From positions 1-64,000 of the forward strand of contig JARLGE010000112.1 of NCBI GenBank assembly GCA_031296215.1: DNA of 64,000 nucleotides. The letters are read 5' to 3'. A program made the position numbers and the translations under genes. Shown here in pieces: positions 1 through 64,000 of this stretch. The notes beneath the pieces are model-generated. The model worked only from the letters and a program-made list of their open reading frames with translations, made no database searches and had not been told where the DNA came from. This DNA comes from Occallatibacter sp. Its GTDB lineage: Bacteria > Acidobacteriota > Terriglobia > Terriglobales > Acidobacteriaceae. The first letter of the stretch is position 1; every line of letters begins with the position of its first letter.

Positions 1-78
1 AACATATCGTTTCCCTTCTGGCCCTCGGGGCTTTATGCTTGCCTACGACCCACAGATTGGCTCCCAATGAGGTGCTGA

Positions 79-2640
79 GTGCAAAGGGTAGTAGGTTCCC
101 TGTTTGTTCTACCTGTTTTCCTGTTTCTAGCCGCAACGTCACAAGCGAACGCCAGCAGCGAAGCCCAACAGAACGCAGGCTTCGTCCGTCTGGACCGGGT
201 CACCGCTTCCCGGGCAACCTCCAATGGAATCGAAATCCGCTCCGGCCCGGCCGCCATCCAGATCACGGCCTTGCGCGACGATGTGCTGCGCGTGCGCGTC
301 GGCGCCTCGGGTGAGTTGCCGGAAGACGCCTCGTGGGCGGTTCTGCCCGCGTCGCGCACTGCCTCCGTCGCCGTCACCGCGCAGTCCAGCGCAACGGCCG
401 TGGGCTTCATCACGGCGAAGCTGCGCGTGTCCGTCCAGAAGAACCCGCTGGAGCTGACCGTCACCGACCTTGAAGGCCATATCATTGCCGCTGACCTGCC
501 CGGAAGGCCGGTGGAGTACAACGGCGCATCCTTCCGCGTCTTCCGCAAGTCTCCCGCCGACGAGCACTACTTCGGCCTGGGCGACAAGCCCGGCCCCCTC
601 GACCGCCGCAATGAAGCCTTCGTCGACTGGAACACCGACGCCTTCGGCTGGCAGGAGTCGACCGATCCGATCTACAAGTCGATCCCCTTCTTCATTACCT
701 ACCGCCGCGGCATCGCCGCCGCCACCTTCCTCGACAACACCTGGCGTGCCAGCTTCGACTTCAACAAGCAGTACCGCGACGGCTACTCCTTCGGCTCCGA
801 GGGCGGACCGCTCGACTACTACATCCTCTACGGCCCATCGCCCAAGGCCGTGGTCGAGGATTGGGCCTGGCTGGTCGGCACAACGCCTCTGCCGCCGCTC
901 TGGTCGCTCGGTTTCCAGCAGTCCCGCTACAGCTACTACCCCGAGGCCGAGGTGCGCCGCATCGCCGCCCGCCTGCGCTCGGAGCGCATCCCCGCAGATG
1001 TAATCTGGCTGGATATCGACTACCAGTTGAAGAATCGCCCCTTCACCGTGGACCCGGAACGGTTTCCGCACTTTGAGCAGATGATCCAAGACCTCAAAGC
1101 CGAGCATCTGCACACCGTGGTCATCACCGACCTGCACATCGCCGACCTGCCCAATGCGGGCTACAAGCCCTACGACGAAGGCGTGGCCGGCGATCACTTC
1201 GTCAAGAATCTAGACGGCTCCACCTACGTGGGCGTCGTCTGGCCCGGCAAGGCCGTCTTTCCCGACTTTACGCAGAAGACCGCGCGCGACTGGTGGGGAA
1301 CTCTCTACGCCGACTTTGTGTCCAAGGGCGTCGCCGGGTTCTGGAACGACATGAACGAGCCGGCCGTCTTCGAGGTTGCCTCGAAGACCATGCCCGACGA
1401 CGTCCAGCACCGCATCGACGAGCCGGGATTCGCCAAGCGGAACGCCAGCCACCTCGAAGTTCATAACATCTTCGGCATGGAAAACAGCCGCGGCACCTTC
1501 GAGGGCCTCCTGAAGATCGCTCCCGACACGCGCCCCTTCGTCATGACCCGCGCCAGCTATGCCGGCGGGCAGCGCTACGCGGCCACCTGGAGCGGCGACA
1601 ACTCCAGCACCTGGAACCACCTCCGCCAGACCACGCCGCAGCTCATCAACCTGGGCCTGAGCGGCTTTGCCATGAGCGGCGCGGATGTGGGCGGCTTTGC
1701 CGGCTCGCCGCAGCCGGAGTTGCTCACCCGCTGGCTCGAGGCAGCCGCCTTCCATCCCATCGACCGCGACCATACCGCCATCAACACCAACCCCCAGGAA
1801 CCCTGGGAAAACGGCACACCGGAGGACGTGAACCTGCGCCGCCGCTACATCGAGGAGCGCTATCGCCTCCTGCCTTACCTCTACACCACGGCGGAGGAGA
1901 TGAGCCGCACCGGGCTGCCCATCATGCGCCCGCTCTTCCTGGAGTTCCCTGCCCCCACCGCCGACGGCGGCCCCATCGATCTGGCCAACGGCAACGTCTT
2001 TCTGCTCGGCCCCGACCTTCTGGTGGCGCAAAGCCCCTACCCGGACGAGGTCGACAACTATTCCGTGGCGCTGCCCCCCGATGGCTGGTACGACTATTGG
2101 AGCGGTGCGCGCGCCGACGGCAAGACAGGCAGAATGGCCATCGACAACTCCTCCGTCGCGCAGCCTGAGATCACCATTCACCGCAGCCTCGACACGCTTC
2201 CGGTCTTCGTTCGCGCCGGCTCCATCATCCCCGAGCAGCCGCTGGTCCAGAGCACCGGCGAGAAGCCGCAGGGTCCGCTGACTCTGCGCATCTACCCGCC
2301 CCCCCAACCGGGCGGCGCGTGTGCCGGGAGCCTCTACCTCGACGACGGCCAGAGCTACGCCTTCCAGAAGGGCGCGTTCCTGCGCATCGCCTTCACCTGC
2401 CGCCTCTCCTCCCAGGGACTCACCGTGGCTGTCGAACCGCAGACAGGCGTCTTTACGCCGTGGTGGAACCAGCTCTCCATCGAGGTCTACGGCGCGTCCC
2501 GGCCGGCCTCCGGCGCCACTGCCGTTCTGGCCGGAGCAGCCCCCGCGCGGGTCACACCCGGATTCGACGCCGAACACCACCGCATCACCGCCGTTCTTCC
2601 CGACAACGGCAAAGGGCTCGAATTGCAAGTGGAATACTGA
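79..2640 (+). CDS. Secreted glycoside hydrolase family 31 (alpha-glucosidase type)
   Basis: Predicted 853-residue exported enzyme that hydrolyses alpha-glycosidic bonds. The N-terminus (about residues 1-26) is a signal peptide with a hydrophobic core ending in an Ala-rich cleavage region. The GH31 catalytic barrel is clear: the nucleophile motif WNDMNEP has Asp424, and the acid/base motif WSGDN has Asp507; WLDIDY lies near residue 310. A C-terminal beta-sandwich region follows to the end, and total length is normal for bacterial GH31. The start is GTG at 79, chosen because GAGGTG lies 4 nt upstream and the signal peptide begins there. Substrate (maltose/isomaltose or xylo-oligosaccharide) cannot be told from sequence alone. 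Confidence 0.93.
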   Translation: MQRVVGSLFVLPVFLFLAATSQANASSEAQQNAGFVRLDRVTASRATSNGIEIRSGPAAIQITALRDDVLRVRVGASGELPEDASWAVLPASRTASVAVTAQSSATAVGFITAKLRVSVQKNPLELTVTDLEGHIIAADLPGRPVEYNGASFRVFRKSPADEHYFGLGDKPGPLDRRNEAFVDWNTDAFGWQESTDPIYKSIPFFITYRRGIAAATFLDNTWRASFDFNKQYRDGYSFGSEGGPLDYYILYGPSPKAVVEDWAWLVGTTPLPPLWSLGFQQSRYSYYPEAEVRRIAARLRSERIPADVIWLDIDYQLKNRPFTVDPERFPHFEQMIQDLKAEHLHTVVITDLHIADLPNAGYKPYDEGVAGDHFVKNLDGSTYVGVVWPGKAVFPDFTQKTARDWWGTLYADFVSKGVAGFWNDMNEPAVFEVASKTMPDDVQHRIDEPGFAKRNASHLEVHNIFGMENSRGTFEGLLKIAPDTRPFVMTRASYAGGQRYAATWSGDNSSTWNHLRQTTPQLINLGLSGFAMSGADVGGFAGSPQPELLTRWLEAAAFHPIDRDHTAINTNPQEPWENGTPEDVNLRRRYIEERYRLLPYLYTTAEEMSRTGLPIMRPLFLEFPAPTADGGPIDLANGNVFLLGPDLLVAQSPYPDEVDNYSVALPPDGWYDYWSGARADGKTGRMAIDNSSVAQPEITIHRSLDTLPVFVRAGSIIPEQPLVQSTGEKPQGPLTLRIYPPPQPGGACAGSLYLDDGQSYAFQKGAFLRIAFTCRLSSQGLTVAVEPQTGVFTPWWNQLSIEVYGASRPASGATAVLAGAAPARVTPGFDAEHHRITAVLPDNGKGLELQVEY

Positions 2641-2651
2641 GGATACAATCT

Positions 2652-2675
2652 GCGGGAGCCTGGCCTGGCTCCCGC
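2652..2675. terminator. Perfect 9-bp hairpin downstream of the GH31 gene
   Basis: Arms 2652-2660 and 2667-2675 are exact inverted repeats with a 6-nt loop, 12 nt after the GH31 stop. There is no T-run on either side, so an intrinsic terminator is only possible; it could equally be an mRNA 3-prime stabiliser. Confidence 0.35.
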
Positions 2676-2761
2676 AAAGCTCCCCACCCAGTACCCAAAA
2701 GTACTACCCCTGTGATCAAAAAGGTACCCTTGGCTTCACGAGAAACTGATACCCTGAGAAC

Positions 2762-3457
2762 ATGAAGTTTGGGGTCCTGGTCTTTCCCGGTTCCAACTGC
2801 GATCACGACACATTCCATGTGATTGCCGAAGTGGCCCACCAGCCAGTGACCTTTCTCTGGCACGACTCGGAACATTTGTCAGGAGTGGATGCGGTCCTGG
2901 TGCCCGGCGGGTTTGCCTACGGCGATTACCTGCGCACCGGAGCCATCGCTCGCTTCTCGCCGGTGATGCAGGCCGTGCAGCAATTTGCAGCCGGCGGGGG
3001 CATGGTGCTGGGAATATGCAACGGCTTCCAGATTCTGACCGAGGCCGGCCTGCTGCCCGGCGCGCTGATGCGCAATGAGGGACTGAAGTACATCTGCAAG
3101 CAAGTGCATCTTCGTGTCGAAACTGCCGATAGTCCCTTTACCAACCAGTTGGCAAAAGGAGATGTACTCCAGATTCCGATAGGCCATATGGAAGGAAACT
3201 ATTTTTGCACTCCGGAAGACCTGCACGCGCTTGAAGCCGAAGACCGGATCGCCTTCCGCTACGTCAACCCTCAGGGAGACGTAACTGCCGAAGCCAATCC
3301 GAACGGCTCTTTAAGCAACATCGCCGGGGTCTTGAACGCAAACCGCAACGTACTGGGCATGATGCCCCACCCCGATCGGTCCAGCGAGGAGTTACTCGGA
3401 TCTGCCGACGGATGGAAGATATTCGCCTCAATGGTTGAAGCGCTGGCAGTGCGGTGA
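2762..3457 (+). CDS. purQ: Phosphoribosylformylglycinamidine synthase, glutaminase subunit PurQ
   Basis: 231-residue class I glutamine amidotransferase that supplies ammonia to PurL for the fourth step of de novo purine synthesis (FGAR to FGAM). The N-terminus [14 protein letters not shown] is the PurQ signature. The nucleophile is Cys86 in GICNGFQIL, and the His/Glu pair lies in the C-terminal HPDRSSEEL. Length fits the small-type PurQ used with separate PurS and PurL; neither partner is in this window. The ATG has only a weak GAGA upstream. The next gene starts 38 nt downstream on the same strand and may be cotranscribed. Confidence 0.96.
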
Positions 3458-3494
3458 ACCACTTTTCCAAGATCGAGGAACCTTGGGTCCAAGC

Positions 3495-4373
3495 ATGATC
3501 GATATTCATCACCATCTGATTTACGGCGTAGACGACGGATCGCCCGATCTGGCCACCTCGCTGGCCATGGCTCGCGAGGCTGCCGCGGAGGGTGTTACTC
3601 ACATCGTCTGTACCCCGCACGCCAGCAGCGTCTACCCCTATCAGACTGAAGTCAACCTGGAGCGCTTGGCCGAGTTGCAACGGCTGCTTCAGGACGAAAT
3701 CCAATTGTCGCTCGGGTGTGACTTCCACCTCAACGCCGAGAACATTCTCGACGCGCTGGCGAACCCGCCTCGCTACTCCATTGGCGGCAAGGGCTATCTG
3801 CTCATCGAATTCCCCGAGATGGTCATCCCTCCGCAACTGTCGGATGCCATGCGCAGGCTGCAGGAACAGAGCTACACGCTGATCATCACCCATCCCGAGC
3901 GCAACCGGGTCATTCAGCAGAAACCCGAGATGCTGGCCGAGTGGATGCGTGCCGGATGCCTCGTGCAGGTCACTGCCGGCTCTCTTTACGGTCGTTTCGG
4001 AAACATCGCGGAGGCCTTTTCCAACGAGCTGCTGGACCGCAACTGGATCCACTTCCTGGCCACCGACGCCCACAATCCCAAGTGGCGCCCGCCCCACCTG
4101 AAGAAGGCCTTCGACTATGTGAGCAGCAAGGCTGGCGAAGAGACTGCGCGCCGCCTGTGCATCACCAATCCGATGTCCGCTTTGGAAGGCTCGGGCTGGC
4201 TGGAACAGGTCGAGCCGGCCGGCCTGTGGGAGCGCGTGCCGCTCAAGTTCGACCCCAGCCGCTACCGCTCCCGTGCCAGGCTTGCTTCCGCCACGTCCGG
4301 AGCCCCGAAGAAAGAGAAAGACGAGCTTCCCGCCAACGCGAGAGGCTTCTGGGATCGGCTCCTTGCCCGCTAA
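3495..4373 (+). CDS. PHP-domain phosphatase, CpsB/CapC (YwqE) type
   Basis: 292-residue polymerase-and-histidinol-phosphatase fold enzyme, probably a manganese-dependent tyrosine-protein phosphatase of the CpsB/YwqE family that acts on bacterial tyrosine kinases controlling exopolysaccharide. Metal-ligand motifs in order: [14 protein letters not shown] at residues 3-16, TPHAS near 41, HPERN near 137 and ATDAHN near 192. The longest frame opens at 3435 inside purQ; ATG 3495 is preferred because the family begins with M-I-D-I-H-x-H and GAGGAA lies about 14 nt upstream. The last 30-40 residues are basic and low in complexity. No kinase or polysaccharide genes are adjacent, so the substrate is unknown. 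Confidence 0.88.
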
Positions 4374-4403
4374 GCACCCGGTCAGCCTCTGGCAAGTGCG
4401 GCT

Positions 4404-5141
4404 CTAAGCCAGTCCCAGCCCGCCGTCCACAGCCAGAATCTGCCCGGTCACGAACTTCGGCCCCGCAGCAAAGAACAGCACACCTTCAGCTACATCCGCG
4501 GCGGTCCCGTTGCGCCTCATCGGGGTCCGGGCCGCAAATCGCTCGCTCACGTTTGCCGTCGCATCGTCCAGATCGATCCACCCAGGGGCCACGCAATTGA
4601 CGCTCACCTCGGGCGCAAACGCCTTGGCCATGGCCTGCGTCAGCATGTGCAGCGCGGCCTTCGAGCCGCAGTAGTGGGCATGGCCGGCCCAGGCGCGCAT
4701 GCCTCCCAGCGAACCAATATTCACGATCCGCCCCTGGGCCGTGCGCAGAGCCGTTAACGCCTCGCGCGCCACTAGAAATGGTCCGCGTGCATTCGTCTCA
4801 AAGACCGCATCCCAGGCCTCCAGGCTGATCTCGTCCAGGGGCGCTGAGTCGAAGACGGCCGCATTGTTCACCAGCACGTCGAGCCGCCCGAATTTGTCCA
4901 GCACGCTCTTGATCGCCGCGCGCACCGAACTCTCCGAGCGTACCTCGCATTCCACGGCCAGCGCGCGGCTGCCGAGCAGCCTGATTTCCTCCGCCGTCCG
5001 GATCGCTTCGCCCTGGGAGTTTCGGTAGGTCAGCGCCACGTCCGCGCCGGCCCGGCCCAGTGTCAGCGCAATCTCCCGCCCGATGCGCCGCGCGCCTCCG
5101 GTGACCAGTACCGATTTTCCGCTCAGGGTAAAGTTTGGCAT
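4404..5141 (-). CDS. Short-chain dehydrogenase/reductase, pteridine-reductase-like
   Basis: 245-residue classical SDR. The Rossmann motif is TGGARRIG; the ARRIG form, with Arg in place of the usual Gly, is typical of pteridine and dihydromonapterin reductases (PTR1/FolM) and suggests NADPH use. VNNAAVF is the NNAG-equivalent, Tyr-Cys-Gly-Ser-Lys is the catalytic YxxxK, and TGQILAVDGG closes the fold. ATG 5141 (MPNFTLSGK) is chosen over the upstream in-frame start at 5198, which would add a non-conserved leader. It converges with the PHP phosphatase gene, 30 bp apart. Substrate is inferred from one motif only. Confidence 0.85.
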   Translation of the reverse strand: MPNFTLSGKSVLVTGGARRIGREIALTLGRAGADVALTYRNSQGEAIRTAEEIRLLGSRALAVECEVRSESSVRAAIKSVLDKFGRLDVLVNNAAVFDSAPLDEISLEAWDAVFETNARGPFLVAREALTALRTAQGRIVNIGSLGGMRAWAGHAHYCGSKAALHMLTQAMAKAFAPEVSVNCVAPGWIDLDDATANVSERFAARTPMRRNGTAADVAEGVLFFAAGPKFVTGQILAVDGGLGLA

Positions 5142-5187
5142 CGCGGGTCGATCCACGCTTAAGGAACTTCTGAAGAAGTTGACGTTT

Positions 5188-5262
5188 TGAAAGGGCACGA
5201 CTTCAGTCGTGCCGCAAATGGTGCAAAACCGACTCGGGCTTTAGCCCCTGAGGGAATGCCCG
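5188..5262. repeat. Composite extragenic palindromic repeat
   Basis: Two palindromes sit in the spacer upstream of the SDR gene. Arms 5194-5202 and 5205-5213 (GGCACGACT / AGTCGTGCC) form a perfect 9-bp dyad with a 2-nt loop, and 5236-5240 / 5243-5247 (GGGCT / AGCCC) follows 22 nt later. Both modules look like interspersed repeats that I recall from acidobacterial genomes; copy number cannot be judged here. Confidence 0.6.
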
Positions 5263-5343
5263 GTGTGGATGAGGACTTAATCAGAGGCTCCTTAAGAACA
5301 GAGTCTGGCGCCGCGCCCACTCATCCCATCTTCGCCGCAGGCC

Positions 5344-5925
5344 CTAATTGCTCTGCGGCTGGCTGGCGGGCGGGTTCGGCGCGGCAGCCGGCGGCGTGCC
5401 TGTTTGGGTGGACGGCTCAGCAGGCGCTGAAGCAGCCGGCTTGGGGCTCGGTGTCGTTACTTTGCTCGAGCCGTCATCCGGCTTTGCTGGGTGGTCCTTG
5501 TAAATCGAGTACTGCTCCCCGGGCCGTTTCATCCGGATCTCGATCCCCATCTCCGCCTTGTCGACCTTGTAGTCGTCGCCGAAGGTCTGAAAGCCGCGCG
5601 CAATCACCTGCAGCCGCACCGTGTCCCCGAGGGGCAGAACGTCGATGACCGTCTTGCCGTCTTCGTTGGTCTTCAGCTCCATGTTGCCTTTGTCCTTCTC
5701 CCCCTCCATCGGGTGAAAGATGACCGCGGCGTTCTCGATCGGCTTGCCGTTCACATCCTTCAGAATGGTCACTTCGATGCGCGCCGTCGGCGGCGGCGAC
5801 TTGTACTTCCGGCCACGCTTGCTGGTCTCATCCTGGCCATGGGCGGTGAGCGAAGAGGTGACCAGGCCCAACCCGGCCACGAGGCATGCAAGAGTGAATA
5901 GGGTGCGACGCAACATGGGGATCAT
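5344..5925 (-). CDS. Secreted protein with a carboxypeptidase-regulatory-like beta-sandwich
   Basis: 193 residues. A signal peptide spans about 1-31 (MLRRTLFTLACLV, hydrophobic core, cleavage near AHG-QD). Residues about 48-135 form one Ig-like domain of the carboxypeptidase regulatory / Cna-B kind: V-N-G-K-P-I-E-N-A-A-V strand, then a glycine-aspartate turn region. The last 50 residues are Pro/Ala/Ser-rich and look disordered. ATG at 5916 is an alternative start; neither has a clear ribosome site. Transcribed divergently from groES across a spacer with several operator-like dyads. Function unknown; probably periplasmic or surface-exposed. Confidence 0.75.
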   Translation of the reverse strand: MIPMLRRTLFTLACLVAGLGLVTSSLTAHGQDETSKRGRKYKSPPPTARIEVTILKDVNGKPIENAAVIFHPMEGEKDKGNMELKTNEDGKTVIDVLPLGDTVRLQVIARGFQTFGDDYKVDKAEMGIEIRMKRPGEQYSIYKDHPAKPDDGSSKVTTPSPKPAASAPAEPSTQTGTPPAAAPNPPASQPQSN

Positions 5926-5983
5926 TGTAAATGGTCTGACGCACCGCTGGACAGGCGGGAATCGAGACCGGTAAGCGGCAGAC

Positions 5984-5996
5984 TGTAGATTCTACA
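5984..5996. promoter_or_regulatory. Palindrome TGTAGA-T-TCTACA
   Basis: Perfect 6-1-6 palindrome in the divergent spacer between the secreted-protein gene (start 5925) and groES. Its position fits an operator for the minus-strand gene. I do not recognise the regulator. Confidence 0.4.
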
Positions 5997-6007
5997 ACAG
6001 TCAACCT

Positions 6008-6030
6008 ATATGAGCGTAATATACTCATAT
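6008..6030. promoter_or_regulatory. Inverted repeat ATATGAG-N9-CTCATAT upstream of the groES promoter
   Basis: Perfect 7-bp arms (6008-6014 and 6024-6030) with a 9-nt spacer, ending 15 bp before the groES -35 box. The N9 spacing equals that of CIRCE, but the arm sequence is unrelated. It is placed to act on groESL or on the divergent gene. Confidence 0.5.
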
Positions 6031-6045
6031 TCTGACGATCTGCAC

Positions 6046-6100
6046 TTGACAATTCAGCCACTTTCTCCTATCTTTAGCAATTGGAAGCCTAGAGTGCTAG
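6046..6100 (+). promoter_or_regulatory. groESL promoter overlapped by a CIRCE operator (HrcA site)
   Basis: TTGACA at 6046-6051 and TATCTT at 6069-6074, spaced 17 bp, make a good housekeeping promoter. Overlapping its downstream edge, TTAGCAATT (6074-6082), a 9-nt spacer and GAGTGCTAG (6092-6100) match the CIRCE consensus TTAGCACTC-N9-GAGTGCTAA at 15 of 18 positions. CIRCE is the operator of the heat-shock repressor HrcA, so groESL is very probably HrcA-repressed. A 160-nt untranslated leader follows. Confidence 0.88.
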
Positions 6101-6260
6101 CACACCGCTGGCGAGTCTGCTTGGTCCTCTTGCCTTGCACTCCCCAACGCCGGATTCCCGGAGCCTGCACCTTGCAGCTTCCAAGGCTTTTTTCTTGAAA
6201 ACCACTCACATCCCGCGGCCGGGGCTCAACCCTGCCGGGGCCTGAAGGAGAAGCAAAGCA

Positions 6261-6572
6261 ATGGCATCAACATCCGTAGCAACCACTTTCACTCCGCTCC
6301 ATGACCGCATCCTCGTCCGCCGTCTGGAAGAGGGCGAAACCATCCGTGGGGGCATCATCATCCCCGACAGCGCCAAGGAGAAGCCCCAGGAGGGCGAAGT
6401 CATCTCCGTCGGCAAAGGCAAGTCCAACGACGAAGGCAAGGTCTTCCCCCTGGACGTCAAGGCGGGCGACAATATCCTCTTCGGCAAGTACTCCGGCACC
6501 GAGATCAAGCTCGACGGCCAGGAGTTTCTCATCATGCGCGAAGAAGAAGTCCTCGGCATCGTGAAGAAGTAA
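6261..6572 (+). CDS. groES: Co-chaperonin GroES
   Basis: 103-residue lid of the GroEL chamber. It shows the family pattern: [14 protein letters not shown] at the N-terminus, the mobile loop region [14 protein letters not shown]-like (residues 29-42), [10 protein letters not shown], and the C-terminal [13 protein letters not shown] has GAAGGAG 9 nt upstream. First gene of the groESL operon, under the promoter with CIRCE at 6046-6100. Confidence 0.97.
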
Positions 6573-6587
6573 GCGCGCTGCGCGCGC

Positions 6588-8376
<1,789 letters not shown>

Positions 8377-8417
8377 AATTTACCATCCAGGCGGATGCGC
8401 CTACCAGCGCAAAAACC

Positions 8418-8452
8418 AAAGGCCTCCAGCTTCGGTTGGAGGCCTTTTCTTT
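8418..8452 (+). terminator. Intrinsic terminator of groESL
   Basis: Stem 8418-8428 / 8437-8447 (AAAGGCCTCCA / TGGAGGCCTTT), 8-nt loop, then a T-rich tail, 41 nt after the groEL stop. Confidence 0.85.
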
Positions 8453-8564
8453 CTCTGTTAACCGCTGCCTAAAACCCGGCGCTTTGAAGCAAGAATTAAA
8501 TAATGCAAACCATGGAATCGGGCAGCCAGCGTGTGCTCCGCCCCCCGCCAACTAACTGGTGGAA

Positions 8565-8801
8565 CTAAGGGGAAATCCCGGCAGCACTGGTGACCGCCTC
8601 GGCCCGCAGCGACCGCAACCACCCGGCCGAAAGCCACGACCGGGGAACGGAGAACTCGCTCCACCCGCAGTCCAGGCACACCCGCACATCCGGCGAGGGG
8701 GCAATCGGCGGATGGCTCATGGTGCGCAGGCTGTTGCGGTACAGCCGGACCTCGGCGGGGATCACCGACACGGCTTCAGATTCGCACTTCGGGCAAACCA
8801 T
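8565..8801 (-). CDS. Small zinc-ribbon-like protein
   Basis: 78 residues. MVCPKC at the N-terminus and CLDCGW at residues 42-47 form two CxxC knuckles 36 residues apart, the usual spacing of a small zinc ribbon. The rest is unremarkable. GAGGTG lies 5 nt before the ATG, which supports translation. No functional partner is obvious. Function unknown; a nucleic-acid or protein-binding role would be a guess. Confidence 0.65.
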   Translation of the reverse strand: MVCPKCESEAVSVIPAEVRLYRNSLRTMSHPPIAPSPDVRVCLDCGWSEFSVPRSWLSAGWLRSLRAEAVTSAAGISP

Positions 8802-9161
8802 GGAAACACCTCAGAAACATATAACTTGCGCATTGTGCTAGCAATCCAGTGGCCTTGCAGAGACAAATCGAATCGGATTCTCCACAGGTTTTCAACAGGA
8901 ATTCCGCCCCGCGCCAGACCCTTTTCCCAAATTGCTCCCCACCTCCGGGATTCGCCCCTTTCTCATGCAAACGGGAATTCTACTGCGTTAAGCGATTGAA
9001 AAACCTCACCCTATTCCCAGGCTGACCTGCGTTTCTCCGGCCGAATCCGACCCAAGGCAACCTGGCCGCCCCGCCTGAATCTCCGTCCTTCGCCCCCAAA
9101 AGCAACCGGGGCCCCCGCAGGGACCCCGATCGCCTGTCGCCTCCCAGGGGAGGGTTCAGGG
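8802..9161. other. 360-bp spacer without a supportable gene
   Basis: Lies between the start of the zinc-ribbon gene and the end of the Oar-like gene. Apart from the hairpin at 9107-9128 I see no conserved coding frame, RNA or repeat. It should contain the promoter of the zinc-ribbon gene. Confidence 0.5.
9098..9128 (-). terminator. Possible terminator of the Oar-like receptor gene
   Basis: On the minus strand a CG-rich hairpin (9128-9107, CGGGG / CCCCG core with one bulge) is followed within 5 nt by TTTT (9101-9098), 34 nt past the stop codon. Confidence 0.5.
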
Positions 9162-12100
9162 TTAGTAGGTGATGTGGAAGCCCATCACGAAAGCACGCGC
9201 ACCACCGATGGTTCCTGTGGCAGAACCAAAGTCGGCGGCATTGTTCGGGCAGTTGTTTGTACCGGCAATCGTCAGGGGTGTAATGGTACAAGTACCCTGT
9301 GGACCACCGACGGCATTAGGGCCAAGCAGCGTCAGAGGAAGCTGCGTTTGTTTTCCTGTGCCTGTCGTGAATGGGACCTGATCGAGATTCCCCAGAGCCG
9401 ACTGCTGATCCGCCGGATCGTTGGAGGTCACAATCTGTCCGTATCCTAGATAGGAACGGTACTGGTTGCAATTCGTGCCACCTCCATACGCATTAATCGC
9501 AACTGCCGAGCATCCGTTGTTCTGGCGAATCTGCGCCTGGTCCTGTGGTACGTCCAGGCTGGTCGTGTTGCTCACGTTGAAGATGTTGAGTTCAAACTGG
9601 GCCTTGACCTTTTCAGAAATCCTGAAGCCCTTGCGGAAGGAGAGATCGAGACGCTTCTGAGCGGACTGGCGGAAGATATTACGCTGACCCACATTGAAGG
9701 CGGTTTCGTACTCATCCTTCGGTTCGCCATTCGCTGAAACCGGGATGCCGTTGGTGCCCGGCTGGAGGTATTGGATGGCGATCTGCGAAGGATCGAGGGA
9801 GGGAATGTAGCTGCCGCCCGGACCGCGCGCAGAGCCCTTGTTGCCGGTCAATGCGTTTTTTGGATGCTTCGGATCCTTGATGCCGAGAACGGGGTTCATC
9901 AGCGTCGGGTAGTTGCCGAAGTTGATGCTGCCCACGGCGCCGTAGAACTCATACAGCGAGTAGGGTTCGCCGCTCTGCAGAATTCCCGTCCCGGCCATGT
10001 GCCAGTCATTCGTGACGTAGGCCATCGCCGTATGCTCCCTGGCCGCATTCGGAACATCCACCTGGAAGTTGGCGCTGAAGACGTGGGTACGGTCAAAGTC
10101 CGAGGAGGCCCAGGAGTCGCGCAGGTGGTTCGGGTTGTCGCCGGTAAAGAACAGACCGATGTCGCTCTGCTCGTCGAGTGAATGGCTCCAGGTATAGCTG
10201 CCGCCCACCTGGAAGTTGTGCGAAAGGCGCTTTTCAACGTGAGCTTCCAATGCGTCGTAGGCTGAAACGCCGACGGTCTTGAAGGCTGCCGAATTGGGGC
10301 TGTAGCCCACGTACGGGGTACGGAAATCGGTGTTGCCGGAGTCAGCTGTGGCCCAGGGCTCCTCAGGGATCGGGCAGTAATCGTAATCGCAGTTCTCCGA
10401 GTTCTGGTCCATGACTTCCATGCCGTACGAAGAAGTCTCGCCCCATATCGGATTGCTTGAGGTTGCAATGCCCGGCTCATTGAACGGAATCGGAATCACC
10501 GAGTGGCGGCCGCGGTTGCCCGTGTAGCCAACCATGATGGCGACAGTGTTTGCCGGCTGCCACTGCACATTGAGCGTGTAGTTGATCGTGTAGGGCAGGA
10601 CATTGCTCTTGTCGTAGTAGCCAAAGGGAATGGCTTGAGTGCAGAGGGTGTATCCTTCCTGACTCTGCCAGCCACTGCAGTTCTTACCGTAGGGAGCGTA
10701 CTTAGTGCCCATGGCGGGCGATCCGGTCATCTGATTCAACTGTTGCTGCAAGACCTGAACCATAGCGCCAGGGTCTGAGCTCGGCGCCACGTAGGCGCCA
10801 TTTCCATTTGGAGGTGGGGGACTGAAAGCCAGATCTCCCATGGGATTCTCGAGAGTCAGACCGCCGGAGTTCGCCCTTGTACCTTGATCCGAGAGACCCA
10901 GGGCGACACTGGCCAGCGGAGCCGATTCAGTCACGCCAAAAGGACCACCGATGGAACCGCCCGCGGGCTGGGAGAGATAGGACATCAGTTCTCCGCGGTC
11001 ATAGTAAAGTCCGCCTCCGCCGCTTATGACCAGGTTGTTGTGGAATCTGGTCGGCGACCAGGCAAAGCCAAGACGGGGCGAGATGCCCCATTGGCGCCCA
11101 TTCAGTGTCGACGCTGATACGCCCTTAGTCGGGTGCTGCGCGTTGTTCCCGCCGACAACGAATCCTGAGTTGACGACGTTAAAACTTGTTGTCGAGGTGC
11201 CGGTTACGTCGTACAACGCCGGATCGAAGTTGAACATGTCGCCGTACTTCTCGGTCATGCCGCCATGGTAGTCATAACGAACACCGCCGGTGATGCTCAG
11301 GTTGCTCTGCACCTGCCACTTGTCCTGAACATAGCCGCTGAGCTCGTTGGTCCGATAATAGCGATCCGCATTGTTGCGGTGCGCGCTGTCATCGATACTT
11401 TCGAAAGCCAGGGAACTGTGCACAAATCCCTGCAGGAAATTGTCAAAGCCGCTGACCTTGGCCTGGGCATGACCGGTGCGGTTATTGGTGATATTCAGTT
11501 GCGTGTAGCTGTAACCGCCGCCGGCCACGATGGTGTGCTTGCCTGCCGTGAAGATCACGTTCGTTGAGGGATTCAGACGGTTCTGATAGTAACCCATATT
11601 CACGAATGCGCCCGGCACTCCAGCAGGCCCGATGTTGAGACTTGGCGAGTACTGGTCATAGTAACCGAAGTTGCTGATCGCCAAGCCGGGCAAAACACCC
11701 GCGTCCATGCCGGTAGTCTGCGCTGCTCCCACACCCAGATTGCCGCCAGCGACGTTCTGAACATAGTTGCTGAAAGAACCCATGCGAACAAATCCGAGGC
11801 GCTGCTCCCAATTCAATCGCTGGCCGATGGCGATGGTGTTATCCAGCGAAAAGACCTGTGCACCATTGTGCTGGGTAATCGGAAAGCCGGCTGTTTCCGA
11901 GAAACCGAAGGGTCTTGTCACCGGTGCGTTCTGGAAGAAATACTTCGCCGACACGCGATCGTTCTTGGTGGCGTCGTAGTCAAGCGCGGTATCCGCCTGA
12001 TCGGAGGTCAAGCGCGAGACTCCAAGCAGATACACGTTGGGCACGCCATATTGGTAACTGGCGCCCGCGGCGGCTTGAGAAGAAGGAATCAGGTACTGGC

Positions 12101-13358
12101 CGTTGGCCAGCTTGGTCTGCAACAACGTAGCTGCAACACCATCGATCTGACTGGTGCTGGTTAGATAGCCGCCCCAGCTGGCATCGGCACTCAGAAGCCC
12201 ATTCAATGAGCGATCGTCGGTCAAGCCGAAAGGAACGGTCGCCTCGGAAAGGCCTGTGCCACTATCCTCATTCATGCGGCGCTGGTAGCCGACGAAGAAG
12301 AAGAGCTTGTTGGTTTTGACAGGACCGCCCGCGGTGATTCCCGCATCCCAGCGGCGAAGCCATGGATTGACCATCGATTGTGGGAAGACGCCCACGCCCT
12401 GCTGCGCCAGCTGATACGACTGGTTGAAGTAGAAGGGGGAGGCATTCAGCAAATTGTTGGCATAGCTGCCATAAACCGAGGCGTGCCAGTTGTTGGTGCC
12501 GGTCTGGGTATTGACGTCAATCTGCGCGCCGCTGGTGGCGCCCTGCTGGGCGTCATACATTGAGGCGTTGACGCGCTCTTCCTGAATGAACTCGGGCGGA
12601 GGCGAAGGCAGGCTGTTGCCGTTCGATCCATAGACCGAGGTGCCGACCGAGAATGACCCGCCTGCGGTGGGCGCGCTGCCGATGTTGAAGTTGTAGCGCT
12701 GTGAGCTTGAACCCGAGGAGCTCTTGCCGTTGAACAGGTTGGTCGAGTCAACGCCATTCACCTGGAAGGTGTTCGAGGTATCGCGCTGGCCATTGGCCCA
12801 GATGGGCTGGTTGCCCAGGCCGGCGTTGGAGTCGAGATTCGAAAGCAGCTCCGCATTCACGCCCGGCGAAAGCACAGCCATCTGCGTAAAACTGCCCGTG
12901 GCCAGCGGCGTGATTTCGATCTGCGCGGCATCCAGCGTATAGCCGTTGGTGGCGTCGGTGGCGTTCAGCAGCGGGGTCGCCGTCACGGTGACCGAGTCGG
13001 TCACCTGGCCCACCTTCAGGGTCGCGTTGACCGTGGTCGCCCGCGCCTCCTGCACCGGGATCTTTTCCAGCCGCGTAACTTCAAACCCTTCGCGGCTGAC
13101 CCTCACCTCGTAGGTTCCGATGGGCAAGTTGAATATCTGAAAGTAGCCGGTGCTCGACGTAGTTGCCGTCGCCGTCACGTTGATGGCCGCATTGGTGGCT
13201 GTAACCTTGGCGCCTGGAACGGATGCGCCCGACGGATCCTCCACTGTGCCGTTCAAAGAACCTAGGGTTTGCTGCGCAAGGCCAGGCAGCGTGAACAACA
13301 AAGCGGTCAGAGTCAACAGAGTGAACCGCGCGACGATCCTCCGAAAAGTTTGATTCAT
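9162..13358 (-). CDS. Oar-like TonB-dependent outer-membrane receptor with N-terminal regulatory domain
   Basis: 1398 residues. Signal peptide about 1-29 (MNQTFRRIVARFTLL, cut near GLAQQ). Residues about 30-115 are a carboxypeptidase-regulatory-like domain (GSLNGTVEDPSGASVPGAKV, then STGYFQIFNLPIGTYEV). A plug region and a very long beta-barrel rich in aromatic and Asn/Gly residues follow, ending in the outer-membrane C-terminal signature HITY. This is the Oar/OmpA-related TonB-dependent type expanded in Acidobacteriota and probably takes up oligosaccharides. The longest frame starts at 13433, but ATG 13358 has GAGGAG 3 nt upstream and opens the signal peptide. Ligand unknown. Confidence 0.93.
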   Translation of the reverse strand: MNQTFRRIVARFTLLTLTALLFTLPGLAQQTLGSLNGTVEDPSGASVPGAKVTATNAAINVTATATTSSTGYFQIFNLPIGTYEVRVSREGFEVTRLEKIPVQEARATTVNATLKVGQVTDSVTVTATPLLNATDATNGYTLDAAQIEITPLATGSFTQMAVLSPGVNAELLSNLDSNAGLGNQPIWANGQRDTSNTFQVNGVDSTNLFNGKSSSGSSSQRYNFNIGSAPTAGGSFSVGTSVYGSNGNSLPSPPPEFIQEERVNASMYDAQQGATSGAQIDVNTQTGTNNWHASVYGSYANNLLNASPFYFNQSYQLAQQGVGVFPQSMVNPWLRRWDAGITAGGPVKTNKLFFFVGYQRRMNEDSGTGLSEATVPFGLTDDRSLNGLLSADASWGGYLTSTSQIDGVAATLLQTKLANGQYLIPSSQAAAGASYQYGVPNVYLLGVSRLTSDQADTALDYDATKNDRVSAKYFFQNAPVTRPFGFSETAGFPITQHNGAQVFSLDNTIAIGQRLNWEQRLGFVRMGSFSNYVQNVAGGNLGVGAAQTTGMDAGVLPGLAISNFGYYDQYSPSLNIGPAGVPGAFVNMGYYQNRLNPSTNVIFTAGKHTIVAGGGYSYTQLNITNNRTGHAQAKVSGFDNFLQGFVHSSLAFESIDDSAHRNNADRYYRTNELSGYVQDKWQVQSNLSITGGVRYDYHGGMTEKYGDMFNFDPALYDVTGTSTTSFNVVNSGFVVGGNNAQHPTKGVSASTLNGRQWGISPRLGFAWSPTRFHNNLVISGGGGLYYDRGELMSYLSQPAGGSIGGPFGVTESAPLASVALGLSDQGTRANSGGLTLENPMGDLAFSPPPPNGNGAYVAPSSDPGAMVQVLQQQLNQMTGSPAMGTKYAPYGKNCSGWQSQEGYTLCTQAIPFGYYDKSNVLPYTINYTLNVQWQPANTVAIMVGYTGNRGRHSVIPIPFNEPGIATSSNPIWGETSSYGMEVMDQNSENCDYDYCPIPEEPWATADSGNTDFRTPYVGYSPNSAAFKTVGVSAYDALEAHVEKRLSHNFQVGGSYTWSHSLDEQSDIGLFFTGDNPNHLRDSWASSDFDRTHVFSANFQVDVPNAAREHTAMAYVTNDWHMAGTGILQSGEPYSLYEFYGAVGSINFGNYPTLMNPVLGIKDPKHPKNALTGNKGSARGPGGSYIPSLDPSQIAIQYLQPGTNGIPVSANGEPKDEYETAFNVGQRNIFRQSAQKRLDLSFRKGFRISEKVKAQFELNIFNVSNTTSLDVPQDQAQIRQNNGCSAVAINAYGGGTNCNQYRSYLGYGQIVTSNDPADQQSALGNLDQVPFTTGTGKQTQLPLTLLGPNAVGGPQGTCTITPLTIAGTNNCPNNAADFGSATGTIGGARAFVMGFHITY

Positions 13359-13602
13359 AATCTCCTCACAGATTCTTTTCCTGTTCCGTGATTGAAGCTT
13401 TAGTTTTGCTGGAGCCGACCGGGCGCCAGGCAAGAATATCCAGGTTGAGAACTATTCCCTTAAAGTGTATTCAAGAATAGAGGCTTGGCGGTAAAGATAT
13501 TATGAAGATCGGCACCGGTTTTCCACCGTTTTGCCCTCTGGATTCACAGCCTTGCGGCTCATTCCTGTGGGGAAAAATCAGCCCCCGCCTCTAGTGTGCA
13601 GG

Positions 13603-15186
13603 TTAGAATCCTTCGATCCATCCCCCCAAAACCGTCGGGAAGCACCCCAGCAGCACCACCGCCGCTGCAATCGCCACCAGCGCGGCCATGGTCACCGGAT
13701 GCACCCTGATCCGGCTCTGACTCTCTTCCGTGGCTGGAGCCGGCATCACGTAGGCGCGCTTCAGCACCTGCAGGTAGTAGTAGAGAGACACCGCGCTCAA
13801 GGCCACGGCCAGGCAAACCAGCGCAAAAGGAACCGGCCCCCCATGCTCGCCCAGCACCGCCGCAAACAGGTTGAACTTCGCCCAGAATCCTGCCAGCGGT
13901 GGAATACCGGCGAGCGAGAGGAACAACACCAGCAGCACCCCGGCCAGCACCGGGTTGCGCTTGTGCAGGCCCAGGAAGGAATCCATCCTGTCGCTGCCCG
14001 TGGCCCGTTCCACCACCGCTACCACGCCGAAGGCGCCCACCGTCGTCAGCCCATAGGTCAGCACATAGAAGATCACTGCCGCCATGCTGCGCAGTTGCGG
14101 GAAGAAGCTGGCGACATTGAAGTCCACTGCAGATCCGGCCCCTGTAAACGCGCGGTGCGCAGCCAGGCCAAGCAGCATGGTGCCCGCGTGTGCAATGGCC
14201 GAGTAAGCCAGCAGCCGGCGCACACTGGTCTGCGCCAGCGCCGCCAGGTTGCCGAGCACCATCGAAGCCGCCGAGGCGATCAGCAGCACGACCGCCAGTT
14301 GCGGCCACGTCTGGTAGTACCCGCGCAGTAGCTGCTCCAGCGTCGAGCTCCCAGTGGCCAGATTCCCGCCCGGCCGTAGCCACCAGGTCGTGGCCAGCGT
14401 AACCAGCAGCGCAAAGCTCGCCACCTTCGAGACGGAAGCAATAAACGCCGCCGCCGGTGCCGGCGCGCCCTCATAGGTATCCGGCGCCCAAAGATGAAAC
14501 GGAACTACCGCGATCTTGAAGCCCAGCCCGGCAATGACCAGTATCCACGCCACGTAGAACAGCGGGCTGGGGCCGGTCAGCGTCAATCGGTACTGAATCA
14601 ACCCGATGTTAGTCGTCCCGGTCAGCCCATAAAAGTAGCTGAATCCGAAAAGCAAAAACGCCGCCGACATGCCGCCAAACAGGTAATACTTCATCGCCGC
14701 TTCCGCGCTCTTGCCCGAACTCTTGGCGAAAGCCGTGAGGATGTAGAGCCCCAAACTGAGCAGTTCCAGGCCGATAAAAATCACCAACAGATCCTGGGCC
14801 GCGGCCACCAGCATTCCGCCCGCCGCGGCCATCAGCACCACGGCCACGTACTCGCCCACATGTTTTGTGAACACCGAATCGAAGAGCAGCAAAAGCGTCA
14901 GCGCCGTGAGGACAAGGATTCCGGCCTGTGCAACCCCGATAAATCCACCCGTCCCCAGCAACTCAAAGTCCCCGGTCTTGCCAAACGGCAGCCAGGAAAC
15001 GCCCTCCAGTTCGACCATCATCAGCGCCGCAACGCACCCGCAGGCGCCCAACGTCACTGCAGCGGCCAGCCGCACGTTAAGCGCAGCCTTGCGCAGTGGT
15101 CCCAGGTCCACCACCAGCACCAGCAGCGCCGCAATCTCCAGCATCGTCTCCGGCAGCGTCACGCGGAAGAGGTCTGCGTAGTTCAT
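13603..15186 (-). CDS. nuoN: Complex I subunit NuoN
   Basis: 527-residue polytopic antiporter-like subunit, the one nearest the quinone-binding arm. About 14 membrane helices; the Mrp/Nuo proton-channel pattern is visible: GLELLSLGLYIL (key membrane Glu in helix 5), FHLWAPDTYEGAPAPAAAF, and SVSKVASFALL (Lys in helix 7). Last gene of the operon; its ATG overlaps the nuoM2 stop in ATGA, so the two are translationally coupled. Confidence 0.96.
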   Translation of the reverse strand: MNYADLFRVTLPETMLEIAALLVLVVDLGPLRKAALNVRLAAAVTLGACGCVAALMMVELEGVSWLPFGKTGDFELLGTGGFIGVAQAGILVLTALTLLLLFDSVFTKHVGEYVAVVLMAAAGGMLVAAAQDLLVIFIGLELLSLGLYILTAFAKSSGKSAEAAMKYYLFGGMSAAFLLFGFSYFYGLTGTTNIGLIQYRLTLTGPSPLFYVAWILVIAGLGFKIAVVPFHLWAPDTYEGAPAPAAAFIASVSKVASFALLVTLATTWWLRPGGNLATGSSTLEQLLRGYYQTWPQLAVVLLIASAASMVLGNLAALAQTSVRRLLAYSAIAHAGTMLLGLAAHRAFTGAGSAVDFNVASFFPQLRSMAAVIFYVLTYGLTTVGAFGVVAVVERATGSDRMDSFLGLHKRNPVLAGVLLVLFLSLAGIPPLAGFWAKFNLFAAVLGEHGGPVPFALVCLAVALSAVSLYYYLQVLKRAYVMPAPATEESQSRIRVHPVTMAALVAIAAAVVLLGCFPTVLGGWIEGF

Positions 15187-16691
15187 CGTCCCCCTCCCGC
15201 AAGCAGCGCCTGTACAGCCGGTTCAATGGTATCCAGCAGAATTCTCGGGTAAAGTCCCACCAGCAAGCTCACCCCGGCCAGCATGACCGTGCCCGTCGCC
15301 TCAGGCCATGTGATCGCCGCAAAGGGATGCGCATGCTCCTGCTCCAGCCCATGCGCGTTGGGCAGCGCGTCCCCAAAGAACGCCTTCTGCAGCGCCCGCC
15401 ACGTGTACGCCACGCCCACCACGATGCCCACTCCGGCCGCCAGCGTCCACCACGGCTTGGCCATCCACGCGCCTACCAGTACTTGAAACTCCGCTACAAA
15501 CCCCGAGAAGCCCGGCAGTCCCATCGAGGCCATGCCGGCAATCACAAAGGCCCACGCCGCAAAGGGCATGCGCTTGGACAGGTGCATCGTCTCCAACTCC
15601 GCCAACTGCCGCGTATGCGTGCGCTCGTACACGATGCGGCCCACAATGGCGAACAACAGTCCCGCAATGATGCCGTGCGAGAACATCTGCAACACTGCGC
15701 CGGTTACGCCGATCTGGTTCAGCGTCACCAGGCCCAGCAGCACAAACCCCATGTGGCTCACGCTGGAGTAGCCGATGACAAATTTGAAATCGCTCTGCGC
15801 CAGCGCCACCAGCGCGCCATAGACGATGCCAATGACCGCGAGCACAGCAAACACATCGCGCCACGAACCCACGCCGATAATCGAGAATCCCCACGGATCG
15901 AGCCCATGCGGAAACAGCCCGATGGCAACCCTTAGGCAGCCATACGCACCCAGCTTCATCACCACCCCGGCCAGCAGCATCGAAGCTGCCGTCGGCGCAG
16001 CTACGTGGCCCGTTGGCGCCCAGGTGTGGAATGGCCACAGGCCGGCCAGAATTCCGAAGCCCACGAACACCAGCGGGAAAACCCACATCTGGAAGCTGAC
16101 CGGGAAGTGCGAGGCCCCAACCGCAACCAAGCCTGTCGAGTGGCTTCCCGACACGGCGTAAGCCGCCAGCAGCCCAATCAGCACCATCGCCGAGCCCACA
16201 AACGAATAGATCGCCAGCTTCATCGCCGCGTACTCGCGCCGCGTCGAACCCCAGATGGCGATCAGGAAGTACTTGGGCACAATCGCAATCTCGTAGAACA
16301 CGAACAGCAGAAACAGATCGAAGCTGAGAAACACCCCGTAGACGCCGCCGATCAGCGCCAGGAAGAATGCGAAAAACTCATTGGTCCTGAGTTCGATGTT
16401 CCAACTGAACAGCACGCCCGCCACCGCGGCCAAACCCGTCAGCAGCACCAGCACGCGGCTGATTCCGTCCGCTGCAAGCAGGTAGTGAATTCCCATCGTT
16501 GGAACCCAGGCCGCATCCACCAGCGTCACGCGCCCCAGCCCCATGCCCGTATAGAAGCCCTGCACCGCCAGCGCCAGCCCGCCCAAGGCCACGGTCAGCG
16601 CCACCCAGCGCGCCAGCGCAGCCTTGCCCTTGGGCAGCAAAGCCTCAATCAGCGCACCGGCAAAGGAAAGATAAATCGTCCAGGCCAACAT
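15183..16691 (-). CDS. nuoM: Second NuoM-type antiporter-like subunit of complex I
   Basis: 502 residues, about 14 membrane helices. Helix 5 carries VFYEIAIVPKYFLIAIWG (channel Glu) and helix 7 region PFHTWAPTGHVAAPTAASMLL followed by MKLGAYG (channel Lys), so all proton-channel residues that I can check are kept. It clearly differs from the preceding nuoM (for example WAPTGHVAAP versus WLLAAYAEAP), so it is an ancient paralogue and not a recent copy. The stop of the upstream nuoM abuts this ATG directly. With NuoL, NuoM1 and NuoN it would give four antiporter-like subunits. Confidence 0.93.
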   Translation of the reverse strand: MLAWTIYLSFAGALIEALLPKGKAALARWVALTVALGGLALAVQGFYTGMGLGRVTLVDAAWVPTMGIHYLLAADGISRVLVLLTGLAAVAGVLFSWNIELRTNEFFAFFLALIGGVYGVFLSFDLFLLFVFYEIAIVPKYFLIAIWGSTRREYAAMKLAIYSFVGSAMVLIGLLAAYAVSGSHSTGLVAVGASHFPVSFQMWVFPLVFVGFGILAGLWPFHTWAPTGHVAAPTAASMLLAGVVMKLGAYGCLRVAIGLFPHGLDPWGFSIIGVGSWRDVFAVLAVIGIVYGALVALAQSDFKFVIGYSSVSHMGFVLLGLVTLNQIGVTGAVLQMFSHGIIAGLLFAIVGRIVYERTHTRQLAELETMHLSKRMPFAAWAFVIAGMASMGLPGFSGFVAEFQVLVGAWMAKPWWTLAAGVGIVVGVAYTWRALQKAFFGDALPNAHGLEQEHAHPFAAITWPEATGTVMLAGVSLLVGLYPRILLDTIEPAVQALLAGGGR

Positions 16692-18233
16692 TCAAAACCT
16701 CCAGTGCGCAAGCAGGTTTTGAACGGTTGGGTTCACGCTGTCCAGAATCAATTGCGGCAGCAGTCCAATCAGCAGCATCAACCCGATCACCGGAGCCAGC
16801 GCCAGCCGCTCTCCGTGGTGCAAATCGGGGAATCCTTCGCAATGCACGGGCACAGGCCCCGAAAATACCTTCTGAATCACCGTCAGAATCACCGCAGCCG
16901 TCACCAGCAATCCGAGAATCGAAACCGTCGAAGCCACCCACGCCAGCGAAAACACGCCGCGGAAGATCAGAAACTCGCCTACAAATCCATTCAGCCCTGG
17001 CAATCCGAGCGATGAAAACAGCGCAATCCCCATCAAGCCCGCCAGCACCGGCGCAGGCTTCCTTAGCCCGCCAAACTGGTCGATGCCGCGATGCCCGCCC
17101 GTGCGCTGCTGCAGAATCGCCACAAACCAGAACAGCGCCGCCGCCGTCACGCCGTGGTTGAACATCTGCAGAATCACCCCGTTCAGAGCGGCCGACTGGC
17201 TGGCAAGTTGCCCCGTGTCGCCGGCCGCAAACGGCACCGCCAGGGCAAAGATCCCCAGCAGGCAATAGCCCAGGTGGTTCACCGACGAATAAGCGAACAC
17301 GCGCTTCAGGTCCTTCTGCGCCGCCGCCGCCCACGCGCCCATCACCACCGTCGCCACGGCCAGCACCAGCAGCGGCGTCCGCATCTGCGCAATCTGATGG
17401 CCAAACAGCGGAAGCGCAATCCGCAACAATCCGTACACGCCCATCTTCGACATCGCGCCCGTCAGCAGCATGGTCACCGGAGAAGGCGCCTCTGCGTACG
17501 CCGCGAGCAGCCATGTATGGAACGGGAACATCGGCACCTTCACCGCAAACCCCGCCAGCACCCCAATCGCCAGCCAGATCATAACGGGTCCAAAATGTGC
17601 CGTGACCATCGACTCCAGAGTTCCGGTGGAAGCTAGAAACGCCAGCCGGTCAAAGTTCATGCTGCCCGGCGAGTCGGCCGTTTTCGTCGCAACAAACACC
17701 GCCAGAAACGCCACCAGCAGCGCTACGCTTCCTACCATTGTGTACACAAAAAACTGCGTAGCCGCCGGCCCGCGCCGCGCGCCACCCCACAGCTTGATCA
17801 GGAAAAACGCCGGAATCAGGCTCAGCTCCCAAAACAAAAACCAGTGGAAGAAATTCAGCGCCGTGAACGATCCGAACAGTCCCGACTCCAGCACCAGCAC
17901 CAGCCCGAAATAGAGCCCCGGCTGATGGTGCACGCGGTGCGCCGCATCCACGCTCATCAGCGTGACGATGGCCGACAGCACCAGCATCAGCGCGCCCAGC
18001 CCGTCCACACCTAGGTGATAGTCGATCCCCAGCGAAGGCGCCCACGCGTGCTGTTCCACCAGGCCCATCGTCCCATCCACCGGCAACTGCGTCCACACAA
18101 ACAACGCCAGTGCCAGGCTCAACCCCGTGGTCCAGATCGCCACTGCCCGCGCGTGTCTGCCCGCGAACAGTGCAATCGCCGCCCCAAGGAGCGGCAGCAC
18201 GGTCAACAGCGTCAATACAGGAATTCCGCTCAT
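16692..18233 (-). CDS. nuoM: Complex I subunit NuoM (first copy)
   Basis: 513-residue antiporter-like proton channel subunit. Helix 5 LFWELSLIPAFFLIKLWGG carries the channel Glu; PFHTWLLAAYAEAPSPV and MSKMGVYGLLRI carry the broken helix 7 and its Lys; HLGYCLLGIF and FNHGVTAAALFW match helices 11-12. ATG 18233 is used because it overlaps the nuoL stop as ATGA; the longest frame starts 15 nt earlier. Confidence 0.95.
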   Translation of the reverse strand: MSGIPVLTLLTVLPLLGAAIALFAGRHARAVAIWTTGLSLALALFVWTQLPVDGTMGLVEQHAWAPSLGIDYHLGVDGLGALMLVLSAIVTLMSVDAAHRVHHQPGLYFGLVLVLESGLFGSFTALNFFHWFLFWELSLIPAFFLIKLWGGARRGPAATQFFVYTMVGSVALLVAFLAVFVATKTADSPGSMNFDRLAFLASTGTLESMVTAHFGPVMIWLAIGVLAGFAVKVPMFPFHTWLLAAYAEAPSPVTMLLTGAMSKMGVYGLLRIALPLFGHQIAQMRTPLLVLAVATVVMGAWAAAAQKDLKRVFAYSSVNHLGYCLLGIFALAVPFAAGDTGQLASQSAALNGVILQMFNHGVTAAALFWFVAILQQRTGGHRGIDQFGGLRKPAPVLAGLMGIALFSSLGLPGLNGFVGEFLIFRGVFSLAWVASTVSILGLLVTAAVILTVIQKVFSGPVPVHCEGFPDLHHGERLALAPVIGLMLLIGLLPQLILDSVNPTVQNLLAHWRF

Positions 18234-20350
18234 GCCCGGCTGCTCCAAATCAGGATGGCCGCCAGCGCGATCACTGCCAGCGCGAGCAGCCGCAGGTAGG
18301 TCTGTACCCGGCCCGACTGCATCCGCGACAGCAGCCCGCCGCCTGTCGAAAGCTCATCGCAGCCCTTGTCGAAGCTGCCGTCTACAACATTCGTATCCAG
18401 GAAGCGATTCAACTGCGCCCACATGCCAAAGGCCCAGGCCACGCCCGCCACAGCTCCGCCCCACACGCGCCGGTCCAGCCAGTCCGCAACCCGCGCCCAC
18501 CAATCGTAAAACGCAACCGCCGTCGCTCCGTAGAACTCATCCACATAGAGCCGGTCGCGCAGCCAAGCCCAGGGCAACGGCATCGCGCTCTCCAGCACAT
18601 CCGGCGCATCCGCCCGCGGCGACTTGTTGCCGTAGAGCCACCACCCGAGCGTCAGTCCGAGCAGCACGACCACCGTCGAGGTGCCCATCAGTGCCAGCAG
18701 TCCCGGCTCGTTGAAGCCGCTCATCTCAAAGCCAACAGCGTGGCCATCGAGAAATCCGCGGAACCACGGCCAGGCCGGCGTTCCAATCGCACCGAGAGCG
18801 ATCGCGAAAAACGCCAGAATCCCCAGCGGCACGGTCATCGACTTCTGGCTCTCATGCGCATGTCCCTGCCCGCGGTAGCTGCCGAAGAACACGTAGCTCA
18901 CCTGCCGCGTCATGTAGAACGCCGTCAGCAGCGCGCCAAACACCAGCATGTAGAACGGAACTTTGGAAACGCTGAAGTGCTGCGCCGCCTCAAGGATTCC
19001 GTCTTTGCTCCAGAACCCCGAGAACACCAGCGGAAACCCGCACAGCGCCAGCATGCCGACTGCGTATGTCCCGAACGTCCACGGCATCTTGGACCACAGT
19101 CCGCCCATCCGTCGCACGTCCTGCTCCTCGTGGCAACCGTGAATCACGGAGCCCGCGCCCATGAACAAGAGCGCCTTGAAGAAGGCATGCGTGATCAGGT
19201 GGAACATGCCGACCGCAACGCCGCCCATGCCCAGCCCGGCCATCATGTAGCCCAGTTGCGAAACCGTCGAGTAAGCGAGGATGCGCTTGATGTCGTTCTG
19301 GGCTACAGCAATCAGTGCCGCAAACACCGCCGTAAACGCGCCCACCCACGTCACTACGATGAGCGCCGTAGTCGTACCGCCGGTCAGCGCTCCGGCGGCC
19401 ATCAGTGGATACACGCGCGCGATCAGATAAACGCCCGCAGCTACCATCGTCGCCGCATGAATCAGAGCGGAGACCGGCGTCGGGCCCTCCATCGCATCCG
19501 GCAGCCACACATGCAGCGGAAACTGCCCGCTCTTCCCCGCCGCTCCCGCAAAGATCAAAAGCCCAATCGCGCCCGCCGCGGAAAGTCCCCACGCCGCATG
19601 TTGCGCCAGCAATCCAGCCAGCGCATGCGGCTCCATCGAACCCGCGCCGCCGTTGTAGAAGAGCAGCGTTCCGGTCTGCGCAAACAGCCATACAATTCCC
19701 AGCAGGAAAAACACATCGCCCACGCGCGTAACGAGGAAGGCCTTCTTCGCCGCAGCAGCCGCAGACGGTTTGAGATACCAGAAGCCGATCAATAAGTACG
19801 AAGTGAGTCCAACTAACTCCCAGCCCATGAACAGCAGCAGCAAGCTATTGGCGATGACCACCGTCAGCATTCCGCCGGCAAACAACGACAGGAAGCAGAA
19901 GAAGCGCGTGTAATTCTCGTCGTGCGCCATGTACCCGGTGGAGTAGATGAAGATCAGCAGGCCAACCAACGAAACCATCACCAGCATGACTGCCGACAAC
20001 GGATCGAGCACCCAGCCCAGATCGACGTTGGTCGTGCCAAACTGAAACCAGGTGACGTTGACAACCTCGCGCAGCGCGTTGGCGGAGTGATGCTGTTCCA
20101 TCGTCATCGTGTTGGACCATACGGTCACGACATGCGCAAACGCCATCAGCGAGAGCAGTAATGAAAAACACAAAGACCCAATCGCCAGCGTGGAGGCCGT
20201 CTTGCGCCTCGGCTGTTTCAGCAGCGCAATCACGCCCGAGGCCGCAATCGGCACAGCTGGAATCAACCACAAGAGTTGCGCGATCACCGACGGCCCGCAA
20301 TCACTCATGCAGGAAAAGGCGACGGCCTGTGGACCCTCTTGCATCAGCAC
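18230..20350 (-). CDS. nuoL: Complex I subunit NuoL with an extended lateral helix
   Basis: 706 residues, against about 610-650 for common NuoL. The distal antiporter-like subunit: LFMGWELVGLTSYLLIGFW (channel Glu), LPDAMEGPTPVSALIHAATMV, and a C-terminal segment with the amphipathic lateral helix followed by a last membrane helix (about 684-703). Between YVDEFYG (602-608) and MQSGRVQTYLR (677-687) there are 68 residues where canonical forms that I remember have about 40. The pattern LDxxVxxG occurs twice in it, at 625-632 and 651-658. GTG 20350 lies 8 nt after AAGGGG; ATG 20344 and ATG 20308 are alternatives. Confidence 0.95.
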   Translation of the reverse strand: MLMQEGPQAVAFSCMSDCGPSVIAQLLWLIPAVPIAASGVIALLKQPRRKTASTLAIGSLCFSLLLSLMAFAHVVTVWSNTMTMEQHHSANALREVVNVTWFQFGTTNVDLGWVLDPLSAVMLVMVSLVGLLIFIYSTGYMAHDENYTRFFCFLSLFAGGMLTVVIANSLLLLFMGWELVGLTSYLLIGFWYLKPSAAAAAKKAFLVTRVGDVFFLLGIVWLFAQTGTLLFYNGGAGSMEPHALAGLLAQHAAWGLSAAGAIGLLIFAGAAGKSGQFPLHVWLPDAMEGPTPVSALIHAATMVAAGVYLIARVYPLMAAGALTGGTTTALIVVTWVGAFTAVFAALIAVAQNDIKRILAYSTVSQLGYMMAGLGMGGVAVGMFHLITHAFFKALLFMGAGSVIHGCHEEQDVRRMGGLWSKMPWTFGTYAVGMLALCGFPLVFSGFWSKDGILEAAQHFSVSKVPFYMLVFGALLTAFYMTRQVSYVFFGSYRGQGHAHESQKSMTVPLGILAFFAIALGAIGTPAWPWFRGFLDGHAVGFEMSGFNEPGLLALMGTSTVVVLLGLTLGWWLYGNKSPRADAPDVLESAMPLPWAWLRDRLYVDEFYGATAVAFYDWWARVADWLDRRVWGGAVAGVAWAFGMWAQLNRFLDTNVVDGSFDKGCDELSTGGGLLSRMQSGRVQTYLRLLALAVIALAAILIWSSRA

Positions 20351-20354
20351 TCGT

Positions 20355-20666
20355 TCACCCCTTCATCCTGTTCATCTGGTCCAGGTCCGTCGTATGCGCG
20401 TGACGGTGAATCTGGATCACCAGGCCCAGCCCGACAGCGGCCTCCGCCGCCGCCACGGCAATCGAAAAGATCGCGAACATCATCCCCGTCAGCGCCTCGG
20501 GATGCGGCCCATAGCGCCAGAATGCGATGAAGTTCAGATTCGCGGCATTGAGCATCAGCTCGATGCCGATCAGCACCAGGATCGCATTCCGCCGCGTCAG
20601 CGCCCCGGCCAGTCCGATGGCAAACAACAGCGCGGCCACAAGGAGATACCCAGTCAACGGCGTCAT
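20355..20666 (-). CDS. nuoK: Complex I subunit NuoK
   Basis: 103 residues, three membrane helices, normal length. Both conserved membrane glutamates are present, in IGIELMLNAANLNF (helix 2) and VAAAEAAVGLGLV (helix 3); they form part of the proton path linked to NuoJ and NuoN. ATG 20666 overlaps the nuoJ stop (ATGA); the longer in-frame extension to 20843 is out-of-frame nuoJ sequence. Confidence 0.95.
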   Translation of the reverse strand: MTPLTGYLLVAALLFAIGLAGALTRRNAILVLIGIELMLNAANLNFIAFWRYGPHPEALTGMMFAIFSIAVAAAEAAVGLGLVIQIHRHAHTTDLDQMNRMKG

Positions 20667-21175
20667 TGCGCGCTCTCTTTCTCGTGCATGGCTACAATCA
20701 CCGCGCCGATCAGCGCCGAGGTCAGCAGCAGCGCCACAATCTCCAGCGGCAGCACGTAGCGCCCCATCAGCGCATTGCCAATGTCCATCACCGTGACCGC
20801 CGGCGCCGCTGTCGGGGCGCCCTCTGGGCCGGGCAGCGCCCACGTGCTATGCAGCACCGCCCACGCCAGCACCGCGAAGATGCCCGATGCGGTCACCAGG
20901 CCGAGAAGCCACTTCGTGCTGTAAATCCCGTCCTTCGGAGTCTCCGAGCCGCGCGTCAAAAGAATGGCAAACACCACCAGGATGGCAACCGCGCCGATGT
21001 AGACGAGAATCTGTGCGAAGCCGGCAAATTGTGCGTCCAATTCCAGAAACAGCAGGGCCAGGCCCGCAAAGGCCACCGTCAGCGCCAGCGCGCAATGCAC
21101 GGTATTCTTGAGCGCCACCGCCGCCAGTGCACCCGCCACAGACAAACCCGCGATCGCAAAAAACACGATGCTCAT
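20663..21175 (-). CDS. nuoJ: Complex I subunit NuoJ
   Basis: 170 residues with five predicted membrane helices. VYIGAVAILVVFAILLTRG is the NuoJ helix 3 with its pi-bulge region. ATG 21175 (MSIVFFAIAG) is preferred over GTG 21184 because GAGG lies 8 nt upstream of it. Forms the E-channel with NuoK and NuoH. Confidence 0.93.
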   Translation of the reverse strand: MSIVFFAIAGLSVAGALAAVALKNTVHCALALTVAFAGLALLFLELDAQFAGFAQILVYIGAVAILVVFAILLTRGSETPKDGIYSTKWLLGLVTASGIFAVLAWAVLHSTWALPGPEGAPTAAPAVTVMDIGNALMGRYVLPLEIVALLLTSALIGAVIVAMHEKESAQ

Positions 21176-21193
21176 CGGCCGCACCTCAAACGC

Positions 21194-22369
21194 TTACTCC
21201 GCATAACGATAGCTCCTCGGACCAATGTGTCCCCGGCGCATCCCCGATCGTCCCATCAAGGTGTAGACCAGGATGAGAATCGCCGAACAGATGACCCAAC
21301 GCTCCCATCCCGCGCCCAGGAATCGCCAGGTTGCGGCCACCATCAGGTTCACCAGCGTCAGCGGCAGCACGAACTTCCAGGCAAAGTTCATCAGTTGGTC
21401 CTGGCGCAGGCGCGGCAGCGTTCCCCGCATCCAGATGAAGACGCACATCGACATCATCACCTTCCCGAAGAACCAGCACCACGAGGGCACCCAGCCGAGA
21501 ATCTGCAACGGCGCCGACCACCCGCCCAGAAACAACGTGGTTCCGAGACCGGAGATGGACATCATGCCCACATACTCGCCCAGGAAGAAGAGGGCAAACT
21601 TGAAGCCCGAGTATTCGGTGAAGTAGCCCGCGACCAGTTCCGACTCGCCCTCCGGCAAATCGAACGGGGAGCGGTTGCTCTCTGCAGTGGTTGCAACGGC
21701 GTACAACAGGAATCCTGCAAAACCCCAGGGAGTGAAGATGTACCAGTGCGGCAGGCCCCACGTGTACTGGTTCTGCGCCTCGACGATCTTGCCCAGCGAG
21801 AGCGAACCCGTCATCATGACGATGGTGAGGCTGGACAACAGCAACGGAACCTCGTAGCTGATCATCTGCGCCACCGCGCGCATGGCTCCCAAGAGCGAAT
21901 ACTTGTTGCGGCTCGACCAGCCGGCCATGAAGACGCTCAGCTCGGTCGACGCGCCGATGGCGAAGAAAAACAGCAGCCCCGCGTCCATGCTGACCAGGGT
22001 CATGTTGCGCCCCATGGGCAGCACCGCATAGCCCATGAACACCACCACCACCAGGAACACCGGCGCCAGAAAGTGAACCACGCCATCGGCGCTGGTCGGA
22101 ACGATGTCTTCCTTGGTCAGCGACTTGATGCCGTCGGCCACAGGCTGAAAGATCCCGAACGGCCCCACGCGGTTGGGTCCGTAGCGATTCTGCATCCGTC
22201 CCAGCCCCTTGCGCTCCAGAAGTACTGTAATCGCAAACAGCGCGGGAAAAGTGACAATGATTGCCAACACGCCCAGCAGCACCATGGCCGCAGGCTGCAA
22301 CCACACGGGCAGAAAGCTGACCAGCCAATGGCCAAGCAGAACGAAGATCTGATCCGCTTTCTCGATCAT
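21194..22369 (-). CDS. nuoH: Complex I subunit NuoH
   Basis: 391 residues, eight or more membrane helices; with NuoD and NuoB it forms the quinone chamber and the start of the E-channel. Signatures: LLERKGLGRMQNRYGPNRVGPFG near residues 50-72, ERSPFDLPEGESELVAGY-like loop (here NRSPFDLPEGESELVAGY), and a C-terminal RPRLRQDQ-type motif (LPRLRQDQLMNFAWK). Its ATG overlaps the nuoI stop. Confidence 0.96.
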   Translation of the reverse strand: MIEKADQIFVLLGHWLVSFLPVWLQPAAMVLLGVLAIIVTFPALFAITVLLERKGLGRMQNRYGPNRVGPFGIFQPVADGIKSLTKEDIVPTSADGVVHFLAPVFLVVVVFMGYAVLPMGRNMTLVSMDAGLLFFFAIGASTELSVFMAGWSSRNKYSLLGAMRAVAQMISYEVPLLLSSLTIVMMTGSLSLGKIVEAQNQYTWGLPHWYIFTPWGFAGFLLYAVATTAESNRSPFDLPEGESELVAGYFTEYSGFKFALFFLGEYVGMMSISGLGTTLFLGGWSAPLQILGWVPSWCWFFGKVMMSMCVFIWMRGTLPRLRQDQLMNFAWKFVLPLTLVNLMVAATWRFLGAGWERWVICSAILILVYTLMGRSGMRRGHIGPRSYRYAE

Positions 22370-23034
22370 CCCTGCTTCTCCCCTTCCGCCCTCTGGGTCG
22401 CACCCGCCGGCGCCGCCGCGGGAGTTGCAGGCACAGCCGGCTTCGCAACAACAGGCGCTGCCGCCGCCTTGGCCGCGGCAGCAGCCGCCGCTGCTCCGGC
22501 TTTGGCATCCGCCTTCATTTTTTCTTCTGCCAGGTGCGCATCTACCTTTTTCGCTTCGATGGGATGAATGCTGTGGTAGTACTCGTTCGATTTGGCCAGT
22601 TCCTTGCGGTCGTATAGCAGCCCGCCGAACCGGTCCGTTGTGCTTAATTCGAACTGCGTATCCATCTTGATGGCTTCAAACGGGCACACCTCGACGCAGA
22701 TCTGGCAGCTCATGCACACAGAAATATCGATATCGAAGCGCACCGGATAAATCTGCAGCTTGCCCAGAGCGTCCGGCTTCTTGTCTGTGCTCTTGACAAT
22801 GTAAATGCACTTGGGCGGGCACTCCTTCTCGCATATCTGGCAGGCCACGCAGCGCAGCCCCGCCTCCCAGTCCGCGCCGTCATACACCAGGAAGGGAAAG
22901 TCGCGCGTGGCTTCGATGGGAGCGATGCGCTCCTCCGGATACTGAATCGTCGTGAGCCGCTCCGCGGACACGTAGCTGCCCACAAAGTTTCTCGCCGTCT
23001 CTCCGAGCCCTTTCAGTATGCCTTCGCCCAGCAA
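22366..23034 (-). CDS. nuoI: Complex I iron-sulfur subunit NuoI with Ala-rich C-terminal tail
   Basis: 222 residues carrying clusters N6a and N6b. Cysteines: 62, 65, 68, 72 (CxxCxxCxxxCP) and 107, 110, 113, 117 (second CxxCxxCxxxCP). An extra Cys76 follows the first motif. Residues about 179-222 form an Ala/Pro/Lys-rich extension not needed for cluster binding. The start is TTG 23034, supported by CGGAGG 6 nt upstream and by the lack of any in-frame ATG before the next stop; the nearby ATG at 23039 is out of frame. It lies upstream of nuoH, the reverse of the common H-I order, and directly follows nuoD with no nuoE/F/G between. Confidence 0.94.
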   Translation of the reverse strand: MLGEGILKGLGETARNFVGSYVSAERLTTIQYPEERIAPIEATRDFPFLVYDGADWEAGLRCVACQICEKECPPKCIYIVKSTDKKPDALGKLQIYPVRFDIDISVCMSCQICVEVCPFEAIKMDTQFELSTTDRFGGLLYDRKELAKSNEYYHSIHPIEAKKVDAHLAEEKMKADAKAGAAAAAAAAKAAAAPVVAKPAVPATPAAAPAGATQRAEGEKQG

Positions 23035-23060
23035 CGCATCCCTCCCGTTAGTCGTCTAGC

Positions 23061-23090
23061 CCCTTAGTCCCCAGTCCCTTAGTCCCTGCT
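23061..23090. repeat. Heptad-type repeat tract between nuoD and nuoI
   Basis: Four adjoining units on the plus strand: CCCTTAGT, CCCCAGT, CCCTTAGT, CCCTGCT (7-8 nt each), ending exactly at the nuoD stop codon. Confidence 0.7.
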
Positions 23091-24263
23091 TCACCGATCC
23101 ACTTCTCCCAACACAATATCCACGCTTCCAAAAATCAGCACCACATCTGCCACGTTGTTGCCCAGGCACATATCCTCAAGCACAGTGAGGTTGATGAGGC
23201 TGGGCGGGCGAATGCGGTAGCGATACGGATTCGGTCCTCCATCGCTGATCAGATAAAAGCCCAACTCCCCCTTGGGCGCTTCAATTCTTCCATACGCCTC
23301 GCCGGGCTTGGGCCGGAAGCCGCGCAGTTTGGCCTTCGAATCCATCACCGGACCGCCCGGAATGTCCTTGAGCGCCTGCTCCAGAATCCCGAACGACTCC
23401 CTCATCTCCAGCAGCCGGATCATGAAGCGGTCATACACGTCCCAGTGCTCGCCCAGCGGCACGCGGAACTTGAAGCGGTTGTAGAGGCCGTAGCCGTCCA
23501 CCTTGCGAATGTCGTAGTTGATGCCAGAGGCGCGCAGCATGGGCCCGGTCACGCCTGCATTCACTGCCAACTCCGGCCGCAGAATGCCCACGCCCTGCGT
23601 CCGCGCCATCAGAATCTCATTGCCGCGCAGCAGGTTCTCAAACTCATCGGCAAACCTCGGTAGCCCGGCAAGCACCTTGCGCACCGCATCCAGCCAAGCC
23701 GGCGTCGCGTCCACACGGCAGCCCCCAAAGCGCATGTAGTTGCACATCATGCGTGCCCCGGTCAGCTCTTCGAACAGATCCAGAATTTTTTCCCGCTCCT
23801 TGAAGGCGTACATCAGCGGCGTACCGCTGGCGCCCATCTCTTGGATCAGAAAGCCGATCGAGGAGGCGTGGTTGACAATCCGCGTCAGCTCGCCCAAGAT
23901 CACGCGCAGATACTCGGCCCGCTCCGGCACCGCCTGCCCTGTCAGCTTCTCGACAGCCAGCGCATAGGCCCAGTTGTTGGTCAGCGGACACATGTAGTCC
24001 AGCCGGTCGGTGAACGGCATCGACCCCAGGTAGTTGATTCCCTCGGCAATCTTCTCGTGGTTGCGGTGCAGGTAGCCGAACACCGGCTTCAGGCGGATCA
24101 CCCGCTCCCCGTCCAGCGCCACATCCATGCGGAACACGCCGTGCGTCGAGGGGTGGTGCGGCCCCATGGCCACTTCCAGCAGCTCCCCTTCGCCGTCCGG
24201 CTTCATCACCGGCGGCCGGTTCCAGCCTTCAGGCTTCTCCGTTTTGTTTTCCGCAACTGCCAT
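23091..24263 (-). CDS. nuoD: Complex I 49-kDa subunit NuoD
   Basis: 390 residues. [12 protein letters not shown] near residues 34-45 is the quinone-site loop. [29 protein letters not shown] and the C-terminal [18 protein letters not shown] are further family signatures. Separate from NuoC, as is usual outside enterobacteria. Contacts NuoB and NuoH at the quinone site. Confidence 0.97.
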
Positions 24264-24268
24264 TCAGG

Positions 24269-24310
24269 CCCTGATCCCTATTCCCTATTCCCATGTCCCT
24301 GTTCCCTGCT
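24269..24310. repeat. Six contiguous heptads at the nuoC-nuoD junction, overlapping the nuoC 3-prime end
   Basis: Plus-strand units: CCCTGAT, CCCTATT, CCCTATT, CCCATGT, CCCTGTT, CCCTGCT, consensus CCCTNNT. The nuoC stop (24278-24280) lies inside the tract, so the last nine or so NuoC residues (REQGHGNRE) are encoded by repeat. Confidence 0.8.
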
Positions 24311-24964
24311 TCTATGCTCCCCGGCCCGCTTCAGCACCTCGTCGTGCGCCGTCGGCTCATATTCAAAGTCGTCCGGTTCCCTGTAATCGCGCCGCATGGG
24401 GTGGTCCTTGAACTCCACCCACATCAGCAGACGCCGCAGGTCGGGATGGCCGGTAAACACAATGCCGAACAGGTCGAAGATCTCGCGCTCTTGAAACTCC
24501 GCCGAGCGCCATACCGGGGTCAGCGAAGGTAACTCCACTTGGGTCCTACGGTTCGCGGTCTTCATCCGGATCACCACCGGGCCGTGTCCCTTGGCGACCG
24601 AATACAGGTGATAGACCGCTTCAATGCAGCCGGGGACGACGCGCTTCCGCGTCTCTTCGACGGTCTCTTCCACCTGCTGCTCCCGGCCGTCCACGGTCTT
24701 GGTCACCGTGTGCGTCACCTTCACTTTTTCCGCGACTTCCTTGTCCGGCCAGTCCACCCCGGTCGCGTTCGACAGGTAGTCAAGGGAAAGGTCTCCGTCG
24801 TCGCGCAGAAAAGTCGCCACGGCAACCGCACAGCCGGGCTTGAGGCGCAGCGAGTGCTGCGCGCTGACGCTGGGGTTGGACACAATCTCCACCCCCGCGC
24901 CGGGCACCGCCGCCTCAATCGCCGCCTTGATCTCCTCCACCGTCTTCAAGCCCAACTCCCGCAA
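24278..24964 (-). CDS. nuoC: Complex I 30-kDa subunit NuoC
   Basis: 228 residues from the first possible codon. The C-terminal half carries the 30-kDa signature EREIFDLFGIVFTGHPDLRRLL followed by DHPMRRDY. Between about 80 and 110 there is a charged insertion (Val/Thr/Glu-rich) before the conserved GCIEAVYHLYSV strand. No ATG is available near the N-terminus: TTG at 24964, 24955 and 24949 are candidates, and 24949 has GGGAG 6 nt upstream, so the true start may be five codons in. The C-terminal tail is made of heptad repeat. Confidence 0.92.
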   Translation of the reverse strand: MRELGLKTVEEIKAAIEAAVPGAGVEIVSNPSVSAQHSLRLKPGCAVAVATFLRDDGDLSLDYLSNATGVDWPDKEVAEKVKVTHTVTKTVDGREQQVEETVEETRKRVVPGCIEAVYHLYSVAKGHGPVVIRMKTANRRTQVELPSLTPVWRSAEFQEREIFDLFGIVFTGHPDLRRLLMWVEFKDHPMRRDYREPDDFEYEPTAHDEVLKRAGEHRSREQGHGNRE

Positions 24965-24965
24965 T

Positions 24966-24994
24966 CCCTTAGTCCCGAGTCCCTAGTCCCTGCT
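24966..24994. repeat. Heptad tract between nuoB and nuoC
   Basis: Units on the plus strand: CCCTTAGT, CCCGAGT, CCCTAGT, CCCTGCT. The tract fills nearly the whole 34-nt spacer between the nuoB stop and the nuoC start. Confidence 0.75.
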
Positions 24995-24998
24995 TCTG

Positions 24999-25613
24999 TC
25001 ACCGGATCGTGATCGGCACGGGCCAAACGCCCGGATTCGACGTCGGCTCCAGATCGTGCTCTCCCTGCACTGGCACGGGAAACTCGCCCTGCGCCTGCGC
25101 ATCGAGATGCCGCGGACGCCCCTCCCCGCTCAGGTGCTGCACCTCGATCTTCTTTTGCAGCGTCATGAAAGCGTGAATCAGCGCCTCCGGCCGTGGCGGG
25201 CATCCCGGAATGTGCACATCCACCGGGATATAGCGGTCGATCCCCTTCAGCACGTTGTAGCCCTGCTTGAACGGCCCGCCCGAGATGGCGCAGGCTCCCA
25301 TGGCAATCACGTACTTGGGCTCGGCCATCTGGTTATAGAGCCGCACCACCTGCGGCGCCATCTTCTTGGTTACCGTGCCAGAGATGATCATCAGGTCGGC
25401 CTGCCGCGGCGACGGGCGAAAGACCTCGGCCCCGAACCGCGCCAGGTCGTAGCGCGCCATGGTCGTCGCAATCATCTCGATGGCGCAGCAGGCGAGACCG
25501 AACTGCATGGGCCAGATCGAGTTCTTGCGGCCCCAGTTGTAGAGCTCCTCGATGCTGGTTGCAAGGACCCCTTGTTTGCCCAGTTCGATCTTCAGCCCTT
25601 CCTCAACAGCCAT
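24999..25613 (-). CDS. nuoB: Complex I subunit NuoB (cluster N2)
   Basis: 204 residues. N2 cluster ligands are the adjacent pair Cys42-Cys43, Cys108 (MGACAISGG) and Cys138 (IPGCPPRPE). [20 protein letters not shown] is the standard central motif. The last 30 or so residues are an extension beyond the core. N2 is the terminal electron donor to quinone. Confidence 0.97.
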
Positions 25614-25625
25614 GGTCGCTCTGCT

Positions 25626-25653
25626 CCAGGGTCCAGGGGCCAGGGTTCAGGGA
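25626..25653. repeat. Heptad tract upstream of nuoB
   Basis: Four plus-strand units: CCAGGGT, CCAGGGG, CCAGGGT, TCAGGGA. Sense is opposite to the tract at 25763-25811, so the two ends of the nuoA-nuoB spacer can pair. Confidence 0.75.
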
Positions 25654-25762
25654 TCAGAAAACGATCACTGCCCATGCCTCTGAACCATCCTTAGTTGTCG
25701 CTTCAATCTACTCGTTAACGCTGTTCAAGAAATGCCCAATCCCAATACAGCCAGTCCCATCC

Positions 25763-25811
25763 CCCTGATCCTTAAACCCTGAACCCTCGCCCCTGAACCC
25801 TGAACCCTGCC
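25763..25811. repeat. Seven contiguous heptads just after nuoA
   Basis: Plus-strand units: CCCTGAT, CCTTAAA, CCCTGAA, CCCTCGC, CCCTGAA, CCCTGAA, CCCTGCC, ending 1 nt before the nuoA stop codon. Confidence 0.85.
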
Positions 25812-25812
25812 T

Positions 25813-26184
25813 TTACTGCCAGGTCAGCACGCCCTTGGTCCAGGCCCACGCCAGGCCCTCGATCAGCATAAGCACAAACACCAGCATGGCCACGCAGGCC
25901 GCCACGCCCAGCCCGGTAAAGGCCACCGCAAACGGCAGCAGAAACACCGCTTCCACGTCGAAGATAAGAAAGATGATGGCGTAGAGGTAATAGGCCGAGC
26001 GGAACTGCATCCAGGCGTCGCCGCGCGACTCGAGGCCGCACTCATAAATCGCATTCTTCACTGCGTTCGGCTTGGCCGGCGAATAGACCTTCGCCCACAG
26101 CCACGCCAACGCCAGAGGCGTCAGACCAAAGCACAACGCCGCGGTAAACAGAACCGCCAGAGAAAAATATGGATTTGAGGCCAT
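25813..26184 (-). CDS. nuoA: Complex I subunit NuoA
   Basis: 123 residues, three membrane helices. The loop motif YECGLESRGDAW and the helix FLIFDVEAVFLLPFAVAF are diagnostic. ATG 26184 (MASNPYFSLAV) is the family-like start; the longer frame to 26355 is not. No good ribosome site is visible before it. First gene of the 12-gene operon; the promoter should lie in 26185-26369. Confidence 0.95.
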   Translation of the reverse strand: MASNPYFSLAVLFTAALCFGLTPLALAWLWAKVYSPAKPNAVKNAIYECGLESRGDAWMQFRSAYYLYAIIFLIFDVEAVFLLPFAVAFTGLGVAACVAMLVFVLMLIEGLAWAWTKGVLTWQ

Positions 26185-26369
26185 GTTCGGAGATAAGAAT
26201 CCTTCATGAACAACGTAGCAGTTCGAGGCGGGTTTTGGCGAAGCCGCGGCCCCCCTTATTCTCCGCCCAATCCCGAATTGCGTCCACTCATCCCACTCTG
26301 TGAACCGCCCGCTGCAGCTCGTTCGCCCGGCCCAGGGGGCACACAGACCCCGCAAAACGGAGATGGCGC

Positions 26370-26696
26370 TTATTCGAAGGGAATCTCCACCTCAGAATAG
26401 CTGCCAGGGACCGCTGCATTGACCGCGTCAGCCGCCAGCTGAACATGCGGCCGTAGCAGATTCCACTGCTGCTGCCCCAGCACCAAAACTGCGATCCTTC
26501 TCCCGGCAAGATTCTGCTGATAGCGCATGTTCTTATCCGTTGTCAGCAGCATCTCGAAGCCGACCTCTTCCGCGGCATTGAGCAGATCGCCATTGCGGAA
26601 TCGGTCCCAGCCTTGCTGAGCCGCGGTGCGAAAAGTGTGCCCTTTGAGGTAAGGCCGGAGAGGAACAGGCGTCGCTTGGTCGAAGAGTATAAGCAT
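26370..26696 (-). CDS. DUF5615-like (PIN-fold) putative toxin
   Basis: 108 residues. MLILFDQ with an Asp at residue 6, EEVGFEMLLTTDKNM and a following hydrophobic strand IAVLVL match the small PIN-like DUF5615 family, in which such acidic residues form a nuclease-type site. ATG directly follows the stop of the DUF433 gene upstream. Such pairs are predicted type II toxin-antitoxin modules; activity has not been shown here. The C-terminus (about 75-108) is less typical. Confidence 0.7.
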   Translation of the reverse strand: MLILFDQATPVPLRPYLKGHTFRTAAQQGWDRFRNGDLLNAAEEVGFEMLLTTDKNMRYQQNLAGRRIAVLVLGQQQWNLLRPHVQLAADAVNAAVPGSYSEVEIPFE

Positions 26697-26936
26697 CTAC
26701 GCCGCGTAACTGGGTTCTTTGTCGAGACTGCGCGCGGCGAACTCAATGACCGCCTTGACCTGTTCGCGATCCAGCCCGTCGAACCATTCCATCAGGTCGT
26801 CGATACTTGCGCCCGCCGCGATATTCTGGAAAATCGCCGAGACGGGCATACGCGTGCCCTTCAGCACCCAGGCCCCGCTCACCTTGCCGGGAACGCTTTC
26901 GACAGCGTCGCATTGTGACCAATCGAGATTCGGCAT
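26697..26936 (-). CDS. DUF433 antitoxin-like protein
   Basis: 79 residues. VLKGTRMPVSAIFQNIAAGASIDDLMEWFDGLDREQVKAVIEFAA is the DUF433 helical DNA-binding fold (winged-helix-like). Located immediately upstream of and abutting the DUF5615-like gene, the standard order for antitoxin first. Confidence 0.85.
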   Translation of the reverse strand: MPNLDWSQCDAVESVPGKVSGAWVLKGTRMPVSAIFQNIAAGASIDDLMEWFDGLDREQVKAVIEFAARSLDKEPSYAA

Positions 26937-26988
26937 GACGCGGACCCCCCTTCAAGAATACGCCAAAACGAGCCCATTCCAACAGCTT

Positions 26989-28311
26989 TCACGCCGCCGT
27001 CATATCCTGCCCGCGCGCCTCGCGCCCCACCAGCGCCAGGCCCGCCAGCACCAACGCAACTACGATCACCGTCACCGCCAGCACCGCGGGATAATTCCCC
27101 CACCGCTCGCAGGCCAGCGCTTGCGCCTTGCCGTTCCACGAGGTCACCAGGCCCCCAAGCTGGTAGGCCAGGCCCGGCGCCGTCGCCCGCACCGGAGCCG
27201 GCGACAGCTCCGTCAGGTAGGCCGGCACCACGCCCCACGCGCCCTGCACCATGAACTGCATCAGCACCGCGCCCGACCCCAGCGCGAACGCCGAGTGCCC
27301 GTACGCCCACATCGGAATCACCGGAATCGAGAGCATCGCCGCCGTCACTATGGCCCGCTTGCGCCCCCAGCGCTCCGAAAGCGTGCCGAACACAAAGCCG
27401 CCCAGGATCGACCCAACCCCATAGAGCACCCCGATCGTTCCCACCGTCGACGGGCTGAGCTTTGCTGCAACGGTAAGAAACGTCGGATACAGGTCCTGGG
27501 TTCCGTGCGAAAAGCTCATGAAGGCAGTCATCAGCAGCACCAGGAAGAGGAACGTAGGCAGAAATCTGACCAGCAGCATCGCCGTCCCGGCGCCTTTCTG
27601 CCTGGTCCCTCGCGCCGCTCGCTTCTTTGCCCCCGCCAGCCAAACCGGCGACTCCGCCACCCGCGCCTGCACATAGAAGACCAGCAGGGCCGGCAGCGAG
27701 CCCAGGATGAACAGCCCGCGCCAGCCAATCCCCGGCACGTGCAGCCCGGCCAGGGCGAATCCATTGAAGAAGAGAGCGAAAGCCCCCGAGGCCAGGATCG
27801 AGCCCATCGCGTAGCCTTCCTGCAGAATCCCGCTGAAGGTCCCGCGTCCCTCCTTGGGCAGCGTCTCGAAGACCAGCGCCGCGCCCACGCCCCACTCCCC
27901 GCCCATGGCCAGGCCGAACAGTGCCCGCAGCGCCAGAAGCACCCCGAGCGACGGCGCAAAGGCGCAGGCCAGCTCGATCACCGAGAAGCTCAGAATGTTC
28001 ACCATCAGCACCGGACGCCGCCCGTAGCGGTCCGCCAGAACCCCGAACAGCAGCGCCCCCACTGGGCGGAAGGCCTGGGTCAGAAACACCGTGCCAAAGA
28101 CCGCCGACGGCAACGTATGAAACTCCTTGGCGATGGCCGGAACGCAGAAGATGAGCAGGAAGAAATCAAGCGAATCCATGGTCCAGCCCAGAAACCCGGC
28201 CAGAAAAGTGTGCCGTTGCGAGCCGCTGAGCCGGCTGAAGTTATGGACAACAGACCGGAAGTGACCGGCCAGCGACGTTGCCGGGAGCGACGAAGACATA
28301 GCCGGGAGCAT
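26989..28311 (-). CDS. Major facilitator superfamily carrier (SHS/lactate-sialate-like)
   Basis: 440 residues, 12 membrane helices in two halves. GFLGWTMDSLDFFLLIF in helix 1 and GVLADRYGRRPVL in loop 2-3 resemble the SHS family of lactate and sialate:proton symporters; GGEWGVGAALVFETLP is the usual central signature. ATG 28311 and 28299 are both possible. Divergent from the VOC/YafY pair across a 66-bp spacer that holds a dyad at 28337-28354. Substrate is inferred only at family level. Confidence 0.85.
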   Translation of the reverse strand: MLPAMSSSLPATSLAGHFRSVVHNFSRLSGSQRHTFLAGFLGWTMDSLDFFLLIFCVPAIAKEFHTLPSAVFGTVFLTQAFRPVGALLFGVLADRYGRRPVLMVNILSFSVIELACAFAPSLGVLLALRALFGLAMGGEWGVGAALVFETLPKEGRGTFSGILQEGYAMGSILASGAFALFFNGFALAGLHVPGIGWRGLFILGSLPALLVFYVQARVAESPVWLAGAKKRAARGTRQKGAGTAMLLVRFLPTFLFLVLLMTAFMSFSHGTQDLYPTFLTVAAKLSPSTVGTIGVLYGVGSILGGFVFGTLSERWGRKRAIVTAAMLSIPVIPMWAYGHSAFALGSGAVLMQFMVQGAWGVVPAYLTELSPAPVRATAPGLAYQLGGLVTSWNGKAQALACERWGNYPAVLAVTVIVVALVLAGLALVGREARGQDMTAA

Positions 28312-28336
28312 ACCAGACCAAATCGCGAAAACACTA

Positions 28337-28354
28337 CTGACACAACGCTGTCAG
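28337..28354. promoter_or_regulatory. Operator-like dyad CTGACA-N6-TGTCAG
   Basis: Perfect 6-bp arms at 28337-28342 and 28349-28354, in the divergent spacer 24 bp upstream of the VOC protein start and 26 bp from the MFS start. Placed well for autoregulation by the YafY-type regulator encoded next. Confidence 0.55.
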
Positions 28355-28377
28355 CAGCACCCCTGCATGCTCAGTGC

Positions 28378-28749
28378 ATGAACAAAACAATCAGCTGGTT
28401 CGAAATTCCTGCGCTTGACCTGAAGCGGGCAAGTGCGTTCTACGAGCAGATCCTCGCAGTCACCCTCAACCACGGCGACATGGGCCCCACCTCGCTCGCC
28501 GTCTTCCCCTACGATCGCGACCACTCGACCGGCGGCACCCTGATCACCGGTACGGGGTTCAAGCCATCCATCGAGGGCTCGGTCCTCTACCTCAATGCAG
28601 GAGAGTCGCTGGACGCCGTGCTGGCCCGCATTGCGCCGGCCGGCGGAACGATTGTCCTGCCTCGCACCGAACTCCCGCCGGGCATGGGCGCTTATGCCCA
28701 TTTTCTCGACACGGAAGGCAACCGCGTTGGACTGCACGCTTACGCCTGA
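28378..28749 (+). CDS. VOC (glyoxalase/bleomycin-resistance) family protein
   Basis: 123 residues. WFEIPALDLKRASAFYEQIL is the first beta-alpha unit and MGAYAHFLDTEGNRVGLHAYA the last strand-turn of the vicinal-oxygen-chelate fold. The start ATG 28378 gives the family-like N-terminus M-N-K-T-I-S-W-F. The WYL regulator gene begins 12 nt after the stop, so the two are cotranscribed. Enzyme activity and metal are not predictable. Confidence 0.88.
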   Translation: MNKTISWFEIPALDLKRASAFYEQILAVTLNHGDMGPTSLAVFPYDRDHSTGGTLITGTGFKPSIEGSVLYLNAGESLDAVLARIAPAGGTIVLPRTELPPGMGAYAHFLDTEGNRVGLHAYA

Positions 28750-28761
28750 TACCTTTGCTGC

Positions 28762-29442
28762 ATGCGGCGCGCCGACCGGCTCTTCCAGATCGTCCAACAC
28801 CTGCGTGCGCGGCGGCTTACCACCGCCGCGCAACTGGCCCAATTGCTCGCCGTCTCCGAGCGCACCGTCTACCGCGACATTCGCGACCTGTCGCTATCCG
28901 GCATTCCCGTCCATGGCGAGGCTGGTGTCGGCTACTGCCTCGACCGGTCTTTCGAGCTCACAGCCCTCATGTTCACTCCCGATGAAGTCGAAGCCGTGGT
29001 CGTGGGGCTCCGCATGGCGCAGGCCTTCGGCGGGCACAGGCTTCGCAACGCCTCGGTGACCGCTCTCGACAAGGTCGTCCTGGCCCTGCCCAAGCACCGC
29101 CGTGCGGAGGTCGAGCGCCCGCAAATCTACGTCCCGCCGGTGCATGCGCACGCGGAGGTCGACCCGATGCGGGAGACGCTGAGTTCCGCGATCAACGACC
29201 GGGCCCTGCTGCGCCTCACCTATGCAGACGACAGCCGCAAGAAGACCGAGAGGGACGTTGAGCCTCTCGCGCTGCATTTCTGGGGCTCGGTGTGGACGCT
29301 GGCGGCATGGTGCCGGAAGCGGCGCGACTTCCGCAACTTCCGCCTCGACCGGATCGAGACGTGCGCACGCACGGGCGAAACCTTCAAGGATGATCCGGGC
29401 AAGACTCTCAGCGACTTTCTTCGCGCAGTGGGCGTGCGGTAG
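28762..29442 (+). CDS. YafY-type HTH/WYL transcriptional regulator
   Basis: 226 residues. Residues 1-60 form an HTH_11 winged helix (RLFQIVQHLRARRLTTAAQLAQ, then VSERTVYRDIRDLS). The C-terminal WYL-type ligand-binding domain (about 135-205) contains LRLTYADDSRKKTERDVEPLAL and the aromatic LAAWCRKRRDFRNFRLDRI. Pairing with a VOC gene is common. Likely binds the dyad at 28337-28354. Confidence 0.9.
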   Translation: MRRADRLFQIVQHLRARRLTTAAQLAQLLAVSERTVYRDIRDLSLSGIPVHGEAGVGYCLDRSFELTALMFTPDEVEAVVVGLRMAQAFGGHRLRNASVTALDKVVLALPKHRRAEVERPQIYVPPVHAHAEVDPMRETLSSAINDRALLRLTYADDSRKKTERDVEPLALHFWGSVWTLAAWCRKRRDFRNFRLDRIETCARTGETFKDDPGKTLSDFLRAVGVR

Positions 29443-29466
29443 ACCGGCCACCGAAAGAATTAGCAA

Positions 29467-29484
29467 TATTTGTTGCAACGAATA
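29467..29484. promoter_or_regulatory. Palindrome TATTTGTTGCAACGAATA
   Basis: 18-bp palindrome with one mismatched pair, core GTTGCAAC, about 153 bp upstream of the YceI gene. Size and symmetry suit a MarR-family dimer, and a MarR gene follows yceI. Confidence 0.5.
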
Positions 29485-29636
29485 CTTCCCCTGCCGCGTC
29501 TGATCAACATACGCAAGTTTCGCGCGGAGCGCTTTGCCTCCGGTACCTCTGCCCGCGCACACCCGGCCCGAGTCTCCGGACTCCATCCATCAACCAGAGC
29601 GGCCCCACGGCCCGGCACCGAAAGGAAACTCCACCT

Positions 29637-30212
29637 ATGAATCGTTTCACCCTCGTCACCGGCATTCTCGCCCTGGCTGCTCCCCTGGCCCTGGCGCAAA
29701 CCTCCACCTGGGCCTCTGATCCGGCTCACAGTGAAGTCGACTTCTCCATCACCCACCTGACTATCTCCAATGTCCACGGCCGCTTCGGCCATGTCACGAC
29801 CACCATCGTCATGAACGACGCCGACATTACCAAGTCCACCGTCAACGCCACCATCGACGTCACCGGCGTGGACACCGGCGAGGATGCCCGCAACAACCAC
29901 CTCAAGAGCCCCGATTTCTTTGACGTGGCCACCATGCCAACCGCCACGTTCACGAGCACCAGCGTGGCCAAGTCCGCGACAGGGCTGACCATCGCCGGCA
30001 ACCTCACCCTGCACGGCGTCACCAAGCCAGTGGTTCTCACCGCTGAGGGCCCGCGCGGCCCGGCGCCGGGCATGGATCACAAGCAGCACGCCGGCTTCTC
30101 CGCTTCCACCACCATCAAGCGATCCGACTTCGGCATCGGCTCCAAGTTTCCTGCTGCCATGGTCGGCGACGACGTCAAGCTCAACATCGAACTCGATGTC
30201 GCCAAGCAGTAA
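29637..30212 (+). CDS. YceI-family periplasmic protein
   Basis: 191 residues. Signal peptide 1-20 (MNRFTLVTGILALAAPLALA). The lipocalin-like YceI barrel follows: WASDPAHSEVDFSITHLTISNVHGRFG, then LKSPDFFDVATMPTATFTST and LTIAGNLTLHGVTKPVVL. Relatives bind isoprenoid chains. AAAGGAA lies about 8 nt before the ATG. Followed by a MarR regulator gene; a hairpin lies between them. Confidence 0.94.
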   Translation: MNRFTLVTGILALAAPLALAQTSTWASDPAHSEVDFSITHLTISNVHGRFGHVTTTIVMNDADITKSTVNATIDVTGVDTGEDARNNHLKSPDFFDVATMPTATFTSTSVAKSATGLTIAGNLTLHGVTKPVVLTAEGPRGPAPGMDHKQHAGFSASTTIKRSDFGIGSKFPAAMVGDDVKLNIELDVAKQ

Positions 30213-30262
30213 CCGTTCCCTGGGAGCCGGTCCATCCAGGCCGGCCCCGCATTCGGGCCCAT

Positions 30263-30299
30263 GTTGTTGGGTGCGGCCGTTCCACCCCCACCCAACAAC
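30263..30299. promoter_or_regulatory. Perfect 11-bp inverted repeat between yceI and marR
   Basis: Arms 30263-30273 and 30289-30299 (GTTGTTGGGTG / CACCCAACAAC), 15-nt loop, no T-run after it. May be a partial terminator reducing marR expression, or an operator. Confidence 0.5.
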
Positions 30300-30340
30300 C
30301 TTCGCCGCATTCATCAAGCCACAGAGCCGGGAGTAATCGG

Positions 30341-30874
30341 ATGGCCGGTCTCAAGGCCGAAATCGCGCAGCGGTTGCCCTTTTCCAGCATCGAGGAAGAG
30401 GCGCTGCTCAGCCTGCTACGCACCTCCGACTGCCTGCAACGCGCCTTCCAGCGCAGAACCCGCGACTGGGGCATCACCTCAACCCAATACAACGTGCTCA
30501 GGATTCTGCGCGGGGCCCAGCCGCGGGGGCTTACTTGCTCGGCCATCGGCGGCCGCATGATCACCGCCGAGCCGGATATTACCCGGCTGCTCAAGCGGCT
30601 CAAAACGCTGAACTTCATCCGCCAGCAGCGCGACCGCCAGGACCGCCGCGTGGTCTGGACAAGGATCTCCGCATCCGGACTTGACCTGCTCCGGGAGATG
30701 GACCCGGTCATTCGGCAACTGCCAGCAGTTTTGCTCGGCCACATGGGTGAACGTGAACTGGCCGATTTCATCCGCCTGCTGGAACGGGCGCGCACCCGAA
30801 GTGGTGAAGCGCAGGCGTCCTTAAGCTGCGGCGGGGAGGCATGTGAACAAATGACCTCAGCGGGGGCAGGATAA
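30341..30874 (+). CDS. MarR-family transcriptional regulator
   Basis: 177 residues. The winged helix spans about 45-110: TSTQYNVLRILRGAQPRGLTCSAIGGRMI, ITRLLKRLKTLNFIRQQRDRQDRRVV with the conserved wing DRRDRR-like sequence. Flanking helices form the dimer. Downstream of yceI on the same strand; probable local regulator, by context only. Confidence 0.9.
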   Translation: MAGLKAEIAQRLPFSSIEEEALLSLLRTSDCLQRAFQRRTRDWGITSTQYNVLRILRGAQPRGLTCSAIGGRMITAEPDITRLLKRLKTLNFIRQQRDRQDRRVVWTRISASGLDLLREMDPVIRQLPAVLLGHMGERELADFIRLLERARTRSGEAQASLSCGGEACEQMTSAGAG

Positions 30875-30903
30875 CGGGAGCGAAGAGGAAATGGATGAGA
30901 GCT

Positions 30904-31683
30904 TTAGCGGCCTAGAACCTTCTGAGCGACCGTTTCCTCATCCGCCTCCGATTGAATGATTTTATTGTGCAGGCAATAAAGAGCCAATTCGAGCCGGTCT
31001 GAAACGCCCAGCTTGTCGTAGATCTTGCGCAGGTAATTCTTGATCACCTGTTCCGTGGTTCCCAGTTGGAAGGCAATCTCCTTGTTGCGCTTGCCCTGGG
31101 TAATACAGGTAATGATGGCCATCTCCTTGGGCGAAAGCTTGGGCTGCGTTCGCGGGCTCACCAAGGCGGCCGCCTGAGAGCGATAAGCCTCAATCACCCA
31201 ATTCACCGACTGATTGTCGATCCAGGTTTCGCCCGCAGCGATGCGGCGCACACAGCGCACCAGCAGGTCGGGCGAGATGGACCGCGAGATGATGCCGCGA
31301 ACGCCCCGCCGGTAAAGCTCCACGGTGTGGTTTTCATCAGCCTGCAACGCCTGCACAATCAGCTTGGCTTCCGGTGCAGACCGCAAAAGGTCGGGAATGA
31401 CGTTGGCGGTACCGGCCAGCATGCTCCCTTCAAGCAGGACGATATCGGTGGGATAGCGCTCAATGGCCAAACGCAGGTTCTCGATCGAATCCGCCTGGGC
31501 CACCACCCGCAGGTCGTCTTCCAAGGCAAAGACCTTGCGAATGCCGACACGGTAGATCGCCTGGGAATCCGCGATGATAATGCGAATGGTCCCCGGCTTT
31601 ACCGGGCCATCCACTGTCTCGCCATCTGAAGATCCGTCCAAAAATTCCATAGAGAATGCTGCCAGCGTAACCTGGGCAGTCAC
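30904..31683 (-). CDS. LuxR/NarL-type regulator with degenerate receiver domain
   Basis: 259 residues. Residues about 32-150 follow the receiver fold, but the phospho-acceptor Asp is Glu85 (DIVLLE), the second acidic-pocket residue is Ser40-Gln41 in place of Asp, and the switch Lys is Arg134. Residues about 185-245 are a GerE/LuxR helix-turn-helix (LSPKEMAIITCITQGKRNKEIAFQLG, VKNYLRKIYDKLGV). GTG 31683 overlaps the PilZ stop (GTGA), so translation is coupled; ATG 31650 is an alternative. Activity is probably not controlled by phosphorylation. Confidence 0.9.
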   Translation of the reverse strand: MTAQVTLAAFSMEFLDGSSDGETVDGPVKPGTIRIIIADSQAIYRVGIRKVFALEDDLRVVAQADSIENLRLAIERYPTDIVLLEGSMLAGTANVIPDLLRSAPEAKLIVQALQADENHTVELYRRGVRGIISRSISPDLLVRCVRRIAAGETWIDNQSVNWVIEAYRSQAAALVSPRTQPKLSPKEMAIITCITQGKRNKEIAFQLGTTEQVIKNYLRKIYDKLGVSDRLELALYCLHNKIIQSEADEETVAQKVLGR

Positions 31684-32051
31684 TGCTCGGCGAACTGGTA
31701 ATCGTCGATCGTGGCCGCAGCAAGGTACTGAGCGTTACTTAAGGAACATCGTACCACACGTCCCAGGCAATGGACCAGAACATCGTGCAGGGTACCCAGC
31801 ACCGCACCTGGCATTCGAATGGAAAAACGGATCTCAAGACCGACCGGCAACGCCTGATCGAGCTCGAAAAGTAACCCGCTGGCGGAGACGTTGCGCGTCT
31901 TGGCCACGACTTCGCCTTTACTGGTTGTGAGCACCACGGGCAGCGTCAGAGGAAAGCGAACCGCGCAGCGCACTTCGTTGCGCGGACCGCTGTGACTAGA
32001 GACGGCGGGCGAAACCGGCAATCCGGTATTCAAAGCGTTCATTGGCTGCAC
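31680..32051 (-). CDS. PilZ-domain protein (cyclic-di-GMP binding)
   Basis: 123 residues. Arg24/Arg28/Arg32 provide the RxxxR motif and NVSASG (54-59) the second ligand motif of PilZ; both are complete, so c-di-GMP binding is likely. The remaining beta-barrel is standard. It directly precedes and overlaps the receiver-LuxR gene, which suggests a single regulatory unit. Confidence 0.88.
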   Translation of the reverse strand: MQPMNALNTGLPVSPAVSSHSGPRNEVRCAVRFPLTLPVVLTTSKGEVVAKTRNVSASGLLFELDQALPVGLEIRFSIRMPGAVLGTLHDVLVHCLGRVVRCSLSNAQYLAAATIDDYQFAEQ

Positions 32052-32270
32052 CCAGGGCCCAATTGGGGCTCAAGTCACTCTAAACCCTCAGTTCCGATTC
32101 CACCAACGGCACCAAAGTTTCCGTCAAAAGTAACCGCGCAATTCGGGACGGGAATTCACTTTCAGGATTCCCTCCACGGCGACCATGGTTGCGTTCCTTC
32201 AGAGCCTGAACGAGCGCCCCAGTGTATAGACAAAGTAGTAAAGAGTCACCACCCTTGGCGCCGGGTCAGG

Positions 32271-33572
32271 TTACCAATTCCCTTCTCGGGTGCTCTCTTT
32301 GGGATCTTGTGGAAAAAATGCAGCCGATGCGCCCACCCATTCCTGATTTTTGTTGTGGTCTACGCCCATCATCCTGCCCCGCCCCAGCCGCACCAGGCAA
32401 AGCGCCGGTGTCAGGCTGCCGCCATCCGGCCACAGGTAGAGAATCCTGATCTCGGCCTGGGTCAGCCCGCTGGGGGTCTCGATTGTGTATTCAAAACGCA
32501 TGCGCTGCTGAAGCAGAAACTCCCCCCGTTTCGCAGCCGGAATTGCTTCGAGGTCCGCTTGTGTGGGCGCGAACTGGATCCCCTTGCCGGCAAAGGAAAA
32601 CAGCGGCTTGAGCAGCAACTCTTCATAAGTTGTCTGCGGTCCGGCCTGGGACGGAACCGGCACAGCGGCCGCAACCAGTTGCGCTCGCCCGGTGCCCTCC
32701 AGAAAATCGCTCAGGAACACAGCCGCAGGCACCGCCGGATGGGGTGCGGGCGGAGCCGACAGCCAGGGCAGGGAGAACTTCGAGATCAGGAAGTACCAGT
32801 TGGGATGGCCGGCCCACTCCACATCCCAGGCGTGGGTCCAGTCAAACGGCAGCTCGACCTCACGCGCCAACAACTCGTCGGCAATGGCCCGGTTGTAGAT
32901 GCGGTGGATCGGAACCAGTCGCCCGGCTCCGTCGCGGTAATGCAGCTTGTCGCCCACCGCTACCAGGCTCCGGATATCCACCACCGCAATCCCCAGGCGG
33001 CGCGCGGTCACCAGGAAGTCCGGCAGGGTCTTCTGGTGTTCGGGATCCAGTTCGGTGAGCACCACGTTCACCGGGTCGTGGCCGCCCAAAACAATCTTCG
33101 CCAACAAGGCCCAATAGCCGCCTTCGTCCAGTCCTCCCAGAAAACTCCACAGCGATTCCGGCAACCCGTATGCCTGTCGATACGCCGTAGTCAGAACCTG
33201 CTGGTACCCGTAGACGGAGGGAAACGCCTGGATCTCGACCAGCCGCGGCGCCAGTTCCCCGTTCCCACTCCGTACCAAAGCAAAGTCGGCGGTCACAAAA
33301 TGCGGATGCGCGGTTTCGCCGGCAGCCGTGTAGCCCACGGGAATCGCCAGTCGCGCGGCTGCCAGGCAGGCATGGTTTCGCAGCAGGCTCTCAGTCAGTT
33401 CCGCCCCTGCCGCCGCCATCGCCTCGACAAGGTCCTGAGGAAGGAAGACCGGTGTCTCCGCAATGCGGAACTCCACGCGCGTCCCGCAACGCTCCTCCAG
33501 GTTTCTCAACAGCCAGGTATAGCGGTCCGGAGTGTACCCCGCATTGAATCGTCTGCGCAATTCAGGAATCAA
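32271..33572 (-). CDS. Uncharacterised protein with possible ATP-grasp-like C-terminal half
   Basis: 433 residues, soluble, no signal peptide. Residues about 105-120 hold LVEIQAFPSVYGYQ and about 320-335 LLKPLFSFAGKGIQF; the Lys-Pro plus Gly-Lys-Gly arrangement resembles the nucleotide-binding strand-loop of ATP-grasp ligases. The middle is rich in aromatic residues (HAWDVEWAGHPNWYF). No partner genes are near. A carbon-nitrogen or peptide-type ligase is a guess. The start ATG 33572 is the longest frame; no clear ribosome site was seen. Confidence 0.75.
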   Translation of the reverse strand: MIPELRRRFNAGYTPDRYTWLLRNLEERCGTRVEFRIAETPVFLPQDLVEAMAAAGAELTESLLRNHACLAAARLAIPVGYTAAGETAHPHFVTADFALVRSGNGELAPRLVEIQAFPSVYGYQQVLTTAYRQAYGLPESLWSFLGGLDEGGYWALLAKIVLGGHDPVNVVLTELDPEHQKTLPDFLVTARRLGIAVVDIRSLVAVGDKLHYRDGAGRLVPIHRIYNRAIADELLAREVELPFDWTHAWDVEWAGHPNWYFLISKFSLPWLSAPPAPHPAVPAAVFLSDFLEGTGRAQLVAAAVPVPSQAGPQTTYEELLLKPLFSFAGKGIQFAPTQADLEAIPAAKRGEFLLQQRMRFEYTIETPSGLTQAEIRILYLWPDGGSLTPALCLVRLGRGRMMGVDHNKNQEWVGASAAFFPQDPKESTREGNW

Positions 33573-33818
33573 GGCCAGCCCCTCAAGGGAACCAATCTCC
33601 GCTTTCGACTAAGATACCGCCCCGGAACGCTCCGCCCCCAAAAAGCCTTTACCAGCGCGCCTAAACAGCCACATCGACACGCTCTGGCACGCAATGAGCT
33701 TCCGGACGCATTGTATAAAAAACAAACAATGATTGACAAAAAGTTACTCTTGTTGTAGCTATGGTGCAACTTTTAGGTTACATTGGATACAAAGTTTCCA
33801 CAAAGGAGTACCACATTT

Positions 33819-34307
33819 ATGACTTCCACCGCCATTAAATTCCGTCTGTCTCTAATCGCCTGCGTTCTGGTAGCCTACACCGGTTGTGCGGCAGCCAGCC
33901 CCGTCACCGTTCATCTTGTGCCGGATGTGGCCGCTGTCAGTTCGGTCATCGTCAGCCCACTACCGCAGGCTCTGGCCCACAGCCCGATCATCATTCCGCC
34001 CCCGGTGCCGCAAGCTCTGGCCCACAGCCCGATCATCATTCCGCCCCCAGTGCCGCAGGCCCTGGCCTTCAGCCCGATCATCATTCCGCCCCCGGTGCCG
34101 CAAGCTCTGGCCCACAGCCCGATCATCATTCCACCCCCAGTGCCGCAGGCCCTGGCCTTCAGCCCGATCATCATTCCGCCCCCGGTGCCCCAGGCCCTGG
34201 CCCACAGCCCGATCATCATTCCGCCGCCCGTGCCGCAGGCCTTGGCCCACAGCCCGATCATCATCCCGCCGCCGGTGCCCCAGGCCAGCCATTCGTGGCA
34301 GGCCTAG
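33819..34307 (+). CDS. Exported proline-rich protein made of seven 15-residue tandem repeats
   Basis: 162 residues. Signal peptide about 1-28 with a Cys in YTGCAAA that could be a weak lipobox. After a 20-residue linker, the unit PQALAHSPIIIPPPV is repeated seven times, with His/Phe alternation at one position, then a short tail. At DNA level the unit is 45 bp, 33963-34277, nearly identical between copies. Start ATG 33819 has AAAGGAG 10 nt upstream. Upstream DNA is AT-rich with a TTGACA at 33733-33738. No homologous family is known to me; an extended surface or envelope protein is likely. Confidence 0.8.
   Translation: MTSTAIKFRLSLIACVLVAYTGCAAASPVTVHLVPDVAAVSSVIVSPLPQALAHSPIIIPPPVPQALAHSPIIIPPPVPQALAFSPIIIPPPVPQALAHSPIIIPPPVPQALAFSPIIIPPPVPQALAHSPIIIPPPVPQALAHSPIIIPPPVPQASHSWQA
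33963..34277 (+). repeat. Seven 45-bp in-frame tandem repeats
   Basis: Units begin CCGCAGGCTCTGGCCCACAG-like and differ at only a few positions, mostly silent, apart from the codon swap giving His or Phe. The unit length is a multiple of three, so other frames stay open as well; only the frame with the signal peptide is taken as real. Copy number is likely to vary among strains. Confidence 0.9.
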
Positions 34308-35150
34308 AATGCAGGAGTACTTGCGCCTGTGAACTTCATGGCGCGAGGTCGACGGTGACGCTGGATACGCTGCTTGGCTGGCGATGGTGTAGCCACTGAA
34401 GTGGTTGTGCCGCTTTTCTGCCCGCTCAATATCCCTGCGCAGGTGACCTCTTAAGTTCTGTGCATTCCGCTGCTTCTGGGCCTGGACGGATCAGCCAGTT
34501 GCTTTCGCTCGGATGACGGGACCGCGAACGGCAGGTAGCCTCGGGCCTCGGGTTCTATTCCATGGTCAGTCTGGCGTTCTGGACTACGCTAGCCCGGGCG
34601 GCTTGGCGGCAATGACTGCTACCGTCTCGACCGGAGGGCGGCAGCCGGCTACATCTGCTCTCTGCTGTATTGGGTATTTCTCCTTGCCCAAAGGACAGCC
34701 GATCACTGCGGTTTACCCCGCGGATGCCAAGCTCCCTGGGGGCCGTGGCCGGAACAGCCAGAAGCTCGCGCCAGGCCTTGAACAGGTCAACCTCCGTCAA
34801 AGACCGCGATCATGGAAGCTAACCCCTGTCCCTTGAAGGAAGTACCAGCCTTCGCAGCCCATAAGGCTCCCCAAAACTCGCTGCGGCCCCCGCCTCGCCG
34901 CAGCCTGCGCTGCTCCCACCTCCTTCCAGCCGGCCTTTCCAGGGTCCATCCAAGTCCTCGCTGACAGATTTCTTCGGAGAGGTTACCTTCGGCGACCCCT
35001 TTCGGGTTACCTCTACAACTAAAGGATAAAAACTCGAAGATTTTTTCCAAAAATCACCTGATTTCTGTTACTAGTAGTAGTGACGGTCAAGACCGGCCGC
35101 TCAGCATGGTGCCGTAACCTGGTTACCAAAGCGCGGCCAGAGGATCACCA
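34308..35150. other. 843-bp region without a supportable gene
   Basis: Short open frames at 34513-34836 (plus) and 34555-34800 (minus) lack ribosome sites and protein-like composition. Three GGTTACC motifs occur near the right end (34981-34987, 35005-35011, 35121-35127); the last is part of a perfect palindrome GTAACC-T-GGTTAC at 35114-35126, just upstream of the next gene. Could hold remnants of degraded genes. Confidence 0.5.
35114..35126. promoter_or_regulatory. Palindrome GTAACC-T-GGTTAC
   Basis: Perfect 6-1-6 dyad 24 bp before the start of the membrane-anchored protein gene at 35151, with two more GGTTACC half-sites 100-140 bp upstream. Operator candidate; regulator unknown. Confidence 0.4.
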
Positions 35151-35669
35151 ATGACTCTGATCTTGGTTCAAATTGCAGTATTTTTAGGCCTTGGTTTCTA
35201 CCTTATTCGCTGGCGCAGCGGTGTCCGCCGGCGCAATAAGCAGTCCTGGGACTCGCTGCTGGCACGTTTGCGCCCCGATTGGAGCGCCCGCGAGTTGAGC
35301 GAGCAGTTCTTGTGGAGAGAAGGCCTGAACGCCACACCCGCCGACGCATGGCAGCGCATGGAAGGGCCCAAAGGCCTCTGGGTGATGTATCAGAACGCCC
35401 AGGTCATGCTGGAGATGGCCGACTTCGCAGCTCGCAACAGCGAGGCTGTGGACAGGTTGCTTCTGGAGACGCTTCGCAGCGACGCTATGCAGATTCGCGT
35501 TTGCGTGCTGATGGCCCTGGCGCAGTACGCCTTCTCCAAGGCCAGCGAGGGCGTCCGCATCAATGCCTTTCGCGCTGCCACCATGTACACCGGCATGGCC
35601 GCACGCATGACCCAATTGCTGCAGGAAAATGCTCCAATGATGGTCCCCGACTTCGTCGCAGCCATGTAG
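35151..35669 (+). CDS. Membrane-anchored protein of unknown function
   Basis: 172 residues. One membrane helix at about 2-19 is followed by Arg/Lys-rich residues, so the rest is probably cytoplasmic. The remainder is helical: WDSLLARLRPDWSARELSEQFLW, then AAR-rich helices to the end. AGAGG lies about 8 nt upstream of ATG. A strong terminator follows 18 nt after the stop, so it is a single-gene unit. I do not recognise the family. Confidence 0.72.
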   Translation: MTLILVQIAVFLGLGFYLIRWRSGVRRRNKQSWDSLLARLRPDWSARELSEQFLWREGLNATPADAWQRMEGPKGLWVMYQNAQVMLEMADFAARNSEAVDRLLLETLRSDAMQIRVCVLMALAQYAFSKASEGVRINAFRAATMYTGMAARMTQLLQENAPMMVPDFVAAM

Positions 35670-35687
35670 TTGATCGCTCCCACCCCC

Positions 35688-35725
35688 AAAGAAGAACCCC
35701 GGCCACGGCCGGGGTTCTTCTTTTT
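35688..35725 (+). terminator. Strong intrinsic terminator
   Basis: Perfect 14-bp stem 35691-35704 / 35707-35720 (GAAGAACCCCGGCC and its complement), 2-nt loop as written, preceded by AAA and followed by TTTTT; may work in both directions. Confidence 0.92.
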
Positions 35726-35875
35726 CCACTGCTGCCCGATTTCGTGTTGAGAGCCAACCTTACAGCGGATCAAGAGTCGATGTATCCCGAAGGCAAGCCC
35801 GCCGAGTGGATTCTTCTTTCAAGAAGAAGCCACCTTCAAGACTATTGAGAAGGCTACGGTGATTCTGGTTCCGCT

Positions 35876-36844
35876 CTAGACCGGATTGTCGGTGAGAAAA
35901 ATGCCGATCCTGGCGAACTCGTCCGCGCTGAGCCGAAACGTGAGCGCGGGCGCTACCCCTTCCACCTGCTTTGGGCTGCGGCCTCCCACAATTGCCGCGG
36001 TTATGGCCGGATGATGCAGCGTCCAGGCCACTGCCACCACCCCGGGGTCAACCCCGTGACCGGCGCCGATCTCCCGCAGCAACTCTACAAGGCGCAGGTT
36101 TCTGGTCAGCCGCGGCTCGTTGAACTCCACCGCGCGCCGCCGCCAGTCGTCCGCCGGAAACGCCGCCACGCGCTCCGCGCTCATGGCGCCCGTCAACAGG
36201 CCCGAAACCATAGGCGAGTAGTTGATGACTCCAATTCCATGCGCCTGTGTAAACGGAAGAATCTCCTGCTCGATGGCCCGCCGCAGCATCGAGTAGGGCG
36301 GCTGCAGGCTGGTGACAGGCGCAATCTTCTCAGCCCTCTTCATCTGTTCCGCGTTGAAGTTCGAGACGCCGGTCCAGCGCACCTTCCCCTGCTCGCGGAA
36401 CCGCGCTAACTGCTCCCAGCCCTCTTCAATCTCCGCTTCCGGCTCGGGCCAGTGAATCTGGTAGAGATCGATGGTCTCCACGCCCAGCCGGCGCAGCGAA
36501 CCCTCCAACTCTTCGGCCAGCGAACCGGCCTTGAGCGAAGGGTAGATAGTTCGATCCTGGCGCCAGCGTCTCTCGCACTTGGTGAACACCAACGGTTTCG
36601 GCCCCGGCCAGCTCTTCACCGCCCGGCCGACGATCTCCTCCGAGTGCCCCAGCCCATAGATGGCCGCCGTATCGATCCAGTTGATGCCCAGTTCCAGCGC
36701 CCGGTGAATGGCGCCGATGGATGCGTTGTCGTCCTGCGGTCCCCAGGCGAACTCCCAGTTCCCTCCCCCAATGGCCCAAGCGCCAAACCCGATGGAGGTC
36801 AGTTGCAGATCCGAGTTGCCGAGGGTGCGGAGAGCAGGCTTCAT
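35876..36844 (-). CDS. Aldo/keto reductase
   Basis: 322 residues from ATG 36844 (MKPALRTLGNSDL, the family-type start); in-frame ATGs at 36862 and 36877 would add 6 or 11 residues, and the last one abuts the stop of the gene upstream. The catalytic tetrad is visible: Asp and Tyr in WIDTAAIYG, Lys in VFTKCE, His in YQIHWPEP. VRWTGVSNF and the C-terminal IVGGRSPKQVE bind NADPH. NAD(P)H-dependent carbonyl reduction; substrate unknown. Adjacent to a membrane module with which no functional link is evident. Confidence 0.92.
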   Translation of the reverse strand: MKPALRTLGNSDLQLTSIGFGAWAIGGGNWEFAWGPQDDNASIGAIHRALELGINWIDTAAIYGLGHSEEIVGRAVKSWPGPKPLVFTKCERRWRQDRTIYPSLKAGSLAEELEGSLRRLGVETIDLYQIHWPEPEAEIEEGWEQLARFREQGKVRWTGVSNFNAEQMKRAEKIAPVTSLQPPYSMLRRAIEQEILPFTQAHGIGVINYSPMVSGLLTGAMSAERVAAFPADDWRRRAVEFNEPRLTRNLRLVELLREIGAGHGVDPGVVAVAWTLHHPAITAAIVGGRSPKQVEGVAPALTFRLSADEFARIGIFLTDNPV

Positions 36845-36877
36845 AAATCCATTTTCAACCATCGGCTCCCATCTCAT

Positions 36878-37630
36878 CTAGTACGTCGGATCCGGATCGA
36901 ATCGATCCAGGGCGAGGACTTGATTTGGGCTGAGGGGAGCCCGATCCGCCACGATTCTGTTTGCGATCACCTGAATTGCATTCGATTTCGAGGCGAGATT
37001 CGACCGATGTATCCCCTTGATATCGATGCCTGCGCGGATGAGCACATACGCTACAACTCGTGCGTCTTCTGGCGAGGAGTTTGCGCCGAACACGATGTCA
37101 TTGCAAGGTACGTCGGCCACTAGGGGAGCCTCCTCCTTGAACCGGAAACCGAAATCCTCGAGAGCAGATGCCACCTTGGGACTATCGATATCTTTTCTGT
37201 AGTAGAGCACCTCGGTGTCCCATGCCCGGGGCGGATGTGCGGAAAGCCGCAGCTTGCTGAGTTGATCGTCCGCTTCGACGCTGCGCAGAACGCGGTCAAT
37301 CGCATTCGGATCCAGCCTTGCTTTGTCATCTCCGGCGACCGTTGACAGCTTCTCGCTCGACCAGCCGAAATTCTCGAGCAAGGGAGTGAGCGCCTTCAGA
37401 ACCTTCCCGTCCTTTTCGATCTGCCGATCCAACCCTTCCAATTGCTTCGCGGAATGCTCCACCTTCGACGCAGAAAAAATGAGCCACGCCGCCGCCACTA
37501 TCACCATGACTACGGTCAGGATCTGGGCAGTGCGATGGCGACGCCGATCCTGCGCTGCTATCTTCGTCAGCGCCGTCTCGAAAGTCTCTTTCTTTTCAGC
37601 AATTGAGGTCTGTTCCATCATCGCTTCCAC
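36878..37630 (-). CDS. Membrane-anchored protein with coiled coil and unknown C-terminal domain
   Basis: 250 residues. Cytoplasmic basic segment 1-33, one membrane helix about 36-54, a probable coiled coil (55-90), then a C-terminal alpha/beta domain (about 135-225): TEVLYYRKDIDSPKVASALEDFGF, CNDIVFGANSSPEDARVVAYVLIRAGIDIKGI. The pattern (strand, helix, glycine, strand, helix) loosely recalls LytR-C-type extracellular domains, but I cannot name it. Overlaps the next gene upstream by 13 bp. Base composition is lower in GC than the neighbours, which hints at transfer. Confidence 0.7.
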   Translation of the reverse strand: MEAMMEQTSIAEKKETFETALTKIAAQDRRRHRTAQILTVVMVIVAAAWLIFSASKVEHSAKQLEGLDRQIEKDGKVLKALTPLLENFGWSSEKLSTVAGDDKARLDPNAIDRVLRSVEADDQLSKLRLSAHPPRAWDTEVLYYRKDIDSPKVASALEDFGFRFKEEAPLVADVPCNDIVFGANSSPEDARVVAYVLIRAGIDIKGIHRSNLASKSNAIQVIANRIVADRAPLSPNQVLALDRFDPDPTY

Positions 37631-37974
37631 GTCTCCCCCAGCGCATCGGTCGCCATACTCAAGAGTTTGCTTTGGTCGTCAGCGGACAGCCGTTCGAACG
37701 ACTTGAATTGGTCAAGAAGGAACCGGTACGTCGCCAGACGCTCCTTGCGGGGCACCATCTCGCGATACGGATACACCGATAGGAGAGTCACGAAGAACCC
37801 CCCGAACTGGACGATCTGGCTGACCGAAGGTGCGTTCGAGGAAATTACATTGAAGCGCGCCAGGAGAAAAACCGTGACACCGCATACCACCAGTAAAGCC
37901 ATCCAACGCTTCCACGTCGAAATAGCTTCTGTCTGGATGCGTACTTGGTCTTCGAGCACGGTGGAAAAGTTCAT
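37618..37974 (-). CDS. Small two-helix membrane protein
   Basis: 118 residues. Membrane helices at about 23-42 and 52-69, then a charged cytoplasmic tail (YREMVPRKERLATYRFLLDQFKSFERLSADDQ). Overlaps the coiled-coil protein gene downstream by 13 bp, so the two are almost certainly one operon and may form a complex. Family unknown; lower GC than surrounding genes. Confidence 0.68.
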   Translation of the reverse strand: MNFSTVLEDQVRIQTEAISTWKRWMALLVVCGVTVFLLARFNVISSNAPSVSQIVQFGGFFVTLLSVYPYREMVPRKERLATYRFLLDQFKSFERLSADDQSKLLSMATDALGETWKR

Positions 37975-38214
37975 TTGCTAGCCCGGCTTCCTCTTCAGAT
38001 AGCTGCGCTGCTTTCTGGTCGATTACACAGTATAAGCGGTGGCCGGTCAACAACGATCTTCGATCCAAAATCCGAAGTCCGATCGTTGCGACGCCCTTGT
38101 CATAGCAGCAACTGTGGGCGAGCGCCGCAGCAGCTATCGAAAAACTCATCTTCCGAGAATTGGCGGGAATAGCATCGCGTCAGGATGTCATAGAGTCGCA
38201 CGTAACCAATGCCG

Positions 38215-39261
38215 TTACGCAGCGATCAGAAACCGCCCCTCGCGCATGATCTGTTCCTGTCCAGCCTCCGATTCGAGCCAGATGTTGAAGCCCAGCCCCA
38301 CCACATCGATATGCGTGCCCGAGCGCCAGGGTGCGCCGGTGTGCTCGCCGTAAGGATTGCCGAAGGCGATGTGGATGCCGGGAAACTTCTCGTCCTGGAG
38401 GATGTTGCCGATTACCCGCTCCACGCCGAGGTTGGTGCCGATGGCGAACTCACCCACGCGGTCGGAATTCTCGTCGGTGTGCGTGTAGGCCCAGAAATCC
38501 TCTTCCAGACGCTTGTTCACGCTGGTGCAGCTCACGATTCGGTTGCCTGCAATCGCGATGGTCAGCGGCGTCGCGGCCAGCAGGCCGTAGCGCGCGCACA
38601 GCCAGTCGCCCACCACTCCATCCACCACAAACCTTCCATTCACCTCGCCCGGCGACGTAAAGCACTCCCCGCCCGGCAGGTTGCCCCACTTCTCCGGAGA
38701 AATAATCCCCGAAGTCTTGAACCACTTGTAGCCCGGATTCATCTCCGCGGTAATATCGGTGCCCGCCGCGGTCGTGGCGCGGATCCGCGTCGCCTTCCGC
38801 ACCCGCTCCAGCACCTTCTGGCTCAGCCTGTCCACCAGGTTGAAGTCCGCCCTCATTCCCTGGCACATGATCTCCGGCGTAATGTTCACCATGTGGGCGT
38901 GGCGCATGTGCCGCCGGTTCACCACGTCGGTCATCTGCATCCGCGAGTGCAGCTCATTGGGCTGCACCTGCACGGCAAAGATCGAAACCTGCGAGGTCTC
39001 CATGTCCGCGAGCACGGCCGCGGGCATATCGACCAGCGGCCGCGGGGCAAGGTCCTCCAGCAGAAAAACATCCCACACACAGCCCCGCTCCACCAGTTGC
39101 GCTCCCAACGCGGCTGCGATCGGCTCGGTGGCCCGGTCTGTGATCAGCGTGACCTTCTCCGCCGGCTGAATGCGCAGGCAGGTGGATACGGCCGACAGCG
39201 CGCCGGGCTTCAACTCGGCAGGGTAGTCGATCGACAGCAGGCGCTTGGAAGTCTCGGTCAT
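38215..39261 (-). CDS. M29-family aminopeptidase (aminopeptidase T/S-like)
   Basis: 348 residues. Metal-site motifs of the thermophilic aminopeptidase family: NLPGGECFTSP (about 208-218; Glu ligand), VGEFAIGTN (about 273-281), and the HIAFGNPYGE...SGTHIDVV block (about 300-325; His, Glu and Asp ligands). Typical M29 members are about 410 residues; this one is shorter at the N-terminus. It probably releases N-terminal residues from peptides in the cytoplasm; substrate preference is not predictable. Confidence 0.85.
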   Translation of the reverse strand: MTETSKRLLSIDYPAELKPGALSAVSTCLRIQPAEKVTLITDRATEPIAAALGAQLVERGCVWDVFLLEDLAPRPLVDMPAAVLADMETSQVSIFAVQVQPNELHSRMQMTDVVNRRHMRHAHMVNITPEIMCQGMRADFNLVDRLSQKVLERVRKATRIRATTAAGTDITAEMNPGYKWFKTSGIISPEKWGNLPGGECFTSPGEVNGRFVVDGVVGDWLCARYGLLAATPLTIAIAGNRIVSCTSVNKRLEEDFWAYTHTDENSDRVGEFAIGTNLGVERVIGNILQDEKFPGIHIAFGNPYGEHTGAPWRSGTHIDVVGLGFNIWLESEAGQEQIMREGRFLIAA

Positions 39262-39555
39262 GGGTGGGCTAGAGGTCCTTGCTTAAAAAAGTCCATGGGG
39301 CGTCGTCCCATCCCTCAAGGGTACCCTAAACATTCGCGGAAATGAAATGAGGAAATGCCGGCCAGCACCGCGCTCGACCCGAACAAAACCGCCCCGCCGT
39401 TCCCGCTCCCGTTAGGGATCTGCCAGGGACGAAACACGGGCCATCCTCCTCCCGATTCCCGCATGGCAAAACTGGGTGACAGCAGGGCCTGTCAGCCCTT
39501 GGTGTCCTGTGCTACTATCAGCGTCGAGAGTCAGTCTCCACGGAGAATTCCTCAG

Positions 39556-39816
39556 ATGGCATACATCATTGCAGAACCCTGTATCGGCACCAAGGACACC
39601 GCCTGTGTAGACGCCTGTCCTGTCGATTGCATCCACCCCAAGAAGGACGAGGACGGCTTCGCCGAGGCCGATCAGTTATTCATCGACCCGGTCGAGTGCA
39701 TCGACTGCGGCGCATGCGTCCCGGCCTGCCCGGTTTCGGCCATCTTTGCGCAGGACGACTTGCCGGAGAAGTGGGCCCACTTTACCGAGAAGAACGCCAC
39801 ACACTTCGGTCGCTGA
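39556..39816 (+). CDS. Two-cluster bacterial ferredoxin
   Basis: 86 residues. First motif Cys9-x7-Cys17-x3-Cys21 with Cys25 nearby (3Fe-4S or 4Fe-4S site); second motif Cys48-x2-Cys51-x2-Cys54-x3-Cys58-Pro (4Fe-4S). This is the 7Fe/8Fe (FdxA-like) pattern. ATG 39556 has GGAG about 10 nt upstream; the longer frame to 39355 is not conserved-looking. Soluble electron carrier; it could serve the ferredoxin-type siroheme reductase 0.8 kb downstream. Confidence 0.93.
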   Translation: MAYIIAEPCIGTKDTACVDACPVDCIHPKKDEDGFAEADQLFIDPVECIDCGACVPACPVSAIFAQDDLPEKWAHFTEKNATHFGR

Positions 39817-39857
39817 ACGGCTACCTTCTCTTCATCGGTCTTGAGCTGTTGGCCACG

Positions 39858-39885
39858 CGTCCGCTGCGGTTTGCCGCTGCGGACG
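39858..39885 (+). terminator. Hairpin downstream of the ferredoxin gene
   Basis: 12-bp stem with one mismatch, 39858-39869 / 39874-39885 (CGTCCGCTGCGG / CCGCTGCGGACG), TTTG loop, no long T-run; 41 nt after the stop. Confidence 0.5.
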
Positions 39886-39988
39886 TTCGTGTCTGCGCAC
39901 GGGTTTTGAAGCCGGCGCGCCAAGCACAAACATGCACTCCCGCGCTGTTCCGAGCGCGCATTGCGCGAGTCAAGCTTTTGCGCAGGGT

Positions 39989-40237
39989 CTACTGGATTGT
40001 CTCATCGGGCTCTTTGAAGCGGGGCTCCTCGGCGGTCGGCGAGAATGCCAGGTCCGAAATCCAGCTTCTGGGCTCGCTGAGGGAACCCGAAATCGACCTT
40101 GCGCCGGTTGCGATGGCAAATCGGCCATTGCCGATTTCGACAAACTCCACACTGTCGCCGGTCTTCAGTCCAAGCTGTTTACGCACATGGGGGGGAAGGG
40201 TGATGCGGCCATTGAAAGTGACCATCGCGGAAGGCAT
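39989..40237 (-). CDS. SpoVT-AbrB-domain protein
   Basis: 82 residues. Residues 1-45 (VTFNGRITLPPHVRKQLGLKTGDSVEFVEIGNGRFAI) are a swapped-hairpin AbrB DNA-binding domain as in MazE/VapB-type antitoxins and AbrB regulators. The C-terminal 35 residues are linker-like, ending in FKEPDETIQ. No toxin gene is adjacent, so an orphan antitoxin or a regulator are both possible. Confidence 0.82.
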   Translation of the reverse strand: MPSAMVTFNGRITLPPHVRKQLGLKTGDSVEFVEIGNGRFAIATGARSISGSLSEPRSWISDLAFSPTAEEPRFKEPDETIQ

Positions 40238-40429
40238 TTCTATACCTCTGCCCCTATTCTAACCTTCGCGCGTTGTGGAACACGCGTGAAAATTTCGATA
40301 GCCTACCGGGGTTTGGGTTACCAGGGGTGCTCGGCCGGCAAGGGCATCCTTCGTCCAACGCGGCGTAGCGGTTGAAAGCAGTGGGCCAACTGCAGCCACC
40401 GGTCCGGCAGAATAGGCGTTGCCAGTCAT

Positions 40430-40458
40430 TTGTTTTTTGCGCGACTTGCGGCTATCAT
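40430..40458 (+). promoter_or_regulatory. Promoter of the siroheme reductase-cysG operon
   Basis: TATCAT (-10) at 40453-40458 with TTGTTT (-35) at 40430-40435, 17 bp apart. The -10 is 5 of 6 to consensus, the -35 is weak. The expected start, about 7 nt after the -10, is 40465, which is the A of the leader-peptide ATG. Confidence 0.6.
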
Positions 40459-40464
40459 CTCTTC

Positions 40465-40518
40465 ATGGGACTTTTCACCTGTTGTCGCCACCTGACGCCG
40501 CTTCGCGCGCACGGGTGA
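40465..40518 (+). CDS. Cys-Cys leader peptide (putative cysteine attenuator)
   Basis: Short ORF encoding MGLFTCCRHLTPLRAHG (17 residues), stop TGA at 40516-40518. It has tandem Cys codons 6-7 followed by Arg-His. No ribosome site precedes it, and the predicted transcript begins at or very near its ATG, so it would be a leaderless ORF. 42 nt after its stop a terminator hairpin precedes the reductase gene. The Cys codons lie in a segment (40475-40481) able to pair with 40512-40518, and 40469-40474 can pair with 40530-40535. Known analogues are Cys-rich leader ORFs ahead of sulfur-assimilation operons in mycobacteria. Confidence 0.6.
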   Translation: MGLFTCCRHLTPLRAHG

Positions 40519-40559
40519 CCTGGGTCCTGAAAGTCTGAGCGATTTCCAAGGTTTCTTCC

Positions 40560-40600
40560 AAGCCCGCGATGCAGCCACGCTGCCGCGGGCTTTCTGTTTC
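40560..40600 (+). terminator. Leader terminator ahead of the siroheme reductase gene
   Basis: 9-bp stem 40560-40568 / 40584-40592 (AAGCCCGCG / CGCGGGCTT), 15-nt loop, followed by the T-rich TCTGTTTCT. It sits before, not after, the structural genes, as expected for an attenuator. Confidence 0.7.
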
Positions 40601-40619
40601 TACAAATCGAGGAAAAAAG

Positions 40620-42317
40620 ATGGCCGAAGTTCTTGCAGTCAAGGAATCCAAAGCTCAGCGCGCCGAACGCCTCAAACGCGAGAAGAACCCCTGGGAAGCC
40701 TTCGACGAGGTTCGCCAGTTCGCCCGCGCCGGCCGCTCCAGCGTGGTCCCGGAGTGGGCCTCGCTTTACTTCAAGTGGTGGGGCATCTATACGCAGGGCG
40801 ACGGCGTGGGGGCCACAGGCGGCAAGGGCGGAGAGGGCCTCACCTCCAATTACTTCATGATGCGCATCGGCATCCCCAACGGCATCCTCTCGGCCGGCCA
40901 GCTTCGCGTCATCGCCCAGATCACGAAAAACCACGCCCGCAACCTGGCCGACATCACCGTCCGCCAGGCTATCCAGCTTCACTGGCTCACCATCGAGGCG
41001 CTGCCCGAGGTGGTAGACGCGCTCAATGCGGTCGGTCTTTCGCCCAAGGGCGCATGCGGCGACGTGGTCCGCAACGTGACCGGCTGCCCACTGGCAGGCG
41101 TTGCCGCCGATGAGCTCATCGACGCTTCCCCGCTGGCTCGCGAGATCGCTGAACTCCTCACCGCAAATCCCGAGTTCTACAATTTGCCGCGCAAGTTCAA
41201 GATCTCCGTCACCGGCTGCCCTTCCTGGTGCAGCAATCCGGAGATCAACGACATCGGCCTCACCGCCGTCCGGCACAACGGCCAGGTCGGCTACACGCTC
41301 CGCGTCGGCGGCGGCCTCTCCCGCGAGCCGTTTATCGCGGCGCGCCTCGACGCCTTCATTCTTCCCCACCAGGCCATTCCTGTCGTGCGCGCCGTAGTCG
41401 AAATCTTCCGCGACCAGCAGGGCCTGCGCGAAAGCCGCGAGCGCGCTCGCATGAAGTACCTCTTCCTCAAAGAAGGTTGGGCCGCCGACCGATTCCTGGC
41501 TGAACTCCAGTCGCGGCTCGATTTCACGCTCTTGCCCGCCGTGCCCGAGCGCGTGCCCAACGACATCTTTCGCGACCACGCCGGCGTGCATCCGCAGCGC
41601 CAGGCCGGATTAAGCTCGGTGGGCGCATCGGTTCTTCGCGGCCGCCTCTCCGGCGATCAGTTGCAGGCGGCCGCCGAGCTTGCCGAGCGGTTCGGCAGCG
41701 GGGCGCTGCGCACCACGGTCTCGCAGAACCTGCTCTTCATCGACATCCCCAACCAGAAGACCGCCGAGCTGGTTCGCGAGCTTGGGCAAATCGGCTTGCA
41801 AGTGGACGGCTCTTCCTTCTGGCGCGGCGCCATCGCCTGCACGGGCACGGAGTTCTGCAAGCTCGCCATCACCGAGACCAAGGGCTTCACCCGCTGGCTG
41901 GTAGACGAACTCGAGGAGCGCCTCCCCGGCTTCGATCAGGAGCTCAAGCTCAACGTGACCGGCTGCCCCAACGGTTGCGGTCAACACTGGGTGGCCGACA
42001 TCGGCATCGAAGGCAAAAAGATCAAGCACGAGGGCCAACTCACCGACGCCTACTACTTCTGCCTCGGTGGCGCGGTCGGCCAGCACGCGACCATCGCGCG
42101 CCCAGTCGGCTATCGCTGCCCGGCGCCGCTGGTTCCAGAAGCCATTGAGCGGCTGCTCCGACGGTACCTGGCTGACCGCGCGCCCGCCGAGAACTTGCGT
42201 GCCTGGTTCAGCCGCCACTCCAACGACGAACTTCGCACCCACTTGGCCGGTGAAGCCCTGGCCGCGGCCGAGCGGGATCTGCCTGCCGGCCCCGTTCCAC
42301 ACTTCCTGGCAGATTGA
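40620..42317 (+). CDS. Ferredoxin-type siroheme sulfite/nitrite reductase
   Basis: 565 residues. Six-electron reduction of sulfite to sulfide or nitrite to ammonium with siroheme and a 4Fe-4S cluster. Cluster/siroheme ligands: Cys407 and Cys413 (CTGTEFC) and Cys449 and Cys453 (CPNGC). The N-terminal half contains the pseudo-repeat with TSNYFMMRIGIPNG and TVRQAIQLHWLT. The ATG at 40620 has GAGG 7 nt upstream; the frame open to 40569 runs through the terminator. cysG follows after 10 nt. Sequence alone leaves sulfite versus nitrite open; the Cys-coding leader favours sulfite (SirA-like). Confidence 0.93.
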   Translation: MAEVLAVKESKAQRAERLKREKNPWEAFDEVRQFARAGRSSVVPEWASLYFKWWGIYTQGDGVGATGGKGGEGLTSNYFMMRIGIPNGILSAGQLRVIAQITKNHARNLADITVRQAIQLHWLTIEALPEVVDALNAVGLSPKGACGDVVRNVTGCPLAGVAADELIDASPLAREIAELLTANPEFYNLPRKFKISVTGCPSWCSNPEINDIGLTAVRHNGQVGYTLRVGGGLSREPFIAARLDAFILPHQAIPVVRAVVEIFRDQQGLRESRERARMKYLFLKEGWAADRFLAELQSRLDFTLLPAVPERVPNDIFRDHAGVHPQRQAGLSSVGASVLRGRLSGDQLQAAAELAERFGSGALRTTVSQNLLFIDIPNQKTAELVRELGQIGLQVDGSSFWRGAIACTGTEFCKLAITETKGFTRWLVDELEERLPGFDQELKLNVTGCPNGCGQHWVADIGIEGKKIKHEGQLTDAYYFCLGGAVGQHATIARPVGYRCPAPLVPEAIERLLRRYLADRAPAENLRAWFSRHSNDELRTHLAGEALAAAERDLPAGPVPHFLAD

Positions 42318-42327
42318 GGTCCAATTC

Positions 42328-43689
42328 ATGAGCATGTTGCCCATCTTCCTTAATCTCGCTGGCCGCAACAGCCTTCTGGTCGGCGCCGGCACTGTCGCCC
42401 TGGACAAGATCGGCAGCCTGCTGAGCACCGGCCTCCGCCTGCGCGTCATCGCGCCTGAGGCGCGGCCTGAGGTGCGCCAGTTGGCCTTTGAAGGCAAGCT
42501 CGAATTTGTCGAGCGCCGCTTTCAGACCTCCGACCTCGACGGCAACTTCCTGGTTATCGCCGCCACCGATGCTCCCGACGTGAATGCGGCCGTCTATCGT
42601 GGCTGCGTCGAGCGCAATATCCTGTCGAACAGCGTCGACGACATTCCCAACTGCGATTTTTTCTTCGGCTCCGTCGTCAGCCGCGGCAAGCTGCAGATCG
42701 CCATCTCAACCAGCGGCGAAAGCCCCGCCGTGGCCCAGCGCCTGCGCCGCGAGATCGATGCGCAACTGCCCGACGATCTCGGCGAGTGGCTTGAGAATCT
42801 GGGTGCGCTGCGCCGCGAGGTTCTCGGCATTCATCCCCGCGGCGAGGCGCGCAAGGCGCTTTTGCATCAACTGGCCCAGCGTCCGCACTGCGCATCCGCA
42901 ACCTGCCCGTCGCGCAAGTTGGCGCATGCGCCGCTCCTAGAGAAGCGCGGAACCGTTGCCCTGGTCGGCGCCGGCCCAGGCGACCCCGACCTCCTCACCG
43001 TCAAGGCCCTGCGCCTAATCCAGACCGCCGACGTGATCCTGCACGATGACCTCGTACCCCAGGCAATTCTTCAGCTCGCCTCGCCCAGCGCCGAGATTCT
43101 CAATGTGGGCAAGCGCTGCGGCACAAAGACCATTACGCAAGAAGAAATCAACGCGCTCATGATCGGTTATGCCCGCGCCCATCGCAGCGTGGTGCGCCTC
43201 AAGAGCGGCGACCCCCTCCTCTTTGCCCGCGCCGCGGAAGAGATGGCCGCGCTTACCGACGCCGGTGTCAGCTTCGAAATCGTCCCCGGCATCACCGCCG
43301 CCTTTGCCGCGGCGGCTGCGCTGGGCTGCTCGCTCACCGATCGCATGAGCGCCTCCAGCGTCACCTTCTCCACCGGCCATCACGCCCAGTCCCACAACCA
43401 TGCCCCGCTGCCCCAGATCGAAGACACCACGCGCGTGGTCTACATGCCCGGCCGCGACCTTCGCCTGCTGGCCGCCGAATGGCTCAGCCAAGGCCTGCCG
43501 CCCGACTTCCCCTGCGCCATCGTCTCCCATGCGGGCCAGCCCGATCAGCAGATTCGCTCCACCACGCTGGCCGAACTCGGCGAACTCGCCCCTGTTCCCG
43601 CGCCCAGCCTGCTGATTGCCGGCTGGACAGTCCGCAATACGAGCGCCGTGACTTGCCCGGTTGTAGGCGTGGCTCTCACGTCGGCCTGA
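42328..43689 (+). CDS. cysG: Siroheme synthase CysG (trifunctional)
   Basis: 453 residues, close to E. coli CysG length. Residues 1-110: NAD-dependent precorrin-2 dehydrogenase (LVGAGTVALDKIGSLLSTGLRLRVIAPE), then the dimerisation/ferrochelatase segment to about 200 (SNSVDDIPNCDFFFGSVVSRG lies here). Residues 210-453: uroporphyrinogen-III methyltransferase (LVGAGPGDPDLLTVKALRLIQTADVILHDDLV; VRLKSGDPLLFARAAEE; EIVPGITAAFAAAA). Supplies the siroheme used by the reductase encoded immediately upstream. ATG 42328 has GAGG about 9 nt before it. Confidence 0.95.
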   Translation: MSMLPIFLNLAGRNSLLVGAGTVALDKIGSLLSTGLRLRVIAPEARPEVRQLAFEGKLEFVERRFQTSDLDGNFLVIAATDAPDVNAAVYRGCVERNILSNSVDDIPNCDFFFGSVVSRGKLQIAISTSGESPAVAQRLRREIDAQLPDDLGEWLENLGALRREVLGIHPRGEARKALLHQLAQRPHCASATCPSRKLAHAPLLEKRGTVALVGAGPGDPDLLTVKALRLIQTADVILHDDLVPQAILQLASPSAEILNVGKRCGTKTITQEEINALMIGYARAHRSVVRLKSGDPLLFARAAEEMAALTDAGVSFEIVPGITAAFAAAAALGCSLTDRMSASSVTFSTGHHAQSHNHAPLPQIEDTTRVVYMPGRDLRLLAAEWLSQGLPPDFPCAIVSHAGQPDQQIRSTTLAELGELAPVPAPSLLIAGWTVRNTSAVTCPVVGVALTSA

Positions 43690-43836
43690 GCTTCCAATCT
43701 ACAGTTGGCAGTGGAGCCAATGCAGCTCAATCAGAACATTTGGTGGCGCACTCCCGCGCTGACGCCGACAATTGCGCATGCTGGCCGCAGGCACCGGCAC
43801 GTCGGAGTTGACAAATCGCGGCCTCTGGAGTGATAT

Positions 43837-43851
43837 ATGACTGTTGGTCAT
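43837..43851. promoter_or_regulatory. TetR-type operator candidate ATGAC-N5-GTCAT
   Basis: Inverted repeat 43837-43841 / 43847-43851 directly upstream of the TetR gene start at 43854, in the promoter region of the efflux operon. Confidence 0.5.
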
Positions 43852-43853
43852 TT

Positions 43854-44534
43854 ATGAATCGCAGTCACAAGCCCCGGACCGCCACAACCCCTCATCCCAC
43901 CGAAAACCTGCCCCACCTGGCCAACATGGATCGCCGCCAGCGCCGCGCCGCTGAGACCCGGCTGCGCCTCTTTCGCTGCGCTCTCCAGCTATTTGCCCTG
44001 CGCGGCTTTCCCAACGTCACGGTGGAAGACATCACCCAGGCCGCGGACGTGGGCAAGGGCACTTTTTTCAATTACTTCGAAAGCAAGGAACACGTCCTCG
44101 GGGTGATGGCGGAGATCCAGCTTGGCAAGGTGCGCGAGGCCGCGGCCCTGGCCGAACACGGGGAACAGACCATTCAAGCCACGTTCCGCCACCTCTTCCA
44201 TCGCGCCGCCGAGGAGCCGGGCCGCAGTCCCGACCTGGCCCGCGCCCTGATCTCCTGTTTTCTGGCCAGCCAGGCCGTGCGCCGGCTGATTGAACACAAC
44301 ATGAAAGAAGGGCGCAGGATCGTCGCCGGCATCGTCGCCGCGGGCCAGAAGCGCGGCGAAATTGATCCCCGCCTGAAGAAGGAAAAGGTGGCCATCCAGG
44401 TCCTCCAGGCGTTCATGGGAACCGTCCTGTTTTGGTCTTTGCATGAGGACCCGCCTCTCGACGCATGGATCGAAGACAGCTTTCAACATTTCTGGAGAGG
44501 CGTCGCTCTCTCCGGAGAAAAGCAGAAGCCATGA
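43854..44534 (+). CDS. TetR-family regulator of the efflux operon
   Basis: 226 residues from ATG 43854. The TetR helix-turn-helix (about 38-75): FALRGFPNVTVEDITQAADVGKGTFFNYFESKEHVL. The C-terminal ligand domain is variable. An in-frame ATG at 43926 (MDRRQRRAAETR) may be the true start, since the first 24 residues are disordered-looking and no ribosome site precedes 43854. Its stop overlaps the TolC start (ATGA). By analogy with CecR and ybhGFSR it should repress the genes that follow. Confidence 0.9.
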   Translation: MNRSHKPRTATTPHPTENLPHLANMDRRQRRAAETRLRLFRCALQLFALRGFPNVTVEDITQAADVGKGTFFNYFESKEHVLGVMAEIQLGKVREAAALAEHGEQTIQATFRHLFHRAAEEPGRSPDLARALISCFLASQAVRRLIEHNMKEGRRIVAGIVAAGQKRGEIDPRLKKEKVAIQVLQAFMGTVLFWSLHEDPPLDAWIEDSFQHFWRGVALSGEKQKP

Positions 44535-45880
44535 GAATCCGTTTTCGCAACTTCGTTGTTCTTTTCTCGGCAGCCGTAGCGCTGGGCTCAGCGCTGACTA
44601 GCCCGGCCCGCGCCCAGCAGCCGCCCCTGCGCCTCACGCTCCAGGACGCAATTCAAAAGGCCCTCCAGGCCAACCTCAGCGTACTGGTGGGCGCAACCAG
44701 GGTTGAAGAAGCCCAAGGCACGCGGGCGCGCCGCGCCTCCGCCGCGCTGCTTCCACGCATCAGCGCCGAGAGCTACGCCAATGCCCAGAACCGCGACCTG
44801 CAAGCCTTCGGACTGTCTCTACCCGGCGTTCCCACTACAGTTGGCCCGTTTTCCAACTACGACTTCCGCCTCTACGCACAGCAGAACATCGTCGATCTGG
44901 AGAGTCGCAGAAACTTGAAGGCCAGCGACCGCGCCATCGATGCCGGCAAACTGGACCTCCAGGACGCGCGCGATCTGATCGTCCGCGTGATCGCCGGGCT
45001 CTACCTGAACGCGCAGTCGGCTGCGGCCCGCGCCGCGGCCGCCGCATCCCGTGTCACCGACTCCTCCGCGCTCTTGCAGCTTGCCCATGACAAGCACGAT
45101 ACGGGTACTGCGACAGGCGTGGACGTGCTCCGCGCCGAAGTGCAGCTCGCAAATGACAAGCAGGCCCTGCTCATTGCGCGGAATCAGTCGAAACAATCCT
45201 TGCTGGCCCTGGCGCGCAACCTGGGCCTCGACCCCGGCACAGCTCTGGAGCTGGCCGAGCCGCTGATCTATCGTCCTCTGACCGCTTCGGAGTCCGATGT
45301 CCTCCTGCCCCAGACGCTCGCTGCGCGCGCCGACTATCTGTCGCTCGCCGCCCAGCGTCAGGAGATCGTGGAGCAGCAGCGTGCCAATCGCGCCCGCTTC
45401 TATCCCAGGCTCAGCATCAACGGCAACTTCGGCGGCATCGGCCGCAGCATCGGCAGCGTCCAGGCCACCGGCCTGATCCAGGGCCAGATCGATTTCACCG
45501 TCTTCGATCGCGATCGCGAAGGCGAGGCCGCGGAGATTGCCGGCCGCCTCAACCGCATCGACAACCAGATCGCCGACCTGCGCCGCGGCATCGACGAAGA
45601 CATCCGCGAAGCACTGCTGAACCTCGACTCCGCGGCCCAACAGGTTGCCGTTGCTGAAGAAGGCCAGAACCTGGCGCGCCGCGAGCTCGACCTCGCCCAG
45701 GACCGCTTCCGGTCCGGCGCAACCAACAATGTCGAGGTCGTCACCGCCCAGGATGAACTTACCCGCGCCGAAGACAACTACATCTTCGCCGTCTCCAGCC
45801 ATGTCGACGCAAAGTTCGCCCTCGCGCGCGCCCAGGGCGACACGGAAAAGAACATACGGCAATATACCTGGAATCCATAG
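44531..45880 (+). CDS. TolC-family outer-membrane efflux protein
   Basis: 449 residues. Signal peptide 1-28 (MRIRFRNFVVLFSAAVALGS, cut near ARAQQ). Two OEP repeats: LTLQDAIQKALQANLSVLV at the start of the first and an AAQRQEIVEQQRANRARFYP helix in the second. ATG 44531 overlaps the TetR stop. Forms the outer-membrane duct for the adaptor and ABC transporter that follow. Confidence 0.93.
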   Translation: MRIRFRNFVVLFSAAVALGSALTSPARAQQPPLRLTLQDAIQKALQANLSVLVGATRVEEAQGTRARRASAALLPRISAESYANAQNRDLQAFGLSLPGVPTTVGPFSNYDFRLYAQQNIVDLESRRNLKASDRAIDAGKLDLQDARDLIVRVIAGLYLNAQSAAARAAAAASRVTDSSALLQLAHDKHDTGTATGVDVLRAEVQLANDKQALLIARNQSKQSLLALARNLGLDPGTALELAEPLIYRPLTASESDVLLPQTLAARADYLSLAAQRQEIVEQQRANRARFYPRLSINGNFGGIGRSIGSVQATGLIQGQIDFTVFDRDREGEAAEIAGRLNRIDNQIADLRRGIDEDIREALLNLDSAAQQVAVAEEGQNLARRELDLAQDRFRSGATNNVEVVTAQDELTRAEDNYIFAVSSHVDAKFALARAQGDTEKNIRQYTWNP

Positions 45881-45933
45881 GCCGCTCGTGCAGAAGCTGC
45901 CCAATTTCGATTCCGAACACGAGGTTTGAAGCC

Positions 45934-46968
45934 ATGAAACGAGCCATTCCGATCCTGATTCTGCTGGCCGCGGCCGTCGCCGCCATCTGGTATTTCTATC
46001 CGCGCTTCGCCAAAAAGCCGGAGACTTTGAACCAGCTCACGCTCTCCGGCAACATCGAGGCCCACGAGAGCCTGGTGGGCTTCAAGGTCGGGGGCCGCAT
46101 CGTCGAACTCCCCATCGAAGAGGGCCAGCAGATTCAGCAAGGGGCTCTGCTGGCGCGCCTGGAAGACGCCGACTTGAAGCAAAGAGTTCGCATCGATGAG
46201 GACACCGTGCGCGTCCGCGAGTCAAACCTCGCGCTCACCCTCGCCGGAACCCGTCAACAGGAGTTGAAGGCGACACAGCAGACCATGGTTGACGCCCAGG
46301 CCGATCTCGAACAGAAGCAACTGGACAACGACCGTATGCAGACGCTGTTCGCCAAAGATGAAGTTTCCGCGCAGGACCGCGACCTGGCCGCCACGGCCCT
46401 CAAACGCGCCGACGCTATCTTCAAAGCGGCGCAGCAGCGCTACAACGAGGCCGTCGAAGGCAGCCGCAAGGAGGACATCGCCATTGCGCAAGCCAATCTA
46501 AACGAAGCCGGCGCCAGCCTCGGCCTCTCGCGCGTCAACCTCGACTACACCGTCCTTCGTGCTCCTTCCACCGGCGTCATCACTGTACGCCAGGCGGAGC
46601 TCGGCGAAGTGGTCGCGCCCGGAACTCCCGTAATCACGCTCGCCGACCTCGATCACATCTGGCTGCGCGCTTATGTCGCGGAAACCGATCTGGGCCGTAT
46701 CCACTGGGGCCAGGACGCGGCCATCACCACCGACACCTATCCCGGAAAACAGTACCACGGCCGCATCTCCTTCATCGCCTCCGACGCCGAGTTCACGCCC
46801 AAGAGCGTGCAGACAAACGAGGAGCGCGTCACCCTCGTCTACCGCATCAAGATCGACATCGACAATCCGAATCACGAACTCAAACCCGGCATGCCCGCCG
46901 ATGCCCACATCACATTGGCCGCCGCGCAATCGGCAGCTCAGCCTTCTTCCGCACAGCCCGCCAAATAA
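45934..46968 (+). CDS. HlyD-type membrane-fusion protein (YbhG/YhiI-like)
   Basis: 344 residues. One N-terminal membrane helix (about 4-22), a lipoyl half-motif NIEAHESLVGFKVGGRIVELPIEEGQQI, a long alpha-hairpin (75-190), second lipoyl half VLRAPSTGVITVRQAELGEVVAPGTPV, and a beta-barrel. C-terminal tail Ala/Ser-rich. TAATG overlap with the first ATPase gene. Links the ABC-2 permeases to the TolC protein. Confidence 0.93.
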   Translation: MKRAIPILILLAAAVAAIWYFYPRFAKKPETLNQLTLSGNIEAHESLVGFKVGGRIVELPIEEGQQIQQGALLARLEDADLKQRVRIDEDTVRVRESNLALTLAGTRQQELKATQQTMVDAQADLEQKQLDNDRMQTLFAKDEVSAQDRDLAATALKRADAIFKAAQQRYNEAVEGSRKEDIAIAQANLNEAGASLGLSRVNLDYTVLRAPSTGVITVRQAELGEVVAPGTPVITLADLDHIWLRAYVAETDLGRIHWGQDAAITTDTYPGKQYHGRISFIASDAEFTPKSVQTNEERVTLVYRIKIDIDNPNHELKPGMPADAHITLAAAQSAAQPSSAQPAK

Positions 46969-47915
46969 TGACCGATCAGCCCCAACCCGCGATTGTGGCC
47001 GATGCATTGACCAAGACCTTTCCCGGCGTGCGCGCTGTTGACGGGCTCAGCTTCAACGTGTGCGCCGGAGAGATCTTCGGCCTCGTCGGTCCGGACGGCG
47101 CAGGCAAAACGACCACGCTGCGGATGCTCGCCGGCATCATGCCGCCCGACGCGGGCCGCGCCACCGTCGCCGGCTTTGATATTGTCCGCGATCCCGAAGG
47201 CGCCAAGCACGCCCTCAGTTACATGCCGCAGCGTTTCGGGCTCTATGAAGACCTCACCGTCGATGAAAACATCCGTTTCTATGCCGACCTGTTCGGAGTC
47301 AAGCGCGTCGAGCGCGAGCAGCGCGCCGCGCAACTGCTTCAGGCCGCCGGCATGGCCGAGTTCCGCAAGCGCCTGGCCGGCAAGCTCTCCGGCGGCATGA
47401 AGCAGAAGCTGGGCCTGGTCTGCGCGCTCATTCATCGCCCCCGCGTCATTCTGCTCGACGAGCCGACTACCGGCGTCGATCCCGTTTCGCGCCGCGACTT
47501 CTGGCGCATCCTCTATGAGCTCATCGCCGAGGGCGTCGCCATTCTCACATCGACCGCGTACCTCGACGAAGCCGAGCGATGTCATCGCGTCGCTCTGCTG
47601 CACCAGGGCAAGCTGCTCTTCTGCGACACGCCCGCGAGCCTCAAAACCAGCATGGTGAAAGGCGTTCTATCCATCTCCGGGCCCGAGCCGCGGAGCCTGC
47701 GCACGCAACTCGAGCAAGCTGCCGGAATCTCCAGCCTCGTCCTCACCGGCGACGGCCTTCATCTCGTTGTCGACAGTGCGGCGCGCCGCATTCCAGAGTT
47801 CCAGGCTTTGTTGACCAATGCCCACCTGCCGTTCGATTCCATTCAGCAGGTCGCGCCCTCCATCGAAGATCTCTTTGTCGATGCTGTAAGCGGCGGAGGC
47901 TCAACCCATGCCTGA
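46968..47915 (+). CDS. ABC-exporter ATPase, equivalent to the N-terminal half of YbhF
   Basis: 315 residues. Walker A GPDGAGKTT with the unusual Asp also seen in YbhF; signature LSGGMKQKLGL; Walker B VILLDEPTTGVDP; the switch position after TSTAYLDEAE carries Tyr where many ATPases have His (TTHYMDEAE). The C-terminal 90 residues are the usual regulatory tail. Overlaps the next ATPase gene by 8 bp. Confidence 0.94.
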   Translation: MTDQPQPAIVADALTKTFPGVRAVDGLSFNVCAGEIFGLVGPDGAGKTTTLRMLAGIMPPDAGRATVAGFDIVRDPEGAKHALSYMPQRFGLYEDLTVDENIRFYADLFGVKRVEREQRAAQLLQAAGMAEFRKRLAGKLSGGMKQKLGLVCALIHRPRVILLDEPTTGVDPVSRRDFWRILYELIAEGVAILTSTAYLDEAERCHRVALLHQGKLLFCDTPASLKTSMVKGVLSISGPEPRSLRTQLEQAAGISSLVLTGDGLHLVVDSAARRIPEFQALLTNAHLPFDSIQQVAPSIEDLFVDAVSGGGSTHA

Positions 47916-48861
47916 GCAGAACTACTCGGTTGTGGTCGAGAACTTGCGCAAGCAGTTCGGCGGCTTTGTCGCTGTCGACAAACTGAGCCTTAAGATAGCC
48001 ATGGGTGAAGTCTTCGGCTTCCTCGGCCCCAACGGAGCAGGCAAATCAACCACCATTCGCATGTTGTGCGGGTTGTTGAAGCCAACTTCGGGCCGCGCTT
48101 CCGTTGCGGGCTTCGACGTGGCCCGCCAGCCGGAGCGAGTCCGCCAGAACATCGGCTACATGTCGCAGAGGTTTTCCCTCTACAACGATCTCACAGTCAT
48201 CGAGAACCTGCGCCTCTTCGCTGGACTCTACAGCGTCCCCTCCAGCTTGCTCAAGGAGCGGCTACACTGGGCGCTGGCGATGGCCAGACTCAAGGGACGT
48301 GAGAATCTCATCACCGGCACGCTGCCCGGCGGTTGGAAGCAGCGTCTGGCGCTGGGTTGCGCCGTGCTGCACAAACCGCCCATCCTGTTTCTCGACGAGC
48401 CCACTTCCGGGGTCGATCCCATCTCGCGCCGCCAGTTCTGGGACCTCATTCACCACATGGCAGAAGAAGGCGTCACGGTGTTTGTCACGACGCACTACAT
48501 GGAAGAAGCCGAATACTGCAACCGTCTGGCCCTTATCTTTCGCGGCAAGATGGTCGCCCTCGGCACTCCCTCGGAGTTGAAGCGCGATTCCATGAACGGT
48601 GAGTTGCTTCTCGTCGAATGTGCGCCGCTAGGCCCGGCGGTTGAAGCATTGCAGTCGGCTCCCGGCGTCCTCGATGCTGCAGTCTTCGGCAATGCGCTGC
48701 ACCTCGTCGTCCTCGATGCCGCCGCGGCCATCCCGCAGATTCAGGCATTCCTCAAGGACCGCGCCATCACCGTTTCCAGCATCGAGAAGATCCGGCCTAC
48801 TCTCGAAGACGTCTTCGTCTCTGTCACCACCGGGCGAAATGCGGCGGAGGCAGAGCCATGA
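47908..48861 (+). CDS. ABC-exporter ATPase, equivalent to the C-terminal half of YbhF
   Basis: 317 residues. Walker A GPNGAGKST; signature LPGGWKQRLAL (Pro in place of Ser, as in the second domain of YbhF); Walker B ILFLDEPTSGVDP; intact switch VTTHYMEEAE. Together with the preceding protein it would form an asymmetric ATPase pair, with the first having a variant switch and this one a variant signature. Confidence 0.94.
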   Translation: MPEQNYSVVVENLRKQFGGFVAVDKLSLKIAMGEVFGFLGPNGAGKSTTIRMLCGLLKPTSGRASVAGFDVARQPERVRQNIGYMSQRFSLYNDLTVIENLRLFAGLYSVPSSLLKERLHWALAMARLKGRENLITGTLPGGWKQRLALGCAVLHKPPILFLDEPTSGVDPISRRQFWDLIHHMAEEGVTVFVTTHYMEEAEYCNRLALIFRGKMVALGTPSELKRDSMNGELLLVECAPLGPAVEALQSAPGVLDAAVFGNALHLVVLDAAAAIPQIQAFLKDRAITVSSIEKIRPTLEDVFVSVTTGRNAAEAEP

Positions 48862-49991
48862 ACCTCAATCGCCTTCTGGCGGTGGCAAGAAAGGAAATCA
48901 TCCAGATTCTCCGCGATTCGCGCAGCCTCGGCATCGTAGTCCTGATGCCCGTGACCCTGATGCTACTGTTCGGTTACGGCGTGAATCTCGATCTCAAGGG
49001 ACTACCCGTTTTCGTGTATGATCGCGACGGCAGCCAGCAGAGCCAGGACCTGCTCAAACACTTCCAAGCCAGCAGCTACTTCCACATCGTTCGCTCGGTA
49101 AACGACTACGCAACCATCACCCGCGCGCTCGACGATGGTTCGGCCAAGATGGCGATTGTGATTCCATGGAACTTTTCCCAGCGCCTGGGCGAAGGCGGAC
49201 CAGTGCAGGTGCAGGCGCTTATCGACGCAACCGACGACAACACCGCCAACGTGCTCATCGGGTACACGCAGGCAGTTGTGCAGGGCTACTCCTCTCAAGT
49301 GCAGACTGCGTGGCTCAGCCAGCGGGGCCAGCAAATTCAGCCTGCTCCCATCGGCGTGGAAACCCGCACTTGGTACAACGAGAACCTCGAAAGCAGCGCC
49401 TTCATCATTCCCGGCGTGCTGGCGCTGGTCATGTCGGTCATCGGCGCATTCCTCACCTCGCTCACCATCGCGCGCGAGTGGGAGCGCGGCACTATGGAGC
49501 AGTTGATTTCAACGCCGGTCAGCGCCATGGAGATCATGCTCGGCAAGCTAACGCCTTACTTTGTCCTCGGCATGTTCGACGTGGTGGTCTGCGCACTCAT
49601 CGCGATCTACTGGTTCCACGTGCCTTTTCGCGGTTCTTTCCTTACCCTGCTCGTCAGCTCCGCCCTTTTCATGGTTGTCGTGCTCTCGCTCGGATTCTTC
49701 ATCTCGGTGCTGGCGAAAAATCAGTTTGCCGCTAGCCAGATCGCGCTGCTCATTACGTTCCTTCCGGCCTTTCTGCTCTCCGGCTTTCTGTTCGCCATCG
49801 AGCAGATGCCCGTCCCACTGCAATGGATTACGTGCATTCTCCCCGCTCGCAATTACGTTTCGGTACTTAAGAAGATCTTCCTCAAGGGCACGCCCACTGC
49901 CATGCTCTCTGCCGATCTCATTCCACTGGCTGTCTTCGCTTTTGTGCTGGCGCTGCTGGCCACGCGCGCGTTTCACAAGAGGCTGACGTAA
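48858..49991 (+). CDS. ABC-2 permease (YbhS-like)
   Basis: 377 residues. N-terminal membrane helix, a large periplasmic domain (about 50-170), then five helices; the ABC-2 signature EWERGTMEQLISTPVSAMEIMLGK lies at about 208-231. Overlaps the second ATPase gene by 4 bp. Partner of the next gene. Confidence 0.93.
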   Translation: MNLNRLLAVARKEIIQILRDSRSLGIVVLMPVTLMLLFGYGVNLDLKGLPVFVYDRDGSQQSQDLLKHFQASSYFHIVRSVNDYATITRALDDGSAKMAIVIPWNFSQRLGEGGPVQVQALIDATDDNTANVLIGYTQAVVQGYSSQVQTAWLSQRGQQIQPAPIGVETRTWYNENLESSAFIIPGVLALVMSVIGAFLTSLTIAREWERGTMEQLISTPVSAMEIMLGKLTPYFVLGMFDVVVCALIAIYWFHVPFRGSFLTLLVSSALFMVVVLSLGFFISVLAKNQFAASQIALLITFLPAFLLSGFLFAIEQMPVPLQWITCILPARNYVSVLKKIFLKGTPTAMLSADLIPLAVFAFVLALLATRAFHKRLT

Positions 49992-50001
49992 AGGAGAACC
50001 G

Positions 50002-51135
50002 ATGCTGGGCCGACTGAAGCAGATGCTGATCAAGGAGTTCATCCAGGTCTTCCGCGACAAGCGCACGCGCTTCATTCTCATTGGCCCGCCCATCATCCAA
50101 ATGCTCGTCTTCGGCTATGCCGCGACGTACGAAATCCGCCACGTTCCCACGGTTGTTCTCGACCTCGATCAGAGCCAGGAAAGCCGCGACCTGCTCTCGC
50201 TCTTTTCGTCCAGCCCCTACTTCGACGTGCAGCGCCAACTCAGCAGTTCCAGCGAACTCGGCGATCTGATCGATCAGGGCAAGGCAACGGTCGGTCTTAA
50301 GATCGACGCCGGCTTTGCGCGCAGGCTGCGCAGTGGCCAGACCGCGCCCTTGCAGGTCATCGTCGATTCCACCAACTCCAACACCGCGCTCATTGCCTCG
50401 GGCTACATCGCGCAGATCGCGCTCGGCTACGCGCAGACCAACCAGCAGGACCGCATCAGTCGCATCGCGCCGGAACTGCTCGAGGCCGTGCCCACAGTTC
50501 AGCTCGAACCGCGCCCCTGGCATAACCCCGGCCTCAAGAGCCGCTGGTTCTTCGTCCCCGGTGTCATCGGCAGCCTGACCCTGGTGCTGGTCGTCACCCT
50601 CACAGCCTTCGCCGTGGTGCGTGAGCGCGAGATTGGCACGCTCGAGCAGATCATGGTCACGCCCATTCGTCCGGCCGAATTCATCCTCGGCAAAACGCTT
50701 CCCTTCTTTCTCATCGGCCTTTTCGATGTCACTCTGATCGCCGTTGTTGGGACGCTCTGGTTCCAGGTCCCATTCCGCGGTCACGTTTCCGTTTTGCTCA
50801 CGGGCTCCATTCTCTTCATCGTCTCCATGCTCGGCGTGGGGCTGCTCATCTCCACCGTCTCCTCCACGCAACAGCAGGCCATGGTTACGTCCTTCTTCTT
50901 TATCATGCCTGCCATCGCATTTTCTGGTTTTGGCTTTCCCATCAGCACCATGCCGCAGTGGATGCAGACCCTGACGTATCTGGTCCCGTTGCGCTATTTT
51001 CTAATCGTGCTGCGCGGCGCCTACCTGAAGGGCGCGGGGATGGCGATTCTATGGCCGCAGATGGCTGCCATGGCCGGGCTCGGCGCGGCTCTGCTCACCA
51101 TCGCCATTCTCCGCTTCCACAAGGCGCTCGACTAA
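50002..51135 (+). CDS. ABC-2 permease (YbhR-like)
   Basis: 377 residues, same layout as the preceding permease: N-terminal helix, periplasmic domain, and VREREIGTLEQIMVTPIRPAEFILGK at about 208-233. AAAGGAG precedes ATG. Last gene of the exporter operon; converges with a second exporter, 16 bp apart. The heterodimer with the previous protein is inferred from YbhSR. Confidence 0.93.
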   Translation: MLGRLKQMLIKEFIQVFRDKRTRFILIGPPIIQMLVFGYAATYEIRHVPTVVLDLDQSQESRDLLSLFSSSPYFDVQRQLSSSSELGDLIDQGKATVGLKIDAGFARRLRSGQTAPLQVIVDSTNSNTALIASGYIAQIALGYAQTNQQDRISRIAPELLEAVPTVQLEPRPWHNPGLKSRWFFVPGVIGSLTLVLVVTLTAFAVVREREIGTLEQIMVTPIRPAEFILGKTLPFFLIGLFDVTLIAVVGTLWFQVPFRGHVSVLLTGSILFIVSMLGVGLLISTVSSTQQQAMVTSFFFIMPAIAFSGFGFPISTMPQWMQTLTYLVPLRYFLIVLRGAYLKGAGMAILWPQMAAMAGLGAALLTIAILRFHKALD

Positions 51136-51151
51136 GTCAGCTTTGCAGGCG

Positions 51152-52183
51152 CTATCTCCAGCGGAAGATGCGGAGGGAAACAGCAAATGGCACAACGAAC
51201 CACGCCACCAGGATGCCCACCTGCGCCATCATCTGCCCGATGTTCATCCCTTGCAGCATATTGCCGCGCATGGCGTCGATGGCCGCCGTCAGCGGCAGAG
51301 CTCGCACCACGGGCTGAATCATCGCCGGGAACCGCGTGGCCGAGAAGAAAACCCCCGACAGAATCCACATCGGCAGCATGACAAGATTCATCAATCCCGA
51401 CGCTGCCTCCATGGTTCTGGCCCGCGACGAGACCAGGAGACCGAGCGCCGAAAATGCCATGGACGTGAGCAGGCACAGCAGGCACAACTGCCAAACCGAC
51501 CCGCGAAACGGCACGCCGAACGCCACCCTCGCAAATCCCAGGAACACCCCAACCTCGATTACCAGTATCCCAAGCCGAGACACCAAAAACGACGCAAGGT
51601 ACTGCCAGCGCGGCATGGGCGAAGCCACCAACCGCTTGAGCAGCTTCTTCTGCCGCCCCTCGACAATCGCAAATACCAGCCCCCACATCGCCGAGCCCAT
51701 CAGGTTCATCCCCAGCAGGCCGGGCACCACGAAATCGATGTAGCGCGCGCCAGCCTCATGCTCCAGCTCGCTCGCGGCCTTGACCGCATCCCGCCGCCCC
51801 GCGGCTGTCTGAATTGCCCGATCCGCCAGCAGCCGCGCCGTCCGCGCATCGGGATTCGTGTCGTCGTATTTGTACGCGACCGCATCTGCCCTCTGAATCG
51901 CCAGCAGCAGAATCCGCCCCGTCGCCAGCGCGTGCGTGCCGTCCGCTTCATCCATCGTCTCCGCGGTTAGACCCTTGTCCGCGGCCAGCGCCTGCGTCAG
52001 TTGCGCGGTCGTTGCGCCCACCGGAAGCACATCCGCCGGCCGGTTGCGAAACGCAATCCCCAGCCCCACCGCCAGCAGAATCGGAAAAAAGAAAACCCAG
52101 AAAATCATCTCCGGCTCGCGCAGCATCAACCGGAAGCGCATCATCGTCAGTTGATAAAGACTGCTCAGCTCCAGCTCATTCAT
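51152..52183 (-). CDS. ABC-2 permease of a second exporter
   Basis: 343 residues. Helix near residue 30 (MIFWVFFFPILLAVGLGIAF), a soluble domain (60-150), then five helices including EGRQKKLLKRLVASPMPRWQYLAS, the ABC-2 coupling region. ATG 52183 overlaps the ATPase stop by 8 bp. Single permease, so probably a homodimer. Confidence 0.9.
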   Translation of the reverse strand: MNELELSSLYQLTMMRFRLMLREPEMIFWVFFFPILLAVGLGIAFRNRPADVLPVGATTAQLTQALAADKGLTAETMDEADGTHALATGRILLLAIQRADAVAYKYDDTNPDARTARLLADRAIQTAAGRRDAVKAASELEHEAGARYIDFVVPGLLGMNLMGSAMWGLVFAIVEGRQKKLLKRLVASPMPRWQYLASFLVSRLGILVIEVGVFLGFARVAFGVPFRGSVWQLCLLCLLTSMAFSALGLLVSSRARTMEAASGLMNLVMLPMWILSGVFFSATRFPAMIQPVVRALPLTAAIDAMRGNMLQGMNIGQMMAQVGILVAWFVVPFAVSLRIFRWR

Positions 52184-53264
52184 CGCGCAGATTCCTTCCC
52201 GTGAGGCGAACAAATACATCTTCCAGCGTGGCCGAGTGGGTGCGGAACTCGCTCAGGTGCAATCCCTGTTCCTTGAGAGCCGCGAAGATGCGCGGCACCG
52301 CCAGGTGCAGCTCACTCACCGAAAGCTGGTGCAGCCCCGCATCCACGCGGTGCGACTGCACGCCTCCGATCGCCGTCAGCGGCGCCACATCAACCTCAGC
52401 TCTGGGTGCCCCAGGTCCCTCGCATTTGGGGACCTGGGAATCGCTCACCGCAAACTCAACAATGTCCTCGCCGCCGATCATGCCGATCAGTTGCTGCGGC
52501 GTGCCCAGCGCAATCACCTTTCCGTGGTCCATAATGGCCACGCGGTCGCACAGCCGCTCCGCCTCATCCATGTAGTGCGTGGTCAAGATAATCGTTCGCC
52601 CCGCCTGTTTCAGCCCGTCCACCAGGTCCCAGAGGTGTCGGCGCGCCTGCGGATCGAGCCCAGTCGTCGGCTCATCCAGAAAGAGAAGCTCCGGGTCGCC
52701 CACCAGCGCTGTGGCCATCGCCAGTCGCTGCTTCTGCCCGCCGGAGAGTCCCCCCACGCGCGACCTGCGCTTCTCTTCCAGCTGCGCCCTCATGATCGAC
52801 TCGTCCACCGAGATCCCGCGCCCGAAAAAGCTTCTGAACATCCTCAGCGTCTCTTCCACCGTGAGCTTGTCGGGAAACTGCGTCTCCTGCAGTTGAATGC
52901 CGATGCGCTGCCGCAACTCCCTGGCGTCGCTCCGCCAGTTCAGCCCCAGCACCTCAACCGTCCCCTCGTCGGGAGCGGTCAGACCCTCGCACATCTCGAT
53001 GGTTGTTGTCTTGCCTGCTCCATTCGGCCCCAGCAGCCCAAAGCACTCCCCTCGCGCCACCTCCAGATCCAGCCCGTCCACCGCCTGCACGTCGGCGAAG
53101 GCCTTCCGTAGGCCGCGCAACAGCAGCGTCGGGCCGTTCTGCCGCAGCGTCTGCAACACCCCTCCATCCGCCTCCCTCACACCTTCGTTCATCAGGCCGG
53201 TCTCCAGATCTCGCGCTCGTCTTCGACCCAGAGTACCGTATTTATGTTCCGACATCTGCAACAT
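52176..53264 (-). CDS. ABC-exporter ATPase with an in-frame palindromic repeat insertion
   Basis: Up to 362 residues. Walker A GPNGAGKTT, signature LSGGQKQRLAM, Walker B LLFLDEPTTGLDP, switch TTHYMDEAE: a complete NatA/CcmA-like ATPase. The first 40 residues are not conserved-looking; ATG 53255 and 53192 are alternative starts, the last with GGAG 13 nt upstream. Residues about 276-288 (QVPKCEGPGAPRAE) are encoded by a palindromic repeat at 52402-52437, in the C-terminal tail after the ATPase core, so function may be preserved. Confidence 0.9.
   Translation of the reverse strand: MLQMSEHKYGTLGRRRARDLETGLMNEGVREADGGVLQTLRQNGPTLLLRGLRKAFADVQAVDGLDLEVARGECFGLLGPNGAGKTTTIEMCEGLTAPDEGTVEVLGLNWRSDARELRQRIGIQLQETQFPDKLTVEETLRMFRSFFGRGISVDESIMRAQLEEKRRSRVGGLSGGQKQRLAMATALVGDPELLFLDEPTTGLDPQARRHLWDLVDGLKQAGRTIILTTHYMDEAERLCDRVAIMDHGKVIALGTPQQLIGMIGGEDIVEFAVSDSQVPKCEGPGAPRAEVDVAPLTAIGGVQSHRVDAGLHQLSVSELHLAVPRIFAALKEQGLHLSEFRTHSATLEDVFVRLTGRNLRDE
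52402..52437. repeat. Palindromic repeat inside the ABC ATPase gene
   Basis: Perfect 9-bp arms CCAGGTCCC (52411-52419) and GGGACCTGG (52429-52437), 9-nt loop, preceded by TGGGTGCCCCA overlapping the left arm. The same TGGGTGCCCCA occurs at the intergenic copy near 53284, indicating an interspersed family. Confidence 0.7.
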
Positions 53265-53270
53265 TTCTTA

Positions 53271-53340
53271 GCCACTGAGAACCTGGGTGCCCCATCCTTG
53301 AACCGTTGTTCCATTCAAGGGCGTGAACCCGAAAGTCCCT
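53271..53340. repeat. Intergenic copy of the TGGGTGCCCCA repeat family
   Basis: Begins CCACTGAGAACCTGGGTGCC and continues with CATCCTTG ... CAAGGGCGTG, a dyad around a 17-20 nt middle. Lies between the divergent ABC ATPase and ispG genes. Confidence 0.55.
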
Positions 53341-53407
53341 TGGCGCGCAAGCGCCGCCTGCCCCACCGCAGGTGGCCATCATCGTCGACACCGGGTAAAC
53401 TAAAACC

Positions 53408-54658
53408 ATGGCGGAGATTCAGCGCAGAAGAACCCCTACGGTCAAGATCGGCCAGGTTCGTGTCGGCTGGGAGGCCCCGGTCGTCGTCCAGTCCATGACC
53501 AACACCGACACGGCGGACATTCCCGGCACCATCGAACAAGTTGCAGCCCTGGCCCTGGCCGGCTCTGAGATTGTTCGCGTCACCGTGAATAACGAGGACG
53601 CTGCCGCCGCCGTCCCGCACATCGTCGAGGGCCTCGCGAAGCGCGCCATCCACGTCCCCATCGTCGGCGACTTCCACTACAACGGCCACTTGCTGCTGAA
53701 GAAGTTCCCCGCCACCGCCCGAGAGCTGGCCAAATACCGCATCAATCCCGGCAACGCATCCATCGGCAAGAAAGACAACGACAACTTTCAGGTCATGGTC
53801 GAATGCGCCGTTGAAAATCAGAAGCCGGTGCGCATCGGCGTCAACTGGGGCTCCCTTGACCAGGCGCTGCTCACGCGCATGATGGACGCGAACTCGAAGC
53901 TCGCCGAACCCAAGCCCGCGCGTGAAGTGATGATGGAAGCCATGGTGGTCAGCGCCCTCGACTCCGCCCAAGCCGCCGAGCATTACGGCCTGCGCCCCGA
54001 CCAGATCATCCTCTCCGCCAAGGTCTCCGGCGTCCGCGATCTCATCGACGTTTATTCCAATCTGGCCGCGCGTTGCAGCTACGCTCTGCATCTCGGACTC
54101 ACCGAAGCCGGCATGGGCGCCAAGGGCCTAATCGCCTCAACAGCCGGCCTCGCGCCGCTGCTCCTTTCCGGCATCGGCGACACCATCCGCGTCTCGCTCA
54201 CTCCCAAGCCCAACGGTGACCGCACCGAAGAGGTGCAAGCCGCGCAGCAGATCCTGCAATCGCTCTCCATCCGCAGCTTCATGCCCCAGGTCACCAGTTG
54301 CCCCGGCTGCGGCCGCACCACCAGCACCTATTTCCAGGAACTGGCCGAGCAGATCCAGACCTACCTCCGCACCTCCATGCCCGAGTGGCGCAAACGGTAT
54401 CCTGGTGTCGAAGAGCTCAAGCTCGCCGTCATGGGTTGCGTCGTCAACGGCCCCGGCGAATCCAAGCACGCCAACCTGGGCATCAGCCTCCCCGGCACCT
54501 TCGAAGATCCCGTCGCCCCCGTCTACATCGACGGCAAGCTCTCCACCACGCTGCGCGGCGACACCATCGTAGCCGAATTCAAGCAGATCCTCGACCGCTA
54601 CGTTGAGAGCCATTACGGGCAGGGCGCGAAGTCAGAAGAGTTAGTCGGCGCGCGATAG
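53408..54658 (+). CDS. ispG: 4-hydroxy-3-methylbut-2-enyl diphosphate synthase IspG
   Basis: 416 residues. Penultimate step of the MEP isoprenoid pathway (MEcPP to HMBPP). N-terminal TIM barrel: [38 protein letters not shown]-terminal cluster domain with 4Fe-4S ligands Cys298 and Cys301 (SCPGCGRT), Cys344 ([11 protein letters not shown]) and the adjacent Glu. Length is standard for the bacterial form. Its electron donor could be the ferredoxin or a flavodoxin; no link in this window. Confidence 0.96.
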
Positions 54659-54693
54659 CTTCTCTTCTAACTCAAGGTTCCGCACCACCACAA

Positions 54694-54800
54694 AGCTGTC
54701 ATTTTGAAGTTTCCACTTACTACAAATCCGTCAAACGGAGCGAAGCGTACTTTAGCGGAGTCGAAGGACCTGCTGTTGCTTTCCTGCATTGTGTCGTGCC
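54694..54800. repeat. Degenerate extragenic repeats downstream of ispG
   Basis: GTCATTTTGAAG, CGGAGCGAAGCG and GAGTCGAAGGACCTGCTG resemble the GTCATTCTGAGCGAAGCG type of dispersed element that I recall from acidobacterial intergenic DNA. GTCGTGCCCTT near 54792 matches a half-site of the palindrome at 5194-5213. Confidence 0.4.
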
Positions 54801-54857
54801 CTTGAATTGTGGCGATCTCTTCCCCAAAACAGCTTCAGCAGAGTAGACTCGCTTCCC

Positions 54858-55259
54858 ATGAGGACCATTGCCATTCTCGCTCTTCTTTCAGCAATGGCCA
54901 CTTCCGGATTGCTTGCTCAGACTGATACTTGTTGTATCATCCACCCTATGCCGCACAGAGTCCGAGTTTCGGCCGAGCTCGCTGAAAAGATGCTCATTCA
55001 CAAAGCCGATTTGGTCAGCCAAAGTGCGGCTATGCCCGCCCGTGTTACAGGCACCGTCGTTACGGCGATCCTGATCGATACGCAAGGGAACGTCGTTCAC
55101 TCGACATTGATCTCTGGCCCGCTCATGCTTCAAAAACCTGTCTTGGATGCGCTTCGGAAATACAAGTACAATCCCTGTTTTTTGAACGACGCGGCGGTAG
55201 AAATGGTTTCAGCCGTTTCGGTTACCATAGACAGCTATCGTGACTGCCATATTGAATAA
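54858..55259 (+). CDS. Periplasmic TonB-C-like domain protein
   Basis: 133 residues. Signal peptide 1-20 (MRTIAILALLSAMATSGLLA). The rest resembles a free-standing TonB C-terminal domain: VTGTVVTAILIDTQGNVVHSTLISGP, VLDALRKYKYNP. Two Cys pairs (CC at 25-26; single Cys later). There is no membrane anchor or Pro-rich stalk, so it is not a classical TonB. ATG 54858 chosen for the signal peptide. Role unknown. Confidence 0.75.
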   Translation: MRTIAILALLSAMATSGLLAQTDTCCIIHPMPHRVRVSAELAEKMLIHKADLVSQSAAMPARVTGTVVTAILIDTQGNVVHSTLISGPLMLQKPVLDALRKYKYNPCFLNDAAVEMVSAVSVTIDSYRDCHIE

Positions 55260-55277
55260 CCCAGCTGCCGAGATGTC

Positions 55278-55451
55278 TCAGCGAGACGTTTTCGACCCGG
55301 CGGACTCACGACGGAGCACGCGTCTTATCTCAAAGCTGTGCTCTCGGATCGCGACAAGTTCCGCCTCCTCTCCAGCCTTCAAATTAAGCTCCTTCACAAC
55401 TGGCACGGGGATGCGAACCCACAGAGCGTTCCCCCGTTTTCCAATCTTCAT
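55278..55451 (-). CDS. Small SpoVT-AbrB-domain protein (antitoxin-like)
   Basis: 57 residues from ATG 55451 (MKIGKRGNALWVRIPVPVVKELNL), a MazE-like swapped-hairpin fold with KAGEEAELVAI as the second half. GGGGA lies about 10 nt upstream. No adjacent toxin is seen. ATG 55469 is an alternative. Confidence 0.75.
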   Translation of the reverse strand: MKIGKRGNALWVRIPVPVVKELNLKAGEEAELVAIREHSFEIRRVLRRESAGSKTSR

Positions 55452-55527
55452 CGTTTGATTCCCCGTCATCTTCTATCCAGTTAGATCGGTTCGGGCCGTC
55501 AAAAGGTGAGCGAGTGTCCATAGGAAC

Positions 55528-56241
55528 TCATTTCACCTTTCGAAAGTCGAACGTCGCCAGGTTCATCTGCCCCTCCGTTAAAACGTGCACGGTAAGCACC
55601 ACTTTCCCTCGGGGCAGACGAACCTTCACGATTCGCCAAGCGATATTCCAGTGGTGCCACTGCCGCCACGCCAGCGGATCGTTCGCGTCGTAGGTGCTCC
55701 AAATCGCCAGCGGCCTTGTGGCGGCCTTGCCGTTCACGTCAAGGGAAATCGTGCCGCCACGGTTCGATGTGTAAAGCAGGTCTGCCGTGTATTCGCCGGC
55801 CTCGGCAACGTCTACGGTGATGTTGAACCACTCGCCGGGTGCGGTCCAGCCCACGTAAAGCAGGTTCGCCGGGGGCGCAATCCTGTTGTACGGGTTATCG
55901 TCGATCTTGGGGTCAAGACCGAACTTCGTATAGGAAGTGTCCACGCCCTCGTTCATGCGGAACTCGTTCAGGTAGCTTCCGTTCGCCGGGTTCAGCTCCC
56001 CGCTGCCGTTGTTCTTGGCGTCCAAGTCGTGGTAGGCCACTCCCTCGCCGCCCAGGTCGTAGAAGGCGCACAGCACCATGCCCGGAATCGCCTGCGCCCC
56101 GCCCTGGTAGCGGCTATCGTGGTACGAGGTTCCCTTGTATTGCCTGAAAAAGCCGGCCCGCTGGGCGCAGATCAGGTCGGCAGCGAAGACGACGGCGAAG
56201 ATCGCAACGATCAACTCGATGGGACGGATGGCTTGTTTCAC
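55528..56241 (-). CDS. Secreted carbohydrate-binding-module-like protein
   Basis: 237 residues. Signal peptide 1-26 (MKQAIRPIELIVAIFAVVF). The body is one CBM6/CBM35-like jelly-roll: IPGMVLCAFYDLGGEGVAYHDLDAKNNG, TAPGEWFNITVDVAEAGEYTADLLYTSNRGGTISLDVNGK and a closing strand KVVLTVHVLTEGQMNLATFDF. No catalytic domain is attached. Probably binds a polysaccharide in the periplasm or outside the cell. Confidence 0.8.
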   Translation of the reverse strand: MKQAIRPIELIVAIFAVVFAADLICAQRAGFFRQYKGTSYHDSRYQGGAQAIPGMVLCAFYDLGGEGVAYHDLDAKNNGSGELNPANGSYLNEFRMNEGVDTSYTKFGLDPKIDDNPYNRIAPPANLLYVGWTAPGEWFNITVDVAEAGEYTADLLYTSNRGGTISLDVNGKAATRPLAIWSTYDANDPLAWRQWHHWNIAWRIVKVRLPRGKVVLTVHVLTEGQMNLATFDFRKVK

Positions 56242-56419
56242 GGGATTTCGGCCTCGTTCTGTCTCAGCGGGAAATCAAGCAATAAGAGTACAGCAACCCG
56301 GCGCAGCGGGCCCCTTGGAAAAGCCGCATCCGTTGCGCCCTCGATCCGCGGGTCTCCACCCTTCTCAAGGGGTCCTCTTCGCGCTACCATTCTTTGTGGC
56401 CTGCGGAGATGTTTTTTTG

Positions 56420-56941
56420 ATGTGCCTGAGTCCGTCGCATTGGCTCTTCGTCGCTGTCCTGGCCGCGGCCGCCCCATCCCTGGCCGGCCCAACCAAGCCC
56501 TGCATGCCCGCCGACCAGGCTTCCAAAATGCTCAACAAGGACGTCTGCGTCAGCGCGCATGTCTATGATGTGGTGCAACTTCCCGACGGTACCCGGTTCC
56601 TCGACGTCTGCACCCCGCAAACCCCAGACGACGCCTGTCGTTTCACCTTCGTCAGCCTGTGGGAGGACCACGACACGGTCGGCGAGTTGCGCAAGTATCG
56701 CGACATGGACGTGCAGGTGCGCGGCATTGTGCGGCCCATGCATGGGCGCGCCGGAATGGTGCTGAGCCACGCGCGCCAGTTCTACGGCGGCCCGCCCAAG
56801 TTCAAGCCCAACCCCAAGCTGGTGCGCGGCTTCAACGCCGAACAGTCCCGCCCGCCCATCAACGACCCCAACCTGCGCCCCCAGAGCGCGGGGCGCGCGT
56901 TCATGAACACGCGCGATCAGGAGACCCGGCCGGCCAAGTAG
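56420..56941 (+). CDS. Secreted protein of unknown function (OB-like strand pattern)
   Basis: 173 residues from ATG 56420. Signal peptide about 1-23. Residues 24-120 hold a strand-rich domain (VCVSAHVYDVVQLPDGTRFLDVCTPQ, then FTFVSLWEDHD, VQVRGIVRPMHGRAGMVLSH) that recalls an OB-fold; four Cys residues could pair. The C-terminal 45 residues are Pro/Asn/Arg-rich. The frame is open upstream to 56135, but that part overlaps the divergent gene and lacks coding character. Confidence 0.65.
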   Translation: MCLSPSHWLFVAVLAAAAPSLAGPTKPCMPADQASKMLNKDVCVSAHVYDVVQLPDGTRFLDVCTPQTPDDACRFTFVSLWEDHDTVGELRKYRDMDVQVRGIVRPMHGRAGMVLSHARQFYGGPPKFKPNPKLVRGFNAEQSRPPINDPNLRPQSAGRAFMNTRDQETRPAK

Positions 56942-56989
56942 CTGCTCGCCGGCAGCCAAGCCGGTCCCATCCCACAACTGTTCAAAGCC

Positions 56990-58240
56990 TCAAACGGGCT
57001 TTGCAGGGACCTCGTCCAGCAGCGGCGCAAACCGCGATCCGAACCAGAGAATGCTCGCCGAGATCACCAGGAAAATCAAAGTCGCGCCCAGGCCTATGCG
57101 CAGATTCGACCGGTCGGAAATCGCCCCGATGATGGTTGGCGAAAAGGTGTCTCCGAAAAGATGAATAAACAGCAGATTCAGAGAAATCGCCGTTGCCCGC
57201 ACCGGCGCTGAAACCGAGTTCACGATTGCGGCATTGAGCGGACCGGTATTGAGAAATAGAAAGAACTCCGTGATAAACAACACCGGAATCGCCCAGGCGC
57301 GCGGCCCGAAGAACAGCATTACCCCGCACGGCAGCGTCAATGCCACGCTCCAGAACGAAAGCAGATAGAGCGCCCGATGATTCGTCCTTAACCAGCGCTG
57401 CGCCAGCCACCCCCCCGCCAGGGTGCCAATGATCCCGTCCACCACCAGGCTCGCGCCCATCACCGTGCCGGCGCCGCTCACCGAGAGTCCCGCAAACCGA
57501 TGCAAAAACTCCGCCATCCACGCCGAAATGCCTCCCATCGCAAACGTCAGCATCGCCAACCCGAAGGTCGCCGTCAAGAACGCCGGATTCTTGAACAGAC
57601 CCAACGCCGTGGCGCTGCTGACAGTTGCCCTCACGTGGTCGCTTGCGCCCCGCACTGGCTCCCTGCCCAGCCATCCATAGAGCGCCGCGATGATGAGGCC
57701 GGGAATGGCGCAAACAAGAAACGGCCTCCGCCAGCCCCAGGCCGAGCCCATCTCCCCGCCGGCCAGGTAGCCCAGCGCCGCGCCAACCGGGATGGCCAGG
57801 TAGAAGATCGACAGAATCCGGTTTCGGTCGCGCTCGGGATAGAAATCGGCCAGCACCGCCGGAGCAAAAATCCCGAAGGTCGCCTCGCCCACGCCCACCA
57901 GCGCGTGGCGGATATAGAGCGTCCAGTAGTCGTGGACCCAGGCCGTGCCCAGCGTGGCCAGGCTCCACAGCACCGCCCCGGCAATGATCAGCGGCTTGCG
58001 CCGGAAGCGGTCGCCCAGCCAGCCCGTCGCTGGCGCGGTAAACATGTAGAGCAAGAACAGCGCCGTGGTCAGCGCGCCCATCTGCTGGTCCGTCGCGTGG
58101 AACTCGCTCTTGATCAGCGAAACCTCGCCGGGCAGAATGTAGCGGTCCATGTAGTTGAGCAGGTTCAGCGCGATCAGCAGCGTGAGCGTCGCCACCGCCG
58201 GACTCGCCGACGCCCGCATCCCTGTCGCCGTAGTCTCCAA
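56990..58240 (-). CDS. Major facilitator superfamily carrier (Spinster-like)
   Basis: 416 residues, 12 helices. Helix 1 ALNLLNYMDRYILPG and loop GWLGDRFRRKPLIIAGAVLWSLATLG match the Spinster family; RHALVGVGEATFGIFAPAVLADFYP is its helix 4 signature. ATG 58219 is an alternative start. Divergent from the Tat-exported glycosidase gene. Substrate unknown; an organic acid, sugar or lipid is possible. Confidence 0.88.
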   Translation of the reverse strand: METTATGMRASASPAVATLTLLIALNLLNYMDRYILPGEVSLIKSEFHATDQQMGALTTALFLLYMFTAPATGWLGDRFRRKPLIIAGAVLWSLATLGTAWVHDYWTLYIRHALVGVGEATFGIFAPAVLADFYPERDRNRILSIFYLAIPVGAALGYLAGGEMGSAWGWRRPFLVCAIPGLIIAALYGWLGREPVRGASDHVRATVSSATALGLFKNPAFLTATFGLAMLTFAMGGISAWMAEFLHRFAGLSVSGAGTVMGASLVVDGIIGTLAGGWLAQRWLRTNHRALYLLSFWSVALTLPCGVMLFFGPRAWAIPVLFITEFFLFLNTGPLNAAIVNSVSAPVRATAISLNLLFIHLFGDTFSPTIIGAISDRSNLRIGLGATLIFLVISASILWFGSRFAPLLDEVPAKPV

Positions 58241-58467
58241 GCGCCTTTAACCCCCACAACCGCTGGAAAGAGTCTACACAAGCGCCCCGAACCAGATTCG
58301 AATCCATCGCCTCCCCACGAAATTGAACCGTGCTAGGTCGCAAAAATCTCGATTGCCGCCCCCCGCGTGTGAGAGGTACAATTCGGCGTCTGGCATTCCC
58401 CGCGTCCATACAAATTTCCCGCATTGGCTCCCCATCTCGCCGGGCCTGATGCGCAAAGGTGACATCG

Positions 58468-60087
58468 ATGAGCCGACTGACAACCAGGAGAACCTTCCTG
58501 CTTCAGGGAGTGAGCCTGACCCAGCTTCCCGCCACCTTGGCCGCCATTCCGTCCAACGGGCTCACCTTGGGTTCCGGCAAGCCCGGCTCCGGCTCCGCAA
58601 CCGAGGCAGCCGATATCCCCTCCTCTGACGCCACCATCGACATCGATACCTCCGTCGCCAAACTAGTTCACCCCGGATTCTCCGGCGTGAACACGGATCT
58701 CAATATCCCCATTGAGTATTGGGATTACAACTTCAATTCCCTCGCAGCCCAAATCGACTATGGCTGGCTGCGCTTTCCCGCCGGTACCAGCAGCGACGTG
58801 TACGATTGGCAAACCGGACAGGTCCCTTCCGATTGGATCAACGAATTCAGCAGCCACGGCTCAAATCCATTCAACCCCGACCTGAGTTCATTGGTCGCCG
58901 GCCGCGGCGGCGCCAGACTCATCGATGCCGCGCACCGCGCAAAACAGTTGGGCGCTCCGCTGATCATCTGCCTCAACGGATTCACCGATACGCCCGAGTC
59001 CATCGGCCGGATGGCCGCATACGTCCGCGACCATCGCATCCGCGTCGCCGCCTGGGAACTTTGCAACGAGCCCTATTTGTTTCCCGGATACTTCCCCACC
59101 GCAACCGACTATCTTGACTGTATGCGGCCATACCGCGATGCCATCAAAGACGTCGATTGCGATGCCATCATCTCTGTCTTCGTCTCCGATCAAGGCAAAT
59201 CAACCGCCTCAACGGATCCATGGAACCTCGCCATTGCCGCCTATCCCCACAAGTACTGGGACGCAATCTCCTTCCACCACTATCCGGCTCAGAGCGGACC
59301 CAATATCCCTTTTGCCCAGTGGATGAAAGATGAATGCGCGGTCCTTGTAACCCAGACCACCGACATCATCGACAATCTCACCGCAATGATCGGGCCGCCC
59401 GGCGTCAAGTTTCTTATCACTGAGTTCGACTCCACCAGTCCCAACAACGCGAAGGGCAACCAGTCCATCACCGACGCGAGTCTTTGGGGCGGCATTTATG
59501 CGGCCGAGTTCATCATGCGCATGGCCACCGAAGCCTCGGTTCTTCACGTCGGACCGCATGAAATCGCCGACATCTCAGGCGTCTCGATCGACGACTCCAA
59601 ACTCGGCGCAATCAAGTCCGCAGTCGATGCAGCGGCCGCCGCCGGCAAGCCCCTTGATACCATGTCAATGGATTTCGGCTTCTACATCACCGCGCAGGCC
59701 TACGGTCTGGCTATTCTGAATGGCGTCGTCAACCACGCCATGCGTTCCAACCGTACAACCGTCACCGGCGGTGAAACAGTGCCTGCCTCCGGCATGGATC
59801 CTATCCCAGCTCTTTACGCCACCGCATTTACCAACGAGCACGATGGCATGTCTCTGGTCATCACCAACAAGAGCATCACGCCACACACGGTAACTATCCG
59901 TGTGGATGGGCTTGCCGTCGCCGGCCCTTTGCCGCAAAGGTTCGTCTGCGCCACCGACCCGAGCCTTATGAACAGCCAGGGAACCAAAGACATCGCCATC
60001 CAAACCGCAACATCTGAAAACCCCATCACCGTTCCGCCCTACTCGGTCTTGCGCGCCGACCTCACCGGATATTGCGTACCTGGCTAG
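58468..60087 (+). CDS. Tat-exported clan GH-A glycosidase
   Basis: 539 residues from ATG 58468, with AAAGG about 9 nt upstream. Twin-arginine signal: LTTRRTFLLQG, then a moderately hydrophobic stretch. The TIM-barrel follows: LRFPAGTSSDVYDW near residues 98-111, acid/base Glu201 in WELCNEPYLF, nucleophile Glu319 in FLITEFDSTS. A C-terminal beta-domain covers about 430-539. The arrangement resembles GH79 (beta-glucuronidase/heparanase) and related families, but the family is not certain. Tat export suggests folding or cofactor needs before transport. Confidence 0.82.
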   Translation: MSRLTTRRTFLLQGVSLTQLPATLAAIPSNGLTLGSGKPGSGSATEAADIPSSDATIDIDTSVAKLVHPGFSGVNTDLNIPIEYWDYNFNSLAAQIDYGWLRFPAGTSSDVYDWQTGQVPSDWINEFSSHGSNPFNPDLSSLVAGRGGARLIDAAHRAKQLGAPLIICLNGFTDTPESIGRMAAYVRDHRIRVAAWELCNEPYLFPGYFPTATDYLDCMRPYRDAIKDVDCDAIISVFVSDQGKSTASTDPWNLAIAAYPHKYWDAISFHHYPAQSGPNIPFAQWMKDECAVLVTQTTDIIDNLTAMIGPPGVKFLITEFDSTSPNNAKGNQSITDASLWGGIYAAEFIMRMATEASVLHVGPHEIADISGVSIDDSKLGAIKSAVDAAAAAGKPLDTMSMDFGFYITAQAYGLAILNGVVNHAMRSNRTTVTGGETVPASGMDPIPALYATAFTNEHDGMSLVITNKSITPHTVTIRVDGLAVAGPLPQRFVCATDPSLMNSQGTKDIAIQTATSENPITVPPYSVLRADLTGYCVPG

Positions 60088-60108
60088 TGGCACAAACCTT
60101 AACTACAA

Positions 60109-60507
60109 CTAGGCCACCGGCCGGGGCCACTTCGCTTCCACAGTGGTCCCAATCCCGCCCCGCGGCCGGAACACGCCCTTCACCTCCGCCCACACCGGAT
60201 CGCAGGCCTTCACCACGTCTTCCAGCACCTGGTTGACGATGTTCTCCTGAAAGATGCCGAGGTTGCGGTAGCAGAACAGATACTCTTTCACCGACTTCAG
60301 TTCCAGGCAGCGCTCGCGCGGCATGTAGCGGATGGTCAGCAAGCCGAAGTCTGGGAGCCCGGTCTTGGGGCAAACCGAGGTCAGCTCCGGGTCGTCGATG
60401 AGAATCTCGTAGCCGGGAAACTGGTTCTCCCAGGTCTCAATGGCGGGAAAGGCAAAGTCCAACCCGGCCTTCGCGTGTTCATCCGTATAGCGCGGTTCAG
60501 CAGCCAT
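60109..60507 (-). CDS. queF: NADPH-dependent 7-cyano-7-deazaguanine reductase QueF
   Basis: 132-residue frame from ATG 60507. Reduces preQ0 to preQ1 in queuosine synthesis. The catalytic Cys46 lies in SVCPKTGLPDFG (thioimide nucleophile), and LELKSVKEYLFCYRN is the QueF signature with the downstream NADPH motif. This is the short unimodular type. No other queuosine genes are in the window, and I see no preQ1 riboswitch upstream. Confidence 0.95.
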   Translation of the reverse strand: MAAEPRYTDEHAKAGLDFAFPAIETWENQFPGYEILIDDPELTSVCPKTGLPDFGLLTIRYMPRERCLELKSVKEYLFCYRNLGIFQENIVNQVLEDVVKACDPVWAEVKGVFRPRGGIGTTVEAKWPRPVA

Positions 60508-60638
60508 AGCCCTATTGTACGTGCGGCAAGTTTGAAGGGCCAGATTCACCGTCCCGCGGCAGTTGCTTCATTCAGCCTGCATTTTCTTGATTCCTTGGAG
60601 CTTTCTAAGCGTCCTATATACTGACCTTGGTTCGATCA

Positions 60639-61883
60639 ATGGCTGAAGAGAGAAAGCAAAAGAGCCGGCTCTGGCTTTGGCTGGGCGCGGCCGTTCTAAC
60701 GGTCCTCGCATTCTTTGCGGCGCGCGCACTTTTGCGAGAGCGGCTTACGGTGCGGGCAGTGCGCGTCAGCCGCCAGCAGTTGGTGAACACCATCAGCACC
60801 AACGGCCGCGTCGAGCCTATCGTGGACCACCCCATCTACGCGCCCATCTCCTCCACCGTCAAGGCCCTCTATGTCCAGCAGGGCGACCAGGTGGCGGCAG
60901 GCAAATTGCTGCTGGAGCTGGACGACGTGCAGGCGCGCGCCCGGGTTGCCACCGCCGAGAGCGGCGTCAAGACCGCCCAGGCAGCCCTCGACGCGGCCAA
61001 CCACAACGGGACCGTGCAGGAGCGCCAGGCGGCAGCCGCCGAAATCAATCGCGCCCGCATCGATCGCGACCAGGCCCGGCGCGGGCTGGATGCGCTCGCC
61101 AAGCTCAAGTCCACAGGTGCTGCTTCGGCCAGCGAAGTGGCCGCCGCGCAGGAGCGCCTCGATACCGCCGACGCCGCGCTGCACGCGTCCGAGGAGAGCG
61201 CCCGCAACCGCTACGCGCCCCCCGATCTAGCCCGCGCCCAGGGCGCGCTGGCCGACGCCGAAGCCGGCCTGGCCGCCGTCAAGGATGTGCTGGCAAGGAC
61301 CGCTCCCCACGCTCCCGCCGCCGGAACCGTCTACAGCATCGCTGTCGGGCGCTCCGAGTTTGCCGAAGAGGGCAAGCTGCTGCTACAGTTGGCCGACCTG
61401 CGCACCCTGCGCGTCCGCGCCTACTTCGACGAGCCGCTCATCGGCCAGCTTGCGGTGGGCCAGAGAGTGCAGATCAAATGGGACGGCGACTCCCGGCCTG
61501 GCCACGTCTGGCTGGGCCACGTCGTGCGCACGCCGACCACTGTGGTCCAATACACCACCCGCATCGTGGGCGAGACGCTGATCGAGATTGAAGGCGGCGA
61601 CGGAGGCCTCCTTCCAGACACCAACGTCACCGCCACCGTCACCACCTCCAGCCAGCCCGATGCCCTGACCGTACCGCGCGAGGCCCTGCACGTCGAGAAC
61701 GGCAAATCCTTCGTCTTCAAAGTGGTCGGCGACGAACTGGCGCGGACTCCCGTCACCGTCGGCACCCCCAACCTCACCCTGGCGCCCATCCTCTCCGGAC
61801 TGGCCGAAGGAGACATCGTGGCTACGGGCTCAATCAGCGGACTGCCCCTTCAGGAGGGCATTCCCGTGAAGGTTGTGCGGTGA
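60639..61883 (+). CDS. Membrane-fusion (HlyD/MacA-like) periplasmic adaptor
   Basis: 414 residues from ATG 60639. Membrane helix about 11-30 (LWLWLGAAVLTVLAFFAA). Lipoyl half ISSTVKALYVQQGDQVAAGKLLLELDD, a long alpha-hairpin (105-205), second half DVLARTAPHAPAAGTVYSIAVGRSEFAEEGKLLLQLADL, then beta-barrel and membrane-proximal domain. The operon continues with a TPR gene and a TolC gene; the transporter itself is not in the window. Confidence 0.92.
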   Translation: MAEERKQKSRLWLWLGAAVLTVLAFFAARALLRERLTVRAVRVSRQQLVNTISTNGRVEPIVDHPIYAPISSTVKALYVQQGDQVAAGKLLLELDDVQARARVATAESGVKTAQAALDAANHNGTVQERQAAAAEINRARIDRDQARRGLDALAKLKSTGAASASEVAAAQERLDTADAALHASEESARNRYAPPDLARAQGALADAEAGLAAVKDVLARTAPHAPAAGTVYSIAVGRSEFAEEGKLLLQLADLRTLRVRAYFDEPLIGQLAVGQRVQIKWDGDSRPGHVWLGHVVRTPTTVVQYTTRIVGETLIEIEGGDGGLLPDTNVTATVTTSSQPDALTVPREALHVENGKSFVFKVVGDELARTPVTVGTPNLTLAPILSGLAEGDIVATGSISGLPLQEGIPVKVVR

Positions 61884-62914
61884 GCCTGCGGCGTATGGGG
61901 GTTCCGGTCCTGACCGCGGCGTTGCTGGCGGCTGCCATCCCGTTTGCCTCGCCCGCGCAATCCTCCCCCGCCTCTCCGGCACAAACCCTGACCCTGGCCA
62001 GCGCGGCGCTCCAGTCCGGTGAAGCCGACAAGGCCCTGGAACTGCTCAAGTCCGCGCCCGCATCCGGCCCCGGCTCAGCCCAGGCCCACAATCTCATCTG
62101 CCGCGTCCGCATCAACCTGGAGCAATGGGATGCCGCAGCCAACGAGTGCGAGCAGGCCGTCCGCCTGGACGGATCGAACTCCGGCTATCACCTGTGGCTG
62201 GGTCGAGCTTTGGGCGAGAAGGCCGATCGCGCCTCCTTCCTCAGCGCCTACTCGCTGGCCAAGCGCACCCGCGCCGAGTTTGAAGCAGCGGTCCGGCTCG
62301 ACCCCCGCAATGGCGAGGCCCTTGTCTCTCTTGGCGAGTTCGATCGCCAGGCTCCCGGCGTGGTGGGAGGCGGTATGGACAAGGCACAGCAGATCGCCGT
62401 CCAGCTCGATAAAGTTGATCCGGAGCGTGCCCACGAGTTCCGCGGCCGCCTCGCCGAGCAGAAGAAAGACTATGCCGCCGCCGAGGGCGAGTTCAAGAGG
62501 GCCATCGCCGCCGGGCCCCACCCGGCCTTCGGCTGGACCGCGTTGGCCGGCTTTTACCTTCGCCGCCAGCGCTTCGCCGAGATGGAGTCGGCCTTCCACA
62601 GCGCCCTCACCGCGGCGCAACGCGACCGCCAATCCGGCGTAGCTCTCTACGACGGCGCCGGCCTTCTGCTTGAATCCAACCGCAACCCCGCCCTGGCCGC
62701 CGCCATGCTGGACGAGTACCTGACCAACGCCGCCAAAACCGAAGAAGCCCCGGCCTTCGTCGCCCATCTCCGTCTGGCCCGCCTCAAACAGCAGCTCGGC
62801 GACGCCGCGGCCGCCGGCCGCGAGTGCTCCGCCGCACTAGCCCTGGCCAGCCAATACAAGCCCGCCCAGGACTTCCGACCTCCCAACGCAGGCCCGCAAC
62901 AGGCAAGGTTCTGA
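61880..62914 (+). CDS. Secreted TPR-repeat protein
   Basis: 344 residues. GTG 61880 overlaps the adaptor stop (GTGA); ATG 61895 is possible. Signal peptide about 1-28. Residues 35-330 are TPR-like helical pairs (ALQSGEADKALELLKSAP; AHNLICRVRINLEQWDAAANECEQAVRLD; DYAAAEGEFKRAIAAGPHPAFGWTALAGFYLRRQRF). Placed between the adaptor and the TolC gene with 4-bp overlap at each end, so it may be a scaffold for the exporter; that role is inference. Confidence 0.88.
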   Translation: MSLRRMGVPVLTAALLAAAIPFASPAQSSPASPAQTLTLASAALQSGEADKALELLKSAPASGPGSAQAHNLICRVRINLEQWDAAANECEQAVRLDGSNSGYHLWLGRALGEKADRASFLSAYSLAKRTRAEFEAAVRLDPRNGEALVSLGEFDRQAPGVVGGGMDKAQQIAVQLDKVDPERAHEFRGRLAEQKKDYAAAEGEFKRAIAAGPHPAFGWTALAGFYLRRQRFAEMESAFHSALTAAQRDRQSGVALYDGAGLLLESNRNPALAAAMLDEYLTNAAKTEEAPAFVAHLRLARLKQQLGDAAAAGRECSAALALASQYKPAQDFRPPNAGPQQARF

Positions 62915-64000
62915 TGCACGGGAAACTCGCCCCCAACCCGCGCCCGTTCTGGTCCACCCTGGCCCCTGCGGGGGCTCTGTTTGTCTGCGCTCTTGGGCTG
63001 TTCCCCCTCCGCGCCCAGGTCTCTCTCGCCACCGTGGTCGATCTAGCCCAGCGCAACTCAAGCACCGTCAGGCTCGCCGAAGCCGACTTGAAGAAGGCGC
63101 AGGCCGCCCTGGCCCAGACCCAGGACGCCTACATCCCCAACTTCGTGATCGGCTCCAACGTCGGCTACTCGCACGGCTTCCCCACTGGTCAGCCCTCGGT
63201 CGGCAACGCCTCCATGCAGTCGCTGGTTTTCAGCTACTCGCAGCGCCAATACATGAAGGCTGCGCGCGCCGGCATCGACGCCGCCAACCTCAGCCTCAAG
63301 GATGCACGAGAGCAGGTTTCCCAGGACGCCTCCACCACCTATATTGAACTCGACACCGTCAACCGCGAACTGGCGGCGGCCAGTCAGCAGGAGAGCTTCA
63401 CCGCCGAGTTGGTGAGCATCGAGCAGCAACGCGCCGAGGCGGGCGTCGACTCCGGCCTCGATCTGCTCCAGGCCCGGCTCAACGCCGCCCAAGTCAAGCT
63501 GCAGCGCCTTCATCTGCAAACCCGCGCCGCGACACTGGCCAACCAGCTGGCCGTTCTTACCGCCTTGCCGGTTGGCTCCATCCTCCCCGACCACGCCAGC
63601 ATCCCGGAGATTCCCACTATCACCGCCGGCGATGGTCCGCACAGCCTGCCCGGTATCGATTCCGCTACCGCCCTGGCCCGCTCCAAGCAGTTCCAGGCCC
63701 GCGGAGACGACCTGGCCTGGCGGCGTCCCCAGATCGGATTCGGAGCCATCTACAACTACGACTCCAACGAGCTGAATAGTTACAGCACCTACTACAAGAA
63801 CTTCACTCCCAACAACATCAGCTTCGGCCTTCAGATCAATGTTCCCTTCTTTGACTTCAGCCTCCGCGCCAAGGCCAAGGTAACCGCCGCCGAAGCTCTC
63901 CGCGCCAGGGTCGAATCCGAACAGGCCCAACGCCAGAACGACGTTCAGATTGCTACACTTACCGGCAGCCTGCGCGAACTCGATGCACTGGCCGAAGTCG
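62914..64000 (+). CDS. TolC-family outer-membrane efflux protein (truncated by window end)
   Basis: At least 362 residues; open to the last base. ATG 62914 overlaps the TPR stop (ATGA). Signal peptide about 1-35 (FWSTLAPAGALFVCALGLFPLRAQ). First OEP repeat: VSLATVVDLAQRNSSTVRLAEADLKKAQAAL; second repeat begins near 245. Partner of the adaptor at 60639. The C-terminus is missing only because the window ends. Confidence 0.9.
   Translation, partial: MHGKLAPNPRPFWSTLAPAGALFVCALGLFPLRAQVSLATVVDLAQRNSSTVRLAEADLKKAQAALAQTQDAYIPNFVIGSNVGYSHGFPTGQPSVGNASMQSLVFSYSQRQYMKAARAGIDAANLSLKDAREQVSQDASTTYIELDTVNRELAAASQQESFTAELVSIEQQRAEAGVDSGLDLLQARLNAAQVKLQRLHLQTRAATLANQLAVLTALPVGSILPDHASIPEIPTITAGDGPHSLPGIDSATALARSKQFQARGDDLAWRRPQIGFGAIYNYDSNELNSYSTYYKNFTPNNISFGLQINVPFFDFSLRAKAKVTAAEALRARVESEQAQRQNDVQIATLTGSLRELDALAEV

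Follow-up and report, generated by a model that had tools for sequence, protein, structure and literature searches.

The siroheme reductase-cysG operon in the window, a 64,000-nucleotide stretch of Occallatibacter DNA that was analysed as a whole, is most probably preceded by a cysteine-responsive, ribosome-mediated transcription attenuator of the trp type, which would sense Cys-tRNA through a leaderless leader ORF. We put the probability of this reading at roughly 0.9. The mechanism is the one that the trp-type attenuators define, and the element has, arranged in the same order as theirs, control codons, a putative protector, a putative antiterminator and a terminator. It differs in that cysteine takes the place of tryptophan and in that the leader ORF is predicted to lie at the 5' end of the RNA, with no ribosome-binding site.

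In the proposed scheme, RNA polymerase would begin at or beside the leader ATG. With ample Cys-tRNA, the ribosome would reach the stop codon and cover segment 2, the terminator would form and transcription would end before the reductase gene. With scarce Cys-tRNA, the ribosome would stall at TGT TGT, open the protector stem and free segment 2, which would then capture the 5' arm of the terminator (40497-40515 with 40557-40575, around 40517-40553), and sulfite reductase and CysG would be expressed. If the leader were not translated at all, the protector would keep segment 2 and the terminator would still form. The actual 5' end, the translation of the leader, the stalling and the response to cysteine are presumed parts of this scheme.

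The leader region of the window

As the first-pass annotation had described, a 17-residue ORF with tandem TGT TGT codons follows the hexamer TATCAT, and a 9-bp hairpin with a T-rich tail lies between this ORF and the reductase gene (Table 1). The alternative stems that it had proposed to cover the Cys codons were recovered as well, as three stems folding within 40466-40538. Both the Cys codons and segment 2 would be held inside this putative protector fold, for which the folding z was -1.7 in the window and -1.5 as the mean over 106 loci. The -35-like hexamer is weak, and relatives carry a stronger TTGAC or TTGCA at this place. Judged from the position of the -10 box, transcription should start at the leader ATG or a nucleotide adjoining it; if it does start at 40465, a Shine-Dalgarno sequence for the leader ORF is impossible.

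Table 1. Positions of the features of the putative attenuator and its operon, with the second cysteine leader of the same genome
Feature	Position	Strand	Remarks
-35-like hexamer TTGTTT, weak	40430..40435	+	17 nt 5' of -10; by sequence reading
-10 box TATCAT	40453..40458	+	6 nt 5' of leader ATG
Leader ORF MGLFTCCRHLTPLRAHG	40465..40518	+	17 codons; ATG at 40465, TGA at 40516-40518
Putative protector (anti-antiterminator) fold	40466..40538	+	stems 40466-40475:40529-40538, 40477-40481:40521-40525, 40484-40501:40505-40519
Control codons TGT TGT (Cys-Cys)	40480..40485	+	
Segment 2, putative antiterminator 5' strand	40496..40516	+	last leader-ORF codons
Putative antiterminator inner hairpin, GACCTGGGTC with CCAAGGTT	40517..40553	+	folding; RNAalifold in 33 relatives; 88-94% of cells paired
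Intrinsic terminator hairpin, 9 bp + 5 bp	40560..40592	+	AAGCCCGCG AT GCAGC CAC GCTGC CGCGGGCTT
T-rich tail TCTGTTTC	40593..40600	+	directly after terminator hairpin
Ferredoxin-type siroheme sulfite reductase (NirA/SirA-like), predicted	40620..42317	+	565 aa
Siroheme synthase CysG	42328..43689	+	NCBIfam NF007922, 421 bits, cut-off 400
Second Cys leader of the window's genome	L139:1134-1229, contig C193		before cysD at L139:1345; ...MVRAAQSSSCCRLSNIFDGCPF, then CGCCCGTTGCTGAACAGCCGGGCGTTTGTG

The terminator hairpin has a folding energy of -23.5 kcal/mol (z -5.5), and its 5' arm, 40560-40575, is common to the terminator and the antiterminator. When a ribosome masks the Cys codons, the antiterminator pairing of 40497-40515 with 40557-40575 is obtained. 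In the window alone the antiterminator energy was unremarkable (z -0.4), and at equilibrium the full RNA preferred the terminator even with a stalled ribosome. A working switch would therefore have to be kinetic, like that of trp. The reductase ATG at 40620 is preceded by GAGGAAAA and lies 27 nt past the terminator hairpin. A start at 40569, which would give a longer ORF and falls inside the terminator hairpin, was dropped in favour of 40620.

A scan of the window for consensus sigma-70 promoters and terminators listed neither the leader promoter nor its terminator, because the -35 is weak and the terminator rule admitted uninterrupted stems with loops of 3-8 only. The window gave no Rfam match at the gathering threshold, 40400-40640 gave none at E up to 1, and the leader peptide, a very short query (17 residues, padded with three Ala), had no match in NCBIfam. 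Upstream of the reductase lie an FdxA-like ferredoxin gene (39556-39816, + strand) and, between it and the attenuator, a gene for an AbrB/MazE-like small DNA-binding protein (39989-40237, - strand). The ferredoxin is a possible electron donor for a ferredoxin-dependent sulfite reductase.

Conservation among relatives and use of the control codons

Members of the reductase family occur in 46 of the 60 genomes of the window's family, about 36 of which have a close ortholog, as well as in a draw from the phylum and in 80 named contigs. Nearly all of the latter are labelled Acidobacteriaceae or Acidobacteriota, and they include Terracidiphilus gabretensis, Occallatibacter savannae, Acidipila rosea and Paracidobacterium acidisoli. 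Among 116 distinct regions upstream of the reductase, 107 contain a short ORF with consecutive Cys codons. Reductase loci without the leader are few, and in some of them (L014, L019) the upstream sequence resembles the end of another gene. One reductase reading frame, that of L015 (G044:C11:250899-252563), contains one in-frame TGA. In the 114 upstream regions with enough sequence, which belong to related and not independent loci, an ATG-started Cys-Cys ORF of 8-35 codons was present in 103, as compared with 4.6 expected from dinucleotide shuffles (22 times chance), and the combination of such an ORF with a -10 box 5-8 nt upstream of its ATG occurred in 71, as compared with 0.15 expected (about 470 times chance). 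A -35/-10 pair was scored at 63 of the 107 loci, and the start codon lay 6 nt from the -10 box in 36 of them and 7 nt from it in 19 (55/63 together), so that the transcription start would fall on the leader ATG. A terminator hairpin with a T tail (dG from -9.7 to -30) precedes the reductase in 106 of the 107 loci, usually 20-50 nt past the leader stop codon and close before the reductase start. The comparison of orthologous upstream regions that the first-pass annotation had proposed was carried out on about 110 loci and bore out the Cys codons, the stems and the terminator.

Short ORFs are common, and the window itself has 23 short Cys-Cys ORFs on its two strands, which might suggest a chance ORF ahead of the ordinary terminator of an upstream transcript. 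However, of all these ORFs on the two strands of the window, the 40465 leader alone combines a -10 box 5-8 nt upstream of its ATG with a terminator downstream, and conservation in more than 100 loci against 4.6 expected refutes this explanation, to which we leave almost no probability.

The codon usage of the leaders is distinctive. In 83 of the 107 leaders, the first pair of Cys codons is TGTTGT. Overall, TGT and TGC occur 346 and 140 times in the leaders (71% TGT), and 82 and 1015 times in the reductases behind them (7.5% TGT; Fisher p about 1e-149). This bias is a strong departure for a GC-rich genome and would fit a sensor that is read via a wobble-decoded codon. How sensitive attenuators are to amino-acid limitation is the subject of PMC1183508.

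The codon bias also bears on another explanation, in which the Cys-Cys peptide would itself be what functions, as an arrest peptide that senses metal or redox state, with copper, zinc or oxidation as its signal. Short Cys-rich peptides can bind metals, and redox has been raised as a possible input for the mycobacterial leaders (Shell 2015, PMC4633059). The TGT bias is, however, expected of a sensor that reads codons and not of a peptide, and beyond the Cys run the peptides diverge strongly among clades (MCCACCCALRRTCG, MCCCCVMVSSGAGGLLT, MQTAKNTCCCSAACCCV). Where residues are conserved in a clade, they fall on the antiterminator strand, which indicates a constraint on the RNA, and the regulated genes function in sulfate assimilation. 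We therefore regard an arrest peptide as very improbable, and the codon-reading attenuator is kept as the preferred explanation.

Pairing of the leader end with the terminator arm

Aligned over 33 relatives of the window, the terminator pairs covary, with a score of 0.119 as compared with 0.074 after shuffling (0/500). When RNAalifold was given the sequence of the 33 relatives up to, and without, the terminator 3' arm, it predicted unaided that the end of the leader ORF and the terminator 5' arm pair to form a composite hairpin enclosing the inner one. In this composite antiterminator hairpin, 87.5% of the cells were paired, as compared with 31-54% when the partners were slid. The antiterminator covaries weakly in the window's clade (4 double-change pairs against 1.5; 14/500 shuffles), because the sequence is so conserved there.

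The duplex energy of segment 2 with the terminator arm was modestly better than that of shuffles (mean z -1.07), because segment 2 is GC-rich, and a swap test was used instead, in which the leader end of each species was paired with its own terminator arm or with the arms of other species. Over all clades, the leader end favoured its own arm by 1.9 kcal/mol (permutation sd 0.24, 0/5000). The preference was 4.5 (sd 0.33) when the arm was taken 24 nt wider, and 1.2 (sd 0.24, 0/5000) in the window's clade alone. For the clade with CCCAC arms, p was 0.3 with the short terminator-arm window and 0.001 with the wider one, and the failure of the short window is explained by an antiterminator whose pairing (CUUUGC with GCAAAG) already starts 5' of the arm. 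In the clade with GCCCAC-type terminators (L113-L132), the outer part of the putative antiterminator is made of a conserved CTTTGC close to the leader end and a GCAAAG ahead of the terminator. Sequence and comparison establish, as candidate elements of a switch, the leader, its -10 spacing, the control codons, the terminator and a pairing between segment 2 and the terminator arm that is specific to the species.

The same pairing was seen with a ribosome modelled on the Cys codons. The leader ORF then held 0.66 of the terminator 5' arm, as compared with 0.22 with shuffled spacers, and the hold was above that of the shuffles in 95 of 106 loci. The total upstream sequestration of the arm was 0.69 with the ribosome on the Cys codons and 0.32 with the ribosome at the stop codon.

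A Cys leader could also work on translation or via Rho instead of an intrinsic terminator, with the stalled ribosome exposing the reductase RBS or blocking Rho. The mycobacterial cys leaders, for which no conserved terminator was found when they were first noted, and for which Rho was suggested (Seliverstov 2005, PMC1262725), provide a precedent, and six cysD leaders of the present set have no convincing terminator (see below). At the reductase, however, 106 of 107 loci have the terminator, its pairs covary, the swap tests show segment 2 to be fitted to the terminator arm, and the RBS lies outside the hairpin. Control of the reductase by translation or Rho is thus unlikely, and attenuation at the intrinsic terminator remains the preferred reading for this gene.

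The reductase, the wider regulon and known systems

The nearest solved structure to the reductase is M. tuberculosis NirA (1zj8, E 8.5e-92). The Tyr-Cys pair of 1zj8, which we take to be the covalent pair Tyr69/Cys161, aligns with Y57 and C146 of the reductase, both invariant in 12 orthologs, and in the alignment spinach nitrite reductase lacks the Cys of the pair. The window reductase fell below the NCBIfam equivalog cut-offs both for NirA and for ferredoxin-nitrite reductase. In P. aeruginosa the protein called NirA is a nitrite reductase, so the name also covers nitrite reductases and the genomic context matters. In Paracidobacterium acidisoli, the leader is followed by an operon sir-cysG-cysD-cysN, and a second gene of the PAPS-reductase family (cysH) lies farther downstream. 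A search of the window's genome (assembly 88% complete) with the reductase as query found no second siroheme reductase. From the structure match, the Tyr-Cys pair, the operon context and the absence of a second reductase in this search, assimilatory sulfite reductase is the best assignment on predicted grounds, which bears out the assignment made from the window alone. As compared with M. tuberculosis NirA/SirA, the window protein belongs to the same siroheme and 4Fe-4S family and has the aligned Tyr and Cys, but it is a distant relative and its sulfite activity is predicted. Downstream, at 43830-48861 (+ strand), a TetR regulator is followed by an outer-membrane efflux-like protein, an HlyD-like protein and two ABC ATPases, by eye an ordinary efflux cluster.

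Further leaders were sought at cysD and cysH in the window's genome. On another contig, a cysD-cysN operon with a cysH-like gene behind it has its own Cys leader (...SSSCCRLSNIFDGCPF) followed by a hairpin, and in a relative (L151) CCCSLSNIFDGCTR is kept at the cysD leader. The first-pass annotation missed this cysDN-cysH leader in the same genome, and also the occurrence of such leaders across the phylum. Within the family, several further genomes have a Cys leader and a terminator before cysD (L141, L143, L144, L147, L173, L176, L180, L182). The same arrangement stands before cysH, cysD or sir in several other families of Acidobacteriota (f11, f16, f18, f22, f24, f39, f46, f61), with peptides that are unrelated apart from the Cys run. 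No Cys leader was seen in the remaining Acidobacteriota families examined, where the gene inspected may lie behind another gene of its operon. In six cysD leaders (L145, L148, L149, L177, L178, L188), the Cys run has no convincing terminator within about 150 nt; these leaders, some 300 nt from cysD, closely follow a possible -10 box and are likely to be controlled in another way. Sulfite reductase, CysG and cysDN-cysH, as predicted members of one regulon, form a product pathway that fits cysteine sensing. We give even odds to a broader proposal, that a phylum-wide cysteine regulon of Acidobacteriota is run by leaderless Cys-codon attenuators that arose apart from the actinobacterial ones, in at least two modes: attenuation at an intrinsic terminator for sir and many cysH/cysD operons, and, for some cysD operons, a mode without terminator, translational or by Rho.

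Work by Canestrari from 2020, to go by its title, reportedly concerns cysteine-responsive attenuation by polycysteine leaderless sORFs of mycobacteria. Like the leaders described here, the mycobacterial sORFs have Cys codons in direct succession and stand first in operons of sulfur metabolism (PMC4633059, PMC1262725). They are leaderless, and for the leaders described here a leaderless start is predicted from the -10 spacing. They belong to another phylum and have no recognisable peptide similarity to the Acidobacteriota leaders, and no conserved terminator was found for them (PMC1262725), whereas the Acidobacteriota leader has an intrinsic terminator and a putative antiterminator and protector. 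In uORFC-8-2, a Rhodobacterales motif that precedes cysS (Brewer 2021, PMC8632094), tandem Cys codons of a uORF are likewise followed by an intrinsic terminator, and ribosome-mediated attenuation is predicted. This element, however, is alphaproteobacterial, controls cysteinyl-tRNA synthetase, has its Cys codons usually at positions 14-15 and prefers UGC, while the Acidobacteriota element is associated with sulfate assimilation, has a predicted leaderless start and prefers UGU. Thus, the Acidobacteriota element appears to join a leaderless start of the mycobacterial kind with a terminator of the Rhodobacterales type, on sulfate assimilation. No description of such a Cys leader in Acidobacteriota was found in the open-access literature that the search covered, and this agrees with the earlier statement that no such case had been described.

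The element now has a probable signal, anatomy and regulon, and cultured relatives (Terracidiphilus gabretensis, Acidipila rosea and Paracidobacterium acidisoli) are at hand for direct testing. On this reading, leaderless Cys leaders are not confined to Actinobacteria, and leaderless initiation would be coupled to a complete protector/antiterminator/terminator switch. For the Acidobacteriota, an abundant soil phylum, it would assign 'nitrite reductase-like' genes to sulfur assimilation.
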